A stretch of 64,000 nucleotides of DNA from contig NZ_BOOW01000027.1 of assembly GCF_016863435.1 (NCBI RefSeq), positions 62,001 through 126,000 on the forward strand, written 5' to 3'. Position 1 is the first letter of the stretch. Every line of letters starts with the position of its first letter. This stretch comes from Sinosporangium siamense (GTDB lineage: Bacteria > Actinomycetota > Actinomycetes > Streptosporangiales > Streptosporangiaceae). Below, piece after piece: positions 1-64,000 of the stretch. A model generated the notes under the pieces. That model searched no databases and was not told the DNA's origin. It saw only the letters and a program-made list of their open reading frames with translations. Position numbers and translations under genes: made by a program.

Positions 1-405
1 TGCAATGTGCCCCTCGTGCAGAGCACGCTCGTGCCGTACCAGGGGCCGCGCCCGCCGCTCGGCCTGCTGGTGCTCGACGACGGCACAAGCCTGCGCCTGG
101 ACTCCGACTACCTGCTCGGCCGCGACCCCGACCGCGCCCCCGAGGTCGCCGGCGGCACCGCCAAGCCGGCCAAGGTGACAAGCCCCGACGGCTCGGTCTC
201 CCGCCGCCACCTCCGTGTCGCCCTGGACAACTGGGACGTCAACCTGGTCGACCTGGGGTCCGTGAACGGCACCCAGATCCAGCCTCCCGGCGACCCCAAC
301 TTCTACGACATCCCCCCCAACGAGGCCATCACCATCCTGCCCGGCACGATCGTCCGCATCGGCGTCTCAAGGACAATGCGCTACGACGGCCACCGCGACT
401 GGTAG
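1..405 (+). CDS. FHA-domain protein, C-terminal part (5' end outside window)
   Basis: A forkhead-associated domain binds phosphothreonine peptides, so this protein probably reads Ser/Thr kinase signals. The domain occupies nearly the whole visible part. Its markers are YLLGRDPDR, SVSRRHL and LGSVNGT, with the conserved Arg, Ser-Arg-His and Asn-Gly. The frame is open to base 1 and begins C-N-V-P before a GPRPPLGLLVLDDG stretch. In related actinobacterial proteins this segment follows an N-terminal zinc-ribbon-like Cys region, so the GTG at 7 is probably internal. The stop is TAG at 403-405. Partner kinase and function are unknown. Confidence 0.85.
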   Translation, partial: CNVPLVQSTLVPYQGPRPPLGLLVLDDGTSLRLDSDYLLGRDPDRAPEVAGGTAKPAKVTSPDGSVSRRHLRVALDNWDVNLVDLGSVNGTQIQPPGDPNFYDIPPNEAITILPGTIVRIGVSRTMRYDGHRDW

Positions 406-642
406 ACCCCCGGACCATCGTCGGTCCGCCGACCGAGCGTGCCCCGCTCCTGCACCTGGCTCGTCCGAGGCGTGGTGGCGCCGGGGCAGCACCGGCGGGC
501 GGGGGAGGGGCGGTTTGAGAGACGCCGCGCCCAACCCCCTGGCCGGGCGCGGGCGCCTCTCGGTGTTCATGAGAGATTGTTCATCAAAGAGCCCCGTTCG
601 GACAGGGGTTCGCCCCACCCGGTCCGCCCGGCGTGCGGCGGC

Positions 643-2949
643 TCACGGGGCGCCTGGCGTGGAGGGCTCCCGCAGCGGAGCCGCCACCTGCGGCTTCGTC
701 AGGTGGGCGAGGCTTTCGCCGTACTCCTTGTCGTCGAAATAGTCGGCGTGGCCGAGCAGCGGGCCGGGTTTGCCTCCGTGGCCGGCGGGGGGTGACGGGT
801 CCCACAGGAAGCGGTCTATCGCGCCGTCGCGGGCTGTGCCGTTCTCGGGGTCGCAACGCTCGAACACCGGGCCGGCGATCGGGTCGGTCGGCCGGTAGAG
901 GTTGCGCCAGTGGCCGTCCCCGAGCAGCCGCCGTGCCTCGCCCATGGCCTCGGAGCCGAAATACGCGGGGAAGAAGGCCGAGTAGAGGCGGCGCAGCGGC
1001 GATCCGTGGGTGAGCAGCCGCACCTTGTCCCGCGTGGCGGGCGGGAGACGCAGCACGACCGCGACCGCGATGACGCTGCCCTGGCTGTGCCCGGACAGCA
1101 CGACCACGTCGTCCTTGCCCGAGATCAGCGTCGTGACCCGCTCCACGAGTTCGGGCACTACCCGCTCGGCATAGCACGGCGGCGCCAGCGGGTGGGTGGC
1201 GCGCGGCCAGAAGGTGGCCACGTCCCACAGGACGCCGACGATCCGGCGGGCCTCTGGGTCGCGGGACACCTGCCGCTGGAGCAGGACGAGCCCGGCGATC
1301 AGCGCGACCATGCCGAAGGTGCCGAACGTCGCCAGCAGGGTCGGCGGCGCGAACGATACCGGCGTGCGCTCGGTGAGGGCCAGCACCACGACCGTGCTGA
1401 GCGCGGTGACCGCGACCAGCGTGACGAGCGAGAGCACCCGCCCGGCGGCGTCGGTGAGGGAGGCGAGCGCCCACCCCGGCGGGTCGCCGCCGTAGGCCCC
1501 GCCCGCGGAGGCCCTGCTCCGCAGCGCCGCCAGCCGGAACGTCCGGGCCATCAGGGCCAGCAGGCTCAAGCCGAGCACGAACGACACGACCGGCAGCGAC
1601 ATGGCCGTCCACCAATACGCGTCGGGCAGGAACAGCAGGTCCCCCACCCGGCCGCCGGGGCCGCCCTGCCGGGGGAAGGCGGGTGTGCCGAGCAGGTCGG
1701 CCGCCCACAGGGAGGCACCCAGGCTGAACCCTGCGGCCACCCACCCGGCGAACACCAGCACCAGCCAGCAGGCCAGGCCGCCCGCCGCCCGCGCCTCGCC
1801 GAGTTCGCGGCCCTCGGGTGCTTTCGGGCGGTGCCGTACGGCGGCGGCCGCCGTGGCCACCCCCACCACCGCGGCCAGCGCGATCACCGACCAGAACAGC
1901 ACGGTCCCCATCACCGACAGCTCGGCCAGATGGCTCCGGGGCGGCCCGCTCTCGAACCCGCGCCACGCGAGCACCAAGGTGCCCGCGAGCACCGCCCAGG
2001 CGGCGGTCCGCAGCGTATGGCAGGCGAGGCGGAGGCGTCGCTCGCCGCGTGGCTCCCCTTCGGAGGCGGCGATCCGCCGGGCGGTCGCGGGGAGCGCCGT
2101 CAGCAGCGCGATCAGCGCGAGCAGGGTCGTCCCCGCCGTGGCGAGCCCCCGCGCGGCGGGATCGGCCGCGGCGAACGGCAGAGCCACCGCGAGCACGATG
2201 AGCGCCGGCATGAGGCCCGTGTGCAGGATGCGCAGCCGGTGGACCGGGCGTTCGCCGTTCCAGAGCCGTGACCGTGCCAGCAGGGCGTTGCCCTCGCCGT
2301 CGGCACCGGGGGCCTCGGTGCACTCGTTGCGCGTCCAGGTGTGGCGGGCGAGCGCCCACAGCAGCGCCGCCAGCAGGCACGGCACCAGCGCGCAGACCGC
2401 GAGCCGGCGGGACGCCTGATCCGGCCACGTCTCGGCCAGCCACTGGAGCCATACGGCCGCTCCCGGGGCCGCGCAGATGCGGCCGGGGGCGGTGCACTGC
2501 CAGCCGATCAGGTCGACGCAGATGCGGAGGGCCCCCATGGTGAGGGTGGCGGTCAGGCCGAGCGCGAAGAGCCGCTGCGCCATCTCGCCGAGGTGCCTGA
2601 GCGCCTTGAACACCGGGTGGGTGTCCGTCACCGGGCGCGGAGCCATGAAGTGCGCGAGATTGGCGAGAGCGAACGGCAGGAGCAGGAGCCAGAGGGCGTA
2701 GACGCGGCTGCCGGGGCTCTGCCCGCCGGAGGTGAGCGGCCCCCAGGCGTACGCCTCGCGGCGGGGCCGCCCCGGGATGTCGGGGGAGGGGCCCGAGGGG
2801 GACCAGCGGCGGTAGAAGCCCGTCGTCGCGTCCCCCGCGACCCGCCGGGGGTGGGGGTGCTGGAGCATCTGGTCGGGGGGCGAGCCGGAGACCCCGTGGA
2901 TCCGCAGCTCGGTCACGCCTCCGACGCCGGTGTCGACATGGCCGTCCAT
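643..2949 (-). CDS. Large membrane protein with C-terminal alpha/beta-hydrolase-like domain
   Basis: This 768-residue protein starts with a short soluble segment containing ELRIHGVSG. A long central part follows with repeated hydrophobic helices (roughly 8-10 membrane spans). The cytoplasm-like C-terminal region carries GHSQGS at about residues 617-622, the nucleophile elbow of lipases and esterases, preceded by the strand DDVVVLS. A lipase- or thioesterase-like serine hydrolase anchored in the membrane is the best reading. The catalytic acid and histidine cannot be assigned by eye, and the substrate is unknown. The ATG at 2949 is used; GTG at 2916, just before ELRIHGVSG, is an alternative. 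It stands alone, with the helicase gene upstream on the same strand. Confidence 0.75.
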   Translation of the reverse strand: MDGHVDTGVGGVTELRIHGVSGSPPDQMLQHPHPRRVAGDATTGFYRRWSPSGPSPDIPGRPRREAYAWGPLTSGGQSPGSRVYALWLLLLPFALANLAHFMAPRPVTDTHPVFKALRHLGEMAQRLFALGLTATLTMGALRICVDLIGWQCTAPGRICAAPGAAVWLQWLAETWPDQASRRLAVCALVPCLLAALLWALARHTWTRNECTEAPGADGEGNALLARSRLWNGERPVHRLRILHTGLMPALIVLAVALPFAAADPAARGLATAGTTLLALIALLTALPATARRIAASEGEPRGERRLRLACHTLRTAAWAVLAGTLVLAWRGFESGPPRSHLAELSVMGTVLFWSVIALAAVVGVATAAAAVRHRPKAPEGRELGEARAAGGLACWLVLVFAGWVAAGFSLGASLWAADLLGTPAFPRQGGPGGRVGDLLFLPDAYWWTAMSLPVVSFVLGLSLLALMARTFRLAALRSRASAGGAYGGDPPGWALASLTDAAGRVLSLVTLVAVTALSTVVVLALTERTPVSFAPPTLLATFGTFGMVALIAGLVLLQRQVSRDPEARRIVGVLWDVATFWPRATHPLAPPCYAERVVPELVERVTTLISGKDDVVVLSGHSQGSVIAVAVVLRLPPATRDKVRLLTHGSPLRRLYSAFFPAYFGSEAMGEARRLLGDGHWRNLYRPTDPIAGPVFERCDPENGTARDGAIDRFLWDPSPPAGHGGKPGPLLGHADYFDDKEYGESLAHLTKPQVAAPLREPSTPGAP

Positions 2950-3057
2950 TACCGCAGCGTGACTGTTCCTTGGTGTGCCGTCATGAGTAGGCCGTACCCG
3001 TTCAATGCGGGTCCGCAGTACACAAGTGAGCGCTTGGTAGTAAAAGGTGATGGAGGT

Positions 3058-5223
3058 CTATCCTTCTGAATCCGGTGGCCCGGCGCTCGTCGCCTGACCG
3101 GCGCGGACACAGGTCCCGCACGGCGAGGGTTGCTCCCGGCATGCCGGCTGGACGGTGATGGTGCAGAGCCGTTTGGTGGCACGGGTGAGGCCGACGTACA
3201 GGTCGCGTTCGCCACCGGGGCGGGCCGCGACGATCTCCGGCGGGTCGACGAGGAGCACGGCGTCGAATTCCAGGCCGCGGACATGGGAGGCCGGCACGAT
3301 GCGGGCCCACCGGCCGATTCCGGCGGCGGCCAGGCCGGCCGCCCGGGTGTCCGCGCAGATCACCGCGAGGAGGTCGCCCGGGTGCGCCGCGGCCTGGGCC
3401 CGCAGCTCGGACGCCAGCACGGCGGTGATCGTGTCCCGGTGGGCGGTGAGTTCGCGGGGGAGCGGGCCGTGGCGGAGCGCGCGGCTCGGCGTCTGGCCGG
3501 GGGCGATCCGGGCGAGCAGGTCGCGGGTGGCGGCGAGGATCTCGTGGGTGCTGCGGTAGCCGATGGTCAGCGTGTGCAGGGCATACCTGGTGCCCAGGTG
3601 CGGTTCCAGCGCCTCCGCCCAGGTGCGCGCCGTCGCCGCGGGGCCTGCCTGGGCGAAGTCGCCGACCAGGGTCATCGACCGGGAAGGGCAGCGGCGCAAG
3701 GCCATACGCCACTGCATGGCGGTCAGCTCCTGCGCCTCGTCGACGACCACGTGCCCGAAGGTGCGCCCTGGAGGACCCTCCACCAGGGCCGCGGCCTCGT
3801 CCAGCAGCACGGCGTCGGCGTCGGTCCAGCCGGCACCCGGGGTGCGCAGCAGCCGGGAGCGCTCCCGCTCGGTCAGCGAGGGCAGGTGGAGGGCCATCGC
3901 CTCGGCGTCCTCCAGGAGGGCGCGGACGACGGTCTCGGGAGTCAGCCGCGGCCACAGCGCCGCGACCGCCCGGTCGAAGCGGGAATCGCCGAGCAGGGCG
4001 GCGCGAACGGCGTCCGCGTCGAACTCCTCCGCCGGCGCCGCGTCCTGTGCGCCGTCGAAGCCGAGAGCGCGCAGGTCGGCCTCGACGGCCTCGTCGAGAT
4101 TGAGCCCGGTGCTCTCCACGGCCTCGGCGTCCATGGCCGCGAGGTCGGCGATCATCGCGCGCTCCACGGCGCCGGTGACCATGTCGGCGAGGTACCGCTT
4201 GAACAGCGCCCCGGCCGGGTTGTGCGCCAGGCCGCTCGTGACGGCCGCCTCCCGTGCCCTGGTCACGTCCTCGCGCGGCAGGCGGACCACCTCCTTTCCC
4301 ACCGGTACGGCGAAGCGGCGGTGCGGGGCCTGGCGGGAGCGGACCACGGCCGAGAGGGCGTCCGCCAGGCCGGCCGTGCCCTTGAGGCGGGCCGTCTCGG
4401 GGGGCTCCGCGTCGGCGGGTGTCACCGGCGCGAGGCCGGTGCAGGTCGCGAGGACGGCGCCGTTCTCCCCGAGGGAGGGGAGGACCTGGGAGATGTAGTC
4501 GAGGAAGCGCGTGTTCGGGCCGAGGATAAGCACGCCCTGCTCGGCAACGCGCGGGAACGCGTACAGCACATAGGCGGCCCGGTGCAGCGCGACCACCGTC
4601 TTGCCCGTGCCGGGGCCGCCCTGCACCACCGTCACTCCCCGGTGCGCGGAGCGCACGATCGTGTCCTGCTCGGCCTGCAGCGTCGCCACCGCGGCCCGCA
4701 TCCGCCCCGTCCGCCCGGCCTCGAGCGCCCGCGCCAGCGGGCCGTCGCCCACGACATCGCCGGCCGCCGCCGGCGAGCCGTCCAGGAGTTCGTCGCTCAC
4801 CGCCCGCACCCGGCGGTCCTCGACACGCAGGTGGCGGCGGCGCCTCAATCCCAGCGGGCGCAGCGGCGTCGCCTCGTAGAACGGCCGCGCCGCCTCGGCC
4901 CGCCAGTCGACCAGTAAGGGCGTCTCGCCGCCGTCCGTGCGCAGGCCGATCCGCCCGAGGTGCAGCACCGTCCCGTCCGCCGCGTCGATCCGGCCGAAGA
5001 CGAGCCCCTCCTCGGCCCCCTCCAGATGCCGGACCCGGCCGGCCAGGTGCCCCGCCGCGGCCTCTCGCGCGTATATCTCACCCGGACCGGCCGCCTCCGC
5101 CCGCAGCACGTCCGCCAGCCGCGCCCGCGCGTCCGCGAGCCGCTCGTCCAGGAGGTGGTAAACGGCGGTCACGTGACGCTGCTCCGCCTCCGCCTGACGC
5201 GCGCCGTCGTCGTCGAACCTCAC
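3058..5223 (-). CDS. helD: HelD-type superfamily I helicase-like ATPase
   Basis: This 721-residue UvrD/Rep-like protein resembles actinobacterial HelD, which binds RNA polymerase and releases stalled or drug-bound enzyme using ATP. The N-terminus is a charged helical hairpin. It is followed by the family's GRID and LVDWRAEAARPFYEAT segments (about residues 75-120). Walker A GGPGTGKT lies near residue 205, Walker B VVVDEAQEL near 490, then IGYRST, and C-terminal motifs RGLEFDAVLLV and YVGLTRATKRL. The GTG start at 5223 has a GAAAGG ribosome site about 10 bases upstream. HelR, the rifamycin-responsive relative, is a less likely identity: the N-terminal motifs look HelD-like and there is no full rifamycin-associated element upstream. 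Confidence 0.85.
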   Translation of the reverse strand: MRFDDDGARQAEAEQRHVTAVYHLLDERLADARARLADVLRAEAAGPGEIYAREAAAGHLAGRVRHLEGAEEGLVFGRIDAADGTVLHLGRIGLRTDGGETPLLVDWRAEAARPFYEATPLRPLGLRRRRHLRVEDRRVRAVSDELLDGSPAAAGDVVGDGPLARALEAGRTGRMRAAVATLQAEQDTIVRSAHRGVTVVQGGPGTGKTVVALHRAAYVLYAFPRVAEQGVLILGPNTRFLDYISQVLPSLGENGAVLATCTGLAPVTPADAEPPETARLKGTAGLADALSAVVRSRQAPHRRFAVPVGKEVVRLPREDVTRAREAAVTSGLAHNPAGALFKRYLADMVTGAVERAMIADLAAMDAEAVESTGLNLDEAVEADLRALGFDGAQDAAPAEEFDADAVRAALLGDSRFDRAVAALWPRLTPETVVRALLEDAEAMALHLPSLTERERSRLLRTPGAGWTDADAVLLDEAAALVEGPPGRTFGHVVVDEAQELTAMQWRMALRRCPSRSMTLVGDFAQAGPAATARTWAEALEPHLGTRYALHTLTIGYRSTHEILAATRDLLARIAPGQTPSRALRHGPLPRELTAHRDTITAVLASELRAQAAAHPGDLLAVICADTRAAGLAAAGIGRWARIVPASHVRGLEFDAVLLVDPPEIVAARPGGERDLYVGLTRATKRLCTITVQPACREQPSPCGTCVRAGQATSAGPPDSEG

Positions 5224-5279
5224 CAGTAGCCGACCTTTCCCTCGTCAAGGCCCTCCACTATGCGACCAAGTTCCGCGAA

Positions 5280-5299
5280 AGGTAAGGCTTGACTTACCT
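5280..5299 (-). promoter_or_regulatory. Perfect inverted repeat upstream of helD
   Basis: AGGTAAG-N6-CTTACCT is a perfect 7+7 inverted repeat, 57 bases upstream of the helD start. On the minus strand it overlaps a possible -35 (TTACCT), with CATAGT (5257-5262) as -10 at 17-base spacing. It looks like a repressor or activator operator. The spacing does not fit an IdeR/DtxR box. Confidence 0.45.
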
Positions 5300-5447
5300 G
5301 TGCCCGTCAGCCGCCCGGAAGGGCGCGCCGTGCACGTCGGGCGTCGTCCGGAACTCGGACCTCCTGGGAGCGGCCGGCCTTGCGCCACTCGCCGGCACAT
5401 AACGAGACCGCCGAGATCCCCCATCGCCACCCGAGCTGCGATCAGCT

Positions 5448-8113
5448 TTACGGCGGGCTCGCCGGGTTGCCTCTCTTCAGGCTGCGGCGGGGGCCCGTGG
5501 GACGGGGGAGACGGCGGAAGCGGCTGAGGAGGCGGGCGAGTTCGGCGGGGCTGTGCACACCGAGCTTCATGTAGACCTGGTTGCGGTGGTTCATCGCCGT
5601 GCGCATGGAGATCACGAGTTTCTCGGCGATCTCCCGATGGCTCAGGCCCGCCGCCGTCAGCAGCGCGACCTCCAGCTCACGCGCGGTCAGGTCGGGCGCC
5701 GCCAGTGTGCGCAGCGCCGGTGTGTCGGGGCCCTGGCAGGCGGAGGCCAGCGACCACGACTCGGTCTCCGCGGCCCGCGCCGCCCGTTCGCGGCCCGCGC
5801 GGCGCAGGCAGACCGCGGCCTGCGCGGCGGCCTCGGCGGCGTGCAGGCGCAGCCCGAGCCCGGCGAACCCCGCCGCCACCTCGGCCAGCGCCTGTCCGTC
5901 GCCGTCCGCCAGGGCGCGGGCGTGCCGCGCCGCGAGCCGCACCCGCGGCCCGTCGTGGGTCGCGGCCAGCTCGGCCAGCCGGTCGGCGGCCACCTCGGGC
6001 CGGCCCAGCCGTACCGCGTCGTGCAGGGACACGAACTCAAAGCCCGGCAGGCCCGCCAGGCGGCAGTCCCCGGCGGCCGACACCGCGAGCTCGGCCGCGC
6101 GTCCGCCGTCGCCGCCTGCCGCCGCGATCCACACGCGGGTCATGGCGACCCACCGGGTGAACGCGGTCCATGTGGTCCGGTTGCGGGCGACCGCCGCCTG
6201 GAGCGTCTCGGCCGCCGCCGCGGCCTCGCCGCGCAGGGCCTGGACCGCTGCGTAGGCGCCCATGCAGCCGCCGACGGTGAGCGCGGTGTGCCCGGCCGGC
6301 CCGTGCAGGGCGCGCATCGCGAGATCCAGCTCGCCGCGCAGGGTCGCCGCGTGGCCCCGGGCCAGGGACAGGCTGCCCTCGCCCTGCGACCACCCGCGCT
6401 GCCCGGCGGCCGCGGCCGTCAGGGAGGCGACGGCCTCGTCGATCATGGCCAGGTCCCCCGCGAAGTAGCCGCACAGCGCCCACGTCGAGTGCAGCGGCGA
6501 GATGAGCGCGGGGATGGTGTCGCGCCAGGCGTTCGCCTCCGCGAGAGCCGTACGCACCTTCTCGGCCGCCTCCGCGGTGCGGCCCGCGTAGCAGAGGGCC
6601 AGCGCTGTGGCGTTGAGGGCCTGCGCGCGCAGCGGGGCCGGCAGCGCGTGGAGCGGCACCCTGCGGGCGAGCTCCAGCGCCGCCGCCGGCTCGGCGGCCG
6701 AGGCGGCGAGCGCGAGGCGGTGCACGGTGATGCGCGTGAGGTACGGCTCCGCGTAGTGAGCCGACTCCGCCCGGTCGAGCAGCGCGTCGGCCTGGGGGCG
6801 GAGGTTCATGCCCCAGGCCAGGTTGCCCGCCCTGGCGAGGACCAGCTCGACCCGGGTCTCCTCGTCGCCCGGCTCCTCCACCGAGTCGAGCACACGCTTG
6901 GCCTCGTCGGGCTGCTGGGCGAAGTCCAGCAGCGTGGCCAGCAGGATCGCGGCCGAGGCCCCGCCGCCCTCGGCGAGCGCGGCCCGGCCGAGCCGCTGCG
7001 CGAGCGGGTAGTCGTGCGCGGACCACGCCAGCCTGGTCGCCGACATCAGCAGCCGGGGGGAGGCCGTCATGCCGCTCTCCAGCCGCCATGCGGTCGCGCG
7101 CAGGCGGTCCTCGCGGCGCCGTAGCCCAGAACGCTCCAGCTCCACCGCAAGGTCGGCGTGGCGCCTGCGCCTGCGGAGTTCGGGGCAGCGTTCCCTGGCG
7201 ACCTCGCCGTACAGCGGGTGGCCGAGGCTCGCGGTCTCGCGGCGGCCGTCGACGACGACGCGGATGAGGCCGCGCTCCTCGGCCAGCAGGACGGCGTGCT
7301 CGGAGGTCAGGGCGGTCAGCATCCGGGTGCTCACCGGCTCGGCGAACGCGGTGTATTCCAGGACGGCCTTGAGATCGCGCGACAGCGCCCCGATGCGTTG
7401 TGGATGAGGTCGACCAGGCGGGGCGCCAGGGGTGGGAGGGCGGCCAGCTTCCACATGCCGTGTTCCGGGCGCAGCGCTCCGCAGGCCAGAGCCGACGTCA
7501 CGATCTCCGACAGGAACAGCGCGTTGCCGTCGCTCACCGCTGAAAGGTGCTGCACCGCCGCGTCGTCGGGCTGGCCGTTCAGCGCCGCCGCGAGGATCTC
7601 CCGCACGTCCCGCTCGGTCAGCGGGCGCAGGTCGTCGCGGTGCACGTGGCCGTCCTTCCACAGCGCCTCGATGCTGTCGGGGGCGGGTTCCCCGGAGCGC
7701 AGGGTGGCGATGAGCCTGGCGCGGCCCGAACGCACCAGCGAGTTGACGACGAGGGCGGAGTGGCTGTCGAGCAGGTGGACGTCGTCGACGTCGAGCAGCA
7801 CCAGACGGCCCCCGCCGAGCGCCAGGAGCTCGTCGGCGGTCCAGCGCAGGGTGTTGGCCACGCCGGGCGGCGTGTGGCTCGGCAGGAGGTCGGCCAGCGC
7901 GCCGTTCGGGATGCCGCTGCCGGCCTTGGTGGCACGCACCGCGAGCACGGTCACCCGGTCGGCGGGGAACCGCGTGAGCACCTCGGCGGCCAGGCGGGTC
8001 TTGCCGACGCCCGCAGGGCCCGCGATCACCACACCCCGGGCCGCCCTGTCCTGGGCGAGCCGGGATATCGACTCGAGTTCACGCCGGCGTCCGGCGAAAG
8101 GCCAGTTGCGCAT
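5448..8113 (-). pseudogene. LAL-type LuxR transcriptional regulator, apparent 1-base frameshift
   Basis: Two overlapping frames together encode one large ATP-binding LuxR regulator of about 888 residues, the normal size for this family. The N-terminal frame (start ATG 8113, GGGAG upstream) has P-loop GPAGVGKT near residue 32 and Walker-B-like LVLLDVDDVHLL near residue 108. The C-terminal frame holds the helical repeat region and a LuxR helix-turn-helix near the end (LTARELEVALLTAAGLSHREI). The frames meet near 7397. Adding one G to the plus strand there (a C in the coding strand) turns the end of the first frame into a smooth join, and total length then divides by three. The gene is either decayed or hit by a sequencing error. 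No target operon is evident. Confidence 0.8.
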
Positions 8114-8708
8114 AGGCTGCTCTCCCGTTCCGGGAGGATCGTATGCCTTGGTGGTCGATTTTTGATCGCCTATTTTGCATTTTGTAGCAGGATGGGGATT
8201 GAAAAGCGGGATTGATTGCCGCGCTCGGAAATGACGGGCGGCGGTTCCGGCTCCGGGGCGGTCCTTGGGACGGCGTGGCCCGTCTATAAGCCAGGCCGTA
8301 TATCGGTCCAACGGCTGACCCATACTCGGTACGGCTGGGCCGATACGGCGCCGTGCGGGGATGTGTGGCCGTTGGGCCGCCCGTGGACACTCGTGTCCGG
8401 TCCCCCGGCGCTCAGAGGCGTTGGGTACGGAAATATCACGATTTAGTGTGTAGAAGCGATTGATTGACCGTGAATTCCCTTGGCAGGGAAAGCCTTCGCG
8501 TCGATCGCGAGTGGTACCCGGGGGCCCGGAGTGTGCCCAAGACCCCGGATAAGGCTGCGAAAGCTCCGCCGTAAGATCAAAAACTTGCGACCCTGTTATG
8601 AGGAAATATCAGTTTCCCGTTATCTATGAGCGATTTGTCGGTCCCGACGGACACCACCGCCGTCCGGACGCCGGACGCCGGATGAAAACGCGGCCCGGGG
8701 AAGTGGAC
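8114..8708. other. 595-base intergenic region, no gene seen
   Basis: This lies upstream of the LuxR-type regulator and downstream of the GNAT gene, both minus strand. It includes a patch more AT-rich than its surroundings (about 8150-8200). The one 76-codon open frame on the plus strand lacks recognisable features or a ribosome site. I see no convincing RNA gene or repeat. Confidence 0.5.
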
Positions 8709-9809
8709 TCACGGCCGCAGGCGAGCCCACAGCACGTTGTCCTCCCGCCCCCCGCCCCGAACCGGCAGCCCGTTGCGCAACACGGCCTCCCGCTCGAAGC
8801 CGGCCCGCGCGAGGACCCGCTGCGAGGCGAGGTTCCCCGGCAGCGTGCCCGCGATCAGCCGCACCAGCGGCGTGTGGCTGAACGCCCACTCCGCCAGCAG
8901 GTTCACCGCCCTGGTGGCGAACCCCTTCCCCCGGTGCCCCGGAGCCAGGCTGTAGCCGACCATCGCCTCACTGAGCACCGGGTCGACCTTGGCGAGCTGG
9001 AGGTCCCCGGCGAACTCCCCCGTGGCGGCGTCCTTGATCGCGATGTCCGCCCGCACACCCGCCAGCCACTCCGTGACCGCGTGGCGGCAGCGCCGCTCGA
9101 CCTCGGCCGCGGTCGGGCCGTCCGGCGCCACGAGGGAGCTCCTGACGTCCGGGTCGCTCATCAGCTCGCGGTACGGCACGGCGTCGCCGAGGCCGAGAGG
9201 CGCCAGCCGTACCACCCCGTCGGTCAGCTCTCCGCCGGGGAACAGCGGGAGATACCGGCGGGCGGGCTCGCCCGTGTCGCCGGGAAGGCTGCTGTAGAGC
9301 ACCATGTCGGCCCGCCGCCCGGACCGGTCCGCCGCGACCTCCCGCACCACGGCCTCGCGGCGGTATCCGGCCGCCATCGCCACCTGCTGGCTCGCGGCGT
9401 TCTCGACGTCGATCAGCAGTTCGGTGCGCGGCAGCCCGGCGGCGAACGCCCGCGCGGTGAGGGCGCGCAGCGCGGCGGTCGCCACGCCCCGGCCCCGGGC
9501 CCAAGGGGCCACCATGTAGCCCACCTCGGCACCGCCGTACCTCGACGGGGGTTTGATCCCGATGTTGCCGAGCCACGCGCCCGTCTCCCGGTCGCCGATG
9601 GCGAGCTCCGCGCCGCCCGCCTTTCTGCTCTCCTTGGCGAGCTCCAGGAAGGTCAGTGCGTCGTGGCGGGTGTAGTTCAGTGGGACCAACGGGATAAAAC
9701 GCACGATCTCTGGATCGGTGCAGGCGCGGACGATCGCGTCGGCGTCGTCCTCGTGCAGCGGGCGCAGCACCACAGGGCCGGCGGGGATGATTTCGTCCAG
9801 GGGCAACAT
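8709..9809 (-). CDS. Tandem GNAT-family N-acetyltransferase
   Basis: This 366-residue protein consists of two GNAT acetyl-CoA-dependent transferase domains of the RimJ/RimL type. Domain 1 spans about residues 10-175, with an acetyl-CoA loop at ARGRGVATAALRAL. Domain 2 spans about 190-360, with PGHRGKGFATRAV. Both end in the usual (N)xxSQxVxxxAG(Y/F)xRE pattern (ASQQVAMAAGYRREA and ASQRVLARAGFEREA), so both look competent. The acceptor is unknown and could be a protein N-terminus, antibiotic or small amine. The start is ATG at 9809. It is divergent from trmI with about 100 bases between them. Confidence 0.85.
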   Translation of the reverse strand: MLPLDEIIPAGPVVLRPLHEDDADAIVRACTDPEIVRFIPLVPLNYTRHDALTFLELAKESRKAGGAELAIGDRETGAWLGNIGIKPPSRYGGAEVGYMVAPWARGRGVATAALRALTARAFAAGLPRTELLIDVENAASQQVAMAAGYRREAVVREVAADRSGRRADMVLYSSLPGDTGEPARRYLPLFPGGELTDGVVRLAPLGLGDAVPYRELMSDPDVRSSLVAPDGPTAAEVERRCRHAVTEWLAGVRADIAIKDAATGEFAGDLQLAKVDPVLSEAMVGYSLAPGHRGKGFATRAVNLLAEWAFSHTPLVRLIAGTLPGNLASQRVLARAGFEREAVLRNGLPVRGGGREDNVLWARLRP

Positions 9810-9897
9810 CCTCTATGGGTATCAGCCGTACGGTGTCCGCTACCAACCGGTTTTCCGGCCGGTGAGCACGCCGGACCGGGGTGGCCGCGATCGGCTA

Positions 9898-9910
9898 TAC
9901 CCTTTCGCCC
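9898..9910 (+). promoter_or_regulatory. Leaderless -10 element of trmI
   Basis: TACCCT (9898-9903) fits the actinobacterial TANNNT -10 hexamer and lies exactly 7 bases before ATG 9911. No Shine-Dalgarno sequence is present. Transcription would start at or next to the start codon. Confidence 0.5.
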
Positions 9911-10759
9911 ATGGGTTTTCGCAGGCACGGGCCCTTCCAGCCCGGAGATCAGGTTCAGCTCACCGATCCGAAGAACAAGCGGCATACGGTGACGCTCAAA
10001 GAGGGCGGCGTCTTCCACACGCATAAGGGGATGATTCCGCACGACGACCTGATCGGACTGCCCGAGGGATCCGTGGTGCGTTCCTCGGGCGGCACCGCCT
10101 ATCTCGCCTTCCGCCACCTGCTGCAGGACTACGCGGTGTCCATGCCGCGCGGCGCGGCGGTGGTCTATCCCAAGGACGCCGCGATGATCGTCGGCCTGGC
10201 CGACATCTTCCCCGGGGCCCGCGTGGTCGAGGCGGGCGTCGGCTCCGGCGCGCTGACCTGCTTCCTGCTGCGCGCGGTGGGGGAGACGGGGCACGTGACG
10301 TCCTACGAGCGGCGCGACGACTTCGCGGAGATCGCCACCAAGAACGTCAACAAGTTCTTCGGCGGGCCGCTGGAGCAGTGGCGGCTGGTGGTGGGCGACT
10401 TCGTCGCGGCCCTCGACGAGGTCGACGTCGACCGGATCGTCCTCGACATGCTCGCCCCCTGGGAGTGTGTCGACGCGGCGGCCAAGGCTCTTACGCCCGG
10501 CGGTGTTATCTGCTGTTATGTAGCGACCACAACACAGTTGTCGCGAACGGTGGAGACTCTGAGGGAACACGGGAGTTTCACGGAGCCTCATTCGTGGGAG
10601 ACCATGATCCGCGACTGGCATGTCGAAGGGCTCGCGGTGCGGCCCGACCACCGGATGGTCGGCCACACCGGATTTCTCGTCACCGCCCGTCGCATGGCGG
10701 AGGGGGTCACCCCGCCGCCGCGGCGCAGGCGTCCGGCTAAAGGAGCTGAGGGAATATGA
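9911..10759 (+). CDS. trmI: tRNA (adenine-58-N1)-methyltransferase TrmI
   Basis: TrmI transfers a methyl group from S-adenosylmethionine to N1 of adenine 58 in the tRNA T-loop. The 282-residue product begins MGFRRHGPFQPGDQVQLTDP, the N-terminal beta domain. The Rossmann methyltransferase domain follows, with SAM motif VVEAGVGSGALTCFLL and catalytic-region LDMLAPWE. Its position immediately upstream of arc matches the mycobacterial order (Rv2118c before mpa). The in-frame GTG at 9881 would add ten residues. ATG 9911 is preferred because family members begin at this point and a TANNNT element lies 7 bases upstream. Confidence 0.92.
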   Translation: MGFRRHGPFQPGDQVQLTDPKNKRHTVTLKEGGVFHTHKGMIPHDDLIGLPEGSVVRSSGGTAYLAFRHLLQDYAVSMPRGAAVVYPKDAAMIVGLADIFPGARVVEAGVGSGALTCFLLRAVGETGHVTSYERRDDFAEIATKNVNKFFGGPLEQWRLVVGDFVAALDEVDVDRIVLDMLAPWECVDAAAKALTPGGVICCYVATTTQLSRTVETLREHGSFTEPHSWETMIRDWHVEGLAVRPDHRMVGHTGFLVTARRMAEGVTPPPRRRRPAKGAEGI

Positions 10760-11071
10760 CGATTCGGCCACAGGGATAAGCGCATCGCCCGTAATAGGGG
10801 TGAGCAGGGCTTGACGCGGGAACACATCGCCGTGTTCACATGCTGCCAGTAGTAGACGGACTTCGGACGAACGGATCTTCTCTCACCGCCGGCACTCTCC
10901 CGCCGGCCCCGGCCACACGGCCGGGATCCGCGGAGCCGGACGGGGCGAGAGAGCTCCACTGATCACTGGTTGCTTGGCGTAACCGGCGAACCCTCGCCGA
11001 CCAGGTTACGGAAAGCTCCGAGATAGGTAGGGTCTTGAGTAGTCGCCCTCGACTGGGAAGGAGGTGACGGC
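10760..11071 (+). promoter_or_regulatory. arc upstream region with candidate promoter and operator
   Basis: This 312-base gene-free leader precedes arc. TTGACG (10811-10816) is a good -35. Within the following spacer lies GAACAC-N6-GTGTTC (10820-10837), a perfect 6+6 inverted repeat reaching the expected -10 position, so a bound regulator would block the promoter. The spacing is not that of a LexA box (GAAC-N4-GTTC). A strong ribosome site AAGGAGGTG (11059-11067) precedes the arc GTG. Confidence 0.4.
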
Positions 11072-12835
11072 GTGGCATCTCGCGACGACGCTGAGGCTCG
11101 AGCCGCGCAGCGCGAACGGGAGGTCGCCGACCTCACAACACAGGTCTCCTTCCTGCAGGAGGAGATCGCCGCTCTGCGCCGCAAGCTGGCGGAGTCCCCT
11201 CGTCAGGCCAGGGTTCTGGAGGAGCGCCTTCACGACGCGCAGGAGAAGCTGGCCGTCGTGACCGGCCAGAACGAGCGCCTCGTGGCCACTCTCAAGGAGG
11301 CCAGAGACCAAATTGTCGCGCTCAAGGAGGAGGTCGACCGGCTGGCGCAACCGCCGTCCGGTTTCGGCGTGTTCCTTGAAGCCCGTGAGGACGGCACCGT
11401 GGAGGTGTTCACCGGCGGCCGCAAGCTGCGGGTCAACGCCAGCCCGGCCGTCGATGTGGCCTCGCTCCGGCGCGGCCAGGAGGTCATGCTCAACGAGGCC
11501 CTCAACGTGGTCGAAGCCCTCGGTTACGAGTCCGTGGGCGAGATCGTCATGCTCAAGGAGTTGCTGGAGGACGGCGCCCGCGCCCTGGTGATCTCCCACG
11601 CCGACGAGGAGCGCGTCGTCCGGCTCGCCGAGTCGCTGGCCGGTCAGCCCATCCGCGCCGGTGACTCCCTGCTGCTGGAACCCCGCTCGGGCTACGTCTA
11701 CGAGCGCATTCCCAAGTCCGAGGTCGAAGAGCTGGTGCTGGAGGAGGTGCCCGACATCTCCTACGAGGAGATCGGCGGCCTCTCCCGGCAGATCGAGCTC
11801 ATCAGGGACGCGATCGAGCTGCCCTACCTGCACGCCGACCTCTTCCGGGAGCACCAGCTGCGCCCGCCGAAGGGCGTGCTGCTCTACGGCCCGCCCGGCT
11901 GCGGCAAGACGCTCATCGCCAAGGCCGTCGCCAACTCCCTGGCCAAGCAGGTCGCGGAGAAGACCGGCCAGTCCGGCAAGAGCTTCTTCCTCAACATCAA
12001 GGGCCCCGAGCTTCTCAACAAATACGTCGGTGAGACCGAGCGCCACATCCGGCTCGTCTTCCAGCGGGCGCGGGAGAAGGCCTCCGAGGGCACACCGGTG
12101 ATCGTGTTCTTCGACGAGATGGACTCGATCTTCCGCACCCGTGGTTCCGGCGTCTCCTCCGACGTCGAGAACACCATCGTCCCTCAGCTGCTGTCGGAGA
12201 TCGACGGCGTCGAGGGCCTGGAGAACGTCATCGTCATCGGCGCCTCCAACCGCGAGGACATGATCGACCCGGCGATCCTGCGGCCCGGCCGCCTGGACGT
12301 CAAGATCAAGATCGAGCGGCCGGACGCCGAGGCGGCCAAGGACATCTTCTCGAAGTACATCACGACCACCCTGCCCCTCCACGCCGAAGACCTCGGCGAG
12401 CACGGTTCTTCCCGAGAGGCGACCGTGCTGGCGATGATCCAGCGCGTGGTCGAGCGGATGTACACCGAGACCGAGGAGAACCGCTTCCTCGAGGTGACCT
12501 ACGCCAACGGCGACAAGGAAGTCCTCTACTTCAAGGACTTCAACTCCGGTGCGATGATCCAGAACATCGTCGACCGGGGCAAGAAGATGGCGATCAAGGA
12601 GTTCCTGGACACCGGGGTCAAGGGCCTGCGCGTTCAGCACCTCCTGGCCGCCTGCGTCGACGAGTTCAGCGAGAACGAAGACCTCCCCAACACCACCAAC
12701 CCCGACGACTGGGCCCGCATCTCCGGCAAGAAGGGCGAGCGGATCGTCTACATCCGCACCCTGGTCTCCGGCAAGCAGGGCACCGAAGCCGGCAGGTCGA
12801 TCGACACGGTCGCCAACACCGGTCAATACCTCTAG
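11072..12835 (+). CDS. arc: Proteasome-associated AAA ATPase (ARC/Mpa)
   Basis: This hexameric AAA ATPase recognises the Pup tag, unfolds the tagged protein and threads it into the 20S proteasome. The 587 residues show, in order, an N-terminal coiled coil (about 1-90) that captures Pup, an interdomain OB region (about 95-220), and the AAA module. The module has Walker A GPPGCGKT (near 273), Walker [10 protein letters not shown] (near 346) and arginine-finger region ILRPGRLD. The protein ends in Gly-Gln-Tyr-Leu, the penultimate-Tyr motif that docks into the proteasome alpha ring. The GTG start at 11072 has a near-perfect ribosome site. A strong terminator follows, so it is probably monocistronic. 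Confidence 0.97.
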
Positions 12836-12842
12836 CCATCGT

Positions 12843-12877
12843 CTCCGGCCCCGCATCACCCCGATGCGGGGCCGGAG
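12843..12877 (+). terminator. Terminator after arc
   Basis: A 15-bp perfect stem (12843-12857 with 12863-12877) with loop ACCCC begins 7 bases after the arc stop. It has no U-tract, as is common in high-GC actinomycetes. Confidence 0.8.
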
Positions 12878-13159
12878 GTGTGTCCGGGCCCCGGGCCCCC
12901 GCGTGGAGGCCGCGGCTTCGCCGTCTTCGGTCCCACCGGCGCGGCCGGGGGGCCACGTAGGCCGGCTGCCCGGGTCTCCACGCCCGATCGGGCTCGCGGC
13001 CCTCGTGCTCACCCCGCGCCTCCCGGGCTCGCGCCGTACGGCATGAGCCGGGCCATGGCCGGGTGGGACCCGTGGGGAAATAGGGACCTGAGGGGCGGAA
13101 CCTGATCACTGGGATCTCCGTCCAAGATTCGTGCGTGAACGTTTCGGTGCGGTGCACCT

Positions 13160-14311
13160 GTGACCCGGCCGGTCGCCCAAGGGGATGGCCGCCTTCTTGA
13201 GCTAGACCTCCTGCGCTTCGGCGCCGCCCTCGCCGTGGTGGCCTTCCACTATCTGGTGGCCTTCAACTCGGTGTGGGGCCAGCGGCCCGCCCAGCTCTTC
13301 CCCGAGGTGGCCACCCTGGCGGGACTCGGCATCCTCGGTGTCGAGCTGTTCTTCATCATCAGTGGCTTCGTCATCCTGATGAGCGTGTGGGGCCGGGGGG
13401 TCGGCGAGTTCGCGGTGTCGCGGGTCGTGCGGCTCTTCCCGGCCTACTGGCTGAGTGTGCTGGCCGTCGCCGGGGTCTACGGGCTGACCTCGGCCACCGC
13501 GCTCGACCCGAAGTTCTCCCTGCGGGACTACCTGGTGAACCTCACCATGGTCCAGCGCGGCGTCGGCGTCGCGGACGCCAACGGCGTCTACTGGTCGCTG
13601 TGGGTGGAGCTCAGGTTCTATGTGCTGATCTCCCTGCTCGTGCTGGTCGGCGTGACCATGAAGCGGTGTGTGGCGTTCATGGCCGCCTGGCTGGTCGCCT
13701 CGGTCTTCGCCGCGGGGCTGGAGAGCAAGCTGCTGGACCTGATCCTGATGCCTAAGTACGCGCCCTACTTCATCGCGGGCATGGCGCTCTACCTGATCTA
13801 CAGGTTCGGGTCGTCCCTGCTGCTCTGGGGCCTTGTCGTGGTCTCCTGGGCGCTCGCGGTGCTGTCGGCGACCAACCGGGTGGAGGGGCGGGCGAAGCTG
13901 GTCGGGATCGCGGCCATGCCCGTGCCGGAGTGGACCGTTGTGGTCACCGTTACAGTGATGTTCGTCCTGATGGCGCTCGTGGCGGTCGGCGGCCTGCGGA
14001 AGGCGCGATGGCGGGGGTGGGCGCCGCTCGGCGCGATCACCTATCCGCTCTACCTCTTCCACACCCCGGTGGCGGTGCTCATGATCCCGGCGCTGCGCGG
14101 CCAGATGCCGCCCTGGGCAGCGGCTACGCTGACCACGGCCACGGCGATCGCGCTCTCCTATCTGGTCTACCGCCTTGCCGAGCAACCGCTCCAGCGGATG
14201 CTGAAGCCCCGGCTCGGGGCTTCGCTGAAATTTCTCCGGTCGGACGGGCTTGCCCCCCACACCCTTTCCAGTTCGGGGGACAAACGCACCGAAAAGGCAT
14301 CTGTGCCGTAA
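13160..14311 (+). CDS. Acyltransferase 3 family membrane protein (OafA/YrhL type)
   Basis: This is a 383-residue integral membrane acyltransferase with about ten hydrophobic spans. It starts with the family signature [18 protein letters not shown], where the Arg and His belong to the acyl-transfer site. [13 protein letters not shown] and [13 protein letters not shown] follow, and PLYLFHTP lies near the C-terminus. Such enzymes O-acylate cell-surface polysaccharides, lipids or secondary metabolites; the acceptor cannot be told here. The GTG start at 13160 has no obvious ribosome site. It sits alone between arc and dop. The last 45 residues are hydrophilic and run to within 90 bases of dop. Confidence 0.85.
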
Positions 14312-14396
14312 CTGTTCGCTCGTTGGGCATGATGAAGGGTCTAGGCTCGGGAATGTATACGGTGGACACACGGCCCCGGACGAACAGAGGGTGCGC

Positions 14397-15911
14397 ATGA
14401 CGGTGCGTCGAGTGATGGGCATCGAGACCGAGTACGGCATCTCCGTGCCCGGTCAACCCGGTGCGAACGCGATGGTGACCTCATCCCAGGTCGTCAACGC
14501 GTATCTCGCCGCCTCGGCGGCCAGAGCGCGCCGGGCGCGGTGGGACTTCGAGGAGGAGAACCCGCTGCGTGACGCCCGGGGGTTCGACCTGGCGCGTGAG
14601 GTGGCCGACCCCAGCCAGCTGACCGACGAGGACCTGGGCCTGGCCAACGTCATCCTGACCAACGGCGCACGGCTCTACGTCGACCACGCCCACCCGGAAT
14701 ACTCCACGCCCGAGCTGACCAACCCCCGGGCCGCGGTGATCTGGGACAAGGCGGGGGAGCAGGTCATGCACGACGCGGCGGTGCGCGCGTCGGCGATGCC
14801 GGGCAACGCCCCGATCCAGCTCTACAAGAACAACACCGACAACAAGGGCGCCTCATACGGTTGCCACGAGAACTACCTGATGCGCAGGGCGACGCCTTTC
14901 GCCGACATCGTGCGGCACCTGACGCCCTTCTTCGTCTCCCGGCAGGTCGTCTGCGGCGCCGGCCGGGTCGGCATCGGGCAGGACTCGCGGGGCGAGGGTT
15001 TCCAGATCAGCCAGCGGGCCGACTTCTTCGAGGTGGAGGTCGGCCTTGAGACCACGCTCAAGCGGCCGATCATCAACACCCGGGACGAACCGCACGCCGA
15101 CCCGGAGAAATACCGCCGCCTCCACGTGATCATCGGCGACGCCAACATGTCGGAGATCTCGACCTACCTCAAGCTCGGCTCCACCTCGCTGGTGCTGGCC
15201 ATGATCGAGGACGGCTTCCTCACCCGCGACCTCGCGGTGGAGAACCCCGTCGGCGCGCTGCGGGCCGTCTCCCACGACCCCACGTGCAAATACGAGATCC
15301 AGCTCCGCGACGGCAGGCGCATGACGGCGGTCCAGCTCCAGATGGAATACCTGGAGCAGGCCCGCAAATACGTCGAGGAACGCGGCACCGCCTCCGAGGA
15401 GATCACCAAGGACGTCCTCGACCGGTGGGAGTCGGTGCTCACCCGGCTCGCCGAGGACCCCCGGCAGCTCTCCCGCGAGCTTGACTGGGTGGCCAAGCTG
15501 GAGCTCATGGAGGGCTACCGCACCCGGGACGGCCTGCCCTGGTCGCACCCGCGGCTGCAGCTCGTCGACCTGCAATACACCGACATCCGGCCCGAGCGCG
15601 GCCTCTACAACCGCCTCGTCGCCCGGGGCCGCATGGAGCGCCTGGTCACCGACCAGGAGATCGCCCGCGCCGTGGAGAACCCGCCGAACGACACCCGGGC
15701 CTACTTCCGCGGCCGTTGCCTGCGGCAATACAGCGAGTCCGTGGCCGCCGCGTCCTGGGACTCGGTGATCTTCGACATCCCCGGCCGCGAGTCCCTCCAG
15801 CGAGTCCCGACCTTGGAGCCGCTCCGCGGCACCAAGGCCCACGTGGGCGAACTGTTCGACCGCTGCCGCACGGCAGCCGAACTCGTGGCCGCCCTCACCG
15901 GGGATCGGTGA
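14397..15911 (+). CDS. dop: Pup deamidase/depupylase Dop
   Basis: Dop converts the C-terminal Gln of Pup to Glu so that PafA can use it, and removes Pup from modified proteins. It belongs to the glutamine-synthetase-like carboxylate-amine ligase fold. The 504-residue product shows the nucleotide/Mg motif GIETEYG (residues 7-13), a Dop-specific disordered segment (about 40-80), then [26 protein letters not shown] and [12 protein letters not shown]. The ATG at 14397 has an AGAGGG site upstream; an in-frame GTG lies at 14391. Dop is needed here because this Pup ends in Gln. Normally dop is directly followed by pup; here they are 11.7 kb apart. Confidence 0.95.
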
Positions 15912-15918
15912 GATAGGA

Positions 15919-16038
15919 GTCTCCGCACCGGGTGCCGCCTGTCAGGCGGCACCCGGTTTGGCGTTGCGGGGTTGTGGCCAGGATCGAAGTCTCCGCACCG
16001 GATGTGGTCCACCAGGTGGCACCCGGCTTGACGCTGCG
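15919..16038. repeat. Imperfect tandem duplication containing the dop terminator hairpin
   Basis: Two 50-base copies, 15919-15968 and 15989-16038, share the first 13 bases (GTCTCCGCACCGG) and match at roughly three quarters of positions, with a period of 70. The first copy holds a perfect terminator hairpin. In the second the hairpin has decayed. The second copy leads directly into the cobalamin riboswitch. Confidence 0.65.
15927..15957 (+). terminator. Terminator after dop
   Basis: A 14-bp perfect stem (15927-15940 with 15944-15957), loop GTC, followed by TTTG, starts 16 bases after the dop stop. Confidence 0.8.
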
Positions 16039-16055
16039 ATCCACCTCGGGATACG

Positions 16056-16182
16056 TTCCGGATGTTTTGTGGCGGTGCGAGGGAAATCCGGTGAAATTCC
16101 GGTGCGGTCGCGCCACTGTTTACCGGGTCGGCGAACCCGGGGAGCCAGGTCGCTCCACCGCCACGCACCTACAAGTGGGACG
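16056..16182 (+). promoter_or_regulatory. Cobalamin riboswitch
   Basis: The conserved core is easy to read: GAGGGAAATCCGGTGAAATT, then CCGGTGCGG, the B12-box element CGCCACTG, and GGGGAGCCAGGTC. A closing helix GTGGCGGTG (16069-16077) pairs perfectly with CACCGCCAC (16156-16164). It precedes cbtB, so cobalt uptake should be shut down when adenosylcobalamin is plentiful. A small hairpin (TGGGA/TCCCA, 16176-16192) abuts the ribosome site AAGGAGG, which suggests control of translation initiation. Confidence 0.92.
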
Positions 16183-16203
16183 CGTCATCCCAAGGAGGTC
16201 GCC

Positions 16204-16398
16204 GTGAGCCAGATCTCGGCTCCGCACACCCCGCCCCTACCCTGGTCCGGAATCGCCCGCTGGCTGCTCGCCGTACCCGTGCTTCTCCTCCTCGCCTACC
16301 TCGTCGCTTTCGACAACGGAGCCGTCTCGCAAGCGGGTGACTACCTGCACGAGCTCATGCACGACGGGCGCCACCTGCTCGGCGTCCCCTGCCACTGA
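16204..16398 (+). CDS. cbtB: Cobalt transporter small subunit CbtB
   Basis: This 64-residue CbtB-type protein has one membrane span (about residues 18-38) followed by a His-rich tail containing HELMHDGRHLLGVPCH. The histidines are the likely Co2+ ligands. CbtB works with CbtA in riboswitch-controlled cobalt import for B12 synthesis. The GTG start at 16204 has AAGGAGG five bases upstream, directly behind the riboswitch. cbtA follows 8 bases after the stop. Confidence 0.9.
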   Translation: MSQISAPHTPPLPWSGIARWLLAVPVLLLLAYLVAFDNGAVSQAGDYLHELMHDGRHLLGVPCH

Positions 16399-16406
16399 GC
16401 CGCCCC

Positions 16407-17159
16407 GTGATCGCCAAACTGATCGTCCGCGGCCTGCTCGCCGGTCTGCTCGCGGGCCTGCTCGCCGCCGTCTTCGCCTACACCGCGGGCGAACCCCACA
16501 TCGACTCGGCCATCGCCCTTGAGGAGGCGGCCGCCGCATCCCAGCCGGAGGCCGCCCACGACCACGACCACGGCGAGGAGCCCGTGGTCAGCCGCGACGG
16601 GCAGCGGTTCGGGCTGTTCCTGGCCCTGGCGCTGTACGGCACAGCCGCCGGTGGCCTGTTCGCCCTCGCCTTCGCCGCCCTCCGCGGCCGGGCCGGCCCC
16701 CGGTCCGAGCCGGTGCTGGCCCTGTCCCTGGCCGGTGCGGCCTTTGTCGCCGTCGTCCTTGTACCGTTCCTGAAATATCCCGCCAACCCCCCGGCCGTGG
16801 GCGACCCTGAGACCATCGGCCGCCGTACCGTCCTCTACCTGGTGATCGTGGTCGTCGGCCTGCTGGCCGTCGCCGCCGCGGGCGCCGCCTACCGCCTCGC
16901 CGCGAACGGCCCGGCGCCCGCCCGATGGCTGGCCGGCGGCGCGGGCTTCCTCGTGCCCGCCGGCGCCGCCCTAGCCCTCATGCCCACCGTTGACGAGGTG
17001 CCCGCCGGATTCCCCGCCACCCTGCTGTGGGACTTCCGCATCGCCTCACTCGGCACCCAGGTCGTACTGTGGGCCGCCGTCGGCGCCCTCTACGCCCTCG
17101 CCACCCACCGGGCCACCCGCCCGGCGTCCCGGCCCGCCACCGCAGCGACCCCGGCCTGA
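16407..17159 (+). CDS. cbtA: Cobalt transporter membrane subunit CbtA
   Basis: This 250-residue CbtA-family protein has about six membrane spans. After the first span a loop contains the metal-binding-like cluster AAHDHDHGEEP (about residues 49-59), consistent with cobalt capture outside the membrane. Family landmarks are GLLAGLLAGLLAAVFAY at the N-terminus and PFLKYPANPPAVGDPETI in the middle. It starts with GTG at 16407 and should share the riboswitch-led transcript with cbtB. Confidence 0.92.
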   Translation: MIAKLIVRGLLAGLLAGLLAAVFAYTAGEPHIDSAIALEEAAAASQPEAAHDHDHGEEPVVSRDGQRFGLFLALALYGTAAGGLFALAFAALRGRAGPRSEPVLALSLAGAAFVAVVLVPFLKYPANPPAVGDPETIGRRTVLYLVIVVVGLLAVAAAGAAYRLAANGPAPARWLAGGAGFLVPAGAALALMPTVDEVPAGFPATLLWDFRIASLGTQVVLWAAVGALYALATHRATRPASRPATAATPA

Positions 17160-17170
17160 CCAGAGTCGCT

Positions 17171-18292
17171 GTGACCGACAACCACCCGGCACCGCCGCCG
17201 GAACCGTCCTTGCGCCGTGCTCCGCGCGACCCGTGGGAGCGTGACAGCCCCACGGTGAGCACCGGCTTTGGGACGGGTGCCGCTGACACGTCCACCGGCC
17301 CGGCGGCGGGGGCCGTTGACGTGCCTCCCGGAGGCATGCGTCCGGGAGACACGTCGCCGGGCGGCGGTCCCGTAGCGGCTGCTGCCGCCGAGGTGTCCAC
17401 CGGGGGACCGCGTTCGAGAAGTGCCTTGGTAGGCACCGCTCCCCTGGCAGCGGACGTCCCCGATGCGGCTATCGAGGGAGTATGTCCTGGAGATGCGTCG
17501 AGGGATCGCAACGCCGCGAGCGCGGAGGGCGTCGATGCGTCACCGGAAGGCGTGAGTCCTGGACTCGCGCCGGAGAGCGGCGCTCCTGCGGTGCCGGGTG
17601 CCAACTGTCATCCCGAGAAGCCGCAGGGTCCGCGGGCCGCTCAGAAGCCCGGATCTCCCGGCCCATCGGGCGGCTCCCGGCCGGTGACCCGGCTGACCCT
17701 TATCTGTCACCTTTTGACGGAGGAGCAGGTCCGGGCCGTCTTCCCGGCGGGCGAGCCGTCCGAGGCTAGGCCGGCTTCCGCCGTACCGAGGTCCGCCATG
17801 TCGGCTTCTGCCGTACCGACACCCGAAATGTTGGCCTCCGCCGTACCGACACCGGATCTGTCGGCTTCCGCAGTACCGGTCGGGGGAGTGTTGCGGGGGC
17901 CTGAGAAGAGGTGTGCCGACACGGCGCTGCACCTAGGGCTCGCCGCCGGGGTCGATCCCGAGCTGCGCGACCAGGACCACGGCGTGTGGCGAAGACGCTC
18001 CCTGGCCGAGGTCCAGGCGGCCGACCCCGCCGGGGTGGCCGCCTGGTTGACCGACCCCGGCGCCGCACCCCACGGCGGCGAGTCGCTGCGGGCCCTGCTC
18101 ACCCGAGTGGGCGAGTGGCTCGACCGGCTGCCGGCGGGCAGAGTGACCGCGATCACGCATCCCGCCGTAGTCCGGGCCGCGATCGTGCACGCCCTCGGCG
18201 CCCCGCCGGGCGCGTGGCGCCGCCTCGACCCGACCCCCCTCGCCCGCGTCACCCTCACCGGCCGGGACGGGCGCTGGAATGTGCGCTTGTGA
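17171..18292 (+). CDS. Histidine-phosphatase-like protein with low-complexity N-terminus and internal repeats
   Basis: The C-terminal half (from about residue 172) is a histidine phosphatase/phosphoglycerate-mutase-like domain. It has TRLTLICHLLTEEQ (His kept, the usual RHG replaced by CHL), GPEKRCADTA, HGGESLRALL and AITHPAVVRAAI. Homologues in cobalamin clusters are about 200 residues; this frame encodes 373. The excess is an N-terminal 170-residue Pro/Gly/Ala/Ser-rich segment and four internal 10-residue repeats (ASAVPTPxxL, 17773-17892). GTG 17684 would give a protein of normal start. Neither start has a good ribosome site. It sits in the cbtB-cbtA run, so a role in cobamide metabolism (CobC-like dephosphorylation) is possible but unproven. 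Confidence 0.65.
   Translation: MTDNHPAPPPEPSLRRAPRDPWERDSPTVSTGFGTGAADTSTGPAAGAVDVPPGGMRPGDTSPGGGPVAAAAAEVSTGGPRSRSALVGTAPLAADVPDAAIEGVCPGDASRDRNAASAEGVDASPEGVSPGLAPESGAPAVPGANCHPEKPQGPRAAQKPGSPGPSGGSRPVTRLTLICHLLTEEQVRAVFPAGEPSEARPASAVPRSAMSASAVPTPEMLASAVPTPDLSASAVPVGGVLRGPEKRCADTALHLGLAAGVDPELRDQDHGVWRRRSLAEVQAADPAGVAAWLTDPGAAPHGGESLRALLTRVGEWLDRLPAGRVTAITHPAVVRAAIVHALGAPPGAWRRLDPTPLARVTLTGRDGRWNVRL
17773..17892 (+). repeat. Four in-frame 30-bp tandem repeats
   Basis: Units begin at 17773, 17803, 17833 and 17863, each opening with GGCTTCCGCCGTACCG or a one- or two-base variant. The encoded units are ASAVPRSAMS, ASAVPTPEML, ASAVPTPDLS and ASAVPVGGVL. The reverse complement of the unit head, CGGTACGGCGGAAGCC, is the same core as in the intergenic arrays near 50.1 kb. 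Confidence 0.85.
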
Positions 18293-18321
18293 ACATACGT
18301 CTAGAGAAAGGTCTACCTGAG

Positions 18322-18390
18322 ATGCCCTACCGGGACACCGCGCCCAACCCGCCGCGCGAGCGGTCGATCCGCGTCCGGAGGGCAGTGTGA
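18322..18390 (+). CDS. Possible 22-residue upstream peptide, unconfirmed
   Basis: ATG 18322 opens a 22-codon frame rich in Arg and Pro whose TGA (18388-18390) overlaps the GTG start of the chelatase gene. A weak AAAGG lies 13 bases upstream. It could couple translation into the next gene or be chance. Confidence 0.2.
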   Translation: MPYRDTAPNPPRERSIRVRRAV

Positions 18391-20414
18391 ACACCTATCC
18401 CTTCACCGCGGTCGTCGGCATGGACGACCTCAAACTCGCCCTCATCCTCAACGCCGTCTCCCCCCGCGTCGGCGGCGTGCTCGTCCGCGGCGAGAAGGGC
18501 ACCGCCAAGTCGACCATCGTGCGTGCCCTCGCCGCCCTGCTGCCTGCCGTCCACGTAGTACGCGGCTGCCGCTTCTCCTGCGACCCCGCCGCCCCCGACC
18601 CCGGCTGCCCCGACGGCCCCCACGAGACCGCCGCCGACAGCGGCCAGATGCGCCCCGCCGCCCTCGTCGAACTCCCCGTCGGCGCCTCAGAGGACCGCCT
18701 CGCCGGATCACTCGACCTGGAACGCGCCCTCACCGAAGGCGTCAAAGCCTTCGAACCCGGCCTCCTGGCCGCCGCCCACCGCGGAGTGCTCTACGTCGAC
18801 GAGGTCAACCTGCTCCACGACCACCTCGTCGACCTGCTGCTCGACGCCGCCGCCCTCGGCACCTGCTACGTCGAACGCGAAGGCGTCTCGGTGCGGCACG
18901 CCGCCAGGTTCCTCCTCGTCGGCACCATGAACCCCGAAGAGGGGGAATTGCGGCCCCAACTGCTCGACCGTTTCGGCCTGACCGTCGAGGTGCGCGCCCC
19001 GCGCGACCCAGAGCCTCGGGCGGAGGTCGTACGGCGACGCCTCGCCTTCGACGCCGACCCCGAAACCTTCGTTGCCCGGTGGCAAGACGCCGAACACGAC
19101 CTCGCCGCCCGCATCGCCGACGCCAGGGCCAGAGTCGCCGGCGTGGCCCTCCCCGACAACGCCCTCCGCCAGATCGCCGCCGTCTGCGCCGGCTTCGAAG
19201 TCGACGGCCTCCGCGCCGACCTCGTCACCGCCAACGCCGCCATCGCCCACGCCGCCTGGCGCGGCGGCGAGACCGTGACGGCGGAAGACGTACGGCAGGC
19301 AGCCCGCCTGGCCCTCCCGCACCGGCGACGGCGCAACCCCTTCGACGCCCCCGGGCTGGACGAGTCACTCCTCGACGACCTCCTCGACCAGACGACGGGT
19401 GAGGACCCCGACGACGAGCCCCCGGCCGGCCCGGGCGGCGATGGCGGCCCGGACGGCGGCGGCACTCCACCCGGGCAGGGCCCCGGCCCGGAGCAGGCAC
19501 CCGAAGACGCTACCCCTCAGGACACGGTCCCGCCCAAGCCCCCAAGGCAGCCTCCCGCCGACACCCAGGAGAGCCGGAAGCCGGAAGGCTCCGCCCCAGG
19601 TGAATCCATCGCCGCCGCGGCCGAGCCGTACCGAGTCCGCCCCTTGCGCGTGCCCGGCATCGGCGAAGGCGCCGAAGGCCGTCGCTCCCGCGCCCGCACC
19701 GGCAAAGGCCGCATCACCGCCTCCCGCCCACCCCAGGGCCGCCTGCAGTCCCCCCACCTCCTCGCCACCCTCCGCGCCGCCGCCCCCCACCAGCACGAAC
19801 GCGGCCGTACCGGCACCGGACTCATCGTGGAACCCGGCGACCTGCGCGAAGCCGTACGGGAAGGCATGGAGAGCAACCTGGTCCTTTTCGTCGTCGACGC
19901 CAGCGGATCCATGGCCGCCCGCAAACGCATGACCGAGGTGAAAGGCGCGGTGCTGAGCCTCCTGCTCGACGCCTACCAGCGCCGGGACAAGGTCGGCCTC
20001 ATCACCTTCCGAGGCACCACGGCCACCCTCGCCCTCCCCCCGACCTCCTCCGTGGAAGCCGGCGCCGCCCGCCTCCGCGAACTCCCCACCGGCGGCCGCA
20101 CCCCCCTGGCCGCCGCCCTCCTGAAAGCCGCCGATGTCCTTCGCATCGAACGCATGCGCGACCCCTCCCGCCGCCCCCTCCTCATCGTCGTCACCGACGG
20201 CCGAACCACCTCCGGCACCGTCCACGACGTCCACCGCGCCGCCGCCCACCTCACCGGCACCCCCGCCGTAGTGGTCGACTGCGAAACCGGCCCCATCCGC
20301 CTCGGCCTCGCCACTGCCCTCGCCACCCACCTGCACGCCGAATCGATCCCCCTGGCAGGCCTCGCCGCCGGCGGCCTGGCCGGCATGGTCCGCGACCGCC
20401 GCCGCGCGGCCTGA
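18387..20414 (+). CDS. ChlI/ChlD-type AAA-VWA chelatase subunit (putative cobaltochelatase)
   Basis: This 675-residue fusion joins an N-terminal AAA+ ATPase like magnesium chelatase subunit I and a C-terminal von Willebrand A domain like subunit D. Walker A is GEKGTAKST (residues 35-43). RGVLYVDEVNLL is Walker B. A Pro/Gly-rich acidic linker spans about residues 325-420. The metal-binding MIDAS is DASGSM near residue 504 with TGGRTPLA after it. In B12 clusters this protein works with CobN to insert cobalt, and its place after cbtBA supports that. No cobN lies in the window. The GTG start at 18387 has GGAGGG just upstream. Downstream the cobalamin genes resume only at 22717. Confidence 0.88.
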   Translation: MNTYPFTAVVGMDDLKLALILNAVSPRVGGVLVRGEKGTAKSTIVRALAALLPAVHVVRGCRFSCDPAAPDPGCPDGPHETAADSGQMRPAALVELPVGASEDRLAGSLDLERALTEGVKAFEPGLLAAAHRGVLYVDEVNLLHDHLVDLLLDAAALGTCYVEREGVSVRHAARFLLVGTMNPEEGELRPQLLDRFGLTVEVRAPRDPEPRAEVVRRRLAFDADPETFVARWQDAEHDLAARIADARARVAGVALPDNALRQIAAVCAGFEVDGLRADLVTANAAIAHAAWRGGETVTAEDVRQAARLALPHRRRRNPFDAPGLDESLLDDLLDQTTGEDPDDEPPAGPGGDGGPDGGGTPPGQGPGPEQAPEDATPQDTVPPKPPRQPPADTQESRKPEGSAPGESIAAAAEPYRVRPLRVPGIGEGAEGRRSRARTGKGRITASRPPQGRLQSPHLLATLRAAAPHQHERGRTGTGLIVEPGDLREAVREGMESNLVLFVVDASGSMAARKRMTEVKGAVLSLLLDAYQRRDKVGLITFRGTTATLALPPTSSVEAGAARLRELPTGGRTPLAAALLKAADVLRIERMRDPSRRPLLIVVTDGRTTSGTVHDVHRAAAHLTGTPAVVVDCETGPIRLGLATALATHLHAESIPLAGLAAGGLAGMVRDRRRAA

Positions 20415-20489
20415 CCGGCCGCTTGTGGCTCACGGGTTCGCCGGACGACATCGCGAATTTCCCGGAGATTGCCAGGCCCGGGATCCCGG

Positions 20490-20939
20490 TCAGAAGACGT
20501 AGTGGGAGAAGCCCGCGGCCTCGGCCTCCTTCGCCGTGCAAAAGAACGTCCCGTCGAACGGCGTCACCCAGTAGTCCTCGTTCCCGGGGAGGTTGTAGCT
20601 CATGGCGGCCGCGAAGCCGCTGGCGACGACGGGCAGGCCACCGCACCTGACCACGTGGTACGGATAACGGGTCATCGGGTCGACCAGCGGCGTGACCGAC
20701 GCGATCGCGTATACGGCTGCGGCCGCTACCAGCGCGCGCAGCCAGTCCGGCCGAAAGCGCAACAGGGCGAGCGGGATCAGGCCTACCAGGTAGGCCAGCA
20801 CGAACAGCAGCAGGTACGGCACCGAGAACAGCACCCACGGCCGGCCCCGTAACGCGACGATCATTGCGACCAGGCCCAGCGCGGGCAGGCCCATGACGAA
20901 CGCGGCCAACCACGCGCTCGCTCGTTGAAATGACCTCAT
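20490..20939 (-). CDS. Small membrane protein of unknown function
   Basis: This 149-residue protein has three hydrophobic spans (about residues 10-30, 35-57 and 68-85). A C-terminal soluble tail follows, with CGGLPV, NLPGNEDYWVTPFDG and two cysteines. I do not recognise the family. It lies on the opposite strand inside the cobalamin run and is probably part of an insertion between the chelatase gene and cobO. Confidence 0.55.
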   Translation of the reverse strand: MRSFQRASAWLAAFVMGLPALGLVAMIVALRGRPWVLFSVPYLLLFVLAYLVGLIPLALLRFRPDWLRALVAAAAVYAIASVTPLVDPMTRYPYHVVRCGGLPVVASGFAAAMSYNLPGNEDYWVTPFDGTFFCTAKEAEAAGFSHYVF

Positions 20940-21328
20940 GCACGGTAGGAACGATCAGGTCCCGCGGTTTGGTTCTCAGGCCGGGCCAGAGAACTCCCGG
21001 ACTAGACATGGCGGGCGTCCTTCCCGGGATCGCACTGGCCGCCCGGGGAGGGACGCCCAGCGGTGACCACCTCGCTAGGCTGACTGCCACCAGCAAACGA
21101 TCACCTGTGTTGCGGCGATCCCGTGAATGCGCCTCAGTGACCGGGGCTTTCTGGTGCCGGGCCCGGTCGACGCCGGCCGAGCCGAGCCGCTGCGGCGGGC
21201 TGACATGGCTTACGAACGACATGTAGCCACTTATTAAAAGTGCCGGTCAAAGACCGTCTTTGATGGGTTTCGCGAGCTTTCTGTAGAGCAACACCACACC
21301 GAAGGGGAGTCACGGGGAGGTTGACGAC
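20940..21328. other. 389-base intergenic region with one palindrome
   Basis: No gene is supported here. The right part (from about 21230) is AT-richer and holds the 17-base palindrome at 21247-21263 and the ribosome site of the CBS gene. The remainder has no structure I can identify. Confidence 0.5.
21247..21263. promoter_or_regulatory. 17-bp palindrome upstream of CBS-domain gene
   Basis: TCAAAGACCGTCTTTGA is a perfect 8+1+8 palindrome, 65 bases upstream of the CBS gene start. It is operator-like. It does not match the DosR consensus (GGGACT/AGTCCC type), which controls similar CBS proteins in mycobacteria. Confidence 0.5.
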
Positions 21329-21754
21329 ATGACGACAGCGCGTGATGTTATGCATCGTGGGTGTGAGTGTCTGCAGATCAACGAGACCGCTCACGCGGCG
21401 GCTCGCCGGATGGCGGAGCTGGATGTCGGCGCACTGCCGGTCTGCGGAGAGGGAGGCCGGCTCGTAGGCATCGTCACCGATCGCGACATCGTCGTGAAAT
21501 GCATCGCGAAAGGCAGGAACCCGGCCGCGGTCGCCGCAGGGGAGCTCATCGAGCAGACAAGCGTGTGGTCCATCGACGCGAACGCCGACGTCGACGAGGT
21601 TCTGCACCAGATGCTCGAGCACAAGATACGTCGCCTACCGGTGCTGGAGAACGAGAAACTGGTCGGAATCATCAGCCAGGCCGATCTCGCGGCGAAGCTG
21701 CCCCAGGAAAAGGTCGGCGAGCTCGTGGAGGCCATCTCGGCCACCTCTCACTGA
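21329..21754 (+). CDS. Two-CBS-domain protein (HRP1-like)
   Basis: This 141-residue stand-alone pair of CBS domains has repeats at about residues 8-62 and 75-132. Both carry the typical (R/K)xLPV-(V/L)xG(I/V)(I/V) pattern: VGALPVCGEGGRLVGIVTDRD and RRLPVLENEKLVGIISQADL. It resembles mycobacterial hypoxic response protein 1. Such proteins bind adenosine nucleotides or act in stress responses; the ligand is unknown here. The ATG start at 21329 has GGGGAGG at 21314-21320. It has its own promoter region with a palindrome. Confidence 0.85.
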   Translation: MTTARDVMHRGCECLQINETAHAAARRMAELDVGALPVCGEGGRLVGIVTDRDIVVKCIAKGRNPAAVAAGELIEQTSVWSIDANADVDEVLHQMLEHKIRRLPVLENEKLVGIISQADLAAKLPQEKVGELVEAISATSH

Positions 21755-21865
21755 CACAAGGCCTGTGGGCTGTGGAGGCCTTGCACAGCTGCGGAACTTG
21801 GACCAGACGAGATTCCCCGGATCAAGCATTAACTAAAGATCAGGGAGAAGCCGCCAGGGCAGATC

Positions 21866-22560
21866 GTGACGCGTGCTCTGGGGGATCCTCCCATCCCGGT
21901 CTCCTGGCACATGACCCGCCGGGCCAAACTCATGGACCATCCGCAAAAGATCAGTCAGCACGAGCCCGCCATCGCCGCACGGTCCGACGACGTCGCGGCG
22001 CTCGCGGTCGCCTTCCGCGCTCTGCGCCGGCGCAGGATGGTCATCACCGGCGGGGCAGGCACGGGCAAGACCACGCTGGCCATTCAGCTCCTGCTGGAAC
22101 TGATCGAGACGCGGGAGAGCGAGGATCCGGTGCCGGTGCTGCTGCCGGTCGCCGATTGGGATATCGAGGTGTATCCGCGCTTTCAGGATTGGGTGGCCAC
22201 CCGCGTGCGCACCGACTACGCCGCCCTGCGCGCGTGGGGAAAGGGGCCCGACGGCACCGACCTGCTGGCGCGGCGCGGGCAGATCCTCGCCGTCCTCGAC
22301 GGCCTGGACGAGCTGCCCGAGCCGGCTTGCGCCGCGGTGATCGGCAAGCTGTCCCGCACTCTGGGGGAACGAGACCAAGTGATCATCACCTCCAGGACCA
22401 CCGAATACTCCCGGGCCGTCGCCGGCGCGCAACGCCCGCTGAGAGCTGCGGCGGTCATCGTGCCCAGGGAGCTGAAGCCGGAGGTGGTGGCCGACTACTT
22501 GCGCGAGTCCCTGCCGCCGTCCGCTCCGCGGCCGTGGGAAGACGTGCTGAGGGCAGTCGG
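21866..22560 (+). pseudogene. NACHT-type NTPase remnant
   Basis: The readable part has NACHT/STAND ATPase motifs: RMVITGGAGTGKTTLAIQLL (Walker A), LAVLDGLDELPEP (Walker B with the double acid), VIITSRTTEYSRAV (sensor-like), and a winged region up to about PWEDVL. Full-length relatives continue for hundreds of residues with NACHT-associated and repeat domains. Here recognisable similarity stops near 22560 and the open frame runs on meaninglessly over the start of cobO to 22759. The start is also doubtful (GTG 21866). This looks like the stranded middle of a larger signalling or defence NTPase gene. Confidence 0.6.
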
Positions 22561-22716
22561 CATCTGCGGTATCAGGGCGGACGGTGTGGCTCCCCTAAAT
22601 CGCTCCATCCAACACCAATCCAGTGCCAATGGCCCCTCTAAGCTTGACGGGCGTCTGGCGCAGCAGGTCGCGGGCGCGGATCGGAAGCTGCCGTATTACA
22701 CGAGAAGAGGGTGCAC

Positions 22717-23319
22717 ATGCCGCAGGGGAAGCCGTCCGTGGTGCCGGAGGACGGGTTGACGACACGGCAGCGCCGTACCCGGCCTCTGGTCATGGTGCAC
22801 ACCGGGCCGGGGAAGGGGAAGTCGACGGCGGCCTTCGGGACTGCGTTGCGGGCTTGGAACCAGGGGTGGGCCGTTGGTGTGTTCCAGTTCGTGAAGTCGG
22901 CCAAGTGGAAGGTCGGTGAGGAGCGGGCGCTGCGGGTGCTGGGGGACTCCGGCGAGGGCGGCACGGTGGTGTGGCACAAGATGGGGGAGGGCTGGTCGTG
23001 GATCCAGCGGCCCGGTGCGGAAGAGGACCACGCCGCTGATGCGCGTGAGGGGTGGGAGCAGATCAAGCGTGATCTTGCTGCGGGGACCTATCGGCTTTAT
23101 GTCTTGGACGAGTTCACCTATCCCATCAAGTGGGGGTGGATCGACGTCGACGATGTGGTGGCGACGCTTGCGGGCCGACCCGGTTCACAGCACGTTGTGA
23201 TCACCGGGCGCGACGCTCACCCGGATCTTCTGGCCGCTGCCGACCTCGTCACCGAGATGACCAAGGTCAAACACCCCATGGACGCAGGGCAGAAGGGGCA
23301 GCGAGGGATCGAGTGGTGA
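22717..23319 (+). CDS. cobO: Cob(I)yrinic acid a,c-diamide adenosyltransferase CobO
   Basis: CobO (BtuR/CobA-type) transfers the adenosyl group of ATP to Co(I) corrinoid, forming the Co-C bond of adenosylcobalamin precursors. The 200-residue protein has P-loop HTGPGKGKST (residues 28-37), then ALRAWNQGWAVGVFQFVKS, LDEFTYPIKWGW and VVITGRDAHPDLL, all family hallmarks. The start ATG 22717 has AGAGGG six bases before it; an in-frame GTG at 22711 is less likely. cobB follows about 110 bases downstream. The upstream sequence has been replaced by the NACHT remnant, so its original promoter may be lost. Confidence 0.95.
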   Translation: MPQGKPSVVPEDGLTTRQRRTRPLVMVHTGPGKGKSTAAFGTALRAWNQGWAVGVFQFVKSAKWKVGEERALRVLGDSGEGGTVVWHKMGEGWSWIQRPGAEEDHAADAREGWEQIKRDLAAGTYRLYVLDEFTYPIKWGWIDVDDVVATLAGRPGSQHVVITGRDAHPDLLAAADLVTEMTKVKHPMDAGQKGQRGIEW

Positions 23320-23428
23320 TTTATCCGGTCCGCGTGGTGGGGCAAGACGGCCGGTTCTCACGCCATGACATATGGGAGTCCCGGGTAGTGAAGCGTGGCA
23401 TGGCGGATGCGAGTGCCGAGGATGCGGG

Positions 23429-24838
23429 ATGGTAGCCGTTCCGCGGCTTGTCATCGCCGCGCCGGCTTCGGGGACGGGGAAGACGACGGTCGCGACCGGG
23501 CTGATGGCCGCGCTCACTGCACGTGGCCAAAAGGTGTCCCCGCACAAAGTCGGTCCCGACTACATCGATCCTGGCTATCACGCCCTCGCCACCGGCCGCC
23601 CCGGACGCAATCTTGACCCGTGGCTGCAGAGCGAAGACCTCATCGGCCCCCTGTTCATGCACGGTACGGCAGGAGCCGACATCGCCGTGATCGAGGGGGT
23701 CATGGGGCTGTACGACGGAGTGGTCGGCATGGGCGACTATGCCTCCACCGCCCATGTGGCCCGTATCCTCGATGCTCCTGTGGTGCTGGTCGTGAGTGCG
23801 GCCGGTCAGGCGCGCTCGGTCGCTGCTCTGGTGGCCGGGTTCGCCGGTTTCGATACGCGGGTGAGGCTGGGTGGGGTGATTCTCAACGGCCTGGGTTCCG
23901 AACGGCATGAGCATATCTGCCGTGACGCCCTCGCCGAGATCGGCATCCCGGTTCTTGGCGCCATACGGAAAACTCCGGACATTGCCACGCCGTCCCGCCA
24001 TTTGGGTCTGATCCCGGTGGCCGAGCGCCGCAGCGACGCCCTTGAGACCGTGCATGCCCTTGGTGAGTTGATCGCCGCCTCATGCGACCTTCCCGAGCTT
24101 GTCCGGCTGGCGCACACCGCCCCCAGTCTCAACGCCCATGCGTGGGACCCGGCAGAGGCCCTCGTCACGCAGGGAACGTCCATAGGGCCCGTCCCGAGCC
24201 GAACCACAGGTGAGAGGACGAATTCGGCCTCCTCGCCTGGATGTGAGGTCGCGGGTGCGGTGAGGCCGATTGTGGCGGTCGCGGGGGGACCTGCGTTCAC
24301 CTTCGGCTATGTGGAGCAGGTCGAGCTGCTCACCGCCGCGGGGGCGGAGATCGTGGTCTTCGACCCTCTGCGGGACGATGCCCTCCCTGAGGGGGTGCAC
24401 GCGCTTGTCATCGGCGGTGGATTCCCCGAGGTCTACGCCGCCGAGCTCTCCGCCAACGAGCCGCTGAGAAAGAGCGTGGCCGCCTTCGACGGCGCCATCG
24501 CCGCCGAGTGCGCCGGTCTGCTCTACCTCTGCCGCGATCTCGACGGCGCCCCCATGTGCGGGGTCGTCGACGCCTCGGCCACCATGACCAAACGCCTCAC
24601 CCTTGGCTATCGCGACGCGGTCGCCGCCCGCGACACCGCCCTGACCCGCGAGGGCGAGCGCTATCGCGGCCACGAGTTCCACCGCACGATCGTGACCCCC
24701 GCATCAGACTCTCCTGCCGTGTTCCGCTGGCGTGACGGAGCAGACGGGTTCGCCCGTGGGCGAGTTGTGGCCTCCTATCTTCACTTGCACTGGACGGCCA
24801 CCCCGCACCTTGCTCTCCGTCTCCTCGCCGACGGCTGA
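23429..24838 (+). CDS. cobB: Cobyrinate/hydrogenobyrinate a,c-diamide synthase CobB (CbiA family)
   Basis: This ATP-dependent glutamine amidotransferase amidates side chains a and c of the corrin ring. The 469-residue product has an N-terminal dethiobiotin-synthetase-like ATPase domain (SGTGKTT near residue 16; GPDYIDPGYH; EGVMGLYDG) and a C-terminal class-I glutaminase domain. That domain has the nucleophile Cys in AAECAGLLYLC and the His in RGHEFHRT. A 40-residue low-conservation linker (about residues 240-280) joins them. The ATG at 23429 is chosen because it directly precedes the conserved start VPRLVIAAP and has GAGGA six bases upstream. Confidence 0.95.
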   Translation: MVAVPRLVIAAPASGTGKTTVATGLMAALTARGQKVSPHKVGPDYIDPGYHALATGRPGRNLDPWLQSEDLIGPLFMHGTAGADIAVIEGVMGLYDGVVGMGDYASTAHVARILDAPVVLVVSAAGQARSVAALVAGFAGFDTRVRLGGVILNGLGSERHEHICRDALAEIGIPVLGAIRKTPDIATPSRHLGLIPVAERRSDALETVHALGELIAASCDLPELVRLAHTAPSLNAHAWDPAEALVTQGTSIGPVPSRTTGERTNSASSPGCEVAGAVRPIVAVAGGPAFTFGYVEQVELLTAAGAEIVVFDPLRDDALPEGVHALVIGGGFPEVYAAELSANEPLRKSVAAFDGAIAAECAGLLYLCRDLDGAPMCGVVDASATMTKRLTLGYRDAVAARDTALTREGERYRGHEFHRTIVTPASDSPAVFRWRDGADGFARGRVVASYLHLHWTATPHLALRLLADG

Positions 24839-24853
24839 GCGGGGAGCGGGGAG

Positions 24854-25040
24854 GTGAACGTCGACTCCACCTTCTGCCGGGCCCACTGGCACGCCGCCGG
24901 AGGGTCGAAAAGGGGTCCTGCAATAGGAGCCGCCCGGAGGCATCGCCGTCGAGCCAATCACCTCAAGTGCAGGTATCGACAATCTTGCCATCCGCTACGA
25001 GGCACCCACGCTGGTCGCAGTCCTCAAGGAGTGGCTGTAA
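24854..25040 (+). mobile_element. IS5-family transposase remnant
   Basis: The first codons after GTG 24854 read VNVDSTFCRAHWHAAG, the strand around the first catalytic Asp of IS5-type DDE transposases (consensus VxVDSTxxRAHQHAAG). After a frame change the segment ending at TAA 25038-25040 reads DNLAIRYEAPTLVAVLKEWL, like the conserved transposase C-terminus. About 600 bases of the usual gene are missing and no terminal repeats are visible. It is a dead fragment. Confidence 0.7.
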
Positions 25041-25073
25041 CCGTTCACTGTGCGGATGCCTCAGCGAGCTTCA

Positions 25074-25508
25074 TCACTTCGCCTCGAAGGCTTGGGCGAC
25101 GGCCAGGCTGTCTTCATAGACATGGTGCCGGGTGACAAGGCCGTCCTCGACGGTGACGTGCAACGCGAAGCGAGCGCGATAGGCACGTCCGGTGGAGCGG
25201 GCGGTCTGACGGATCTCGCCGAGCACGACCGCGTCGCGGCCGTCGACGAGGATGCGCTCGATCTCGGTCGCCGCCTGCCCGGGCACGTGGTGCTCGGCGA
25301 GCTCGCGGTAGTGGGCGGCGGCGTCGGCGCGGGTGGAACGGTGGCGGATCCACGGGGTGGCGGTCCGGCCGTGCTCGGCCTCCGGCCAGTCCAGCTTCCA
25401 GTCGCCCGGCTCGGCATACATCTCAGCGATGCTCTCGGGGTCGCCCTCGCCGATCCGGCGCAACAGTTCCTCCACGACGGCGCGGGTGGTCGCGGGTGGC
25501 GTGGACAC
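25074..25508 (-). CDS. SnoaL-like (NTF2 fold) protein
   Basis: This 144-residue single-domain protein has the cone-shaped NTF2/ketosteroid-isomerase-like fold. The N-terminal helix reads VEELLRRIGEGDPESIAEMY, followed by the short DW and W motifs. The family pattern VEDGLVTRHHVYEDSLAVA closes the cavity. Members act as small cyclases or isomerases or have no known activity, so function stays open. It may form a two-gene unit with the VOC protein upstream (105 bases apart, same strand). Confidence 0.8.
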   Translation of the reverse strand: MSTPPATTRAVVEELLRRIGEGDPESIAEMYAEPGDWKLDWPEAEHGRTATPWIRHRSTRADAAAHYRELAEHHVPGQAATEIERILVDGRDAVVLGEIRQTARSTGRAYRARFALHVTVEDGLVTRHHVYEDSLAVAQAFEAK

Positions 25509-25613
25509 GATTGATCACTCCAGTCATATATCCGCGTCCGACCGACGCGGTGAGATCGGCACTCTCGCCGGTGCCGTCAGCTCCCGAGTAACGGCGTGGA
25601 ACGCCAAAAGGCC

Positions 25614-25985
25614 CTAGTTGGGCTCCTGGCTGATGTGGAAGTGGTTGCCCTCGTTGTCGGTGAAGACGGCCGACCAGCCCCACGACTCCTGGACCGGAGA
25701 CTGGGTGAAGGTGACGCCGCGGTCGGCGAGCTCGGCGCAGGTGGCCTTGATGTCCGGTGTCGAGAACAGGGCGTGGCCCATGGGGGAGGGGGCAGGGCTC
25801 TCGGCGGTGCGTTTGTGGAGGACGAGGCGGGCGCCGCCGCCGGGCGGGGTGACCTCGAGCCAGCGGATGTCGTCGCTGTAGGCGAGGTCGGTGGTGATAT
25901 CGCACCCCATCTTCTTGGTCCAGAAGTCGAGCGCCTGCTTCTGGTCGTCGACATAGATGGTGACCTTGCTGATGCCGTAGTTCAT
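25614..25985 (-). CDS. VOC-family (glyoxalase/bleomycin-resistance fold) protein
   Basis: This 123-residue vicinal-oxygen-chelate protein has two beta-alpha-beta-beta-beta modules. It begins YGISKVTIYVDDQKQALDFW and ends FTDNEGNHFHISQ. The likely metal ligands Glu and His of the second module are present (DNEGNHFHI). Relatives are dioxygenases, glyoxalases or drug-binding proteins; nothing here fixes the substrate. The start is ATG at 25985 with a GGAGG-like site (CAAGGAGGAGCG) just upstream. Confidence 0.85.
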   Translation of the reverse strand: MNYGISKVTIYVDDQKQALDFWTKKMGCDITTDLAYSDDIRWLEVTPPGGGARLVLHKRTAESPAPSPMGHALFSTPDIKATCAELADRGVTFTQSPVQESWGWSAVFTDNEGNHFHISQEPN

Positions 25986-26276
25986 CGCTCCTCCTTGGCT
26001 CCGAAGCTGTCCGTCCCGACGTTACCCTGCTCCCCCGACACTCCGCCGCTCTTTTCTCGAACCCGCATTCGACTTTAGGTGAGTTAAACGTACGTGCGCT
26101 CGGACAGGAAGGCGAGCGTCATAGGGCCCACGCCTCCGGGAGGCCACACGTAGCGGCGTGCATGGCGAGGGGTTGCAAGTGCGTCGAATACCCCTCATCA
26201 GGACACGCGAGGGCGCCAGGAACCCGGGCAACCGAAGCGCGAAAGCCCTGAGGGCGAATGAGGGTAAGAAGCTGAT

Positions 26277-27140
26277 CTACGTCGTAAAGGCGCTGGGCGG
26301 TACAGAAGGCAGCCGATGCGGTTCCACCGAGATCCCCGCCTCCCGCAGCAGTTCCCCCACCACGGCCGAAGCCTGCTCCACCGTGAACCGCCGGGCGGGG
26401 TCCCGCTGCAGCAACCCCTCAAGCACCGGCCACAGCGGCCCCGACTTCACGGGAGGCCGCGGCCCGGCCGCCATCATGCCGCTGAGCACCGTGACCACGT
26501 CGGCCCCGGGGAACGGGGGACACCCCTCCACCGCGTGATAGAGCGAGGCCCCGAACGACCACAGATCGGCAGCCGCCGTCGGAACCTCCCCCTGAAACCG
26601 CTCAGGCGCGATGAAAGCCGGCGCGGACGTCAAAGCCAGGGCCGTCCCGGCGTCACGTCCGATGCTCGCCAGGCCGAACTCGGACAAAAGTACGCGATTG
26701 CCGGTCAGCAGAATGGTGGCGGGGCTCAGACTCTCGTGGAACACGCCGAGCCCGTGGGCGTGCCGCAGCGCGCCGAGGAGCTGGAAGCCGATCCACGCCG
26801 CCCAGCGCGGCGGCAGGGGCCCCACGTGGAGCACGGTGTCGCGGAGGGACAGGCCCTCGACGAGCTCCGTCACGATCCAGAGGCGTCCGGCCTCCTCCAC
26901 GAGGTCGTGCACGGTGATGATCGCAGGGTGGCTCAGGCGGCCGGCGGAGCGCGCTTCGCGCAGGGCGCGGCGGCGGGCCTCCCGGGGGCCTGCGCCGTTC
27001 CTGGGCCGGGGCTCGATCTCCTTGATCGCGACGTCGCGGCGCAGGCGCAGGTCGTGAGCGCGCCAGACGACCTCGGCGACGCCTCGGTTGAGTCGCGACT
27101 TCACCTGGTAGCGATCTGCCAGGAGCTGTGCGCTCTCCAC
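26277..27140 (-). CDS. Ser/Thr protein kinase homologue lacking catalytic residues (probable pseudokinase)
   Basis: This 287-residue eukaryotic-type kinase fold keeps the ATP-anchoring Lys in RDVAIKEIE, a conserved Glu helix, APAFIAPERF in place of the APE motif and DLWSFGASLYH. The catalytic loop HRDLKPxN is degraded to HESLSPAT, so the general-base Asp, the Lys and the Asn are gone. DFG is changed to EFG. It has no transmembrane or sensor domain. It probably acts as a regulator or scaffold. GTG 27140 is preferred: GGAGG lies 8 bases upstream and the kinase fold begins 10 residues later. Longer upstream starts extend the frame to 27320 without recognisable content. The gene points away from pup. 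Confidence 0.8.
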   Translation of the reverse strand: MESAQLLADRYQVKSRLNRGVAEVVWRAHDLRLRRDVAIKEIEPRPRNGAGPREARRRALREARSAGRLSHPAIITVHDLVEEAGRLWIVTELVEGLSLRDTVLHVGPLPPRWAAWIGFQLLGALRHAHGLGVFHESLSPATILLTGNRVLLSEFGLASIGRDAGTALALTSAPAFIAPERFQGEVPTAAADLWSFGASLYHAVEGCPPFPGADVVTVLSGMMAAGPRPPVKSGPLWPVLEGLLQRDPARRFTVEQASAVVGELLREAGISVEPHRLPSVPPSAFTT

Positions 27141-27611
27141 CCTTTTGGCCTCCACCCATGGACGAACGAACTCCGGGGCCCCTTCCGTCGCCGGCTGGGA
27201 TTCCTGACAGGGCGCGATGTCCCGCTCGGCACGTGCCGCGTGGGGTGCGCGCCGCCTCCGCAGGCGTTTCACCTCTCCGCCGGCCCGGCGGCGAGGACGT
27301 ACGCCTACATCCTGCCTCAAGATCGGTTAGGAGTTCCCGCGTATCAAGGGAAATGTTGGCACAGGATCATGTCGTATCCGTCCCGGAGACGCAGCTCCCC
27401 CGCCGGACAGGCCCTCCTGTCCCCGCCGAATCAGGGGCTCCAGGAGGCTCGTGCCGTACGGCGGAAGCCCCCTTCGCGGTGAACCCGCGGGCCGGTCGCG
27501 GATGGGAAGTCAGGCCGGTCGACGTTAGGTCAAGTAACGAGGCGCAATCGGGCCGGGATCAGGGAAAGATAAGAGCCTAGAGGGACCGTCCCCCATTTGG
27601 AGGTAGTGCAC
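27141..27611. other. 471-base region between divergent kinase-like gene and pup
   Basis: No gene is supported. It contains one copy of the GTACGGC element, GCCGTACGGCGGAAGCCC at 27453-27470, and the ribosome site GGAGG of pup (27599-27603). The pup promoter must lie in its right part, but I cannot place -10 and -35 with confidence. Confidence 0.5.
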
Positions 27612-27821
27612 ATGGCGACCAAGGACACGGGCGGCCAGAAGCAGACAGGCCGGCGTGAGAGCGAGGTGGAGGAGACCGAGAGCCAGGTGTCACCTGAGGT
27701 TCAGGAGCGCCAGGAGAAGCTCTCCGACGACGTCGACTCCATTCTTGACGAAATCGACGAGGTCCTCGAAGAGAACGCCGAGGAGTTCGTTCGTTCATAT
27801 GTGCAGAAGGGCGGCCAGTAG
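27612..27821 (+). CDS. pup: Prokaryotic ubiquitin-like protein Pup
   Basis: This 69-residue disordered tag is attached through its C-terminal residue to lysines of target proteins. The C-terminal half (KLSDDVDSILDEIDEVLEEN) forms the helix that binds the Arc coiled coil. The protein ends Gly-Gly-Gln, so deamidation by Dop to Gly-Gly-Glu is required before PafA can ligate it. ATG 27612 has GGAGG 8 bases upstream; the longer frame from 27597 lacks such a site. It is followed by a strong terminator rather than directly by prcB. Confidence 0.97.
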   Translation: MATKDTGGQKQTGRRESEVEETESQVSPEVQERQEKLSDDVDSILDEIDEVLEENAEEFVRSYVQKGGQ

Positions 27822-28024
27822 TTCCTAGGGCCGGCCTGCGACGAGTGAACGGCGGGCGGTCCGGCAGGTCAGGCCGGGCCGCCCCCGGGCGGGGGTGAGA
27901 ACCAGGCCGACGACGCCGGTCGACCCGGGGCGGGGTCCGCAGGACCCCGGCCGTGGGTGCCGCGCGCCCCTGTCGGCAGGGGGCGGCCCGCCTGAGGACC
28001 GCTCATATCCCATGTGTGTGAGAG

Positions 28025-28064
28025 CCCGCCCCGGGCGCCGGTGAAGATCGGTGCCCGGGGCGGG
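28025..28064 (+). terminator. Strong hairpin terminator between pup and prcB
   Basis: A 16-bp stem (28025-28040 with 28049-28064, one G-U pair) with an 8-base loop is followed by TTCG. It lies in the 333-base gap between pup and prcB, so prcBA probably has its own promoter between here and 28154. Confidence 0.75.
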
Positions 28065-28154
28065 TTCGCGTCTAGCTGATCGAGGGAAGTGCAAGCAGCA
28101 CGGCAACATGAGTAGGGTCGGCCGTATCGGACCTTTTGTTTTGGAGGGAGTCGC

Positions 28155-29000
28155 GTGGCACCGCACAGGGAACTGCCCGCCGGCTTGATGAACCACCTTT
28201 TCCACAACACGGGGAGCCCCTCGTTCACCGAGTTCGTCGGAGCATATGCGCCTGGGCTGCTGCCGAGCCGAGAGACCCTGGCCGCGCCGGTCGGCGACCA
28301 GATTCCGCACGCGACCACGATCGTGGCGGCCACCTGCGCCGGTGGCGTGGTCATGGCGGGCGACCGCCGGGCGACGTCGGGCAACTTCATATCCCAGCGC
28401 GACATGGAGAAGGTCTTCCGTGCCGACGATCACTCGTGCCTCGGCATCGCCGGCGCCGCGAGCATCGGCATCGAGATGGCCCGGCTCTATCGCGTGGAGC
28501 TGGAGCACTACGAGAAGCTTGAGGGGCGCACCCTCTCGGTGGTCGGCAAGGCCAACCGGCTGTCGGCGATGATCCGCGGCAACCTCGCCATGGCGATGCA
28601 GGGCATGGTGGTCGTGCCGATCTTCGCGGCCTACGACCCCGACAAGGACGCCGGCCGCATCTTCGGCTACGACGTCGGCGGCGGGCCCTACGAGCAGCAG
28701 CAGTTCCACTCGATCGGCTCGGGCTCGATCTTCGCCAGAGGCTCGCTGAAGAAGCTGTACCGCGAGGGCGCCTCGCCCGAGGACACGGTGCTCGCCTGTG
28801 TGCAGGCGCTCTACGACGCCGCCGACGACGACTCGGCGACCGGCGGACCCGACGTCACGCGCAGGATCTGGCCGGTGGTGGCCGTGATCACCGCCGACGG
28901 GTTCCGCCGCCTGTCGGATGAGGAGGTCCAGGGCTACGTCCAGACCATGCTCGAAGGGCGCATGAGCGACCCGGACGGCCCGTCCGCCCCCCTGCGCTAG
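28155..29000 (+). CDS. prcB: 20S proteasome beta subunit PrcB
   Basis: PrcB is the catalytic subunit of the actinobacterial 20S proteasome. It is made as a 281-residue precursor. The propeptide ends before Thr54 (IPHA then TTIVAA), giving an N-terminal Thr nucleophile. Supporting residues are present in [13 protein letters not shown] (Asp and Arg) and the Lys in [21 protein letters not shown] is typical of the family. The GTG start at 28155 has GGAGGGA six bases upstream. prcA follows after 36 bases and the two are surely cotranscribed. Confidence 0.97.
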
Positions 29001-29036
29001 CCGGCACGCACTCCACCACGAGAGGAACGCACACAG

Positions 29037-29834
29037 GTGTCCATGCCCTTTGGATATGCCTCGCCTGAGCAGATCATGCGGGACAAGGCGGACTACGCGC
29101 GTAAGGGCATCGCGCGTGGCCGCAGTGTGGTCGTGCTGCAATACGAGCACGGCATATTGTTCGTCGCGCCCAACCCTTCGCGCGCGCTGCACAAGATCAG
29201 CGAGATCTACGACCGCATCGGGTTCGCCGCGGTCGGCAGGTACAACGAGTTCGAGGCGCTGCGCCTCGGCGGCATCCGCTACGCCGACGTCAACGGCTAC
29301 ACATACGACCGGGGCGACGTGACCGCCCGCGGCCTCGCCAACTTCTACGCGCAGAACCTCGGCCAGATCTTCACCGAGTCGGTCAAGTCCTTCGAGGTCG
29401 AGATCGTGGTCGCCGAGGTCGGCGACGCCCCCGAATACGACCAGATCTACCGTCTCACCTTCGACGGCTCGGTCTTCGACGAGCACGGCACCTCGGCGAT
29501 GGGCGGCCAGGCCGAAGCGGTCGGCGGGCGGCTCAAGGAGCGTTACCGCGAGGGCATGCCGCTGGCCGAGGCGCTGTCGGCCGCGCTGTTCGCCCTCACC
29601 GAGCCCGGTGGGGAGCGGCCGACGGCGACCCAGCTCGAGGTCGCGGTGCTCGACCGCAACCGGCCGCACCGCAAGTTCCAGCGGCTCACCGGGCCGCGCC
29701 TGGCCGCGCTGCTGGAGGAGACCGCCCCCAAGGCCGCAGAGCCGAAGGAGCCGAAGGAGCCTGAGGCGGGCGCCAAGCCGGAGACGCCGCCGACCGCTCC
29801 CGAGGGCGAGATCGACACCGGTTCCGGCGACTAG
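29037..29834 (+). CDS. prcA: 20S proteasome alpha subunit PrcA
   Basis: PrcA forms the outer heptameric rings that gate the proteasome and receive the Arc C-terminus. The 265-residue protein begins [28 protein letters not shown], with the gate-forming N-terminus and the alpha-subunit signature helix, and contains [19 protein letters not shown]. After the conserved fold the last 40 residues are a disordered Pro/Glu/Lys tail ending GSGD. The GTG start at 29037 has AGAGGA ten bases upstream. It pairs with prcB. Confidence 0.96.
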
Positions 29835-29924
29835 CCGGCGAGGGCCGGGGAGGCCGTGGCCAATGTGATCGACATCACGTGATCCACGGCAACCCCGGCC
29901 CCGATCAAGCCGTCCAATCCGGAT

Positions 29925-30461
29925 GTGAACACTTCGACTCTCACCCGCCGCGCCGCGCTGTCCGCCGCGGCCGCGACGATGTCCTTCGCCGTGCTGGCAG
30001 GCGGACTCGCCCCCGCCGCGGGCGCCGCGTCGCTTCCGGCCTATCCCGAGCCCGCGCCGTACGGCAGGACCTTCCAGACCGACCCCGGACACGACTTCAC
30101 CAAGGGCCTCAAGCCCCGTAAGAACGGCGTGTTGCGCGGTTGGATCAGCCACTACAGCGGCGGCCTCGCCGAGTACCAGCCCGTGAGATACGCGCGGGGC
30201 AAGCACGTCGACAGGTTCGTCGGCCCGCGTGAGGGCGACGTGACCGGTTACGCCGCGCCGATCGCCTCGAACGTCATCTTCCTCAGCGCCTACGGCTGCA
30301 AGCCCGGCAGCGGCACGACGATGGACAAGCGGGGCGTCGGCACCAAGCGGTGCTCGCGGACCGAGCTGCTGCGCCGCATCAAGACCGGCCAGAAGCAGCC
30401 GTCCCTGATCTGGACCGTGAAGGGCAAGATCGTGAAGGTCGCGGAGATCTTCACCTCCTGA
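29925..30461 (+). CDS. Secreted protein of unknown function
   Basis: This 178-residue protein has an N-terminal signal peptide: TLTRRAAL with twin arginines, a hydrophobic core to about residue 30, and a likely Ala-X-Ala cleavage after AGAA. The mature part is basic, with HDFTKGLKPRKNG, two cysteines 23 residues apart (possible disulfide) and a lysine-rich end. I do not recognise the family. The twin arginines make Tat export possible, and tatAC are encoded in the same window. It sits between prcA and pafA; no proteasome role is evident. Confidence 0.65.
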   Translation: MNTSTLTRRAALSAAAATMSFAVLAGGLAPAAGAASLPAYPEPAPYGRTFQTDPGHDFTKGLKPRKNGVLRGWISHYSGGLAEYQPVRYARGKHVDRFVGPREGDVTGYAAPIASNVIFLSAYGCKPGSGTTMDKRGVGTKRCSRTELLRRIKTGQKQPSLIWTVKGKIVKVAEIFTS

Positions 30462-30638
30462 CCCTCGCGGGTGTGCGGGCCCCTGCGCAGGGGGGTGCGG
30501 GCCCGCCGCCTCGGCCGGGCACACGCGAGTACGGCACAGCCGTACAAGCCCGGCGCCTCACCCTTCTGGGGGCGCCCTTTCCCAGCTCTCGCCAAAACAT
30601 GCGGGGAAGATCCCTCCCCGTGGAGCCCCCCTACCACA

Positions 30639-30650
30639 TAGTGTGATGTG
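30639..30650 (+). promoter_or_regulatory. Possible leaderless -10 of pafA
   Basis: TAGTGT (30639-30644) fits TANNNT and is 6 bases before ATG 30651. No Shine-Dalgarno sequence is found upstream of pafA. Confidence 0.35.
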
Positions 30651-32009
30651 ATGGATCGTCGCATCTTCGGGCTAGAGAACGAGTACGGCGTCACCTGCAC
30701 GTTCCGGGGGCAGCGCAGACTGTCGCCGGACGAGGTCGCACGCTACCTGTTCCGGCGAGTGGTGTCCTGGGGCCGATCGAGCAACGTCTTCCTACGCAAC
30801 GGCGCACGCCTGTATCTGGACGTGGGCAGTCATCCTGAATACGCCACACCGGAATGCGACAACGTCGTGGAGCTCGTCACCCACGACAAAGCAGGGGAGC
30901 GCATCCTCGAGGGCCTGCTCGTCGACGCCGAGAAGCGGCTTCGCGAGGAAGGCATCGCCGGTGACATCTACCTTTTCAAGAACAACACCGACTCGGCGGG
31001 CAACTCCTACGGCTGCCATGAGAACTACCTGGTCGGGCGGCACGGTGAGTTCGGCCGGCTGGCCGACGTGCTGATCCCGTTCCTCGTCACACGGCAGATC
31101 ATCTGCGGGGCCGGCAAGGTGCTCCAGACGCCGCGCGGCGCCGTCTACTGCGTGAGCCAGCGGGCCGAGCACATCTGGGAAGGCGTGTCGTCGGCCACCA
31201 CGCGCAGCAGGCCCATCATCAACACGCGGGACGAACCCCACGCCGACGCCGAGCGGTTCCGCCGCCTGCACGTGATCGTCGGCGACTCCAACATGAGCGA
31301 GACCACGATGCTGCTCAAGGTCGGCGCCACCGACCTCGTGCTGCGGATGATCGAGGCGGGCACCGTGATGCGCGACCTCAGCCTGGAGAACCCGATCAGG
31401 GCGATCCGCGAGGTGTCGCATGACATGACGGGCCGCCGCCGGGTCCGCCTCGCCAACGGCAGGGAGGCGTCCTCGCTGGAGATCCAGCAGGAATACCTCA
31501 GCAAGGCCAGGGACTTCGTGGAGCGGCGCGGCGGCGACGCGATCGCGACCCGGGTGCTGGAGCTCTGGGAGCGGACCCTGCGCGCCGTGGAGACCGGCGA
31601 CCTGGACCTCGTCGCCCGCGAGATTGACTGGGTCACGAAATATCAGCTCATCGAGCGCTATCGGAAGAAGTACGACCTGCCGCTGTCGTCCCCGCGCGTC
31701 GCCCAGCTCGACCTCGCCTACCACGACGTGCACCGCCGCCGCGGCCTCTTCTACCTCCTCCAGCGTAAGGGCGCCGTGGAACGCGTGGCCTCCGACCTCA
31801 GGATCTTCGAAGCCAAGTCCGTGCCCCCGCAGACCACCAGGGCCCGGCTCCGCGGCGAGTTCATCCGCAAGGCCCAGGAGAAACGCCGCGACTTCACCGT
31901 CGACTGGGTCCACCTCAAGCTGAACGACCAGGCCCAGCGCACCGTCTTGTGCAAGGACCCCTTCCGCAGCGTGGACGAACGCGTCGACAAGCTCATCGCC
32001 GGCATGTAA
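30651..32009 (+). CDS. pafA: Pup-protein ligase PafA
   Basis: PafA phosphorylates the C-terminal Glu of Pup with ATP and joins it to a substrate lysine. It shares the glutamine-synthetase-like fold with Dop. The 452-residue protein has the nucleotide motif IFGLENEYG, followed by [61 protein letters not shown] and the C-terminal domain [20 protein letters not shown]. It lacks the extra loop that marks Dop. GTG 30648 directly precedes ATG 30651; ATG is chosen to match the family start M-x-R-R-I. Confidence 0.96.
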
Positions 32010-32447
32010 CCCTTCGGCGACCGGGCGGGACGACCTCCAGTCCCGCCCTCCGGCACCTGCCGCGTCTACGGCGAAGCGGCGCAAGGCCAGGCTGCCGGAC
32101 TTCTCCGTACGGCCTGCCCGGCCTGGTTGGCGATCTCCCCGGCGTCGGCCGCGGGCGTGCGGCTATTTCGCTGCTTCCTGCATGCTGACCGTCACGTAGG
32201 GGTGCTCTTCCTCCCGGTCAATTGATCTTCGCCCATGCCAGGGGCCCGCACGGCCATGCCCGGCCGCTGGGGTCTCCAGTCGTAGACAGACGGCCCAGGG
32301 TGAGGCTGGTGTGGCGTCTGATCGCCAGTGCGCAACGGAGCAGGTCAGCGTGCAGGTCTGACCCCTAGTTGAAGGTTTCCCATCCATGAACTGGGCGGTT
32401 TCGCATGAAAGTCTCTATTAGAAGATTCAACGATATTGTTGAAAGGT
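32010..32447. other. 438-base intergenic region before the esterase-like gene
   Basis: No gene is supported. The last 50 bases are clearly AT-richer than the surroundings and hold the inverted repeat at 32426-32443. The 74-codon minus-strand frame (32163-32387) has no recognisable motif or ribosome site. Confidence 0.45.
32426..32443. promoter_or_regulatory. Inverted repeat overlapping the esterase-like gene's translation start
   Basis: TTCAAC-N6-GTTGAA is a perfect 6+6 repeat ending 4 bases before ATG 32448. A protein bound here would cover the transcription start or ribosome-binding region. Confidence 0.45.
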
Positions 32448-33650
32448 ATGAATCCCGAAATCAAGGACGCTGTCCATCGCATCGAGGCCGCCGCCGTCAT
32501 GAGGCTGTTTGAGTCCCGCCCGCGGCTCCTCGCACTGGGGGAGCCCGCGCACGGCGAGGACAGTCTGCTTGAGCTGCGCAACGAGCTCTTCCGGCAGCTC
32601 GTCGAGCAAGAGGGTTACCGGACGATCGCGCTTGAGAGCGACTGCCTGATGGGCCTGGTCGTGGACGACTACGTCACCTCGGGTGCGGGCACCCTCGACG
32701 AGGTCATGGAGCGTGGGTTCAGCCACGGGTGGGGCGCGTCGGCGGCCAATCGTGAGCTTGTGCGGTGGATGCGCGAGTACAACGACGGCAGGCCCGCCTC
32801 CGAGCGGATCCGGTTCGCGGGGATCGACGGGCCGCTGGAGATGGCGGCGGCGGCGAGTCCCCGGCAGGCGCTGACCGCGCTTCACGGCTACCTCGCTGAC
32901 CGGGTGGACGCGGACCTGCTTCCGTGCACCGCCGAGACACTCGACCGCCTGATCGGTGCCGACGAGCGGTGGACCGAGCCCGCCGCGATGATGGAGCCGG
33001 CCCGGTCCGTGGGGCGGTCGGCCGGGGCCGGGGAGCTGCGACTGCTCGCCGACGATCTGGTGGCGCTGCTCGACGCGCAGGCGCCCGGCCTGATCGCGGC
33101 GTCCTCGCCGGACGAGTGGGACCGGGCGCGCCTCTACGGGCGTACGGCTACGGGGCTGCTGCGTTATCACTTCTGGGTGGCCGACACCTCGCCGGGGCGT
33201 ATGGCGTGGTTGATGAGCGTGCGGGGTTCGATGATGGCCGGCAACCTCTTCGCCCTCGCCGACCGGGGGCCGGTGCTCGTCCACGCGCACAACCGCCATC
33301 TTCAGCGGGAGAAGAGCGTGATACACATGGGCGACCGGCCGGTGGACTGGTGGAGCACCGGCGCGGTCGTGAGTGCCCGTCTGGGTGAGGAATACGGTTT
33401 TCTGGCCACGGCCCTCGGCACGATCCGGCGCAAGGGTGTGGAGGACCCGCCGCCGGACACCCTCGAAGGGCTCCTGTACGCGCTGCCGGAGGACCGCTGC
33501 CTTGTCGACGCCCGTCGGCTGGCCACCGTGTTCGGTGATGCGCCGCCCGCTCCTCGCGAGTCCCCTTACTTCGGCTATTTTCCGATGGACCCGGCGAATC
33601 TGGCGGAATACGACGGCATCGTGTTCCTCAAGGACGTTCCGGAGAGCTAG
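32448..33650 (+). CDS. Erythromycin esterase family protein
   Basis: This 400-residue member of the erythromycin esterase (EreA/EreB) superfamily carries the landmark LALGEPAHGEDS with the catalytic-site His and Glu. It also has YRTIALESD, RFAGIDGPLE, VLVHAHNRHLQ and YGFLATALGTIR. EreA/B hydrolyse the macrolactone ring of erythromycin, but many family members have other or unknown substrates, so macrolide resistance is only a possibility. ATG 32448 is adopted; TTG 32436 is an alternative, and AAAGG directly abuts the ATG. The last 85 bases of the gene recur downstream of the tetR gene. Confidence 0.85.
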   Translation: MNPEIKDAVHRIEAAAVMRLFESRPRLLALGEPAHGEDSLLELRNELFRQLVEQEGYRTIALESDCLMGLVVDDYVTSGAGTLDEVMERGFSHGWGASAANRELVRWMREYNDGRPASERIRFAGIDGPLEMAAAASPRQALTALHGYLADRVDADLLPCTAETLDRLIGADERWTEPAAMMEPARSVGRSAGAGELRLLADDLVALLDAQAPGLIAASSPDEWDRARLYGRTATGLLRYHFWVADTSPGRMAWLMSVRGSMMAGNLFALADRGPVLVHAHNRHLQREKSVIHMGDRPVDWWSTGAVVSARLGEEYGFLATALGTIRRKGVEDPPPDTLEGLLYALPEDRCLVDARRLATVFGDAPPAPRESPYFGYFPMDPANLAEYDGIVFLKDVPES

Positions 33651-34591
33651 CCGTTCCGGGAGGGTCGGGCCGCGGGCGTCAGGTATGTGTGCGCCCATCG
33701 CTCGAAGGTCGTGAGCGGGATGCCGAGGTCCCGCGCGTATTCCGGTCGGGCGGGCTGGCCGACCACCTCGACGAACTCGTGGGAGGCGACGCCCGCCCCC
33801 GGCATCCCCGCGGCGACCGCCTCCTCCAGCGTCATCTCGGGCGCGGCCAGCTCGGTGCCCAGCGCGCGGGAGAGGGCTGCGGCGATCTCGGTTATCGACA
33901 GGTAGTCGCTGGCCAGCTCCAGCTCGACGCCGTGGAACCGGTGCGGCTCGGCGAAGGCGGCGGCGGCCGTCGCGCCGATGTCGTCCACCGCGACAAGGGA
34001 GAGCCGGGTGGCCGGCTTCATCACGGTCACCAGGCCGCCCTCGACGCCGCGGGGGAACAGGTAGGCCGCGGACGGGAGAAAGTTCTCCATGAAGAAGCCC
34101 GGCTTGATGATCGACCAGTTCTTGAAGCCCGCCTCGCGCACCCTGTCCTGGATGCCGGCCTTGGTAGTCATATACGGCTCCAGCGCCGCCCATCGCCCTT
34201 CGGTCCAGCCGGGGGCCTCGACGTGCTGCCCCGCTCCCGAGACCGACGTGTGCACGAACTGCGGCACCCCGGCGGCCAGCGCGGCTTCGATCAGGTTGAC
34301 GGCCTGGATCAGCTCGCCGTCGAAGTCGAACCCGTCCGCCCTCAGCGGGGGCAGCTGCACCGAGAAGACGGCCCGAGTCCCTCGCGCGGCGCGGACCAGG
34401 GAGTCGCGGTCGTGGAGGTCGCCGGTGACCAGCTCGGCGCCGAGGGCCCGGACCGTCCTCGCGCGGTCGCTATCGGGGTCGCGGACCAGTGCCCGTACGG
34501 GGACGCCGGCCGCGAGCAGGGCACGGGCGGTGGCGCCGCCCTGCTGTCCGGTGCTGCCGGTGACGAGGACGGGCGCGGGATCGGTGAACAT
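33647..34591 (-). CDS. NmrA-family NAD(P)-binding protein
   Basis: This 314-residue atypical short-chain dehydrogenase of the NmrA/HSCARG type begins with the dinucleotide-binding loop VLVTGSTGQQGGATARALL. ALGAELVTGDLHDRDSL, SGAGQHVEAPGW and WSIIKPGFFMENF follow. Such proteins sense the NADP/NADPH ratio or reduce quinone-like compounds. The start ATG 34591 has AGGAG eight bases upstream. It is divergent from the TetR gene over a 102-base region with two operator-like palindromes, so it is most likely the TetR target. The stop codon overlaps the end of the esterase gene on the other strand by 4 bases. Confidence 0.88.
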   Translation of the reverse strand: MFTDPAPVLVTGSTGQQGGATARALLAAGVPVRALVRDPDSDRARTVRALGAELVTGDLHDRDSLVRAARGTRAVFSVQLPPLRADGFDFDGELIQAVNLIEAALAAGVPQFVHTSVSGAGQHVEAPGWTEGRWAALEPYMTTKAGIQDRVREAGFKNWSIIKPGFFMENFLPSAAYLFPRGVEGGLVTVMKPATRLSLVAVDDIGATAAAAFAEPHRFHGVELELASDYLSITEIAAALSRALGTELAAPEMTLEEAVAAGMPGAGVASHEFVEVVGQPARPEYARDLGIPLTTFERWAHTYLTPAARPSRNG

Positions 34592-34622
34592 GAGGCCACT
34601 CCTGAAGTGAGCGAACATAAAC

Positions 34623-34669
34623 GGCGGGGTCCGCCGCTTCTGCTGCGGTACGATACGGCGGACCCCGCC
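34623..34669. promoter_or_regulatory. Paired palindromic operators between nmrA-like and tetR genes
   Basis: Two 13-bp palindromes, GGCGGGGTCCGCC (34623-34635) and GGCGGACCCCGCC (34657-34669), are reverse complements of each other. They sit about 20 bases apart around a TACGAT (34649-34654) -10-like hexamer. This is the expected layout for a TetR repressor controlling itself and its divergent neighbour. Confidence 0.75.
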
Positions 34670-34693
34670 ACTTAGCAAACGTGAGGTGACGCC

Positions 34694-35254
34694 ATGCCCG
34701 TCCAGCGGGCGGACGCCCAGCGCAACCACGCCCTCCTGCTCGCCGTGGCAGCAGAGGCGATCGCCACGTACGGTGCCGACGCGTCCCTGGAGCAGATCGC
34801 CCGCACGGCGGGGGTCGGATCCGGAACCGTGCGCCGCCACTTCCCCACCCGCCAAGCGCTCCTGGAGGCGGTCTTCCGGGAGCGGGTCGAGACCCTGTGC
34901 TCGCGCGCCCGCGAGCTGACCGGCAGGGCCGACACCCGGGCCGCACTGCTGGAGTGGCTGCGCGTGGTCACCGCGGGCGCCGCGACCATCCGAGGGCTGG
35001 CCACCGCGCTGACCCGCGACCGGGCAGCCGCCGCGCACGAGTACTGCTGTACGGCACAGCTCACCGAGGCGGGCGCCCCCCTGGTGCGCCGCGCCGCGGA
35101 CGACGGCGCGCTGACGCCGGGTGTGACCATCGACGACCTGATCACCCTGATCACCGGCATCGCCCTGGCCACGGAGCACAGTCCGAGCCCCGCCGCCGAG
35201 GCCGACCGCCTGCTCGACCTCGCCGTGACGGGACTCTCCCCTTCCCAGGGATGA
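34694..35254 (+). CDS. TetR-family transcriptional regulator
   Basis: This 186-residue repressor has an N-terminal DNA-binding domain (about residues 10-60) with SLEQIARTAGVGSGTVRRHFPTR as helix-turn-helix. Its C-terminal ligand domain resembles the family also annotated SCO7222/TetR_C, with ELTGRADTRAALLEWL and LITLITGIALATE. A Cys-Cys pair sits in YCCTAQ. The ATG is at 34694 with GAGGTGA 6-12 bases upstream. The divergent NmrA gene and the paired palindromes suggest autoregulation and control of that gene in response to an unknown small molecule. Confidence 0.88.
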   Translation: MPVQRADAQRNHALLLAVAAEAIATYGADASLEQIARTAGVGSGTVRRHFPTRQALLEAVFRERVETLCSRARELTGRADTRAALLEWLRVVTAGAATIRGLATALTRDRAAAAHEYCCTAQLTEAGAPLVRRAADDGALTPGVTIDDLITLITGIALATEHSPSPAAEADRLLDLAVTGLSPSQG

Positions 35255-35264
35255 CCCGGCCGGT

Positions 35265-35347
35265 CGGCATTTTTCCGATGGACCCGGCTCGTCTGGCGGA
35301 GTACGACGGCATCCTCAAGGACGTCCCGGCGAGCCGGCCGTTCCGGT
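35265..35347 (+). pseudogene. Duplicated 3' end of an erythromycin esterase gene
   Basis: These 83 bases match 33572-33659 (the esterase C-terminus and its stop region) with a 6-base gap and a few substitutions. They encode FPMDPARLAEYDGILKDVP against FPMDPANLAEYDGIVFLKDVP. The stop codon of the original is lost. The nmrA/tetR pair is therefore bracketed by direct repeats, as left by a duplication followed by deletion or insertion. Confidence 0.8.
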
Positions 35348-35935
35348 CGGGTGAAGGATCTGTTGGGCTTGGGGCGTTCGGTGCCTAGATGAGTGGGCGC
35401 AGCATGCGAACGCCGCGCCGGGCGAGGCCGGGTTCGCCTTGCACGGTGACCGCACCGACGGTGTCGGTGCGGTGGGCGTCGAGGGCGGTGGCGACTATTA
35501 CGCCGAGCGGTCTTTCTCGTGCGGGCTCCAGCGAGTGAGTGGAACGTTCCGGAAGGGCGCGGGGCGCCCTGCGGAAAGAGATGAAAAATCACTCCTTCGC
35601 GCACATGGCACTATGAGGGGCACTGCTGATCCCGCTGTCACGGGGGCGGGGGGAGCTCCGCGCGTACAAGATGACCATTCCGGGGCACGATGGGGAGCCC
35701 CACCCGCAGACGCGCGCGGGCCACGAGTGGCTCTACGCAGCCCCGTCGCCCTGAAAGCCCGGAGAACGCGTTCACCTGGGAAACGGAAACAGGGACGACG
35801 CGCAGGTGGCAGGGCAAGGGTTGAATGGGAAGCGGTCAACTCTCGGCAATGGACCGGTTTGCTTAGCTTCGCCCTACAGCGCATTCGGATAAGGTGACGC
35901 GGACAACCGACGTCTTCCCCGAGGGATACCTTTCC
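35348..35935. other. 588-base region upstream of the FKBP lipoprotein gene
   Basis: I see no certain gene. The plus-strand segment 35401-35530 reads like a protein fragment (HANAAPGEAGFALHG, DRTDGVGAVGVEGGGDYY) without start or homology that I recognise. A GATAAGGT motif near 35888-35895 and GAGGGA (35921-35926) are the likely -10 and ribosome site of the FKBP gene. Confidence 0.4.
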
Positions 35936-36883
35936 ATGCGCCGACGCCGACTGGCCGCCCTGCTGGCCGTGCCATTGCTCTTTGCCGCAGCTTGTGGGAC
36001 GGATAAGGGCACCGGCGCGACGTCCGCGTCCTCCTCCGCGCTTCAGGTCACAGGGGAGGCCGGCAAGCAGCCTCAGGTGAAGTTCCCGGGCGGTTCGCCC
36101 GCGAAGACGTCTTCGGTCAACATGTTGAGCGAGGGCACGGGTGAGTCGTTCAAGAAGGGCGACTCGGTCCTGGCCAACCTGACCGTCTTCGACTGGGACG
36201 GCAAGAAGAACGCGATGGCCGGCTCGACCTACACGAGCAAGCCTGAGCTGATCAAGGTGGACGACAAGCTGCCCAAGGTGCTGTTCGACGCCTTCCACAA
36301 GGTCAAGCCGGGTGGCCGGTTCGTCGCGGTGGTGGCTCCCGCCGACAGCTACACCAAGGAGGACCTGGAGCAGGCCAAGCAGCAGGGCATCGACACGAGC
36401 AACCCGAAGGTGTTCGTGTTCGACCCGGTGCGCGCGGTTCCGGTCATGATCAAGGGCACGGGGGCCGACCCGGAGGTCAAGGGCGTCAAGCTGGAGAGCC
36501 CGGAGGGCGCGGCGCCCAAGCTGTCGACCAAGACCGATGAGAAGGCGCCGAAGGAGCTCATCTCCAAGACCGTCATCGAGGGCGACGGCGCCAAGGTCGA
36601 AAAGGGCCAGACGATCATGGTGCAATACACCGGAAAGATCTGGGGCACCGACCGCGAGTTCGACTCAAGCTGGGCCAAGGGCGGCGCGCCGGTCTCCTTC
36701 CCGATCGGTGTCGGCCAGGTGATCAAGGGCTGGGACCAGAGCCTGGTGGGCGCCAAGGCCGGCAGCCGCCTGCTCGTGTCGATCCCGCCGGACCTCGGCT
36801 ACGGCAAGCAGGGGCAGCCTCAGGCCAACATCAAGGGCACCGACACGCTCGTCTTCGTGGTGGACGTGCTCGGCTCCTACTGA
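35936..36883 (+). CDS. FKBP-type peptidyl-prolyl isomerase lipoprotein
   Basis: This is a 315-residue exported folding catalyst. The N-terminus MRRRRLAALLAVPLLFAAAC is a lipoprotein signal with the lipidated Cys at residue 20. A first FKBP-like domain (about 50-150) is degenerate. The second (about 215-315) carries VQYTGKIWGTDREFDSSW, VGQVIKGWDQSLVGAKAGSR and IPPDLGYGKQG, which include the active-site aromatic residues. Genes for this protein usually lie between pafA and pafB in this order of bacteria, which fits its place in the backbone. ATG 35936 has GAGGGA nine bases upstream. Confidence 0.92.
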   Translation: MRRRRLAALLAVPLLFAAACGTDKGTGATSASSSALQVTGEAGKQPQVKFPGGSPAKTSSVNMLSEGTGESFKKGDSVLANLTVFDWDGKKNAMAGSTYTSKPELIKVDDKLPKVLFDAFHKVKPGGRFVAVVAPADSYTKEDLEQAKQQGIDTSNPKVFVFDPVRAVPVMIKGTGADPEVKGVKLESPEGAAPKLSTKTDEKAPKELISKTVIEGDGAKVEKGQTIMVQYTGKIWGTDREFDSSWAKGGAPVSFPIGVGQVIKGWDQSLVGAKAGSRLLVSIPPDLGYGKQGQPQANIKGTDTLVFVVDVLGSY

Positions 36884-37053
36884 TCCACGCCTCTGACCTC
36901 GCAAGATCACCCGTCCTCCGCCTCAGCGCTCACGTCCGGCCTCCGGACGTTGATCGCTAAGGCGGGGGGCGGGTGTGTTCGTTGTGACGGGGCACCAATA
37001 AGGTGCCGTTTCATGTCGATGACCACCATTGAGCAAAATGTTCTGATTGCACA

Positions 37054-38139
37054 ATGATTCCCGTCATGGAGGCGAGTCGGCTCATCACGGCGGACGACGT
37101 CGCACCACTGGCCCGTGGCTGTGCCGTACTCGGCACGGGAGGCGGCGGTGACGTCGCCTCCGGCGCCCTCGCCGCCCGACGGGCGGTCGAGCAATACGGC
37201 GGCGTCCCCCTCATCGCCCTCGGCGACCTGAGCCCGGACGACGTGATCCTCCCGCTGGGGATGATCGGCGCCCCCACCGTCGGCCACGAGATGATCCACG
37301 GCGACGACCAGCCCGCTCTCATCCTCCGCGAGGTCGAACGCCTGCTCGGCCGCAGGCCCGCCGCCGTCATGTCCTCGGAGATCGGCGGCTCCAACGGTGT
37401 GCACCCCGTCGGGTGGGCCGCCAGGCTCGGTCTGCCGCTGCTCGACGCCGACGCCATGGGGCGGGCCTTCCCCGAGGTGCAGATGGTCTCGATGCACGTC
37501 GCGGGGCTCGCCCCCACCGTGATCGTGCTGGCGGACGTGGTCGGCAACGTGACGGCCGTGCGGCCCGTGGACGGGGCGTGGGCCGAGCGCATCGCCCGCG
37601 CCGTCTGTGTGGCGGCCGGGTCGAGCGCCCTCATGGCGGACTACATCCTGCGGGCGGCCGAGGCGCGCGGCGCGCTCATCGAGGGCACCGTGAGCCGCGC
37701 GATCGCCCTGGGCCGCGCCGTCGACGGCGCCGCCGACCCATTGGGAGCGCTCACCGCCGAGCTCGGTGCCAGGAACCTCCTCAACGGCAAGATCACCGAC
37801 CTGCGGCGGGAGACCACCGGCGGTTTCGCCCGGGGCGCCGCCGTCGTCACGGGGGTGGGCGGCGACCGCGGCCGCATCATCACCCTGGAGATCCAGAACG
37901 AGAACCTCGTCGCCGTCGAGGACGGCCGCGTGCTCGCCATGGTGCCCGACCTCATCACCGTGGTCGACACCCAGACGGCTTCCGCCGTACAGACCGAGGG
38001 GCTGCGTTACGGGCAGCGGATCAGTGTGCTCGCCTGGCCCTGCGATCCGCTGTGGCGCACCCCGCGCGGCATCGAGGTCGCCGGGCCACGCGCCTTCGGC
38101 TACGACCTGGACTACGTCCCCGTCGAGGACATCCCTTGA
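37054..38139 (+). CDS. DUF917 (S-methyl-thiohydantoin desulfurase-like) protein
   Basis: This 361-residue member of the family formerly called DUF917 has signature segments CAVLGTGGGGDVASG, MIGAPTVGHEM, EIGGSNGVHPVGWAARLGLP and GRIITLEIQNENLVA. At least one characterised family member removes methanethiol from S-methyl-thiohydantoins, and these genes habitually sit beside HyuA/HyuB hydantoinase genes, as here. The following hyuA-like start codon overlaps its stop (TTGA), so the two are translationally coupled. Neither ATG 37054 nor ATG 37066 has a clear ribosome site. Confidence 0.85.
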   Translation: MIPVMEASRLITADDVAPLARGCAVLGTGGGGDVASGALAARRAVEQYGGVPLIALGDLSPDDVILPLGMIGAPTVGHEMIHGDDQPALILREVERLLGRRPAAVMSSEIGGSNGVHPVGWAARLGLPLLDADAMGRAFPEVQMVSMHVAGLAPTVIVLADVVGNVTAVRPVDGAWAERIARAVCVAAGSSALMADYILRAAEARGALIEGTVSRAIALGRAVDGAADPLGALTAELGARNLLNGKITDLRRETTGGFARGAAVVTGVGGDRGRIITLEIQNENLVAVEDGRVLAMVPDLITVVDTQTASAVQTEGLRYGQRISVLAWPCDPLWRTPRGIEVAGPRAFGYDLDYVPVEDIP

Positions 38140-39665
38140 CCGCCCTGCGCGTCGGCGTCGACGTCGGCGGCACCAACACCGACGCGGTCGTGCTCGACGC
38201 GGCCGACCGCGTGCTCGCCCGCGCCAAACGGCCCACCAGCCCCGATGTGACCGCGGGGCTGCGGGCCGCGCTCGACGCGGTGCTCGGCGAGATCGGCGGG
38301 CGGGCGGACGAGGTGACCCGGGTCATGCTCGGCACCACACACGCCACCAACGCGATCCTGGAGCGCCGCTCCCTCGGCCGCGTCGCCGTCCTGCGGCTCG
38401 GCGCACCCGCGACTACGGCGATCCCGCCCCTCACCGGCTGGCCCGCGGACCTGCGCCGCGCCGTGTCGGCGGGCGAGGCGGTCGTGGGCGGCGGCCACTT
38501 CGTCGACGGGCGCCCCATCGCGCCGCTGGACCGTGCCGCCATCCGCCGTTTCCTCACCGAAGGCGGGCGCGAGGCCGACGCGGTCGCGGTGACAGGGGTG
38601 TTCAGCCCGGCGGGCGCCGACCAGGAGAGGGAGGTCGCCGAGATCGTCCGCACTGAGCTCGGCGCCGCCGTCCCGATCTCCCTGTCGCACGAGATCGGCT
38701 CCCTCGGCCTCGTGGAACGCGAGAACGCCACCGTGCTCAACGCCGCGCTGTACGGCGTGGCCCGCGACGTGACGCGTGCCCTCACCGACGCCCTGGCCGG
38801 CCGCGGCCTCGCCCCGCAGACCTATTTCGCGCAGAACGACGGCACCCTGATGGCCGTGGACCACGCGGCCCGCTACCCGGTGCTCACCATCGGCTCCGGG
38901 CCCGCCAACTCCCTGCGCGGCGCGGCCCTGCTGTCCGGGGTGTCCGACGCGATCGTGGCCGACGTCGGCGGCACCTCCACCGACTTCGGGGTGCTCGCGG
39001 GCGGTTTCCCGCGCGAGTCCGCGGCACCCGCCGAGATCGGCGGTGTCACCACCAACTTCCGCATGCCCGACATCCTGGCGATCGCGCTCGGCGGCGGCAG
39101 CGTCGTCGCCGGCGGCGCCGTGGGGCCCCGCTCGGTGGGATACCGCATCACGCGGGAGGCGCTGGTCTTCGGCGGGCGCACCGCGACCCTGACCGACGCC
39201 GCCGTCGCCGCCGGGCGCGGCCGGGTCGGCACCCATCCCGTCCCGGACCTCGACGGTCTGGCGGCAGCCGTACGGCTCGCCGACGAGATGGTGGCCGACG
39301 CGGTCGACCGGGTATCCCTCGGGAGGGGCGATCGGCCCCTCGTCGCCGTCGGCGGCGGCGCGTTCCTTCTCCCCGACACCATCCCCGGCGCCGGCGAGGT
39401 CGTCCGGCCCCCCGACGCCGACGTGGCCAACGCCGTCGGCGCCGCCATCGCGCTCGCCGGCGGCAGGTCCGGCACGATCGTCGCCGGCCGCACCGGCAGG
39501 GACGCCGCCGTCGAACGGGCCAAGCGTGAGGCCGCCGATCGGGCGGTCGCCGCCGGGGCCGATCCGGCGGCGGTGGAGATCGTCGAGTTGTCCGAAGTGC
39601 CGCTCAGCTACCTCGAAGGGCCCGCCGTCCGCGTGCACGTGAAGGCGGCCGGCCCGTTGAAGTGA
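38136..39665 (+). CDS. Hydantoinase/oxoprolinase family protein, HyuA-like (short form)
   Basis: This 509-residue ATP-dependent hydantoinase A-type protein of the actin/acetate-kinase fold starts with phosphate-1 loop RVGVDVGGTNTDAVVLD. GTTHATNAILERR and SHEIGSLGLVERENATVLNAAL follow, with the second nucleotide motif IVADVGGTSTDFGVLAGG. The TTG start at 38136 overlaps the DUF917 stop and has GAGGA five bases upstream; no ATG or GTG precedes the conserved start. It lacks the C-terminal extension of long HyuA proteins, the subclass usually paired with DUF917. It probably activates or opens a (thio)hydantoin ring. Confidence 0.88.
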   Translation: MTALRVGVDVGGTNTDAVVLDAADRVLARAKRPTSPDVTAGLRAALDAVLGEIGGRADEVTRVMLGTTHATNAILERRSLGRVAVLRLGAPATTAIPPLTGWPADLRRAVSAGEAVVGGGHFVDGRPIAPLDRAAIRRFLTEGGREADAVAVTGVFSPAGADQEREVAEIVRTELGAAVPISLSHEIGSLGLVERENATVLNAALYGVARDVTRALTDALAGRGLAPQTYFAQNDGTLMAVDHAARYPVLTIGSGPANSLRGAALLSGVSDAIVADVGGTSTDFGVLAGGFPRESAAPAEIGGVTTNFRMPDILAIALGGGSVVAGGAVGPRSVGYRITREALVFGGRTATLTDAAVAAGRGRVGTHPVPDLDGLAAAVRLADEMVADAVDRVSLGRGDRPLVAVGGGAFLLPDTIPGAGEVVRPPDADVANAVGAAIALAGGRSGTIVAGRTGRDAAVERAKREAADRAVAAGADPAAVEIVELSEVPLSYLEGPAVRVHVKAAGPLK

Positions 39666-39692
39666 TCAGCGAATGAAAGGAACCCCCCCACC

Positions 39693-41324
39693 ATGCGCCG
39701 GCAGAGACGCCTGCTCGCCATCGGAACCGCCGCCGCCCTCGCCCTCGTCGCCGCCTGCGGCGGCGGCCAGGTGCGCGGATCCGGAGACCGCTCCCCGGGG
39801 GCCGCGCCCTCGGGCGCGGCAGGCGGCGGTGCGGTCGACACCACCTTCGTCTACGCCCCCAACCTGGACGTGGTCACCGACTGGGACCCGGCGAGCTCGT
39901 ATTCCAACGAGATCATCGCGATGCAGAACATCTACGAGTCGCTCACGAAGTTCAACATCCAGACGCAGAAGGTCGAACCGCGCCTGGCCACCGCCTGGAC
40001 GGCGTCCGGCGACGCCAAGAAGTGGACCTTCACCCTGCGCGAGAACGTGAAGTTCCACACCGGCAAGCCCCTCGACGCCGAAGCCGCCAAAGCCGCCATC
40101 GAACGCACCAAGGAGGAGGGCGCGGGCGCGGCCTACATCTGGGACTCGGTCAAGTCCATCAAGGCCAAGGACGCCAAGACCCTGGAGTTCAAACTCAAAT
40201 ATCCCGCGCCGCTCGACCTGCTGGCCTCCGCCGACTTCGCCGCCTACATCTACGACACCACCGCCGCGGGGTCCGGCGATCTGAAGAAGTGGTTCGCCGA
40301 GGGCAAGGACGCCGGATCCGGCCCCTACACCGTCGACACCTGGCAGAAGGGCAAGGAGGTCGAACTCAGCCTCAAGGCGTTCGACGGCTACTGGGGCGGC
40401 TGGCAGGGCACGAAGTACAAGCGGGTCGAGTTCCGCGTCACCCCCGAGCTCACCACCGCCGCCCAGCTCGTGCAGCGCGGCGAAGTGGGCTTCGCGCCGC
40501 GGCTCAACCCGCAGCTCTTCGCCCAGGCGGAGGCCCAGGGCGCCCAGACCGAGCAGGCGGCGTCCTTCCAGAACCTCCTCGCGCTGTTCAACACCCAGCA
40601 CGGCCCCCTGAAGGATGTACGGCTGCGCAAGGCCGTGCAGAAGGCTATCGACTACGACGGCCTGGTAGCCGCGCTGAAGGGCGCGGGCGCCGCCGCCAGC
40701 GGCCTCGTGCCGCAGGGACTGTTCGGCCACGTGCCAGGCCGCGCCCAGAAGCAGGACCTGGCCGGCGCCGAGGCCCTGCTGAAGGAGGCCGGGCACGGGC
40801 CCGGCGGCAAGCCGCTCAAGCTCACCATGACCTACGCGCAGGGCGATGCCGACCAGCAGCTCCTCGCCACCCTGCTCAGCTCCACCCTCAGCAAGCTCAA
40901 CGTGACGCTGGAGGCCAAACCGCTCCAGTGGAGCACCCAGTGGGACCAGGCCAAGTCCGGCGACACCGCCAAGCGGCAGGACATCTTCGTCATGTACTGG
41001 TATCCCGACTACGCCGACGCCTACTCGTGGTTCGTCAACGTGTTCCGCAGCTCCGCCAAGCCGTCGTTCAACCTGACCTACCTCAAGGACGACAAGTTCG
41101 ACGAGGCCGTCGACAAGCTCACCGAACTGGCCGCGGTCGACAAGGACGCGGCGCTCAAGTCCTACGCCGACCTGCAGACCCGGCTCATCGACGAACTCGC
41201 CGTGGTGGCCGTGCCGTACGTCGTCAACTACCAGCGCGTGCTCGCCCAGGGCGTCTCCGGCTACGTGGACAACCCCGCCTACCCCAACGTGGTGTTCGTC
41301 TACGACCTGACGCCGGGCGCGTAG
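39693..41324 (+). CDS. ABC transporter substrate-binding lipoprotein (family 5)
   Basis: This 543-residue solute-binding protein belongs to the peptide/nickel/opine group. Its lipoprotein signal has lipobox LVAAC, with the Cys near residue 22. The SBP family 5 domain includes YESLTKFNIQTQKVEPRLA, KKWTFTLRENVKFHTGKPL and GSGPYTVDTWQKG. It captures the substrate outside the cell and delivers it to the two permeases encoded next. Sitting between hydantoinase-type genes, a cyclic ureide, N-carbamoyl amino acid or related compound is a plausible ligand. The ATG at 39693 has GAAAGGA about 15 bases upstream. Confidence 0.92.
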   Translation: MRRQRRLLAIGTAAALALVAACGGGQVRGSGDRSPGAAPSGAAGGGAVDTTFVYAPNLDVVTDWDPASSYSNEIIAMQNIYESLTKFNIQTQKVEPRLATAWTASGDAKKWTFTLRENVKFHTGKPLDAEAAKAAIERTKEEGAGAAYIWDSVKSIKAKDAKTLEFKLKYPAPLDLLASADFAAYIYDTTAAGSGDLKKWFAEGKDAGSGPYTVDTWQKGKEVELSLKAFDGYWGGWQGTKYKRVEFRVTPELTTAAQLVQRGEVGFAPRLNPQLFAQAEAQGAQTEQAASFQNLLALFNTQHGPLKDVRLRKAVQKAIDYDGLVAALKGAGAAASGLVPQGLFGHVPGRAQKQDLAGAEALLKEAGHGPGGKPLKLTMTYAQGDADQQLLATLLSSTLSKLNVTLEAKPLQWSTQWDQAKSGDTAKRQDIFVMYWYPDYADAYSWFVNVFRSSAKPSFNLTYLKDDKFDEAVDKLTELAAVDKDAALKSYADLQTRLIDELAVVAVPYVVNYQRVLAQGVSGYVDNPAYPNVVFVYDLTPGA

Positions 41325-41328
41325 ACCC

Positions 41329-42345
41329 GTGCCGCGCTACCTGACCCGCCGGCTCGGCCAGGCCGTCCTGGTCGTGGCCGGCGTGGTCGGCCTCACCTTC
41401 GCCGTCATGCGCCTCGTGCCCGGCGACCCCGCGGTCGCGTTCGCCGGGCCGAGGGCCACCGAGGCCGAGCTCGCCGCCGCCCGCGCCCGCTTCGGCCTGG
41501 ACGACCCCCTGTGGACGCAACTCTGGAACTATGCGCGCGATCTGGCCCGCGGCGACTGGGGTGTCAGCCTGCACACCAAGCAGCCCGTCGCCCAGGACCT
41601 CGCGCTCGCCTTCCCCGCCTCCCTCGAACTCGTCGGCGCCGCCATGATCGTGGCCGTGGCCGCAGGGGTGCCGCTCGGTGTGCTCGCCGCGAGGTTCAAG
41701 GCCGGGCTGCCGGACTTCTCCGTACGCCTCACCTCGATGCTGGCGGTGTCGCTGCCGGTCTTCTGGCTGGCCCTGGTCGTGCAGACCGTCTTCGCCGGCA
41801 ACCTCGGGTGGTTTCCGGTCGCGGGGGAGTATGACAACTCCCTCGACGTCACCAGCCCGCTGCGGGTCTACACCAACATCACCATCGTGGACGCCCTCAT
41901 CACCGGCAACTGGCCCATCTTCACCAGCACCCTGTGGCACCTCGTGCTGCCCGCCCTGGTCGTCGCGGCCTACCCGGCCGGGGTGATCGCGCAGATGACG
42001 CGGGCGGCGCTCATCGAGGAGAGCGGCCAGGACCACGCCCGCCTCGCCCGCGCCCTCGGCTTCGGGCGGATCGCCGTGCTCACCCGCTTCGCGCTGCGGC
42101 CCGCCGCCGGGCCGGTGCTCTCGCTCATCGCCCTCGTGTTCGCCTACGCGATCGTCAACGGGTTCCTGGTCGAGGCGGTGTTCAACTGGCCGGGCGTCGG
42201 GCGTTACGCCGCCGACGCCATCCGGTCGCTCGACACCCCCGCCATCGCGGGCGTCACCCTGCTGGTCGCCCTCCTCTACGTCGCCGCCAACCTGGCGGTC
42301 GACCTCCTGCAGGGCCTCGTCGACCCGAGAGTGAGGGGCCGGTGA
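41329..42345 (+). CDS. ABC transporter permease, DppB type
   Basis: This 338-residue inner-membrane permease has six spans and starts PRYLTRRLGQAVLVVAGVVGLTF. The N-terminal extracellular loop typical of DppB proteins contains PGDPAVAFAGPRAT. The cytoplasmic EAA loop ARALGFGRIAVLTRFALRPA contacts the ATPases. The GTG start is 4 bases after the solute-binding gene. Its stop overlaps the next start (GTGA at 42342-42345), so translation of the two permeases is coupled. Confidence 0.92.
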   Translation: MPRYLTRRLGQAVLVVAGVVGLTFAVMRLVPGDPAVAFAGPRATEAELAAARARFGLDDPLWTQLWNYARDLARGDWGVSLHTKQPVAQDLALAFPASLELVGAAMIVAVAAGVPLGVLAARFKAGLPDFSVRLTSMLAVSLPVFWLALVVQTVFAGNLGWFPVAGEYDNSLDVTSPLRVYTNITIVDALITGNWPIFTSTLWHLVLPALVVAAYPAGVIAQMTRAALIEESGQDHARLARALGFGRIAVLTRFALRPAAGPVLSLIALVFAYAIVNGFLVEAVFNWPGVGRYAADAIRSLDTPAIAGVTLLVALLYVAANLAVDLLQGLVDPRVRGR

Positions 42346-43301
42346 AGGACGAACACGACGCAGGTACGGCGGAAGCCGGCAAGACGCCCGACCCGATCAC
42401 GGTGTCCGGGCCCGGCGGGCTCGTGGTCCCGGCCGGCGTCGTGCTCCGCCGTACCCCGCTGCGCGCGCTCGCCGGCGCGGCGCGCGGCGACCTGCTCGCC
42501 ACCGCGGGGGCCGTGCTGCTCGCGGCGATCGTGCTGGCGGCGCTGCTCGCGCCCTGGATCGCCCCCTACCCAGAGGACGGCGGCACCGCCACCCACCCCG
42601 CCCAGGCGCTGCTGTCGCCGGGCGCCGGCCACTGGTTCGGCACCGACCAGGTGGGCCGCGACATCCTCAGCCGCATCCTGTTCGGCGCGCGCACCTCGCT
42701 GTTCATCGCGGTGGCCGTGCTCGCGCTCGCCGCGGCCGTGGGGGTCACGCTGGGCGTCGTCGCGGGGTACGCCGGAGGCTGGGTGCGCGACGTCATCATG
42801 CGCGTGACCGACGTCTTCCTGGCCTTCCCCGCGCTGCTGCTGTCCCTGGCGCTCGCGGTCGTGCTCCAGCCGAGCGTCGCCACGGTCGTCGTCGCCATCG
42901 CCGTCACCTGGTGGCCCTGGTATGCCCGGCTGACCGCCGCGGTCGCCCAGTCGGTGTCGGCGCGCGGCTACGTCGACGCGGCCCGCTGCCTCGGCGTGCC
43001 CGCGCCCGTGATCGTGTTCCGGCACGTGCTGCCCAACTCCGTCACCCCCGTGACGGTGCAGCTCTCCCTGGACGCCGGCGGCGTGATCCTCACCGCCGCC
43101 GCCCTGTCCTACCTCGGCCTCGGCGCGCACGAACCGACCGCAGAATGGGGGCTCATGGTGCAGCAGGGGCAGAGCCTGTTCACCACCGACTGGTGGGTGG
43201 TGACCTTCCCCGGCCTCGCGATCCTCGTCACCGCGTTCTCCTTCAACGTGCTCGGCGAAGGACTGCGCGCCGCCCTGGACCCGCGCGGGAGGAGCAGATG
43301 A
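42342..43301 (+). CDS. ABC transporter permease, DppC type
   Basis: This 319-residue second permease subunit has five or six spans. It shows the family marks PGAGHWFGTDQVGRDILSRIL, FLAFPALLLSLALAV and the EAA loop AARCLGVPAPVIVFRHVLPN. The first 40 residues are hydrophilic and contain a stretch encoded by GGTACGGCGGAAGCCGG (42363-42379), a copy of the window-wide repeat core. The GTG start at 42342 overlaps the upstream stop. Its own stop overlaps the ATG of the first ATPase gene (ATGA). Confidence 0.9.
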   Translation: MKDEHDAGTAEAGKTPDPITVSGPGGLVVPAGVVLRRTPLRALAGAARGDLLATAGAVLLAAIVLAALLAPWIAPYPEDGGTATHPAQALLSPGAGHWFGTDQVGRDILSRILFGARTSLFIAVAVLALAAAVGVTLGVVAGYAGGWVRDVIMRVTDVFLAFPALLLSLALAVVLQPSVATVVVAIAVTWWPWYARLTAAVAQSVSARGYVDAARCLGVPAPVIVFRHVLPNSVTPVTVQLSLDAGGVILTAAALSYLGLGAHEPTAEWGLMVQQGQSLFTTDWWVVTFPGLAILVTAFSFNVLGEGLRAALDPRGRSR

Positions 43302-44179
43302 CGCTGATCGAGATCCGCGACCTCGAGGTGCGCATCGGCGGGCGCGTCGTCTCCGGCGTGCCCGAACTCGACCTCGCCGCCGGGCGCTGCACGGCGCTGG
43401 TGGGGGAGAGCGGCTCCGGCAAGACCACCGCGCTGCTGGCCGTGCTCGGCCTCCTCGACGGCGCCGACGTCACCGGGCGGGTCGTCGTGTGCGGCGTCGA
43501 CGTGCTCAACGCCCCCGAGAAGATCCTGCGCGAGATCCGCGGCGCCAAGGTCGCGCTCGTCCTGCAGAGCCCCCAGGCCGCGCTCAACCCCGCAATGCGC
43601 CTCGGCACCCTCATGCGCCGCGCACTCGCCCGCCACGGCGTGAAGGGCGCCGCCGCCCGCGCCCGCGCCGAGCAGGCCGTCGCCGACGTGCTGCTCGACC
43701 CGGAGATCCTGCGCCGCTATCCCCACCAGGTGTCCGGCGGCCAGGCGCAGCGGTTCGCCATCGCCCTGGCTCTGGCTCTCGGCGCGGGGGTCGTCGCCGC
43801 CGACGAACCCACCAGCGCCCTCGACGTCACCGTCCAGGCCGAGATCGTCGCCGTGCTGCGCCGGCTGCGCGAGGAACGCGGCCTGGCCCTGCTGCTGGTC
43901 TCCCACGACCTCGCGCTCGTCTCCACCGTCGCCGACGACGTCCTCGTCATGAAGGACGGCGGCGTCGTGGAGGCCGGTCCCGCCGCCCGGGTCCTCACCG
44001 CCCCCGCCCACCCCTACACGCGCGACCTCCTCGCCGCCGTGCCCCAGATGAGGGAGCAGAGCCGTGAACACCGCCCCGACGCTGACGGCGGAGAACCTGA
44101 CCCTGGCCTACGGCCCGGTGCCCGTCGTGCACGACGTGTCACTGGCAGTCGACGCCGGCGGCGCCGGCCTCATCGGTGA
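43298..44179 (+). CDS. ABC transporter ATP-binding protein, DppD type
   Basis: This 293-residue ATPase has Walker A GESGSGKTT (near residue 36), Q-loop LVLQSPQAALNP, signature VSGGQAQRF, Walker B VVAADEPTSALD and switch His in LLVSHDLAL. The normal fold ends near PQMREQ. About 40 further Arg-rich residues without family resemblance follow and overlap the next gene by 116 bases. That suggests a lost stop or a frameshift near 44050, where a GTGA junction would be expected. The start ATG 43298 has GGAGGAG close upstream. Confidence 0.88.
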   Translation: MTLIEIRDLEVRIGGRVVSGVPELDLAAGRCTALVGESGSGKTTALLAVLGLLDGADVTGRVVVCGVDVLNAPEKILREIRGAKVALVLQSPQAALNPAMRLGTLMRRALARHGVKGAAARARAEQAVADVLLDPEILRRYPHQVSGGQAQRFAIALALALGAGVVAADEPTSALDVTVQAEIVAVLRRLREERGLALLLVSHDLALVSTVADDVLVMKDGGVVEAGPAARVLTAPAHPYTRDLLAAVPQMREQSREHRPDADGGEPDPGLRPGARRARRVTGSRRRRRRPHR

Positions 44180-44999
44180 GAGCGGCTCGGGCAAGACCAC
44201 CCTCGCCCGCGCCCTGCTCGGCCTGCTGCGCCCCCGCGCCGGCCGGATCACGTACGGCACAGCCGACGTGACCAGGCTCCGCCGCGCCGAGCGGGCCGGG
44301 TTCCGTGCCGCGGTGCAGCCGGTGTTCCAGGACGGCGGCGAGGCGCTCAACCCGCGCATGCGCATCGGCACGTCCATCGCCGAAGGCCTCACCGGGCGGC
44401 TCCGTGCTGCTGAGCGGCGGGCCGCGGTGGCGGAGCTGATGGCCGGCGTCGGGCTCGACCCGGCACTCGCGGGCCGCCGCCCGCACGAGTTGTCGGGCGG
44501 CCAGCGGCAGCGGGCGGTGATCGCGCGGGCTCTCGCCGTACGGCCCCGGGTGCTCGTGCTCGACGAGCCCACCAGCGCCCTGGACGTGACGGTGCAGGCC
44601 AGGATCCTGGACCTGCTGGAGCGGCTGCGGGGGGAGCACGGGCTCGCTTATCTGCTCATCACGCACAACCTGGCGGTGGTCGACCGGTTGTGCGGCACGT
44701 CGCACGTCATGTTCGCCGGGCGGGTCGTGGAGAGCGGACCCACGGGGGATCTGCTCACCCGGCCCGCCCATCCCTACACCCTGGCCCTGCGCGACGCCGT
44801 GCCCCGCGTCGGCGGGCCGCCGCCCGCGGCCTCCGGGCGCACCGAGGCGAGCCCCGCGCCCTCGGGATGCCCGTTCCGCCGGCGATGTCCCCTCGCGGTC
44901 TCCCGGTGCCGGGAGGAGGCGCCGCGTCCGCGGTCGCTGGAGGGGCGGAGGGTGGCGTGCCACCGGGCGGAGGAGGTCCTCGGCGGGCGGCGCGGGTGA
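44064..44999 (+). CDS. ABC transporter ATP-binding protein, DppF type
   Basis: This 311-residue second ATPase of the importer has Walker A GESGSGKTT near residue 38, signature LSGGQRQRAVIARAL, Walker B VLVLDEPTSALD and H-loop LLITHNLAV. The C-terminal oligopeptide-transporter extension carries CPFRRRCPLAVSRCREE, whose cysteines commonly bind an Fe-S cluster in this family. The GTG start at 44064 has AGGGAG close upstream and lies inside the preceding ATPase gene. It ends the transporter run; a minus-strand gene follows. Confidence 0.92.
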   Translation: MNTAPTLTAENLTLAYGPVPVVHDVSLAVDAGGAGLIGESGSGKTTLARALLGLLRPRAGRITYGTADVTRLRRAERAGFRAAVQPVFQDGGEALNPRMRIGTSIAEGLTGRLRAAERRAAVAELMAGVGLDPALAGRRPHELSGGQRQRAVIARALAVRPRVLVLDEPTSALDVTVQARILDLLERLRGEHGLAYLLITHNLAVVDRLCGTSHVMFAGRVVESGPTGDLLTRPAHPYTLALRDAVPRVGGPPPAASGRTEASPAPSGCPFRRRCPLAVSRCREEAPRPRSLEGRRVACHRAEEVLGGRRG

Positions 45000-45046
45000 G
45001 GCCTCAGGTGTCGCCGGGTTGGAGGCAGGTGTCCGGTTTGAGTTGG

Positions 45047-45418
45047 TCAGGTATCGCCGGCCCATTTCAGCGGGTCCGGCATGATCCAGAACCCCGGGTT
45101 GGCCACCTCGGCCAGCACCGTGGCGCGGCCGGCGTCGGAGATGTGGTCGCGGAACTCCATCGCCACCGCCTCCTCCTCGCCGTCGACGAGGAGGATCAGC
45201 CTGCCCCGGTGCGCCATCCGCCACCGGAACGCGATCGTCTCCTCGCCGAAGACCACCGAGTGGCTGTGGAGCCGGCCCGTGCCGTCCGCGTCGAACAGCA
45301 CCTCGTCCCCGGACAGCACGCCCGCCGTCCCCAGCGCCGGCCGCCAGCGTCCCACGGGGCCGCGCTCCATCACCAGATCGCGCCAATTGTCCTTGTCACG
45401 TCCGCTCTGTAGCCCCAT
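45047..45418 (-). CDS. Hypothetical protein, divergent from hyuA
   Basis: This 123-residue soluble protein has a central beta-rich part (VLFDADGTGRLHSHSVVFGEE, FRWRMAHRGRLILLVDGEEE) and ends in a Trp/Pro-rich stretch. It contains no cysteines and no signal peptide. I do not recognise the family with certainty. ATG 45418 lies 29 bases from the divergent ATG of the large hyuA gene. TAAATA sits six bases before this start, so a leaderless transcript is possible. The shared promoter region suggests co-regulation with the hydantoinase genes. Confidence 0.6.
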   Translation of the reverse strand: MGLQSGRDKDNWRDLVMERGPVGRWRPALGTAGVLSGDEVLFDADGTGRLHSHSVVFGEETIAFRWRMAHRGRLILLVDGEEEAVAMEFRDHISDAGRATVLAEVANPGFWIMPDPLKWAGDT

Positions 45419-45447
45419 GGGCTCATATTTACCTACGGTCCGGAGCC

Positions 45448-48270
45448 ATGACCACAATCGGGGTTGACGTTGGTGGAACGTTCACCGACCTGGTGTCGTT
45501 CGACACCACCACCAAGAAGATCACCGTCGCCAAGCATCCCACCACCCCCGCCGCGCCCGAGCGCGGCGTGCTCGCCGCCGTGGACGCGGCCGTGGGCGCT
45601 GCCGGGCTCGCCCGGTGCGAATACTTCGTCCACGGCACCACCGTGGGCCTGAACGCCCTCCTGGAGCGCCGCGGGGCCGCGGTCGGCCTCATCACCACCG
45701 AAGGGTTCCGCGACGTCCTGGAGATCAGACGTGGCGACCGCGACGACCCCTACGACCTCTTCTGGACACCCCCGCCGCCCCTGGTCCCGCGCAGACTCCG
45801 GCAGGAGGTCGCCGAGCGCGTCGCCGCGGACGGCTCCGTGGTGCGGCCCCTCGACCCCGCGGGCGTACGGCGGGCCGCGGCGGCCTTCGCCGCAGAAGGC
45901 GTCGGCACGGTGGCGGTCGTCCTCATCAACGCCTACGCCAACCCGGCCCACGAACACGCCGTCCTCGCGGCTCTCCGCTCGTCCGGCTTCACCGGGGAGG
46001 TGTCGCTGTCACACGAGGTGTCGGGCGAGTACCGCGAGTACGAACGCACCACGACCACGGTCGTCGACGCCCTGGTACGCCACCGCATGGGCCCCTACCT
46101 CCACAACCTCGACCACGAACTCCGCACCCGGGGCTTCACCGGAAAACTCCTCGTCACCCGCTCGGGCGGTGGCGCCCTCACCCTGGAGGAGGCGGCCAAG
46201 CGGCCTTTCGAAACCATCCTTTCCGGCCCTGTCGCCGGCGCCACCGCCACCGCCCACCTGGCCCACACCCTTGGCCTGGTGCCGGCCCCGGCCGGCTCTG
46301 TCGCCGAGCCGCTCCTGCCTCTTGAGGGAGCGAGCCGGGCCGAGGCATCAGGTGTTGTCACGGCCGGTGTGAGGGCCGGTGTGACAGCCGGTTCGACGGC
46401 CGTCGTGACGGATCCGGCCGGGTCGTCTGGGTTGACGTCCGGCGGTGTCGGCGGCACGCCCGGTTCTGCGGACTCTTCGGTCGCCGGAGCCGACGCCGTG
46501 CCGCCGCCCGGCGGCTGCCGGAGCGGCGTGCCGGGGGTCGCGGCGGGTCCGGCGGAGCCGTCCGGCCGGGCAGCTGCCGGTGGGGGTGCCGGGCCGCTCG
46601 GCTCGGCTCTTGCGGCTCAGCCGCTGAGGGATGTGGCCGCGGGTCAGGGTGAGGCGTTGGGGGCGTTCTCGGTCCCTCATGGCGAGTTGCCGGGGGCGAT
46701 GTCCGCTGTCGGCGGTCAGCCCGGGGTGGCCGCTGGGGTTGGGCGGGTTTGGTCGGTGGGGGAGGCTCTGGGGCTTAGTGCGGCGATTGCGGCTGATGTC
46801 GGGGGCACGAGTTTTGATACGGCGCTGATTGAGGACGGCAGGTTGCCGTTGCTCTTTCAGGGGCAGGTGACGGGGCTGCCGTTGCAGTGCCCGTGGGTTG
46901 ATGTCAGGTCCGTGGGGGCGGGGGGTGGATCGGTCGCCTATGTCGACGTGGGCGGGCTGTTGCGGGTCGGGCCGCGCAGTGCGGGGGCCGTGCCCGGTCC
47001 CGCCTGTTATCGGCGTGGCGGCGGCGAGCCGACCGTCACCGACGCCGCCCTCCACCTCGGGCTGATCCTGCCGGGGCACCTCGCGGGCGGTGTCGATCTG
47101 GCTCCCGGGCTCGCAGAGGCCGCCCTGGCGCCTCTGGCGGCGCCGGCGGGGCTCCCGGGCACCGACGCGGTGGCCGAGGGTGTGCTGCGCATCGCGGCGG
47201 CTCACATGGCGCAAGCCGTACGCGGGGTCACGGTGGAGCGCGGGGTGGACCCGCGGCGGGCCGCGCTCGTGGCCTTCGGGGGCGCGGGGCCGCTGTTCGG
47301 CTGCCTGCTGGCCGACGAGCTCGGGCTGAGCGCCGTCGTCGTCCCGCCCAACGCGGGCAACTTCTCGGCCGCCGGGCTCATCCAGGCCGACCTGGTCCGC
47401 AGCACGGCCCGCACCCTGCTGCGGCCCCTGTCGGACCCCACCCTCAAGGAGGCCCTCGACCTCGCAGAGACGCTCCTCACCCGCCTCACCGCGCCGTACG
47501 GCGAAGCCGCACAACCCGAGCAGGTGATATCCGTACTGCACGAGCCCGTGGACGGCCCTGGGGTGTCCACCGGGGGCGCCGGCCGCCGGAGCGGTCTGGC
47601 AGGGCCCCTGAGCGCCCGCACGGCGTCCGCCGAGCCCGTCGGTGGCCCAGAGGGGCATCCGCGCAGAGATGGTCGGGAGCGGCCCGTGAACGCCCCCTCG
47701 GCGCCGGGCGAGGCCGTCCGGCCTCTGAGGGAGCATCCGCCGTACGGCGAGGCCCTGCTTGACCGCCTGTGGCCCCGCACGGGGTCTGGCGAGGACCTTC
47801 GGAACTCGGGGGAGCATCCGCCGGCCGGCGAGGCCGTGCGGGAGGTCGATCTCGATCTGCGCCATCAAGGGCAGGAGCACACGCTCACGGTCCGGGTGGC
47901 GAAGGGAGAGAGCGCGGCGGAGGTGCGGGCCGCCTTCACGGGCGCCTACCGGCGTGCCTTCGGGCATGAACTGCCGGGTCCGCTGGAGATCGTGACCGTG
48001 CGGGCCACTCTGCGGGTGCCGCGGGCGCGGCACGGCGGACCGCTGCCCGCGCCTCCGGAGGCGGGTGAGGAGCGGGAGATCGACGTGTGGTCCTTCCGGC
48101 GGCGGGCCCGCGTCCGGACCCGGGCCGTGCCGAGGAGCGCGCTCACCGCCCCCGAGGCCGGCCCTCTCGTGGTGACAGAGCCCACCGCCACGACCTACGT
48201 GGACGAGGGCTTCGCCGTACGTCCTCACCCGAGCGGAGTGCTGTTGATCACCAGGGAGGAGACGACATGA
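45448..48270 (+). CDS. hyuA: Hydantoinase A/oxoprolinase subunit (HyuA) with two in-frame insertions
   Basis: This ATP-dependent hydantoinase/5-oxoprolinase alpha-type subunit starts TTIGVDVGGTFTDLVSFD and keeps FVHGTTVGLNALLERRG, SHEVSGEYREYERTTTTVVDA, IAADVGGTSFD and VAFGGAGPLFG. Usual length is about 670-690; here it is 940. The excess sits in two Gly/Ala/Pro-rich segments. One (about 46282-46758, 159 residues) falls between HLAHTLGL and SAAIAADVGG in the ATPase core. The other (about 47500-47840, 113 residues) falls before VDLDLRHQGQEHTLTV. The second contains GTACGGC repeat copies. It acts with the HyuB subunit that follows, its stop overlapping that start (ATGA). Whether the enlarged enzyme works is unknown. 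Confidence 0.9.
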   Translation: MTTIGVDVGGTFTDLVSFDTTTKKITVAKHPTTPAAPERGVLAAVDAAVGAAGLARCEYFVHGTTVGLNALLERRGAAVGLITTEGFRDVLEIRRGDRDDPYDLFWTPPPPLVPRRLRQEVAERVAADGSVVRPLDPAGVRRAAAAFAAEGVGTVAVVLINAYANPAHEHAVLAALRSSGFTGEVSLSHEVSGEYREYERTTTTVVDALVRHRMGPYLHNLDHELRTRGFTGKLLVTRSGGGALTLEEAAKRPFETILSGPVAGATATAHLAHTLGLVPAPAGSVAEPLLPLEGASRAEASGVVTAGVRAGVTAGSTAVVTDPAGSSGLTSGGVGGTPGSADSSVAGADAVPPPGGCRSGVPGVAAGPAEPSGRAAAGGGAGPLGSALAAQPLRDVAAGQGEALGAFSVPHGELPGAMSAVGGQPGVAAGVGRVWSVGEALGLSAAIAADVGGTSFDTALIEDGRLPLLFQGQVTGLPLQCPWVDVRSVGAGGGSVAYVDVGGLLRVGPRSAGAVPGPACYRRGGGEPTVTDAALHLGLILPGHLAGGVDLAPGLAEAALAPLAAPAGLPGTDAVAEGVLRIAAAHMAQAVRGVTVERGVDPRRAALVAFGGAGPLFGCLLADELGLSAVVVPPNAGNFSAAGLIQADLVRSTARTLLRPLSDPTLKEALDLAETLLTRLTAPYGEAAQPEQVISVLHEPVDGPGVSTGGAGRRSGLAGPLSARTASAEPVGGPEGHPRRDGRERPVNAPSAPGEAVRPLREHPPYGEALLDRLWPRTGSGEDLRNSGEHPPAGEAVREVDLDLRHQGQEHTLTVRVAKGESAAEVRAAFTGAYRRAFGHELPGPLEIVTVRATLRVPRARHGGPLPAPPEAGEEREIDVWSFRRRARVRTRAVPRSALTAPEAGPLVVTEPTATTYVDEGFAVRPHPSGVLLITREETT
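46282..46758 (+). repeat. Low-complexity in-frame insertion 1 in hyuA
   Basis: About 477 bases encode Gly/Ala/Ser/Val/Pro-rich sequence with short internal repetitions (VTAGVRAGVTAG). It is flanked by LGL on both sides (HTLGL and EALGL). Codon use has more T and G in third position than the surrounding hyuA sequence. Confidence 0.6.
47500..47840 (+). repeat. In-frame insertion 2 in hyuA built from GTACGGC-type repeats
   Basis: Repeated (P)YGEA/xGEA units occur at about 47500, 47741 and 47826. The DNA around the middle copy, CCGTACGGCGAGGCCCTGCT followed by TGACCGC, parallels the intergenic array units near 50.05-50.2 kb. EHPPYGEA and EHPPAGEA recur about 84 bases apart. Confidence 0.6.
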
Positions 48271-49973
48271 CGCGGACCGTCAGAACGGTCTTCGCCGCCG
48301 CGGACCCGGGGCGGGGCGCCGGGGCGGATCCGATCACCACCGAGATCGTGCGGCAGGGCCTCAACGCCGCCGCCGACCACATGAAGCGGGCCGTCGTCCG
48401 CACCGCCTTCTCCCCGATCATCTACGAGGCGCTGGACTTCGCGGTGGCGTTCTACGACGCCGACATGTGCATGCTGGCCCAGGCGCCCACTCTGCCGGCA
48501 TTCATGGGCACTCTGGGCTTCTGCGTGCGGGCCGCCGTCGAGGGGGTGGGCGGCCCCGCCGCGCTGAATCCGGGGGACGTGATCCTCTACAACGACCCTT
48601 ACGGCACGGGCTCGCACCCGCAGGACGCCGCCATGGTCGTGCCGGTCTTCGTGGACGGCACCCTGACGGCCTATTCCGCGATCAAGGCCCACTGGCTAGA
48701 CATAGGCGGCAAAGACCCCTATTGCACCGACACCCTCGACGTCTACCAGGAGGGCACGATCTTCCCCGGCGTCAAACTGTACGACGCCGGCCGCCTCGTC
48801 ACCGACATCCACCGCATGATCCTCGCCAACAGCCGCATGGCGGACGCGGTCGCCGGCGACATCGACGCGATGGTCGCCGGCGCCAGGGCCGGAGGGGAGG
48901 CCCTGGCCGCACTCGTCGAGAGGTACGGCAGAGCCGAGTTCGACACCTGCGTCGCCCGCATGTACTCCCACGGCGAGGCACTCGTCCGCGCCTTCCTCGC
49001 GGCTCTCCCCGACGGGGAGTACACCGCGAGCGGCACGATCGACTCCGACGGCGTCGGCGGCGTGCCCGTGCCCTTCGGGGTGAGGGTGACGGTCGAAGGC
49101 TCACGCGTCGAGATCGACCTCACCGGCTGCCCCGATCAGACTCCCGGGCCGATCAACTGCCCGCTGCCCTCCACGGTGGCCGCCTGCCGCCTCGCCGTGG
49201 CGTTCCTCGCGGGGGCGGGGGAGCAGCCCAACGAGGGCCACTTCCGGCCGCTCGAAATCCTCACCCGCGAAGGATCGCTGTTCCACCCCGTGCGGCCCGC
49301 CCCCTGCTTCATGTACGGCATCCCGGCCGACCACCTCATCGAACTCGTGCTCGACGCCCTCGCCGAGGTGGTGCCGGACGTGCCCGCGGCCAGCGGCGGC
49401 GACATCAACGCGCTGGTGTGGTGGGGGCGGCGCGAGGCCGGCGAACCCTGGGCCGACGGCGCGCCCCACCCCGTCGGGCAGGGGGCGTCGCGGCACGGCG
49501 ACGGGGCCGCGGCGCTCATGTACCTGTCGCAGTCGGCCACCCGCCTCACCCCCGCCGAGGTCTGGGAGGCACGCAATCCCTGGCGCGTCGAACGGCTCGC
49601 CCTGGCCGCAGACTCCGGCGGACCCGGGAGGTTCCGGGGCGGGCTCGGGCTCGATCTCTCGGTGCGCTGCCTGGAAGATCAGCACCTCACGAGCGCTCTG
49701 GCCCGCACCGCCACCGCCCCATGGGGGAGGGACGGAGGGCTTCCGGGCCGCCCGAACCGGCTCGTCGTCGAGCACCCCGGCGGCCGAATCGAGGAATGTG
49801 CTCTGCGAACCCGCATTCCCTTGGCCAAGGGTGCCGTCGTACACTTGCGGACCGGCTCAGGTGGCGGATACGGCCATCCGGGCCGGCGAGACCCCGAAGC
49901 GGTCCGCACCGACCTGCGCGAGGGCTACATCACCGAGGAGCATGCGCGTCGCCATTACCCGCACGCGCTCTGA
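48267..49973 (+). CDS. hyuB: Hydantoinase B/oxoprolinase beta subunit (HyuB)
   Basis: This 568-residue HyuB-type partner begins after a 20-residue leader with DPITTEIVRQGLNAAADHMK. The conserved EALDFAVAFYDADM, NDPYGTGSHPQDAAMVVPVF, IDLTGCPDQTPGPINCPL and the Gly-rich end LRTGSGGGYGHPGRRDP follow. With HyuA it cleaves a cyclic amide such as a hydantoin or 5-oxoproline using ATP. The ATG at 48267 overlaps the hyuA stop. The array of short repeats lies directly after its stop. Confidence 0.93.
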   Translation: MTRTVRTVFAAADPGRGAGADPITTEIVRQGLNAAADHMKRAVVRTAFSPIIYEALDFAVAFYDADMCMLAQAPTLPAFMGTLGFCVRAAVEGVGGPAALNPGDVILYNDPYGTGSHPQDAAMVVPVFVDGTLTAYSAIKAHWLDIGGKDPYCTDTLDVYQEGTIFPGVKLYDAGRLVTDIHRMILANSRMADAVAGDIDAMVAGARAGGEALAALVERYGRAEFDTCVARMYSHGEALVRAFLAALPDGEYTASGTIDSDGVGGVPVPFGVRVTVEGSRVEIDLTGCPDQTPGPINCPLPSTVAACRLAVAFLAGAGEQPNEGHFRPLEILTREGSLFHPVRPAPCFMYGIPADHLIELVLDALAEVVPDVPAASGGDINALVWWGRREAGEPWADGAPHPVGQGASRHGDGAAALMYLSQSATRLTPAEVWEARNPWRVERLALAADSGGPGRFRGGLGLDLSVRCLEDQHLTSALARTATAPWGRDGGLPGRPNRLVVEHPGGRIEECALRTRIPLAKGAVVHLRTGSGGGYGHPGRRDPEAVRTDLREGYITEEHARRHYPHAL

Positions 49974-50046
49974 ACCCTCCCGGGGGCCGCACTGTGGCGG
50001 GGCGGCCCCCGGGGGGCTCGCCCGTGCCCGCCCCGCGAGGGCCGGG

Positions 50047-50260
50047 CACGGCGAAGCCCTCTTGACTGCGGCGTCCCCTGGGCGGGGGCCGTACGGCGAA
50101 GTCTTCTCGACCACCGGCGGGCGGTACGGCGGAAGCCCTCTTGACTGCGGCGTCCCCTGGGCGGGGGCCGTACGGCGAAGCCTTCTTGACCGCGGCGTCC
50201 CCTGGGCGGGGCCGTGCGGCGGAGCCTTCTTGACGCCGGCGGGCGGTACGGCGAAGCCGT
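50047..50260. repeat. Tandem array of GTACGGC-headed units
   Basis: Six heads, GCACGGCGAAGCC, GTACGGCGAAGTC, GTACGGCGGAAGCC, GTACGGCGAAGCC, GTGCGGCGGAGCC and GTACGGCGAAGCC, start at about 50047, 50091, 50124, 50170, 50214 and 50247. Unit lengths are about 44, 33, 46, 44 and 33. The longer units share GCGGCGTCCCCTGGGCGGGG; the shorter carry CCGGCGGGCG. It fills most of the 323-base gap between convergent hyuB and the DUF3866 gene. Confidence 0.85.
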
Positions 50261-50296
50261 CGCCTGGGCGGAAGCGTCTCAGGCCGGCGGTGTGAT

Positions 50297-51364
50297 TCAG
50301 TCCAGCAGTGTGGCGGTGTGCCGGCCCGCGGCGGCGGCGGCCAGGAAGGAGGCGAGGTCCTGGTCCAGCCCTCGCCCCATCGTGGACAACCGCACCGGAC
50401 TCGCCTCAAGGGCCTCGCGCAGGCCGCCGACGGGCACCTCGACGAGCTCGTGGCGCTCGGCGAGGGGTGCGGCCTCGGCGCGGACGCGCTTGCCGAAGTC
50501 GCCGTCTAGCAGGGGCACCACCACCTGGGCGCGGGCCAGCGCGACGCGGCCGTAGGCGGTCAGGGAGTGGTGGGACACCCCGATGTGCCGCTCGCGCAGA
50601 TCGCCCTCGCTGACGCGCAGGGAGGCCACGGGACGGCCGCCGAGCACGGCGGCGGCGTTGACGGCCTCACCCGCCGACACCCCGGAGAAGCCCCACCGCG
50701 TGCCGGTGCCGAGGTTGCCGGGCCCCTGGGCCACGATCGCCGCGTCGGCCCCGAGCACGTGCCGGGCGGCGAGGAGCCCGGTGTGCAGGGTGACGGTCTC
50801 CAGGTCGCCGCCGAACGCCTGCCCGGTGGTCACCACCCCGCAGAGCCAGCCGAGCTCGCGCAGCCTGGCCGCCGACATCGAGAACCACGCGGGCAGGGCG
50901 CCGCCGTCGGGCACCACATAGGCCACGCGGGTGCCGGGGCGGTCGGCCCGCAGCCCGCACAGGACGGCGGGCAGGGCCGAGTGCAGGTCGGCGACCACGA
51001 CCGGCATGCCGGTCAGGGAGTCGGCCTCGCGGAGTGTCTCGTGGTGGGGCGACCCCTGCTCGTCGGCACCGAGCACGGTCGCCTGCAATGGGGTGTAACG
51101 TGCTTTGACGAGGTGCCCGGGACCGGTCGGATCCCCGGGCAGCCGGTCGGGGATCGCCACCACCATGGCATAGCCGCCGGTGCCGAGACCCATCGCCAGC
51201 GCGGTGGTGTTGAGGAGCACCTCGTCACCCGGCTCGGGCCGACCCACCAGCGGCGGATAGGCCAGTGCCCGGCATCCTCCCTCCGGGAGGGCGACGTCCA
51301 GTTCCACCGCACCCGGCCACTCCCGCCGGATCCGCTCGACCGTTCCCTTGCGCCATCTGATCAC
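50297..51364 (-). CDS. DUF3866 family protein
   Basis: This 355-residue DUF3866-type protein starts IRWRKGTVERIRREWPGAVELDV and continues NTTALAMGLGTGGYAMVVA, VVADLHSALPAVLCGL and GPGNLGTGTRWGFSG. The function of the family is unknown. The conserved start dictates GTG 51364; the frame is open to 51502, but that part has no family resemblance. TACCCT lies 7 bases before the GTG and there is no ribosome site, so the mRNA is probably leaderless. It is divergent from pafB. Confidence 0.85.
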   Translation of the reverse strand: MIRWRKGTVERIRREWPGAVELDVALPEGGCRALAYPPLVGRPEPGDEVLLNTTALAMGLGTGGYAMVVAIPDRLPGDPTGPGHLVKARYTPLQATVLGADEQGSPHHETLREADSLTGMPVVVADLHSALPAVLCGLRADRPGTRVAYVVPDGGALPAWFSMSAARLRELGWLCGVVTTGQAFGGDLETVTLHTGLLAARHVLGADAAIVAQGPGNLGTGTRWGFSGVSAGEAVNAAAVLGGRPVASLRVSEGDLRERHIGVSHHSLTAYGRVALARAQVVVPLLDGDFGKRVRAEAAPLAERHELVEVPVGGLREALEASPVRLSTMGRGLDQDLASFLAAAAAGRHTATLLD

Positions 51365-51377
51365 GTGGGGAAGGGTA
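51365..51377 (-). promoter_or_regulatory. Leaderless -10 element of the DUF3866 gene
   Basis: TACCCT on the minus strand (51377 to 51372) is followed by 7 bases and the GTG at 51364. This is the same hexamer and spacing as upstream of trmI. Confidence 0.45.
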
Positions 51378-51461
51378 GCGTTCCCCGCCTCCCCGATGGC
51401 GGGAACCGACGCTGATCCGCCGGGTGCGCAGCACGATTGACAGCAAAAGGAGGACGGCCGG

Positions 51462-52454
51462 ATGTCGCGCCGCAAGACCGAGCGGTTGCTCAATCTCGTC
51501 ATCTGCCTGCTCGCGACACGAAGGCCGCTGTCGGCCGAGCAGATCCGCCACGCGGTGCCCGGCTACGACAGGGACGGCGACGAGGCGTTCCAGCGCATGT
51601 TCGAGCGGGACAAAAACGAGCTGCGTGAGATCGGCGTTCCCATCGAGGTGCACCGCGACCCGTGGGAGGAGGAGCCGGGCTACCGCATCGCCCCCGAGGC
51701 ATACGAGCTCCCCGAGATCACACTGGAGCCCGACGAGGCCGCGGTGCTGGGCCTGGCCGCCCGGGTGTGGCAGCGGGCCAGCCTCGCCGAGGCCGCGAGC
51801 GGTGCGCTGCTCAAGCTGCGGGCGGGCGGCGTGGCCACCGACGAGCCCGCGCTCGGCGGCGGCGGCGCGCTGGAGCTCCGCGTCGACACCCGCGACCCTG
51901 CCTTCCCCGCCTTCTGGGAGGCGGTCCGCGACCGGCGCGCGGTGCGTTTCGGCTACCGGGTCGCCGCGGGCGAGTCGGTGCTGACCCGCACGGTCGAGCC
52001 GTGGGGCGTGGTGTCCCGCCGCGGCAAGTGGTATCTCGCGGGGCACGACCGCGACCGCGACGCGCCGCGCGTGTTCCGCCTCAGCCGGGTCGTCGGCCAG
52101 GTCACCCCTCTCGGCCGCCCGGGGGCGGTCGTGGTGCCCGAGGGCGTCGACCTGCGGGCGATGGTCAGCCCATGGGACGAGTCCCCGAGTGAGCCGCCCG
52201 TGCGGCGCACCGCCACCCTGCGCGTGCGCAAGGGCACCTGCCAGGGGGTGCGGCAGATCGCCGCCGCCGTGCGCGAGGGCGACGGCGAGTGGGATGAGGC
52301 CGACCTGACCTTCATCGACCCGGCCCGCTTCGCGGTCTGGATGGCGAGCCTCGGCCCCGACGCGCAGGTCCTCGGCCCGCCCGACGCCCGCGACGCGGTG
52401 ATCGCCACCCTCAAGGGCGCATACGAGAGCAACGGCACGGAGGCCGGCAGATGA
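51462..52454 (+). CDS. pafB: WYL-domain transcriptional regulator PafB
   Basis: PafB, paired with PafC, activates the LexA-independent DNA-damage response in actinobacteria. The 330-residue protein has an N-terminal winged helix-turn-helix starting KTERLLNLVICLLATRRPLS. The WYL domain (about residues 150-230) carries VEPWGVVSRRGKWYLAGHD, then a WCX-type C-terminal domain. AAGGAGGAC lies just upstream of ATG 51462. Its stop overlaps the pafC start (ATGA at 52451-52454). Downstream genes follow mycobacterial order. Confidence 0.94.
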   Translation: MSRRKTERLLNLVICLLATRRPLSAEQIRHAVPGYDRDGDEAFQRMFERDKNELREIGVPIEVHRDPWEEEPGYRIAPEAYELPEITLEPDEAAVLGLAARVWQRASLAEAASGALLKLRAGGVATDEPALGGGGALELRVDTRDPAFPAFWEAVRDRRAVRFGYRVAAGESVLTRTVEPWGVVSRRGKWYLAGHDRDRDAPRVFRLSRVVGQVTPLGRPGAVVVPEGVDLRAMVSPWDESPSEPPVRRTATLRVRKGTCQGVRQIAAAVREGDGEWDEADLTFIDPARFAVWMASLGPDAQVLGPPDARDAVIATLKGAYESNGTEAGR

Positions 52455-53425
52455 GCAGCACAGCGGACAGGTTGCCGAGGCTACTGGCGCTCGTGCCTTA
52501 CCTCATGTCCCACCAGGGGGCGCCGGTGGCCGAGGTGGCCGAGGTGTTCGGGCTCAGCGAGAAGCAGCTCATCGACGACCTGCAGCTCGTCTGGATGTGC
52601 GGACTGCCCGGTCACACCCCCGGCGATCTCATCGACGTGTCGTGGGACGGCGGCGAGATCCTCATCGAGAACGCCGAGACCATCGCGCGGCCCCTGCGCC
52701 TCGGCATCGACGAGGCCAGCGCCCTGCTCGTGGCGCTGCGGCTGATGAACGAGCTGCCGCTCGCCGAGCTGCCGGAGCCGGAGCAGCGCGACGCGCTCAC
52801 CCGCGTGATCGCCAAGCTTGAGCGCGCGGCGGGCGACGGCGCCGCGGCCGTCAGCAGCCAGGTCGCGGTCGAGGTCGACGCCGCCCCCGGCGCGCTCGCC
52901 ACCGTCAACGAGGCGCTGCGGCGCGGCAGGCGGCTGTCCCTGCGCTACTACGCGCCCGCCCGCGACCAGGTGACGAGCCGCGAGGTCGACCCGCTGCGGG
53001 TCGTCGTGGTCGACGGCCGCACCTATCTGTCGGGCTGGTGCTATCGCGCGGAGGCCGTGCGCCTCTTCCGGCTCGACCGGGTGCAGGACGCCACGGTGCT
53101 CGACGTGCCGGCGGCCCCGCCCGAGGGGGCCGAGCCGACCGACGTCACCCAGGGGGTCTTCCGCCCCTCGCCCACCGACGAGCTGGCCGAGCTGGAGCTC
53201 ACCCCCGCCGGGCGCTGGGTCGCGGAATATTACCCCTGCGAGAGCGTCGAGGAGCTGGGGGAGGGCCGCCTGCGGGTGACCCTGCGTGCCCGCGACACCG
53301 GCTGGATGGTGCGGCTGGCGCTGCGCCTCGGCGAGACGGGCCGCATCGTCGCCCCCGCCGCCCTGGCCGCGCGGGCCCGTGAGCAGGCCGGGGTCGCCCT
53401 CGCGCTCTACGATGATCGCCCATGA
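52451..53425 (+). CDS. pafC: WYL-domain transcriptional regulator PafC
   Basis: PafC is the partner subunit of PafB. The 324-residue protein has a winged helix (RLPRLLALVPYLMSHQGAP, EVAEVFGLSEKQLIDDLQLV), a WYL domain with VDPLRVVVVDGRTYLSGWCY (the WYL triplet replaced by YLSGW), and a WCX domain ending QAGVALALYDD. The start is coupled to pafB by ATGA. Its own stop overlaps the next small gene in the same way. Confidence 0.94.
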   Translation: MSSTADRLPRLLALVPYLMSHQGAPVAEVAEVFGLSEKQLIDDLQLVWMCGLPGHTPGDLIDVSWDGGEILIENAETIARPLRLGIDEASALLVALRLMNELPLAELPEPEQRDALTRVIAKLERAAGDGAAAVSSQVAVEVDAAPGALATVNEALRRGRRLSLRYYAPARDQVTSREVDPLRVVVVDGRTYLSGWCYRAEAVRLFRLDRVQDATVLDVPAAPPEGAEPTDVTQGVFRPSPTDELAELELTPAGRWVAEYYPCESVEELGEGRLRVTLRARDTGWMVRLALRLGETGRIVAPAALAARAREQAGVALALYDDRP

Positions 53426-53613
53426 CATGGATTCTCGTGGGCGCGGGGTTCTCCGGGCTGGTCGTGATCGCCGTCGCGGCGGTGCGGGTCCAGGCCGCTG
53501 TCGGCGCCCTCGCCAAGGAGATCGAGCGGTCCCGCGCGGTGCTGACGCCCAAGCGAGCCCACCTGGGGGATGAGATCCGCGCCGCCGGGAGCCGCACCCT
53601 CCCGGGGGAGTGA
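53422..53613 (+). CDS. Small membrane-anchored protein downstream of pafC
   Basis: This 63-residue protein has one N-terminal membrane span (about residues 3-22) and a short basic, helical cytoplasmic tail (VQAAVGALAKEIERSRAVLTPK). It starts at ATG 53422 overlapping the pafC stop (ATGA), so it is translated with pafBC. I do not know its role. The tight coupling and its position before tatA argue that it is a real gene. Confidence 0.75.
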   Translation: MTWILVGAGFSGLVVIAVAAVRVQAAVGALAKEIERSRAVLTPKRAHLGDEIRAAGSRTLPGE

Positions 53614-53629
53614 GGGCGAACATCTGGGG

Positions 53630-53663
53630 TCGGCCCGCCGAACGCGGGGGGACGGCGGGCCGA
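53630..53663 (+). terminator. Terminator after the pafBC operon
   Basis: A stem of 10-11 bp, CGGCCCGCCG (53631-53640) with CGGCGGGCCG (53653-53662), and a 12-base loop lies 17 bases after the last stop. The remaining bases to tatA (to 53961) hold its AT-richer promoter region, in which I cannot place a definite hexamer pair. Confidence 0.65.
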
Positions 53664-53961
53664 ACATCGAATCCTTGGGTGGGGCGCGGCTCGCGTGCCG
53701 GCTATTGCGGTCCGCGATCGACCGTGCGGGAGAACACCTCTGACCGGACGTTTGGCCTGATTACTGGACTAAACGGCGCGCTTGATCATGTCCCCCGCCG
53801 AGTGTATGTTCGATTAACCTGGCCGGGGGAAATGCACTGGGGTTTCTCCCACGGCGAAACGGCGGGGAATCACATGCTCGTTCGGGGTGGTGAGTCTTTG
53901 GACTTCTGCGCGTACGATCGGGGGAAAGACTCGCCTGCTGCTCGGACGATAAGGAAACATC

Positions 53962-54285
53962 ATGCCCGTCGGACCCACAGAGTTGATCATCATCGGGCTC
54001 ATCATTGTCCTGCTTTTCGGGGCGAAGCGGCTGCCCGACACCGCGCGCGCCATCGGCCGGTCCCTGCGCATCTTCAAGTCGGAGACGACCAAGCTGCGCG
54101 ACGACGAGGACTCCTCCAAGGCCGCGCCCGCCGCGCCCGCGCCGCCGGTCGCCGCCTCCGAGGCTCAGCCCATCACCGGCCAGGTGATGACCGAGGCCGA
54201 GCGCATCCGCCGGCTTGAGGAGGAGAACGCCCGCCTGCGCGCCTCGCAGAGCGCCGGTGTTCCGCATGACGCCCACCGCGGCTAG
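53962..54285 (+). CDS. tatA: Sec-independent translocase subunit TatA
   Basis: This 107-residue TatA has one N-terminal membrane helix ([22 protein letters not shown]), the family FGxKRLP hinge and an amphipathic helix ([15 protein letters not shown]). A Pro/Ala-rich linker and a C-terminal charged coiled helix ([18 protein letters not shown]) complete it. TatA multimers form the passage for folded proteins with twin-arginine signals. The ATG at 53962 has AAGGAA about ten bases upstream. tatC follows 53 bases later. Confidence 0.93.
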
Positions 54286-54338
54286 GCCGCCCCGCACCAC
54301 AGCCCCTACAGTCGCACTCTCGCCGAATCAGGACACCG

Positions 54339-55217
54339 ATGGCGCTGCTTAAGAGGTCCAAGCCGGAAGGGAAGGCCGACCCCGAAGGGCGCATGCCGCT
54401 CATGGAGCATCTCCGTGAGCTGCGCAATCGCCTGGTGATCGGAATGCTCGGGGTCACCGCGGGCACGGTCGTGGGGTTCGTTTTCTTCGACACGCTCTGG
54501 CAGTTCGTGTCGAGTCCCTACTGCAACCTGCCGTTCGCGCAGTCGCTCAAGGCCGGCACCTGTTTCCAGGTCCGGGCCGTGTTCGAGGCGTTCTTCGTCA
54601 ACCTCAAGGTCGCGATCGTCTTCGGCATGGTGGTCTCCGCCCCGCTCTGGCTTTACCAGATTTGGGCGTTCGTCACGCCTGGTCTTTACCGCAACGAGCG
54701 CCGCTACACCTCGATCTTCCTGGCGATCGGCGTTCCGCTGTTCGCGGCGGGCACCGCGCTGGCCTACTTCGTCCTCGACAAGGGCCTGGCGCTCCTCTTC
54801 TCCTTCGCGCCCGACAACGCCACTCCTTTCATGGAGATGACGTCCTACATCGACTACGCACTGTTGATGTTCATCGTCTTCGGGGTGTCGTTCGAGCTTC
54901 CGCTGCTGCTGGTGCTGCTCAACGTCATCGGCGTGCTCAAGCGGGCCACGGTCGCCAAGCACCGCCGCATGATCATCTTTGCGATGTTCGTCTTCGGCGC
55001 CATCGCCACCCCCGGCAGCGACCCCATCGCGATGATCGCCCTCTCCATCCCGCTGGTGATCTTCTTCGCACTGGCCGAGCTGTTCATGTACTGGCGGGAG
55101 AGCAGGCTGCCCAAGACCGAGGACTACTCGCACCTGTCCGACGACGAGGCGTCCGAGCTCTCCGACGACGACCCGCGCGACCGCGAGACCTCCGGCCCCT
55201 CGGCCTCCGGGAGATAG
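54339..55217 (+). CDS. tatC: Sec-independent translocase subunit TatC
   Basis: This 292-residue core receptor of the Tat pathway binds the twin-arginine signal peptide. It has six membrane spans and conserved MPLMEHLRELRNRLVIG (cytoplasmic N-terminus), the PLWLYQIWAFVTPGLYRNER loop and IATPGSDPIAM before the last helices. The acidic C-terminal tail (DYSHLSDDEASELSDDD) is disordered. The ATG start is at 54339. With tatA it forms a minimal TatAC system in this locus; no tatB is seen here. Confidence 0.95.
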   Translation: MALLKRSKPEGKADPEGRMPLMEHLRELRNRLVIGMLGVTAGTVVGFVFFDTLWQFVSSPYCNLPFAQSLKAGTCFQVRAVFEAFFVNLKVAIVFGMVVSAPLWLYQIWAFVTPGLYRNERRYTSIFLAIGVPLFAAGTALAYFVLDKGLALLFSFAPDNATPFMEMTSYIDYALLMFIVFGVSFELPLLLVLLNVIGVLKRATVAKHRRMIIFAMFVFGAIATPGSDPIAMIALSIPLVIFFALAELFMYWRESRLPKTEDYSHLSDDEASELSDDDPRDRETSGPSASGR

Positions 55218-55220
55218 CAC

Positions 55221-56126
55221 ATTCGCGGTGACATCGCGCTGCTGGTCAACCCGGCGGCGCGCGGCGGACGCACCCGGCGGCACCTCGGCCGGGTGATCGG
55301 GCGGCTCCGGCGCGGCGGACGCGAGGTCACGGTGATCGTCGGCACGTCCGCCGCCGACACCCTTGCGCGTGCCCATGCCGCCGCGGTCGGCGAACCCGCC
55401 GCCCTGGTCGCCTACGGCGGCGACGGCCTCGTGCACCTCGCCGTGCAGGCCGTCGCGGGCACCGAGGTGCCCCTCGGCATCATCCCGGCCGGCACCGGCA
55501 ACGATTTCGCCTCCGCCCTCGGCCTGCCCGTGCCCCGCTGGACCGAGACCGACGGGCGGTCCCTGCTGGCCGCGGCCGGCGTCGTGGCCGCCGGGCGCAC
55601 CAGGACCGTGGACGCCGCCACGATCGGCCCCGGCGAGTGGTTCGCCGGCGTCGCCGCCTGCGGCTTCGACTCCCGCGTCAACGAGCGGGCCAACACCCTC
55701 ACCTGGCCGCCCGGCGCCGCCCGCTATGTGCGCGGCCTCGTGCGGGAGCTGCGGTCCTTCACCCCCATCCCGTTCGCCCTCACCCTCGACGGCGAACGCG
55801 TCGAGCAGGAGGCCGTGCTCGTCGCCGTCGCCAACACCCGCTCCTACGGCGCGGGCATGCGCATCTCCCCGCACGCCAGGCCCGACGACGGCCTGCTCGA
55901 CGTCGTGACGGTGGGAGCGGTCTCACGCGGCGAGCTGCTGCGGACCTTCCCCCGGGTCTACCGGGGCACCCACCTCGACCACCCCGCCGTCACAGTCGTA
56001 CGGGTGCGCGAGGTGACGGTGGAGGCCCCCGGCGTGATCGCCTACGCCGACGGCGAGCGGATCGGCCCCGCTCCCGTGACGTGCACCGTCGTCCCGGGGG
56101 CGCTCAAGGTGCTGCATCAAGGCTGA
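55221..56126 (+). CDS. Diacylglycerol kinase-like lipid kinase, apparent ATT start
   Basis: This 301-residue member of the DAGK/YegS family phosphorylates a lipid or sphingoid alcohol with ATP. The N-terminus RGDIALLVNPAARGGRTRRH is the conserved start. VAYGGDGLVHLAVQAV and PLGIIPAGTGNDFASALGLP (nucleotide site) and the C-terminal VNPxxG-like barrel with GVIAYADGE follow. No ATG, GTG or TTG exists between the in-frame tatC stop (55215-55217) and this conserved start. ATT 55221 is the only codon in place, with GGGAG seven bases upstream. GTG 55293 would delete the first 24 residues including the conserved strand. Confidence 0.82.
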   Translation: MRGDIALLVNPAARGGRTRRHLGRVIGRLRRGGREVTVIVGTSAADTLARAHAAAVGEPAALVAYGGDGLVHLAVQAVAGTEVPLGIIPAGTGNDFASALGLPVPRWTETDGRSLLAAAGVVAAGRTRTVDAATIGPGEWFAGVAACGFDSRVNERANTLTWPPGAARYVRGLVRELRSFTPIPFALTLDGERVEQEAVLVAVANTRSYGAGMRISPHARPDDGLLDVVTVGAVSRGELLRTFPRVYRGTHLDHPAVTVVRVREVTVEAPGVIAYADGERIGPAPVTCTVVPGALKVLHQG

Positions 56127-56340
56127 GCGGGCTTCGCCGTACGGGCCGCGGGTCCGTGGCCCGGGTGTGCTCACGAGCCTGAGCGGGCTTGGCCGTACAG
56201 CCCCTTCTACGAGACCTGGGCCGCCGTTCCGGGCATGCTCACGGTCCTGAGCGGGCTTGGCCGTACGGCCCCGTCTAGGAGACCTGGGCCGCCGTTTCGG
56301 GCGTGCTCATGGGCCTGAGCGGGCTTGGCCGTACGTGCCG
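56123..56340. repeat. 68-bp tandem repeat array between DAG kinase-like gene and helY
   Basis: Units start at 56123, 56179, 56247 and 56315 (lengths 56, 68, 68 and a partial 26). Each opens CTGAGCGGGCTTNGCCGTAC. The two full units share GAGACCTGGGCCGCCGTT and GTGCTCA/ATGCTCA. The head contains the GTACGGC core in the opposite orientation to the array at 50.1 kb. It begins inside the stop region of the preceding gene. Confidence 0.85.
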
Positions 56341-56382
56341 TTGATCGGTCTCCGATCGGACCGACCGGAATGGTCATATCGG

Positions 56383-56394
56383 TAGGCTGACGCT
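56383..56394 (+). promoter_or_regulatory. Leaderless -10 element of helY
   Basis: TAGGCT (56383-56388) fits TANNNT and lies 6 bases before ATG 56395. No ribosome site is present. Confidence 0.45.
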
Positions 56395-59154
56395 ATGACA
56401 ACTCCAGCGGAGCGGTATGCGGCCTTTCAGGAAATGCACGCCGGCGACGGGCCCGCCCTCCGTGCCTTCCGCGGACTCTACGATTTCGATCTCGACGAGT
56501 TCCAGCTCGACGCCTGCCGCGCGCTCGAGGCCGGCGACGGGGTGCTCGTGGCGGCGCCGACCGGGTCGGGCAAGACGGTGGTGGGCGAGTTCGCCGTGCA
56601 TCTGGGCCTCACTGAGGGCCGCAAGTGCTTCTACACCACGCCGATCAAAGCCCTCTCCAACCAGAAGTACAACGACCTTGTCAAAAGGTACGGCGCAGCC
56701 AAGGTCGGCCTGCTGACCGGCGACAACACGGTCAACGGCGAGGCCCCCATCGTGGTCATGACCACCGAGGTGTTGCGCAACATGCTCTACGCCGGGTCGG
56801 CCACCCTCGGCGGGCTCGGCTTCGTGGTCATGGACGAGGTGCACTACCTCGCCGACAGGTTCCGGGGCGCGGTGTGGGAAGAGGTCATCATCCACCTGCC
56901 CGAGTCGGTGCGGCTCGCCGCGCTGTCGGCGACCGTCAGCAACGCCGAGGAGTTCGGCGAGTGGCTCGGGGAGGTCAGGGGCGACACGACGGTGATCGTC
57001 GACGAGCACCGGCCCGTGCCGCTCTGGCAGCACATGCTGGTCGGCAACCGCCTGTTCGACCTGTTCGCCCTCGACGAGCAGGAGGAGGGCCCGCGCGACG
57101 GCCGCCCCCGGCTCAACATCTCCCTGCTGCGCGTCACCCGCGACCAGGAGCGCACCGGCGGCGCCAGAGGCTTCGCCAAGGGCAGGCGCGGCTACAGCCG
57201 CCCGCAGCGGCCCCGCCCCCCGGACCGCGCCGCGGTGATCGAGCGGCTCGACGCAGAGGGCCTGCTGCCCGCGATCACCTTCATCTTCTCCCGGGCCGGC
57301 TGCGACGCCGCCGTCATGCAGTGCCTTTACGCCGGCATCCGCCTCACCGACGAACGTGAGCGGCACGAGATCCGCCAGATCGTCGACGAGCGCACCGCCC
57401 ATCTGCCCGACGAGGACCTCGCCGTCCTCGGCTTCCTGGAGTGGCGCGACTGCCTGGAGCGCGGCCTGGCCGCCCACCACGCGGGAATGCTGCCGACCTT
57501 CAAGGAGGTCGTCGAGGAACTCTTCACCCAGGGGCTGGTCAAGGCCGTCTTCGCCACCGAGACGCTCGCGCTCGGCATCAACATGCCCGCCCGGTCCGTA
57601 GTGATCGAAAAACTCGACAAATGGAACGGCGAAACCCACGCCGACCTCACTCCCGGCGAATACACCCAGCTCACCGGGCGGGCCGGGCGGCGCGGCATCG
57701 ACGTCGAAGGCCACGCGGTGGTCATCTGGCAGCCCGGCATGGACCCCGTGTCGGTCGGCGGCCTGGCCGGCACCCGCACCTACCCGCTGCGGTCCAGCTT
57801 CCGCCCGTCCTACAACATGGCGGTCAACCTCGTCGGACAGGTGGGCCGCGAGCGCGCCCGCACCCTGCTGGAGTCGTCTTTCGCGCAGTTCCAGGCCGAC
57901 CGGGCGGTCGTCGGCATCGCCCGCCAGGTGCGCAAGGCCGAGGAGGCCCTGTCGGGCTACCTGGAGGCGATGACCTGCCACCTGGGTGACTTCGAGGAAT
58001 ACTCGACGCTGCGCCGCCGCCTGTCCGACCGGGAGTCCGAGCTCGCCCGTCAGCGCGGCACCGCCCGCCGGCTCGAAGCCCTCCGCTCCATGGAGGCGCT
58101 GCGGCCCGGCGACGTCATCCGCATCCCCGGCGGACGCCGCGCCGGCCTAGCCGTCGTGCTCGACCCCGGCCGCATGCCGCGCAACGGCGAAGGCCCCTCG
58201 CCGCTGGTGCTCACCATCGGCAAACAGGTCAAACGGCTGTCCCCTACCGACTTCCCCGTGCCGGTCGAACCCGTCGACACCGTGCGCATTCCCAAGAACT
58301 TCAACTCGCGCAGCCCTAAGGAACGCGCCAATCTCATCGCCACCCTCAACGCCAAGATCGGCGACCGCGACCTCGGCAAGCCGGCGCGCGTGCGTGACCA
58401 CGCCGTCGAGGACGAGGAGGTCACCGGCCTGCGCCGGGCGATCAGGCAACACCCTTGCCACGGCTGCGAGGACCGCGAGGACCACGCCCGCTGGGCCGAG
58501 CGATACCACAAGCTGATGCGTGAGACCGAGTCCCTGCGCCGCCGTGTCGAAAGCCGTTCCCACGTCATCGCCCGCACCTTCGACCGCGTGTGCGGGGTTC
58601 TCGACCAGCTCGGCTACCTCGACGGCGAGACCGTCACCGCCGAGGGGCGGCGCCTCGGCCGCCTCTACACCGAGCTGGACCTGCTCACCGCCGAATGCCT
58701 GCGGGGCGGGATCTGGGACAACCTGGAGCCCGCCGAGCTGGCCGCTTGCGTGTCGGCGCTGGTGTTCGAGTCCCGCCAGTCCGACGAGGCCCGGCGGCCG
58801 AAGATCCCGGCCGGTTCCGCGACGGAGGCCCTCACCCAGATGGTCCGCCTCTGGGGCGATCTGGAGGGGGTGGAGAAGGACCACGGGTTGTCGTTCATCC
58901 GCGAGCCCGACTTCGGGTTCTCGTGGGCGGCCTTCCGGTGGGCCAAGGGCCACACCTTGGACGCCGTTCTCAGCGACGGGGTCAACGGGGCCGAGCTGGC
59001 CGCGGGTGACTTCGTGCGGTGGTGCAAGCAGCTCATCGACCTGCTCGGGCAGGTGTCCCTGGCGGCGCCGCCCGGCGGCAAGGTCAGGGCCACGTCGGAG
59101 AAGGCGGTCGACGCGATCAAGCGGGGAGTGGTGGCTTACTCGTCGCTGACGTGA
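56395..59154 (+). CDS. helY: Ski2-like DExH helicase HelY
   Basis: This 919-residue superfamily 2 ATP-dependent RNA/DNA helicase resembles mycobacterial HelY and yeast Ski2/Mtr4. Motifs run in order: Q-region FDLDEFQLDACRAL, Walker A APTGSGKTVVGEF (near residue 60), TTPIKALSNQKYND, VMDEVHYLAD (DEVH box, near 145), LSATVSNAEEFGEWL, ETLALGINMPARSVV and LTGRAGRRGID. A DSHCT-type helical domain forms the C-terminus. Its place after tatAC matches Mycobacterium (Rv2092c). It probably serves RNA turnover. A strong terminator follows. Confidence 0.94.
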   Translation: MTTPAERYAAFQEMHAGDGPALRAFRGLYDFDLDEFQLDACRALEAGDGVLVAAPTGSGKTVVGEFAVHLGLTEGRKCFYTTPIKALSNQKYNDLVKRYGAAKVGLLTGDNTVNGEAPIVVMTTEVLRNMLYAGSATLGGLGFVVMDEVHYLADRFRGAVWEEVIIHLPESVRLAALSATVSNAEEFGEWLGEVRGDTTVIVDEHRPVPLWQHMLVGNRLFDLFALDEQEEGPRDGRPRLNISLLRVTRDQERTGGARGFAKGRRGYSRPQRPRPPDRAAVIERLDAEGLLPAITFIFSRAGCDAAVMQCLYAGIRLTDERERHEIRQIVDERTAHLPDEDLAVLGFLEWRDCLERGLAAHHAGMLPTFKEVVEELFTQGLVKAVFATETLALGINMPARSVVIEKLDKWNGETHADLTPGEYTQLTGRAGRRGIDVEGHAVVIWQPGMDPVSVGGLAGTRTYPLRSSFRPSYNMAVNLVGQVGRERARTLLESSFAQFQADRAVVGIARQVRKAEEALSGYLEAMTCHLGDFEEYSTLRRRLSDRESELARQRGTARRLEALRSMEALRPGDVIRIPGGRRAGLAVVLDPGRMPRNGEGPSPLVLTIGKQVKRLSPTDFPVPVEPVDTVRIPKNFNSRSPKERANLIATLNAKIGDRDLGKPARVRDHAVEDEEVTGLRRAIRQHPCHGCEDREDHARWAERYHKLMRETESLRRRVESRSHVIARTFDRVCGVLDQLGYLDGETVTAEGRRLGRLYTELDLLTAECLRGGIWDNLEPAELAACVSALVFESRQSDEARRPKIPAGSATEALTQMVRLWGDLEGVEKDHGLSFIREPDFGFSWAAFRWAKGHTLDAVLSDGVNGAELAAGDFVRWCKQLIDLLGQVSLAAPPGGKVRATSEKAVDAIKRGVVAYSSLT

Positions 59155-59160
59155 TGGTTT

Positions 59161-59197
59161 CGTACGGCGGAGCCGGGGATGCCGGCTCCGCCGTACG
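59161..59197 (+). terminator. Terminator after helY, built from two GTACGGC cores
   Basis: CGTACGGCGGAGCCGG (59161-59176) and its perfect complement (59182-59197), loop GGATG, form a 16-bp stem 6 bases after the helY stop. Each arm carries the repeat core found in the arrays. Confidence 0.8.
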
Positions 59198-59595
59198 CGT
59201 TTCCGGGGAAGGGCCCGCGCGGCTTCGCCGTACGTGTCGCCGGGGTGGCCGGGCATTCGGCATTCGGCGTGCGGCTTCGGTGACGCGTGACCGCCGCTTC
59301 GCGGGCGAGTGTGCGGGTCATGCCAGGCTCCTCCGATTGCCGGTTCTCGTTTGGGAGGGGCCGGGTATGCAGATGGGCGACGGCACCCCCGTCTTGGCTG
59401 GGAGGGACCTCTCCGGATCCGTTCAAACTGACCGCCCGGTCAAGGGGAGGTGGTGAATAAGGCACAGAACGTTACCTTGAAGTCAGTTTCTTTCATGATT
59501 TCCCGGAAACGCTATGCAATGTCCGTTCAATCTCCTGGACGTCTGGCTCTTCCCCTTGAAGAGGCAGATGTCTGGCTCCCTCCCAGGAGGTAGAG
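59198..59595. other. 398-base intergenic region
   Basis: No gene is supported. It holds one more repeat core (GGCTTCGCCGTACG, 59221-59234). An AT-richer stretch follows (59455-59520), probably the promoter of the small membrane gene, with AGGAGG at 59585-59590. Confidence 0.45.
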
Positions 59596-59763
59596 ATGTT
59601 AGCTCTCGTCGCCGCAGTGCTGTTCCTCCTAGCCTTGATCTTCGACCTCGCCAACGTCGCCGTGGGCAGTGTGCTGACCGTCTCGACGCTCACCACCGCC
59701 GGCCTCCTCTTCGCGGCCCTCCACCTGGCAGGCGTCGGCTCGACCTGGTCCGTCAAGAGGTGA
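59596..59763 (+). CDS. Small 55-residue membrane protein
   Basis: ATG 59596, with AGGAGG five bases upstream, opens a 55-codon gene ending TGA 59761-59763. The product has two hydrophobic segments (about residues 2-20 and 30-45) separated by a short polar turn (DLANVAVGS) and ends in WSVKR. Good start context and strong third-position GC support it. The family is not recognised. Function is unknown. Confidence 0.7.
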   Translation: MLALVAAVLFLLALIFDLANVAVGSVLTVSTLTTAGLLFAALHLAGVGSTWSVKR

Positions 59764-59913
59764 TCACGGGCCACTGAGCCCCCATCGCGGGCGGGTCAGC
59801 CCCGCTACGCACTGAAGGCGCGGACAACCGACAAGCCGAACCGGGCCACACGTCGTACGGGCGGCGTGTGGCCTCATGGCTTTGTGGCCGCCGACTCCTG
59901 GCCTTATTTCCGC

Positions 59914-61344
59914 TCAGGTGGTAGCGAAGCGGACCTCGCGGGTGGACGGTTCGGCGCGCGTCAGCCGTACCGTCACCGTCTCGCCCAGCGGCAACCCGTC
60001 GCCGTCGCAGCGGGCGATCACCGCCGGGTCGGTGAGCTGGACCATCCCGCCAGGCCTGCCCTCGGCGACGTCCACCACCACCGCCTCGAACGTCTGGCCG
60101 ACCCGGTCGCGCAACACGAACGCCTCCACCAGGTCCACACACGCCCGATCCACGCCGCGTGACCGTCTCGCCCCCACCTCCATGATCGCGGGCAGGGAGG
60201 GCAGGGCGGTCCTCACCCACTCGGGCACGTCCTCACCCGAGGCGACCGCCAGGCACACCTCCGTCGCATAACGATCGGCCAGGCGGCGCAGGGGGGCCGT
60301 CACATGCGCGTACGGCGCGGCCACGGCGGCGTGTTCCGCATCCGCCGGGGGAACGCCGTCGAAGGCCACATATCCCGCCCCGCGCAGCAGCGACCGCGAC
60401 TCGTGGAGGAAGGCGGCCTGCGCCGGAACCTTCGGGTCGAGGGTGTGGACCACCTCGCCGTAACCCGCGCCGTCCGGCCAGGGCACCCCGAGGGCGGCGG
60501 CGACGCGCCGCACCCGCTCGGTCCGCGCCGGTCCCGCCTGCGGCAGCACCCGTAGCAGCCCCACCTCGGCGTCCAGCATGATGCGCGCCGCGGCGATGCC
60601 GACCAGCAGCGACATCTGGGCGTTCCACGCCTCGGCGGGCAGCGGCGCTCGGAACTCGACATGGTAGGAATCGCCGCGCCGCGCCACCTCCTGCTCGGGC
60701 GTCGGAAGCGTGACCCCGCCCCTGATCCGCTCCATCGCCAGACGCAGCCGCCCCACCTCGGCCAGCAACTTCGGCGTGCCGTCGGCGGTGCCGGTGTCCA
60801 CAGCGGCCTGCACATAGCCGTAGTCGAGCCGCTCACGGCTGCGCACCAGCGCCCGCGTCACGTCCGTCCCGACGATCGCCCCATCGGAGTCGAGATCGAC
60901 ACACCACAGCGCCGAAGGCCTCACCAGCCCGGGCAGCAGACTCGCCGCCCCCTCCGACAACACCGGCGGATGCAGCGGAACCCTGCCGTCAGGCATGTAA
61001 ACCGTCTCAACCCGCCGTCTCGCCTCACTGTCGACCGCCCCACCCGGCCCCACAAACGCCGCGACATCGGCGATGGCATACCACACCCGGTAACCGCCGC
61101 CTAGGCGCTCCTCGATAAGCAGCGCCTGGTCCAGGTCCATCGACCCCGGCGGATCGATGGTGACCAACGGCAGGTCGGTGCGGTCGAGCGGAGGAATGAA
61201 GGGGACCTTCGCCACCCAGTCGGCCTCATCGAGGACGTTGTCCGGGAATTCCAGCGGCAGCTTGAACTCCCGATGAATCCGCTCGAACCCCTCCTCGAGC
61301 CTGGGGTGGCACTCGCCCGGCACTCGGATGCGTGACACTCGCAC
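59914..61344 (-). CDS. RNase II/RNB-domain exoribonuclease-like protein
   Basis: This 476-residue protein contains the RNB catalytic domain. TIDPPGSMDLDQALLIEE carries the conserved aspartates that bind Mg, followed by YAIADVAAFV. MSLLVGIAAARIML and TAPLRRLADRYATE are near the C-terminus. It lacks the N-terminal cold-shock domains of classical RNase II and ends with a short S1-like barrel (FEAVVVDVAEGRPGGMVQL), the compact form common in actinobacteria. It should degrade RNA 3' to 5'. The GTG start is at 61344; GTG 61338 is nearly equivalent. Confidence 0.9.
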   Translation of the reverse strand: MRVSRIRVPGECHPRLEEGFERIHREFKLPLEFPDNVLDEADWVAKVPFIPPLDRTDLPLVTIDPPGSMDLDQALLIEERLGGGYRVWYAIADVAAFVGPGGAVDSEARRRVETVYMPDGRVPLHPPVLSEGAASLLPGLVRPSALWCVDLDSDGAIVGTDVTRALVRSRERLDYGYVQAAVDTGTADGTPKLLAEVGRLRLAMERIRGGVTLPTPEQEVARRGDSYHVEFRAPLPAEAWNAQMSLLVGIAAARIMLDAEVGLLRVLPQAGPARTERVRRVAAALGVPWPDGAGYGEVVHTLDPKVPAQAAFLHESRSLLRGAGYVAFDGVPPADAEHAAVAAPYAHVTAPLRRLADRYATEVCLAVASGEDVPEWVRTALPSLPAIMEVGARRSRGVDRACVDLVEAFVLRDRVGQTFEAVVVDVAEGRPGGMVQLTDPAVIARCDGDGLPLGETVTVRLTRAEPSTREVRFATT

Positions 61345-61639
61345 AACCTACCGCCGCCGCCCCCACCACGGCAGTCGGGCCTCCGCACAGAGGGACCTGT
61401 TTTACCGTCATGAGCTGTCATGGACTGAATGTCTTCGCGGTGACCTCGGCTTTCACACCATGTCTTCCGGCGTCTTCCGGCGTCCTCTGGCGTCTTCCCG
61501 CGCTCCGGCCGGGCGCGGGTGAGGAGTGTTCGCCGCCCCTGACGCCCTCCGAGTGGCGGCGGTCACCGTGGCCACGCCGGACCGCTGGGATATGGGGCAT
61601 GCGGTCGCCTTGGTCACAACAATCCTTCACACCGCGGGC

Positions 61640-64000
<2,361 letters not shown>

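Follow-up and report, generated by a model that had tools for sequence, protein, structure and literature searches.

Two long in-frame disordered inserts in a HyuA-like enzyme subunit of a Sinosporangium species, absent from the 34 relatives checked

How does a conserved enzyme subunit come to be 262 residues longer than its counterpart in a sister species, and what becomes of the enzyme? The question is raised by a HyuA-like gene in the 64,000-nucleotide stretch of DNA analyzed here (the window), which derives from a second Sinosporangium species beside Sinosporangium album. The predicted protein has 940 residues, as against 678 in S. album, its closest relative at 79% identity. The most probable account, in our view, is that of lineage-specific disordered expansions at length-tolerant sites of a normal HyuA. 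The gene and its neighbor are as follows:

45448 to 48270, plus strand: HyuA-like gene (hydantoinase/oxoprolinase subunit A), 940 amino acids, with Pfam PF05378 and PF01968 matches far over the cut-offs.
48267 to 49973, plus strand: HyuB-like partner gene, full length, matching positions 1 to 519 of the 519 of PF02538.

The family assignment is based on several lines of evidence. HyuA scored 166.7 bits against PF05378 and 264.3 bits against PF01968 (cut-offs 25.2 and 22.9, respectively), with the PF01968 match split into two stretches, the better of which covers residues 426 to 651. In addition to both domains, the protein has the residues that are invariant family-wide, the family fold and an adjoining HyuB-type partner, the ATG start codon of which overlaps the HyuA stop codon. 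Foldseek placed N-methylhydantoinase, acetophenone carboxylase, acetone carboxylase and caprolactamase nearest amongst solved folds, and the same enzymes were recovered by sequence search. For the named enzymes with NCBIfam equivalog models, the scores remained below the cut-offs, i.e., 363.5 of 1000 bits for the caprolactamase alpha subunit, 244.4 of 1500 for the acetophenone carboxylase gamma subunit and 119.5 of 1250 for its alpha subunit. What sets the window HyuA apart from the family is the presence of two long disordered inserts, neither of which was seen in the 34 relatives checked.

The window is colinear from 11982 to 61362 with the fetched part of the S. album contig (53,999 bp), and this allowed the inserts to be delimited at the DNA level. 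By BLASTN against the sister contig, 46277-46782 comprised 506 bp against 8, and 47487-47823 comprised 337 bp against 36, whilst protein chaining gave net gains of 166 and 90 residues, respectively:

46277 to 46782, plus strand: insert 1, a gain of about 166 residues dominated by G, A, V, P and S, which none of the 34 relatives checked shares.
47487 to 47823, plus strand: insert 2, which lengthens the linker preceding the C-terminal domain by about 90 to 100 residues, as delimited by BLASTN, protein chaining and the structure model.

Both segments are thus confirmed to be present in HyuA as a first-pass annotation had described them. That annotation put the two in-frame insertions at about 270 residues in total, which agrees well with the excess of 262 over the sister protein. 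It held that their removal would give a protein of normal length; the S. album protein has 678 residues, and 29 near-complete orthologues have 664 to 719. The annotation was also right that both inserts keep the frame and contain no stop codon. Nevertheless, 25% of order-1 shuffles of insert 1 and 20% of those of insert 2 were also free of stops in frame, so that the absence of stops is, by itself, weak evidence.

The orthologues were drawn from a scan of one genome per species, which yielded 65 distinct loci encoding HyuA relatives. Thirty-two of these were taken for alignment; 29 gave near-complete proteins, two yielded no ORF with the search pattern used and one was cut by a contig end. Both long segments were missing from the alignment rows displayed alongside the window HyuA. 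A site survey with the S. album protein as query covered 49 loci, from which 15 repeats were removed. The 34 distinct relatives that remained, with S. album among them, spanned identities of 40-100%. Neither insert was present in any of the 34 (site 2 being readable in 33, since L038 ends before it). At site 1, 28 relatives had no extra residue and six had four; at site 2, the largest gain was 29 residues, in L022. Comparison with orthologues had been named in advance as a possible refutation of the observation, which has come through it. Amongst 150 family genomes surveyed, 18 orthologues at 77-87% identity were found besides the window's own. One of these, in genome G034, looked like a further case of a long HyuA and was rejected, the protein being the 716-residue L025 of Sphaerimonospora thailandensis with an open frame extending upstream. 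The S. thailandensis HyuA does have a short insert of its own, a repeat of GVEK units in a different loop.

When indels were counted in 15-residue bins along the protein, the insert 1 bin contained indels in six of 32 orthologues, the maximum for the catalytic part (sister residues 1-494), with a largest gain of four residues. The insert 2 bin had indels in 28 of 32, the maximum for the whole protein, with a largest gain of 29, and was nearly matched by two other C-terminal bins (25 and 27 of 32). Orthologue length therefore varies at both sites, making insertion there less surprising than had originally been supposed. The distribution of indels in the aligned sequences suggests that the inserts fell where relatives already vary in length.

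It had been feared that an insertion at such a site would disturb folding. An AlphaFold model from a 20-sequence alignment had a mean pLDDT of 57.1. With an alignment of 50 sequences, to which neither the shorter loci nor additional close relatives were admitted, the mean was 75.5 and 545 of the 940 residues were at 90 or above. Most core blocks of HyuA were predicted at 88-98, and pLDDT was below 50 at residues 284-337, 339-435, 686-689 and 691-792. Thus, residues 284-435 of insert 1 (pLDDT about 24-39) and 691-792 of insert 2 (about 29-42) are predicted to be disordered. In the model, insert 1 lies between a helix at 259-274 and a strand at 445-451, with a short helix at 437-441. This strand leads into the second phosphate loop and insert 1 stands at its start; in sequence, the segment had correctly been placed directly before that loop. 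Insert 2 lies between a helix at 663-687 and a strand at 796-806. The feared disturbance of the fold finds no support in the 50-sequence model, in which the core is confident and both segments loop out as disorder.

The conservation of the core is consistent with this picture. HyuA departed at three of 262 columns that were invariant in 19 other sequences in a first alignment (two of 261 for the sister), and at none of the 47 columns that did not vary in a set of 49 other sequences. A less favorable comparison was that with just the 14 closest relatives, in which the window departed at 19 of 374 invariant columns and the sister at 14. Of 500 sites at which a strong majority of the outgroup agreed, the window alone had changed at 21 and the sister alone at 20. 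Pairwise dN/dS between HyuA and the sister was 0.21 overall, 0.15 for residues 1-274, 0.12 for 446-660 and 0.35 for 797-940, values that also average over time preceding the insertions. From sequence conservation and the model, we infer that HyuA is probably still functional, and that the segments would be tolerated and dispensable.

These data bear on two other explanations. The gene might be a decaying pseudogene, or the inserts an assembly error, a concern given that the assembly is a draft in 84 contigs. However, the frame and core are kept with no clear excess of changes, the neighboring HyuB is intact and no second copy of the inserts was found among 40 candidates scored of 258 and 283. 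Gene decay was judged unlikely from the core comparisons, and the explanation as a whole is very improbable. Alternatively, the inserts could be a gained functional part, serving the HyuA-HyuB enzyme as, for example, a flexible tether or a region for binding, as a frame kept without stops and a conserved core would allow. No structure is predicted for the segments, however, and they occur in no relative checked, so that their conservation cannot be demonstrated; we regard a gained function as decidedly unlikely.

In order to judge how unusual such expansions are, we compared 136 ORFs that are conserved between the source genome and S. album, over a total of 52,452 aligned residues; a number of these ORFs are overlapping frames and not genes. 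The DNA sampled comprised the window, 200 kb of 400 kb from contig C6, 54 kb of contig C5 of genome G001 (taken to be S. album, as it contains a 200-bp stretch of the S. album locus L020) and 10 of 16 stretches from G001 contigs C90, C59 and C53, the six stretches left out being from C59 and C53. The source genome was longer by at least 20 residues in six rows, i.e., +471, +311, HyuA +166, HyuA +90, +38.7 and +20.7. The +311 row looks like a tandem gene copy, and the +38.7 and +20.7 rows look like ORFs in the wrong frame. The +471 row is a repeat-rich, disordered-looking protein. S. album was the longer in seven rows, five of them by 20-34 residues. In the reverse run, with 124 S. album ORFs as query, the source genome was longer in nine rows by 23 to 473 residues, two of these rows being the HyuA locus in another frame, and S. 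album was longer in five. Large rows other than HyuA were discounted on visual inspection, being taken for gene fragments, repeat-rich proteins or ORFs in the wrong frame. By this reading, no folded enzyme in the sample has larger insertions than the two of HyuA.

Conserved ORFs other than HyuA contained smaller biased indels, of 20-34 residues, in each of the two Sinosporangium genomes; both HyuA inserts exceed this size. A histidine phosphatase encoded at 17171-18289 of the window has an ASAVP repeat in a loop where four of nine aligned relatives have different biased expansions, suggesting that such growth recurs in the family. The HyuA case would accordingly seem to be an unusually large instance of ordinary protein growth. 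A literature search on Sinosporangium genomes, the 13-mer described below, low-complexity insertions in actinobacteria, N-methylhydantoinase structures and in-frame palindromic elements found nothing on the HyuA gene. A parallel may be drawn with Plasmodium, in which low-complexity regions are described as being inserted in coding sequences (PMC11260460). The two cases are alike in having biased, disordered stretches inserted in conserved proteins, and differ in that the present one concerns a GC-rich actinomycete and a single folded enzyme accepted in the sample against S. album. HyuA offers a clear bacterial case, in which a conserved enzyme subunit has gained some 260 mostly disordered residues with its core still constrained and a close relative without the segments, and it provides a simple system for asking what disordered segments cost.

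Both inserts qualify as low-complexity or disordered insertions, being absent in orthologues and having no predicted structure, with a compositional bias that is clear in insert 1 and weak in insert 2. In insert 1, 126 of 168 residues are G, A, V, P or S, and the mean entropy of 45-residue windows was 2.98, compared with 3.41 for the core (lowest core window, 2.80). Insert 2, comparatively rich in P, G, A, R and E, is little less complex than the core (3.31 versus 3.41). The description of both segments as low-complexity hence suits insert 1 and fits insert 2 weakly. GC content was flat across the three codon positions in insert 1, which lacks the codon-position pattern of the core.

The two inserts also differ in their internal repeats, as listed below together with a short motif near the start of insert 2:

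46356 to 46411, plus strand: weak 12-bp tandem repeat within insert 1, 4.7 copies, 75% matches.
47496 to 47508, plus strand: the dispersed 13-mer GTACGGCGAAGCC without mismatch, at the start of insert 2.
47693 to 47839, plus strand: two copies of a 66-nt repeat, 74% identical, at a spacing of 81 bp (27 codons); none of 200 shuffles reached the self-repeat score.

The 12-bp tandem is the best self-repeat of insert 1, its score being reached by six of 200 shuffles (7 of 200 and 80 of 200 for two core controls), and insert 1 is otherwise without marked self-similarity. In contrast, the self-repeat score of insert 2 was reached by none of 200 shuffles of that insert. Its 81-bp repeat step, at 27 codons, preserves the frame, and the second 66-nt copy reaches native GEAVRE-like sequence, GEAVRE also being present in L037. 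Insert 2 additionally contains three copies of a 17-mer that includes the dispersed 13-mer or variants of it. Repeated residues had been noted at the borders of the inserts; PYGEA...PAGEA corresponds to a DNA repeat (17 nt, 82-94% identical) next to the 66-nt one, whereas LGL...LGL was not listed as one. The proposal that the segments grew by slippage or repeat insertion is thus supported for insert 2, with its 81-bp duplication and 17-mer copies, and hardly for insert 1.

Amongst 40 candidates scored of 258 and 283, no source of the inserts was found elsewhere in the genome; insert 2 had no other match there and insert 1 had two short partial matches. With a weak repeat and no clear genomic source, slippage is conjectural for insert 1. 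Under the account that we prefer, a normal HyuA would have gained two disordered, compositionally biased stretches, most likely after the split from S. album, one in the turn between the helix and the phosphate-2 strand and the other in the linker to the C-terminal domain. Local duplication and slippage within GC-rich sequence may have produced insert 2 at the DNA level, perhaps starting from intergenic-type DNA that carried the 13-mer. Insert 1 may have had a similar origin and be older or degraded.

The core sequence that follows insert 1 has a further peculiarity:

46783 to 46950, plus strand: core stretch with changed strand composition and conserved protein sequence, adjoining insert 1.

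Third positions in this stretch were G or T in 33 of 40 codons, compared with 13 of 40 in the sister. The sister is the closest relative over residues 1-274 (82.7% nucleotide identity) and 501-660 (81.0%) but not over residues 446-500 (165 bp), where it was 75.2% identical and seven of 18 other relatives were closer (75.8-77.6%). The loss of closeness to S. album points beyond a simple insertion. In a scan of composition between the window and S. album, the strongest shifts were at 19650-20400, at 26294-26647 and at insert 1, the last being the strongest in its direction; the shift in the right flank of insert 1 lay at the 98th percentile. Recombination bringing in DNA of an unsampled lineage would fit, and so would a burst of change confined to this site. 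Insert 1 and its right flank might have been brought in together by recombination with such a lineage, or the flank rewritten by a local error-prone event at insertion. However, the stretch is just 165 bp, no relative stands out as donor (the best reaching 77.6%) and the insert is in none of the 34 relatives. A general link between insertion borders and strand-biased flank changes was also considered and set aside as weak, since 301 of 5000 random draws were as high as the value over all 30 flanks of larger insertions. We consider this origin for insert 1 unlikely, and retain expansion within the lineage as the better explanation.

The first-pass annotation had also stated that the second insertion holds a dispersed repeat, and the exact 13-mer at 47496-47508 is indeed such a copy. 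In a search of 200 family genomes, GTACGGCGAAGCC had 335 occurrences in the source genome and 74 in S. album, as against 0-53 in each of the remaining genomes; the reversed 13-mer, used as a control, had 0-2 per genome. None of the papers covered by a text search contained GTACGGCGAAGCC or its complement. Such numbers raise the possibility that insert 2, and perhaps insert 1, derives from a selfish element that is dispersed in the genome, bears the 13-mer as its mark and inserts in frame into genes, in the manner of the Rickettsia palindromic elements. The latter are described as in-frame additions to metabolic genes by an element of about 150 bp (PMC10969869). HyuA is alike in being a metabolic gene with in-frame additions and a dispersed repeat, and unlike in that no element of about 150 bp is shared between sites, only the 13-bp core recurs and insert 2 folds no better than chance.

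The genomic distribution of the 13-mer lends this possibility some support. When either A or G was accepted as the ninth base, the stretches that could be compared contained 26 copies, of which 17 lay in DNA lacking in the sister. This DNA is the part that makes up 27-31% of bases; the copies cluster, and the figure therefore gives no clean probability. The HyuA copy is one of two found inside conserved ORFs yet in sister-lacking DNA, and the +311 row contains the other. Between the two domain matches of a glycosyltransferase there is likewise a biased stretch that includes the 13-mer motif. Against an element, the flanks of the copies are dissimilar beyond 13 bp, which led us to reject the idea that the 13-mer belongs to some longer conserved element; the 40 candidates scored of 258 and 283 included no additional full copy of either insert; and insert 2 folded no better than its shuffles (z -0.83). 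Moreover, of the 10 copies that fall in conserved ORFs, eight have aligned counterparts in the sister, ruling out a count of in-gene copies as insertions. The folding z of insert 1 was -2.33. The eight aligned copies in ORFs, of nine sister-aligned copies in all, are by our reading ordinary codons. On balance, an inserting selfish element is a rather improbable source of the segments.

A broader conjecture, which we put forward as a long shot, is that the copies of GTACGGCGAAGCC rose into the hundreds in a single actinomycete lineage, their flanks unrelated and most of them located in sister-lacking DNA, and that the 13-mer drives or marks the insertion and tandem growth of DNA, sometimes in frame within conserved enzymes like HyuA; a repeat of minimal size would then give rise to disordered segments. 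The lineage-amplified 13-mer is the most curious side finding of the analysis, and it may relate to the growth of species-specific DNA in these genomes.

The 13-mer GTACGGCGAAGCC was counted over 200 genomes of the family and was found 335 times in S. siamense versus 74 times in S. album, with each of the remaining family genomes carrying 0-53 copies. Within the window, copies were located at 47496 (in insert 2 of HyuA), 50170, 50246, 56130, 59162, 59184 and 59221. Seventeen of the 26 comparable copies, for which either A or G was accepted at the ninth base, sit in DNA that is absent from S. album. When the flanks of the copies were compared, no sequence conservation was found in them.

Strand-biased change, relative to S. 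album, was detected in patches at 46783-46950, 19650-20400 and 26294-26647, all situated close to indel borders. In the first of these, which adjoins insert 1 of HyuA (46277-46782), closeness to S. album was also lost.

Three further coding regions stood out:
17171-18289 of the window, gene for a histidine phosphatase whose N-terminal part includes a biased stretch and which bears an ASAVP repeat in a loop
~212640-215175 of C6, another contig of this genome, conserved ORF with ~471 residues more than in S. album
3264-4607 of locus L106, glycosyltransferase with two domain matches

At the ASAVP loop of the phosphatase, other expansions were present in four of nine aligned relatives, and the S. 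album match at this locus consisted of a 52-residue fragment only. The excess in the C6 ORF includes GEYARPSGAT-type repeats. In the glycosyltransferase, the 13-mer lies within a biased stretch of ~70 residues (187-258) that separates the two domain matches.

An array 3' of HyuB (50048-50278) comprises units of ~44 and ~124 bp containing 13-mer-like cores. Pairs of 13-mer-like copies in facing orientation, separated by a short gap, were observed at 59162-59196 and at 293-327 of a second locus, L134; judging from their sequence, such pairs could form a hairpin stem.
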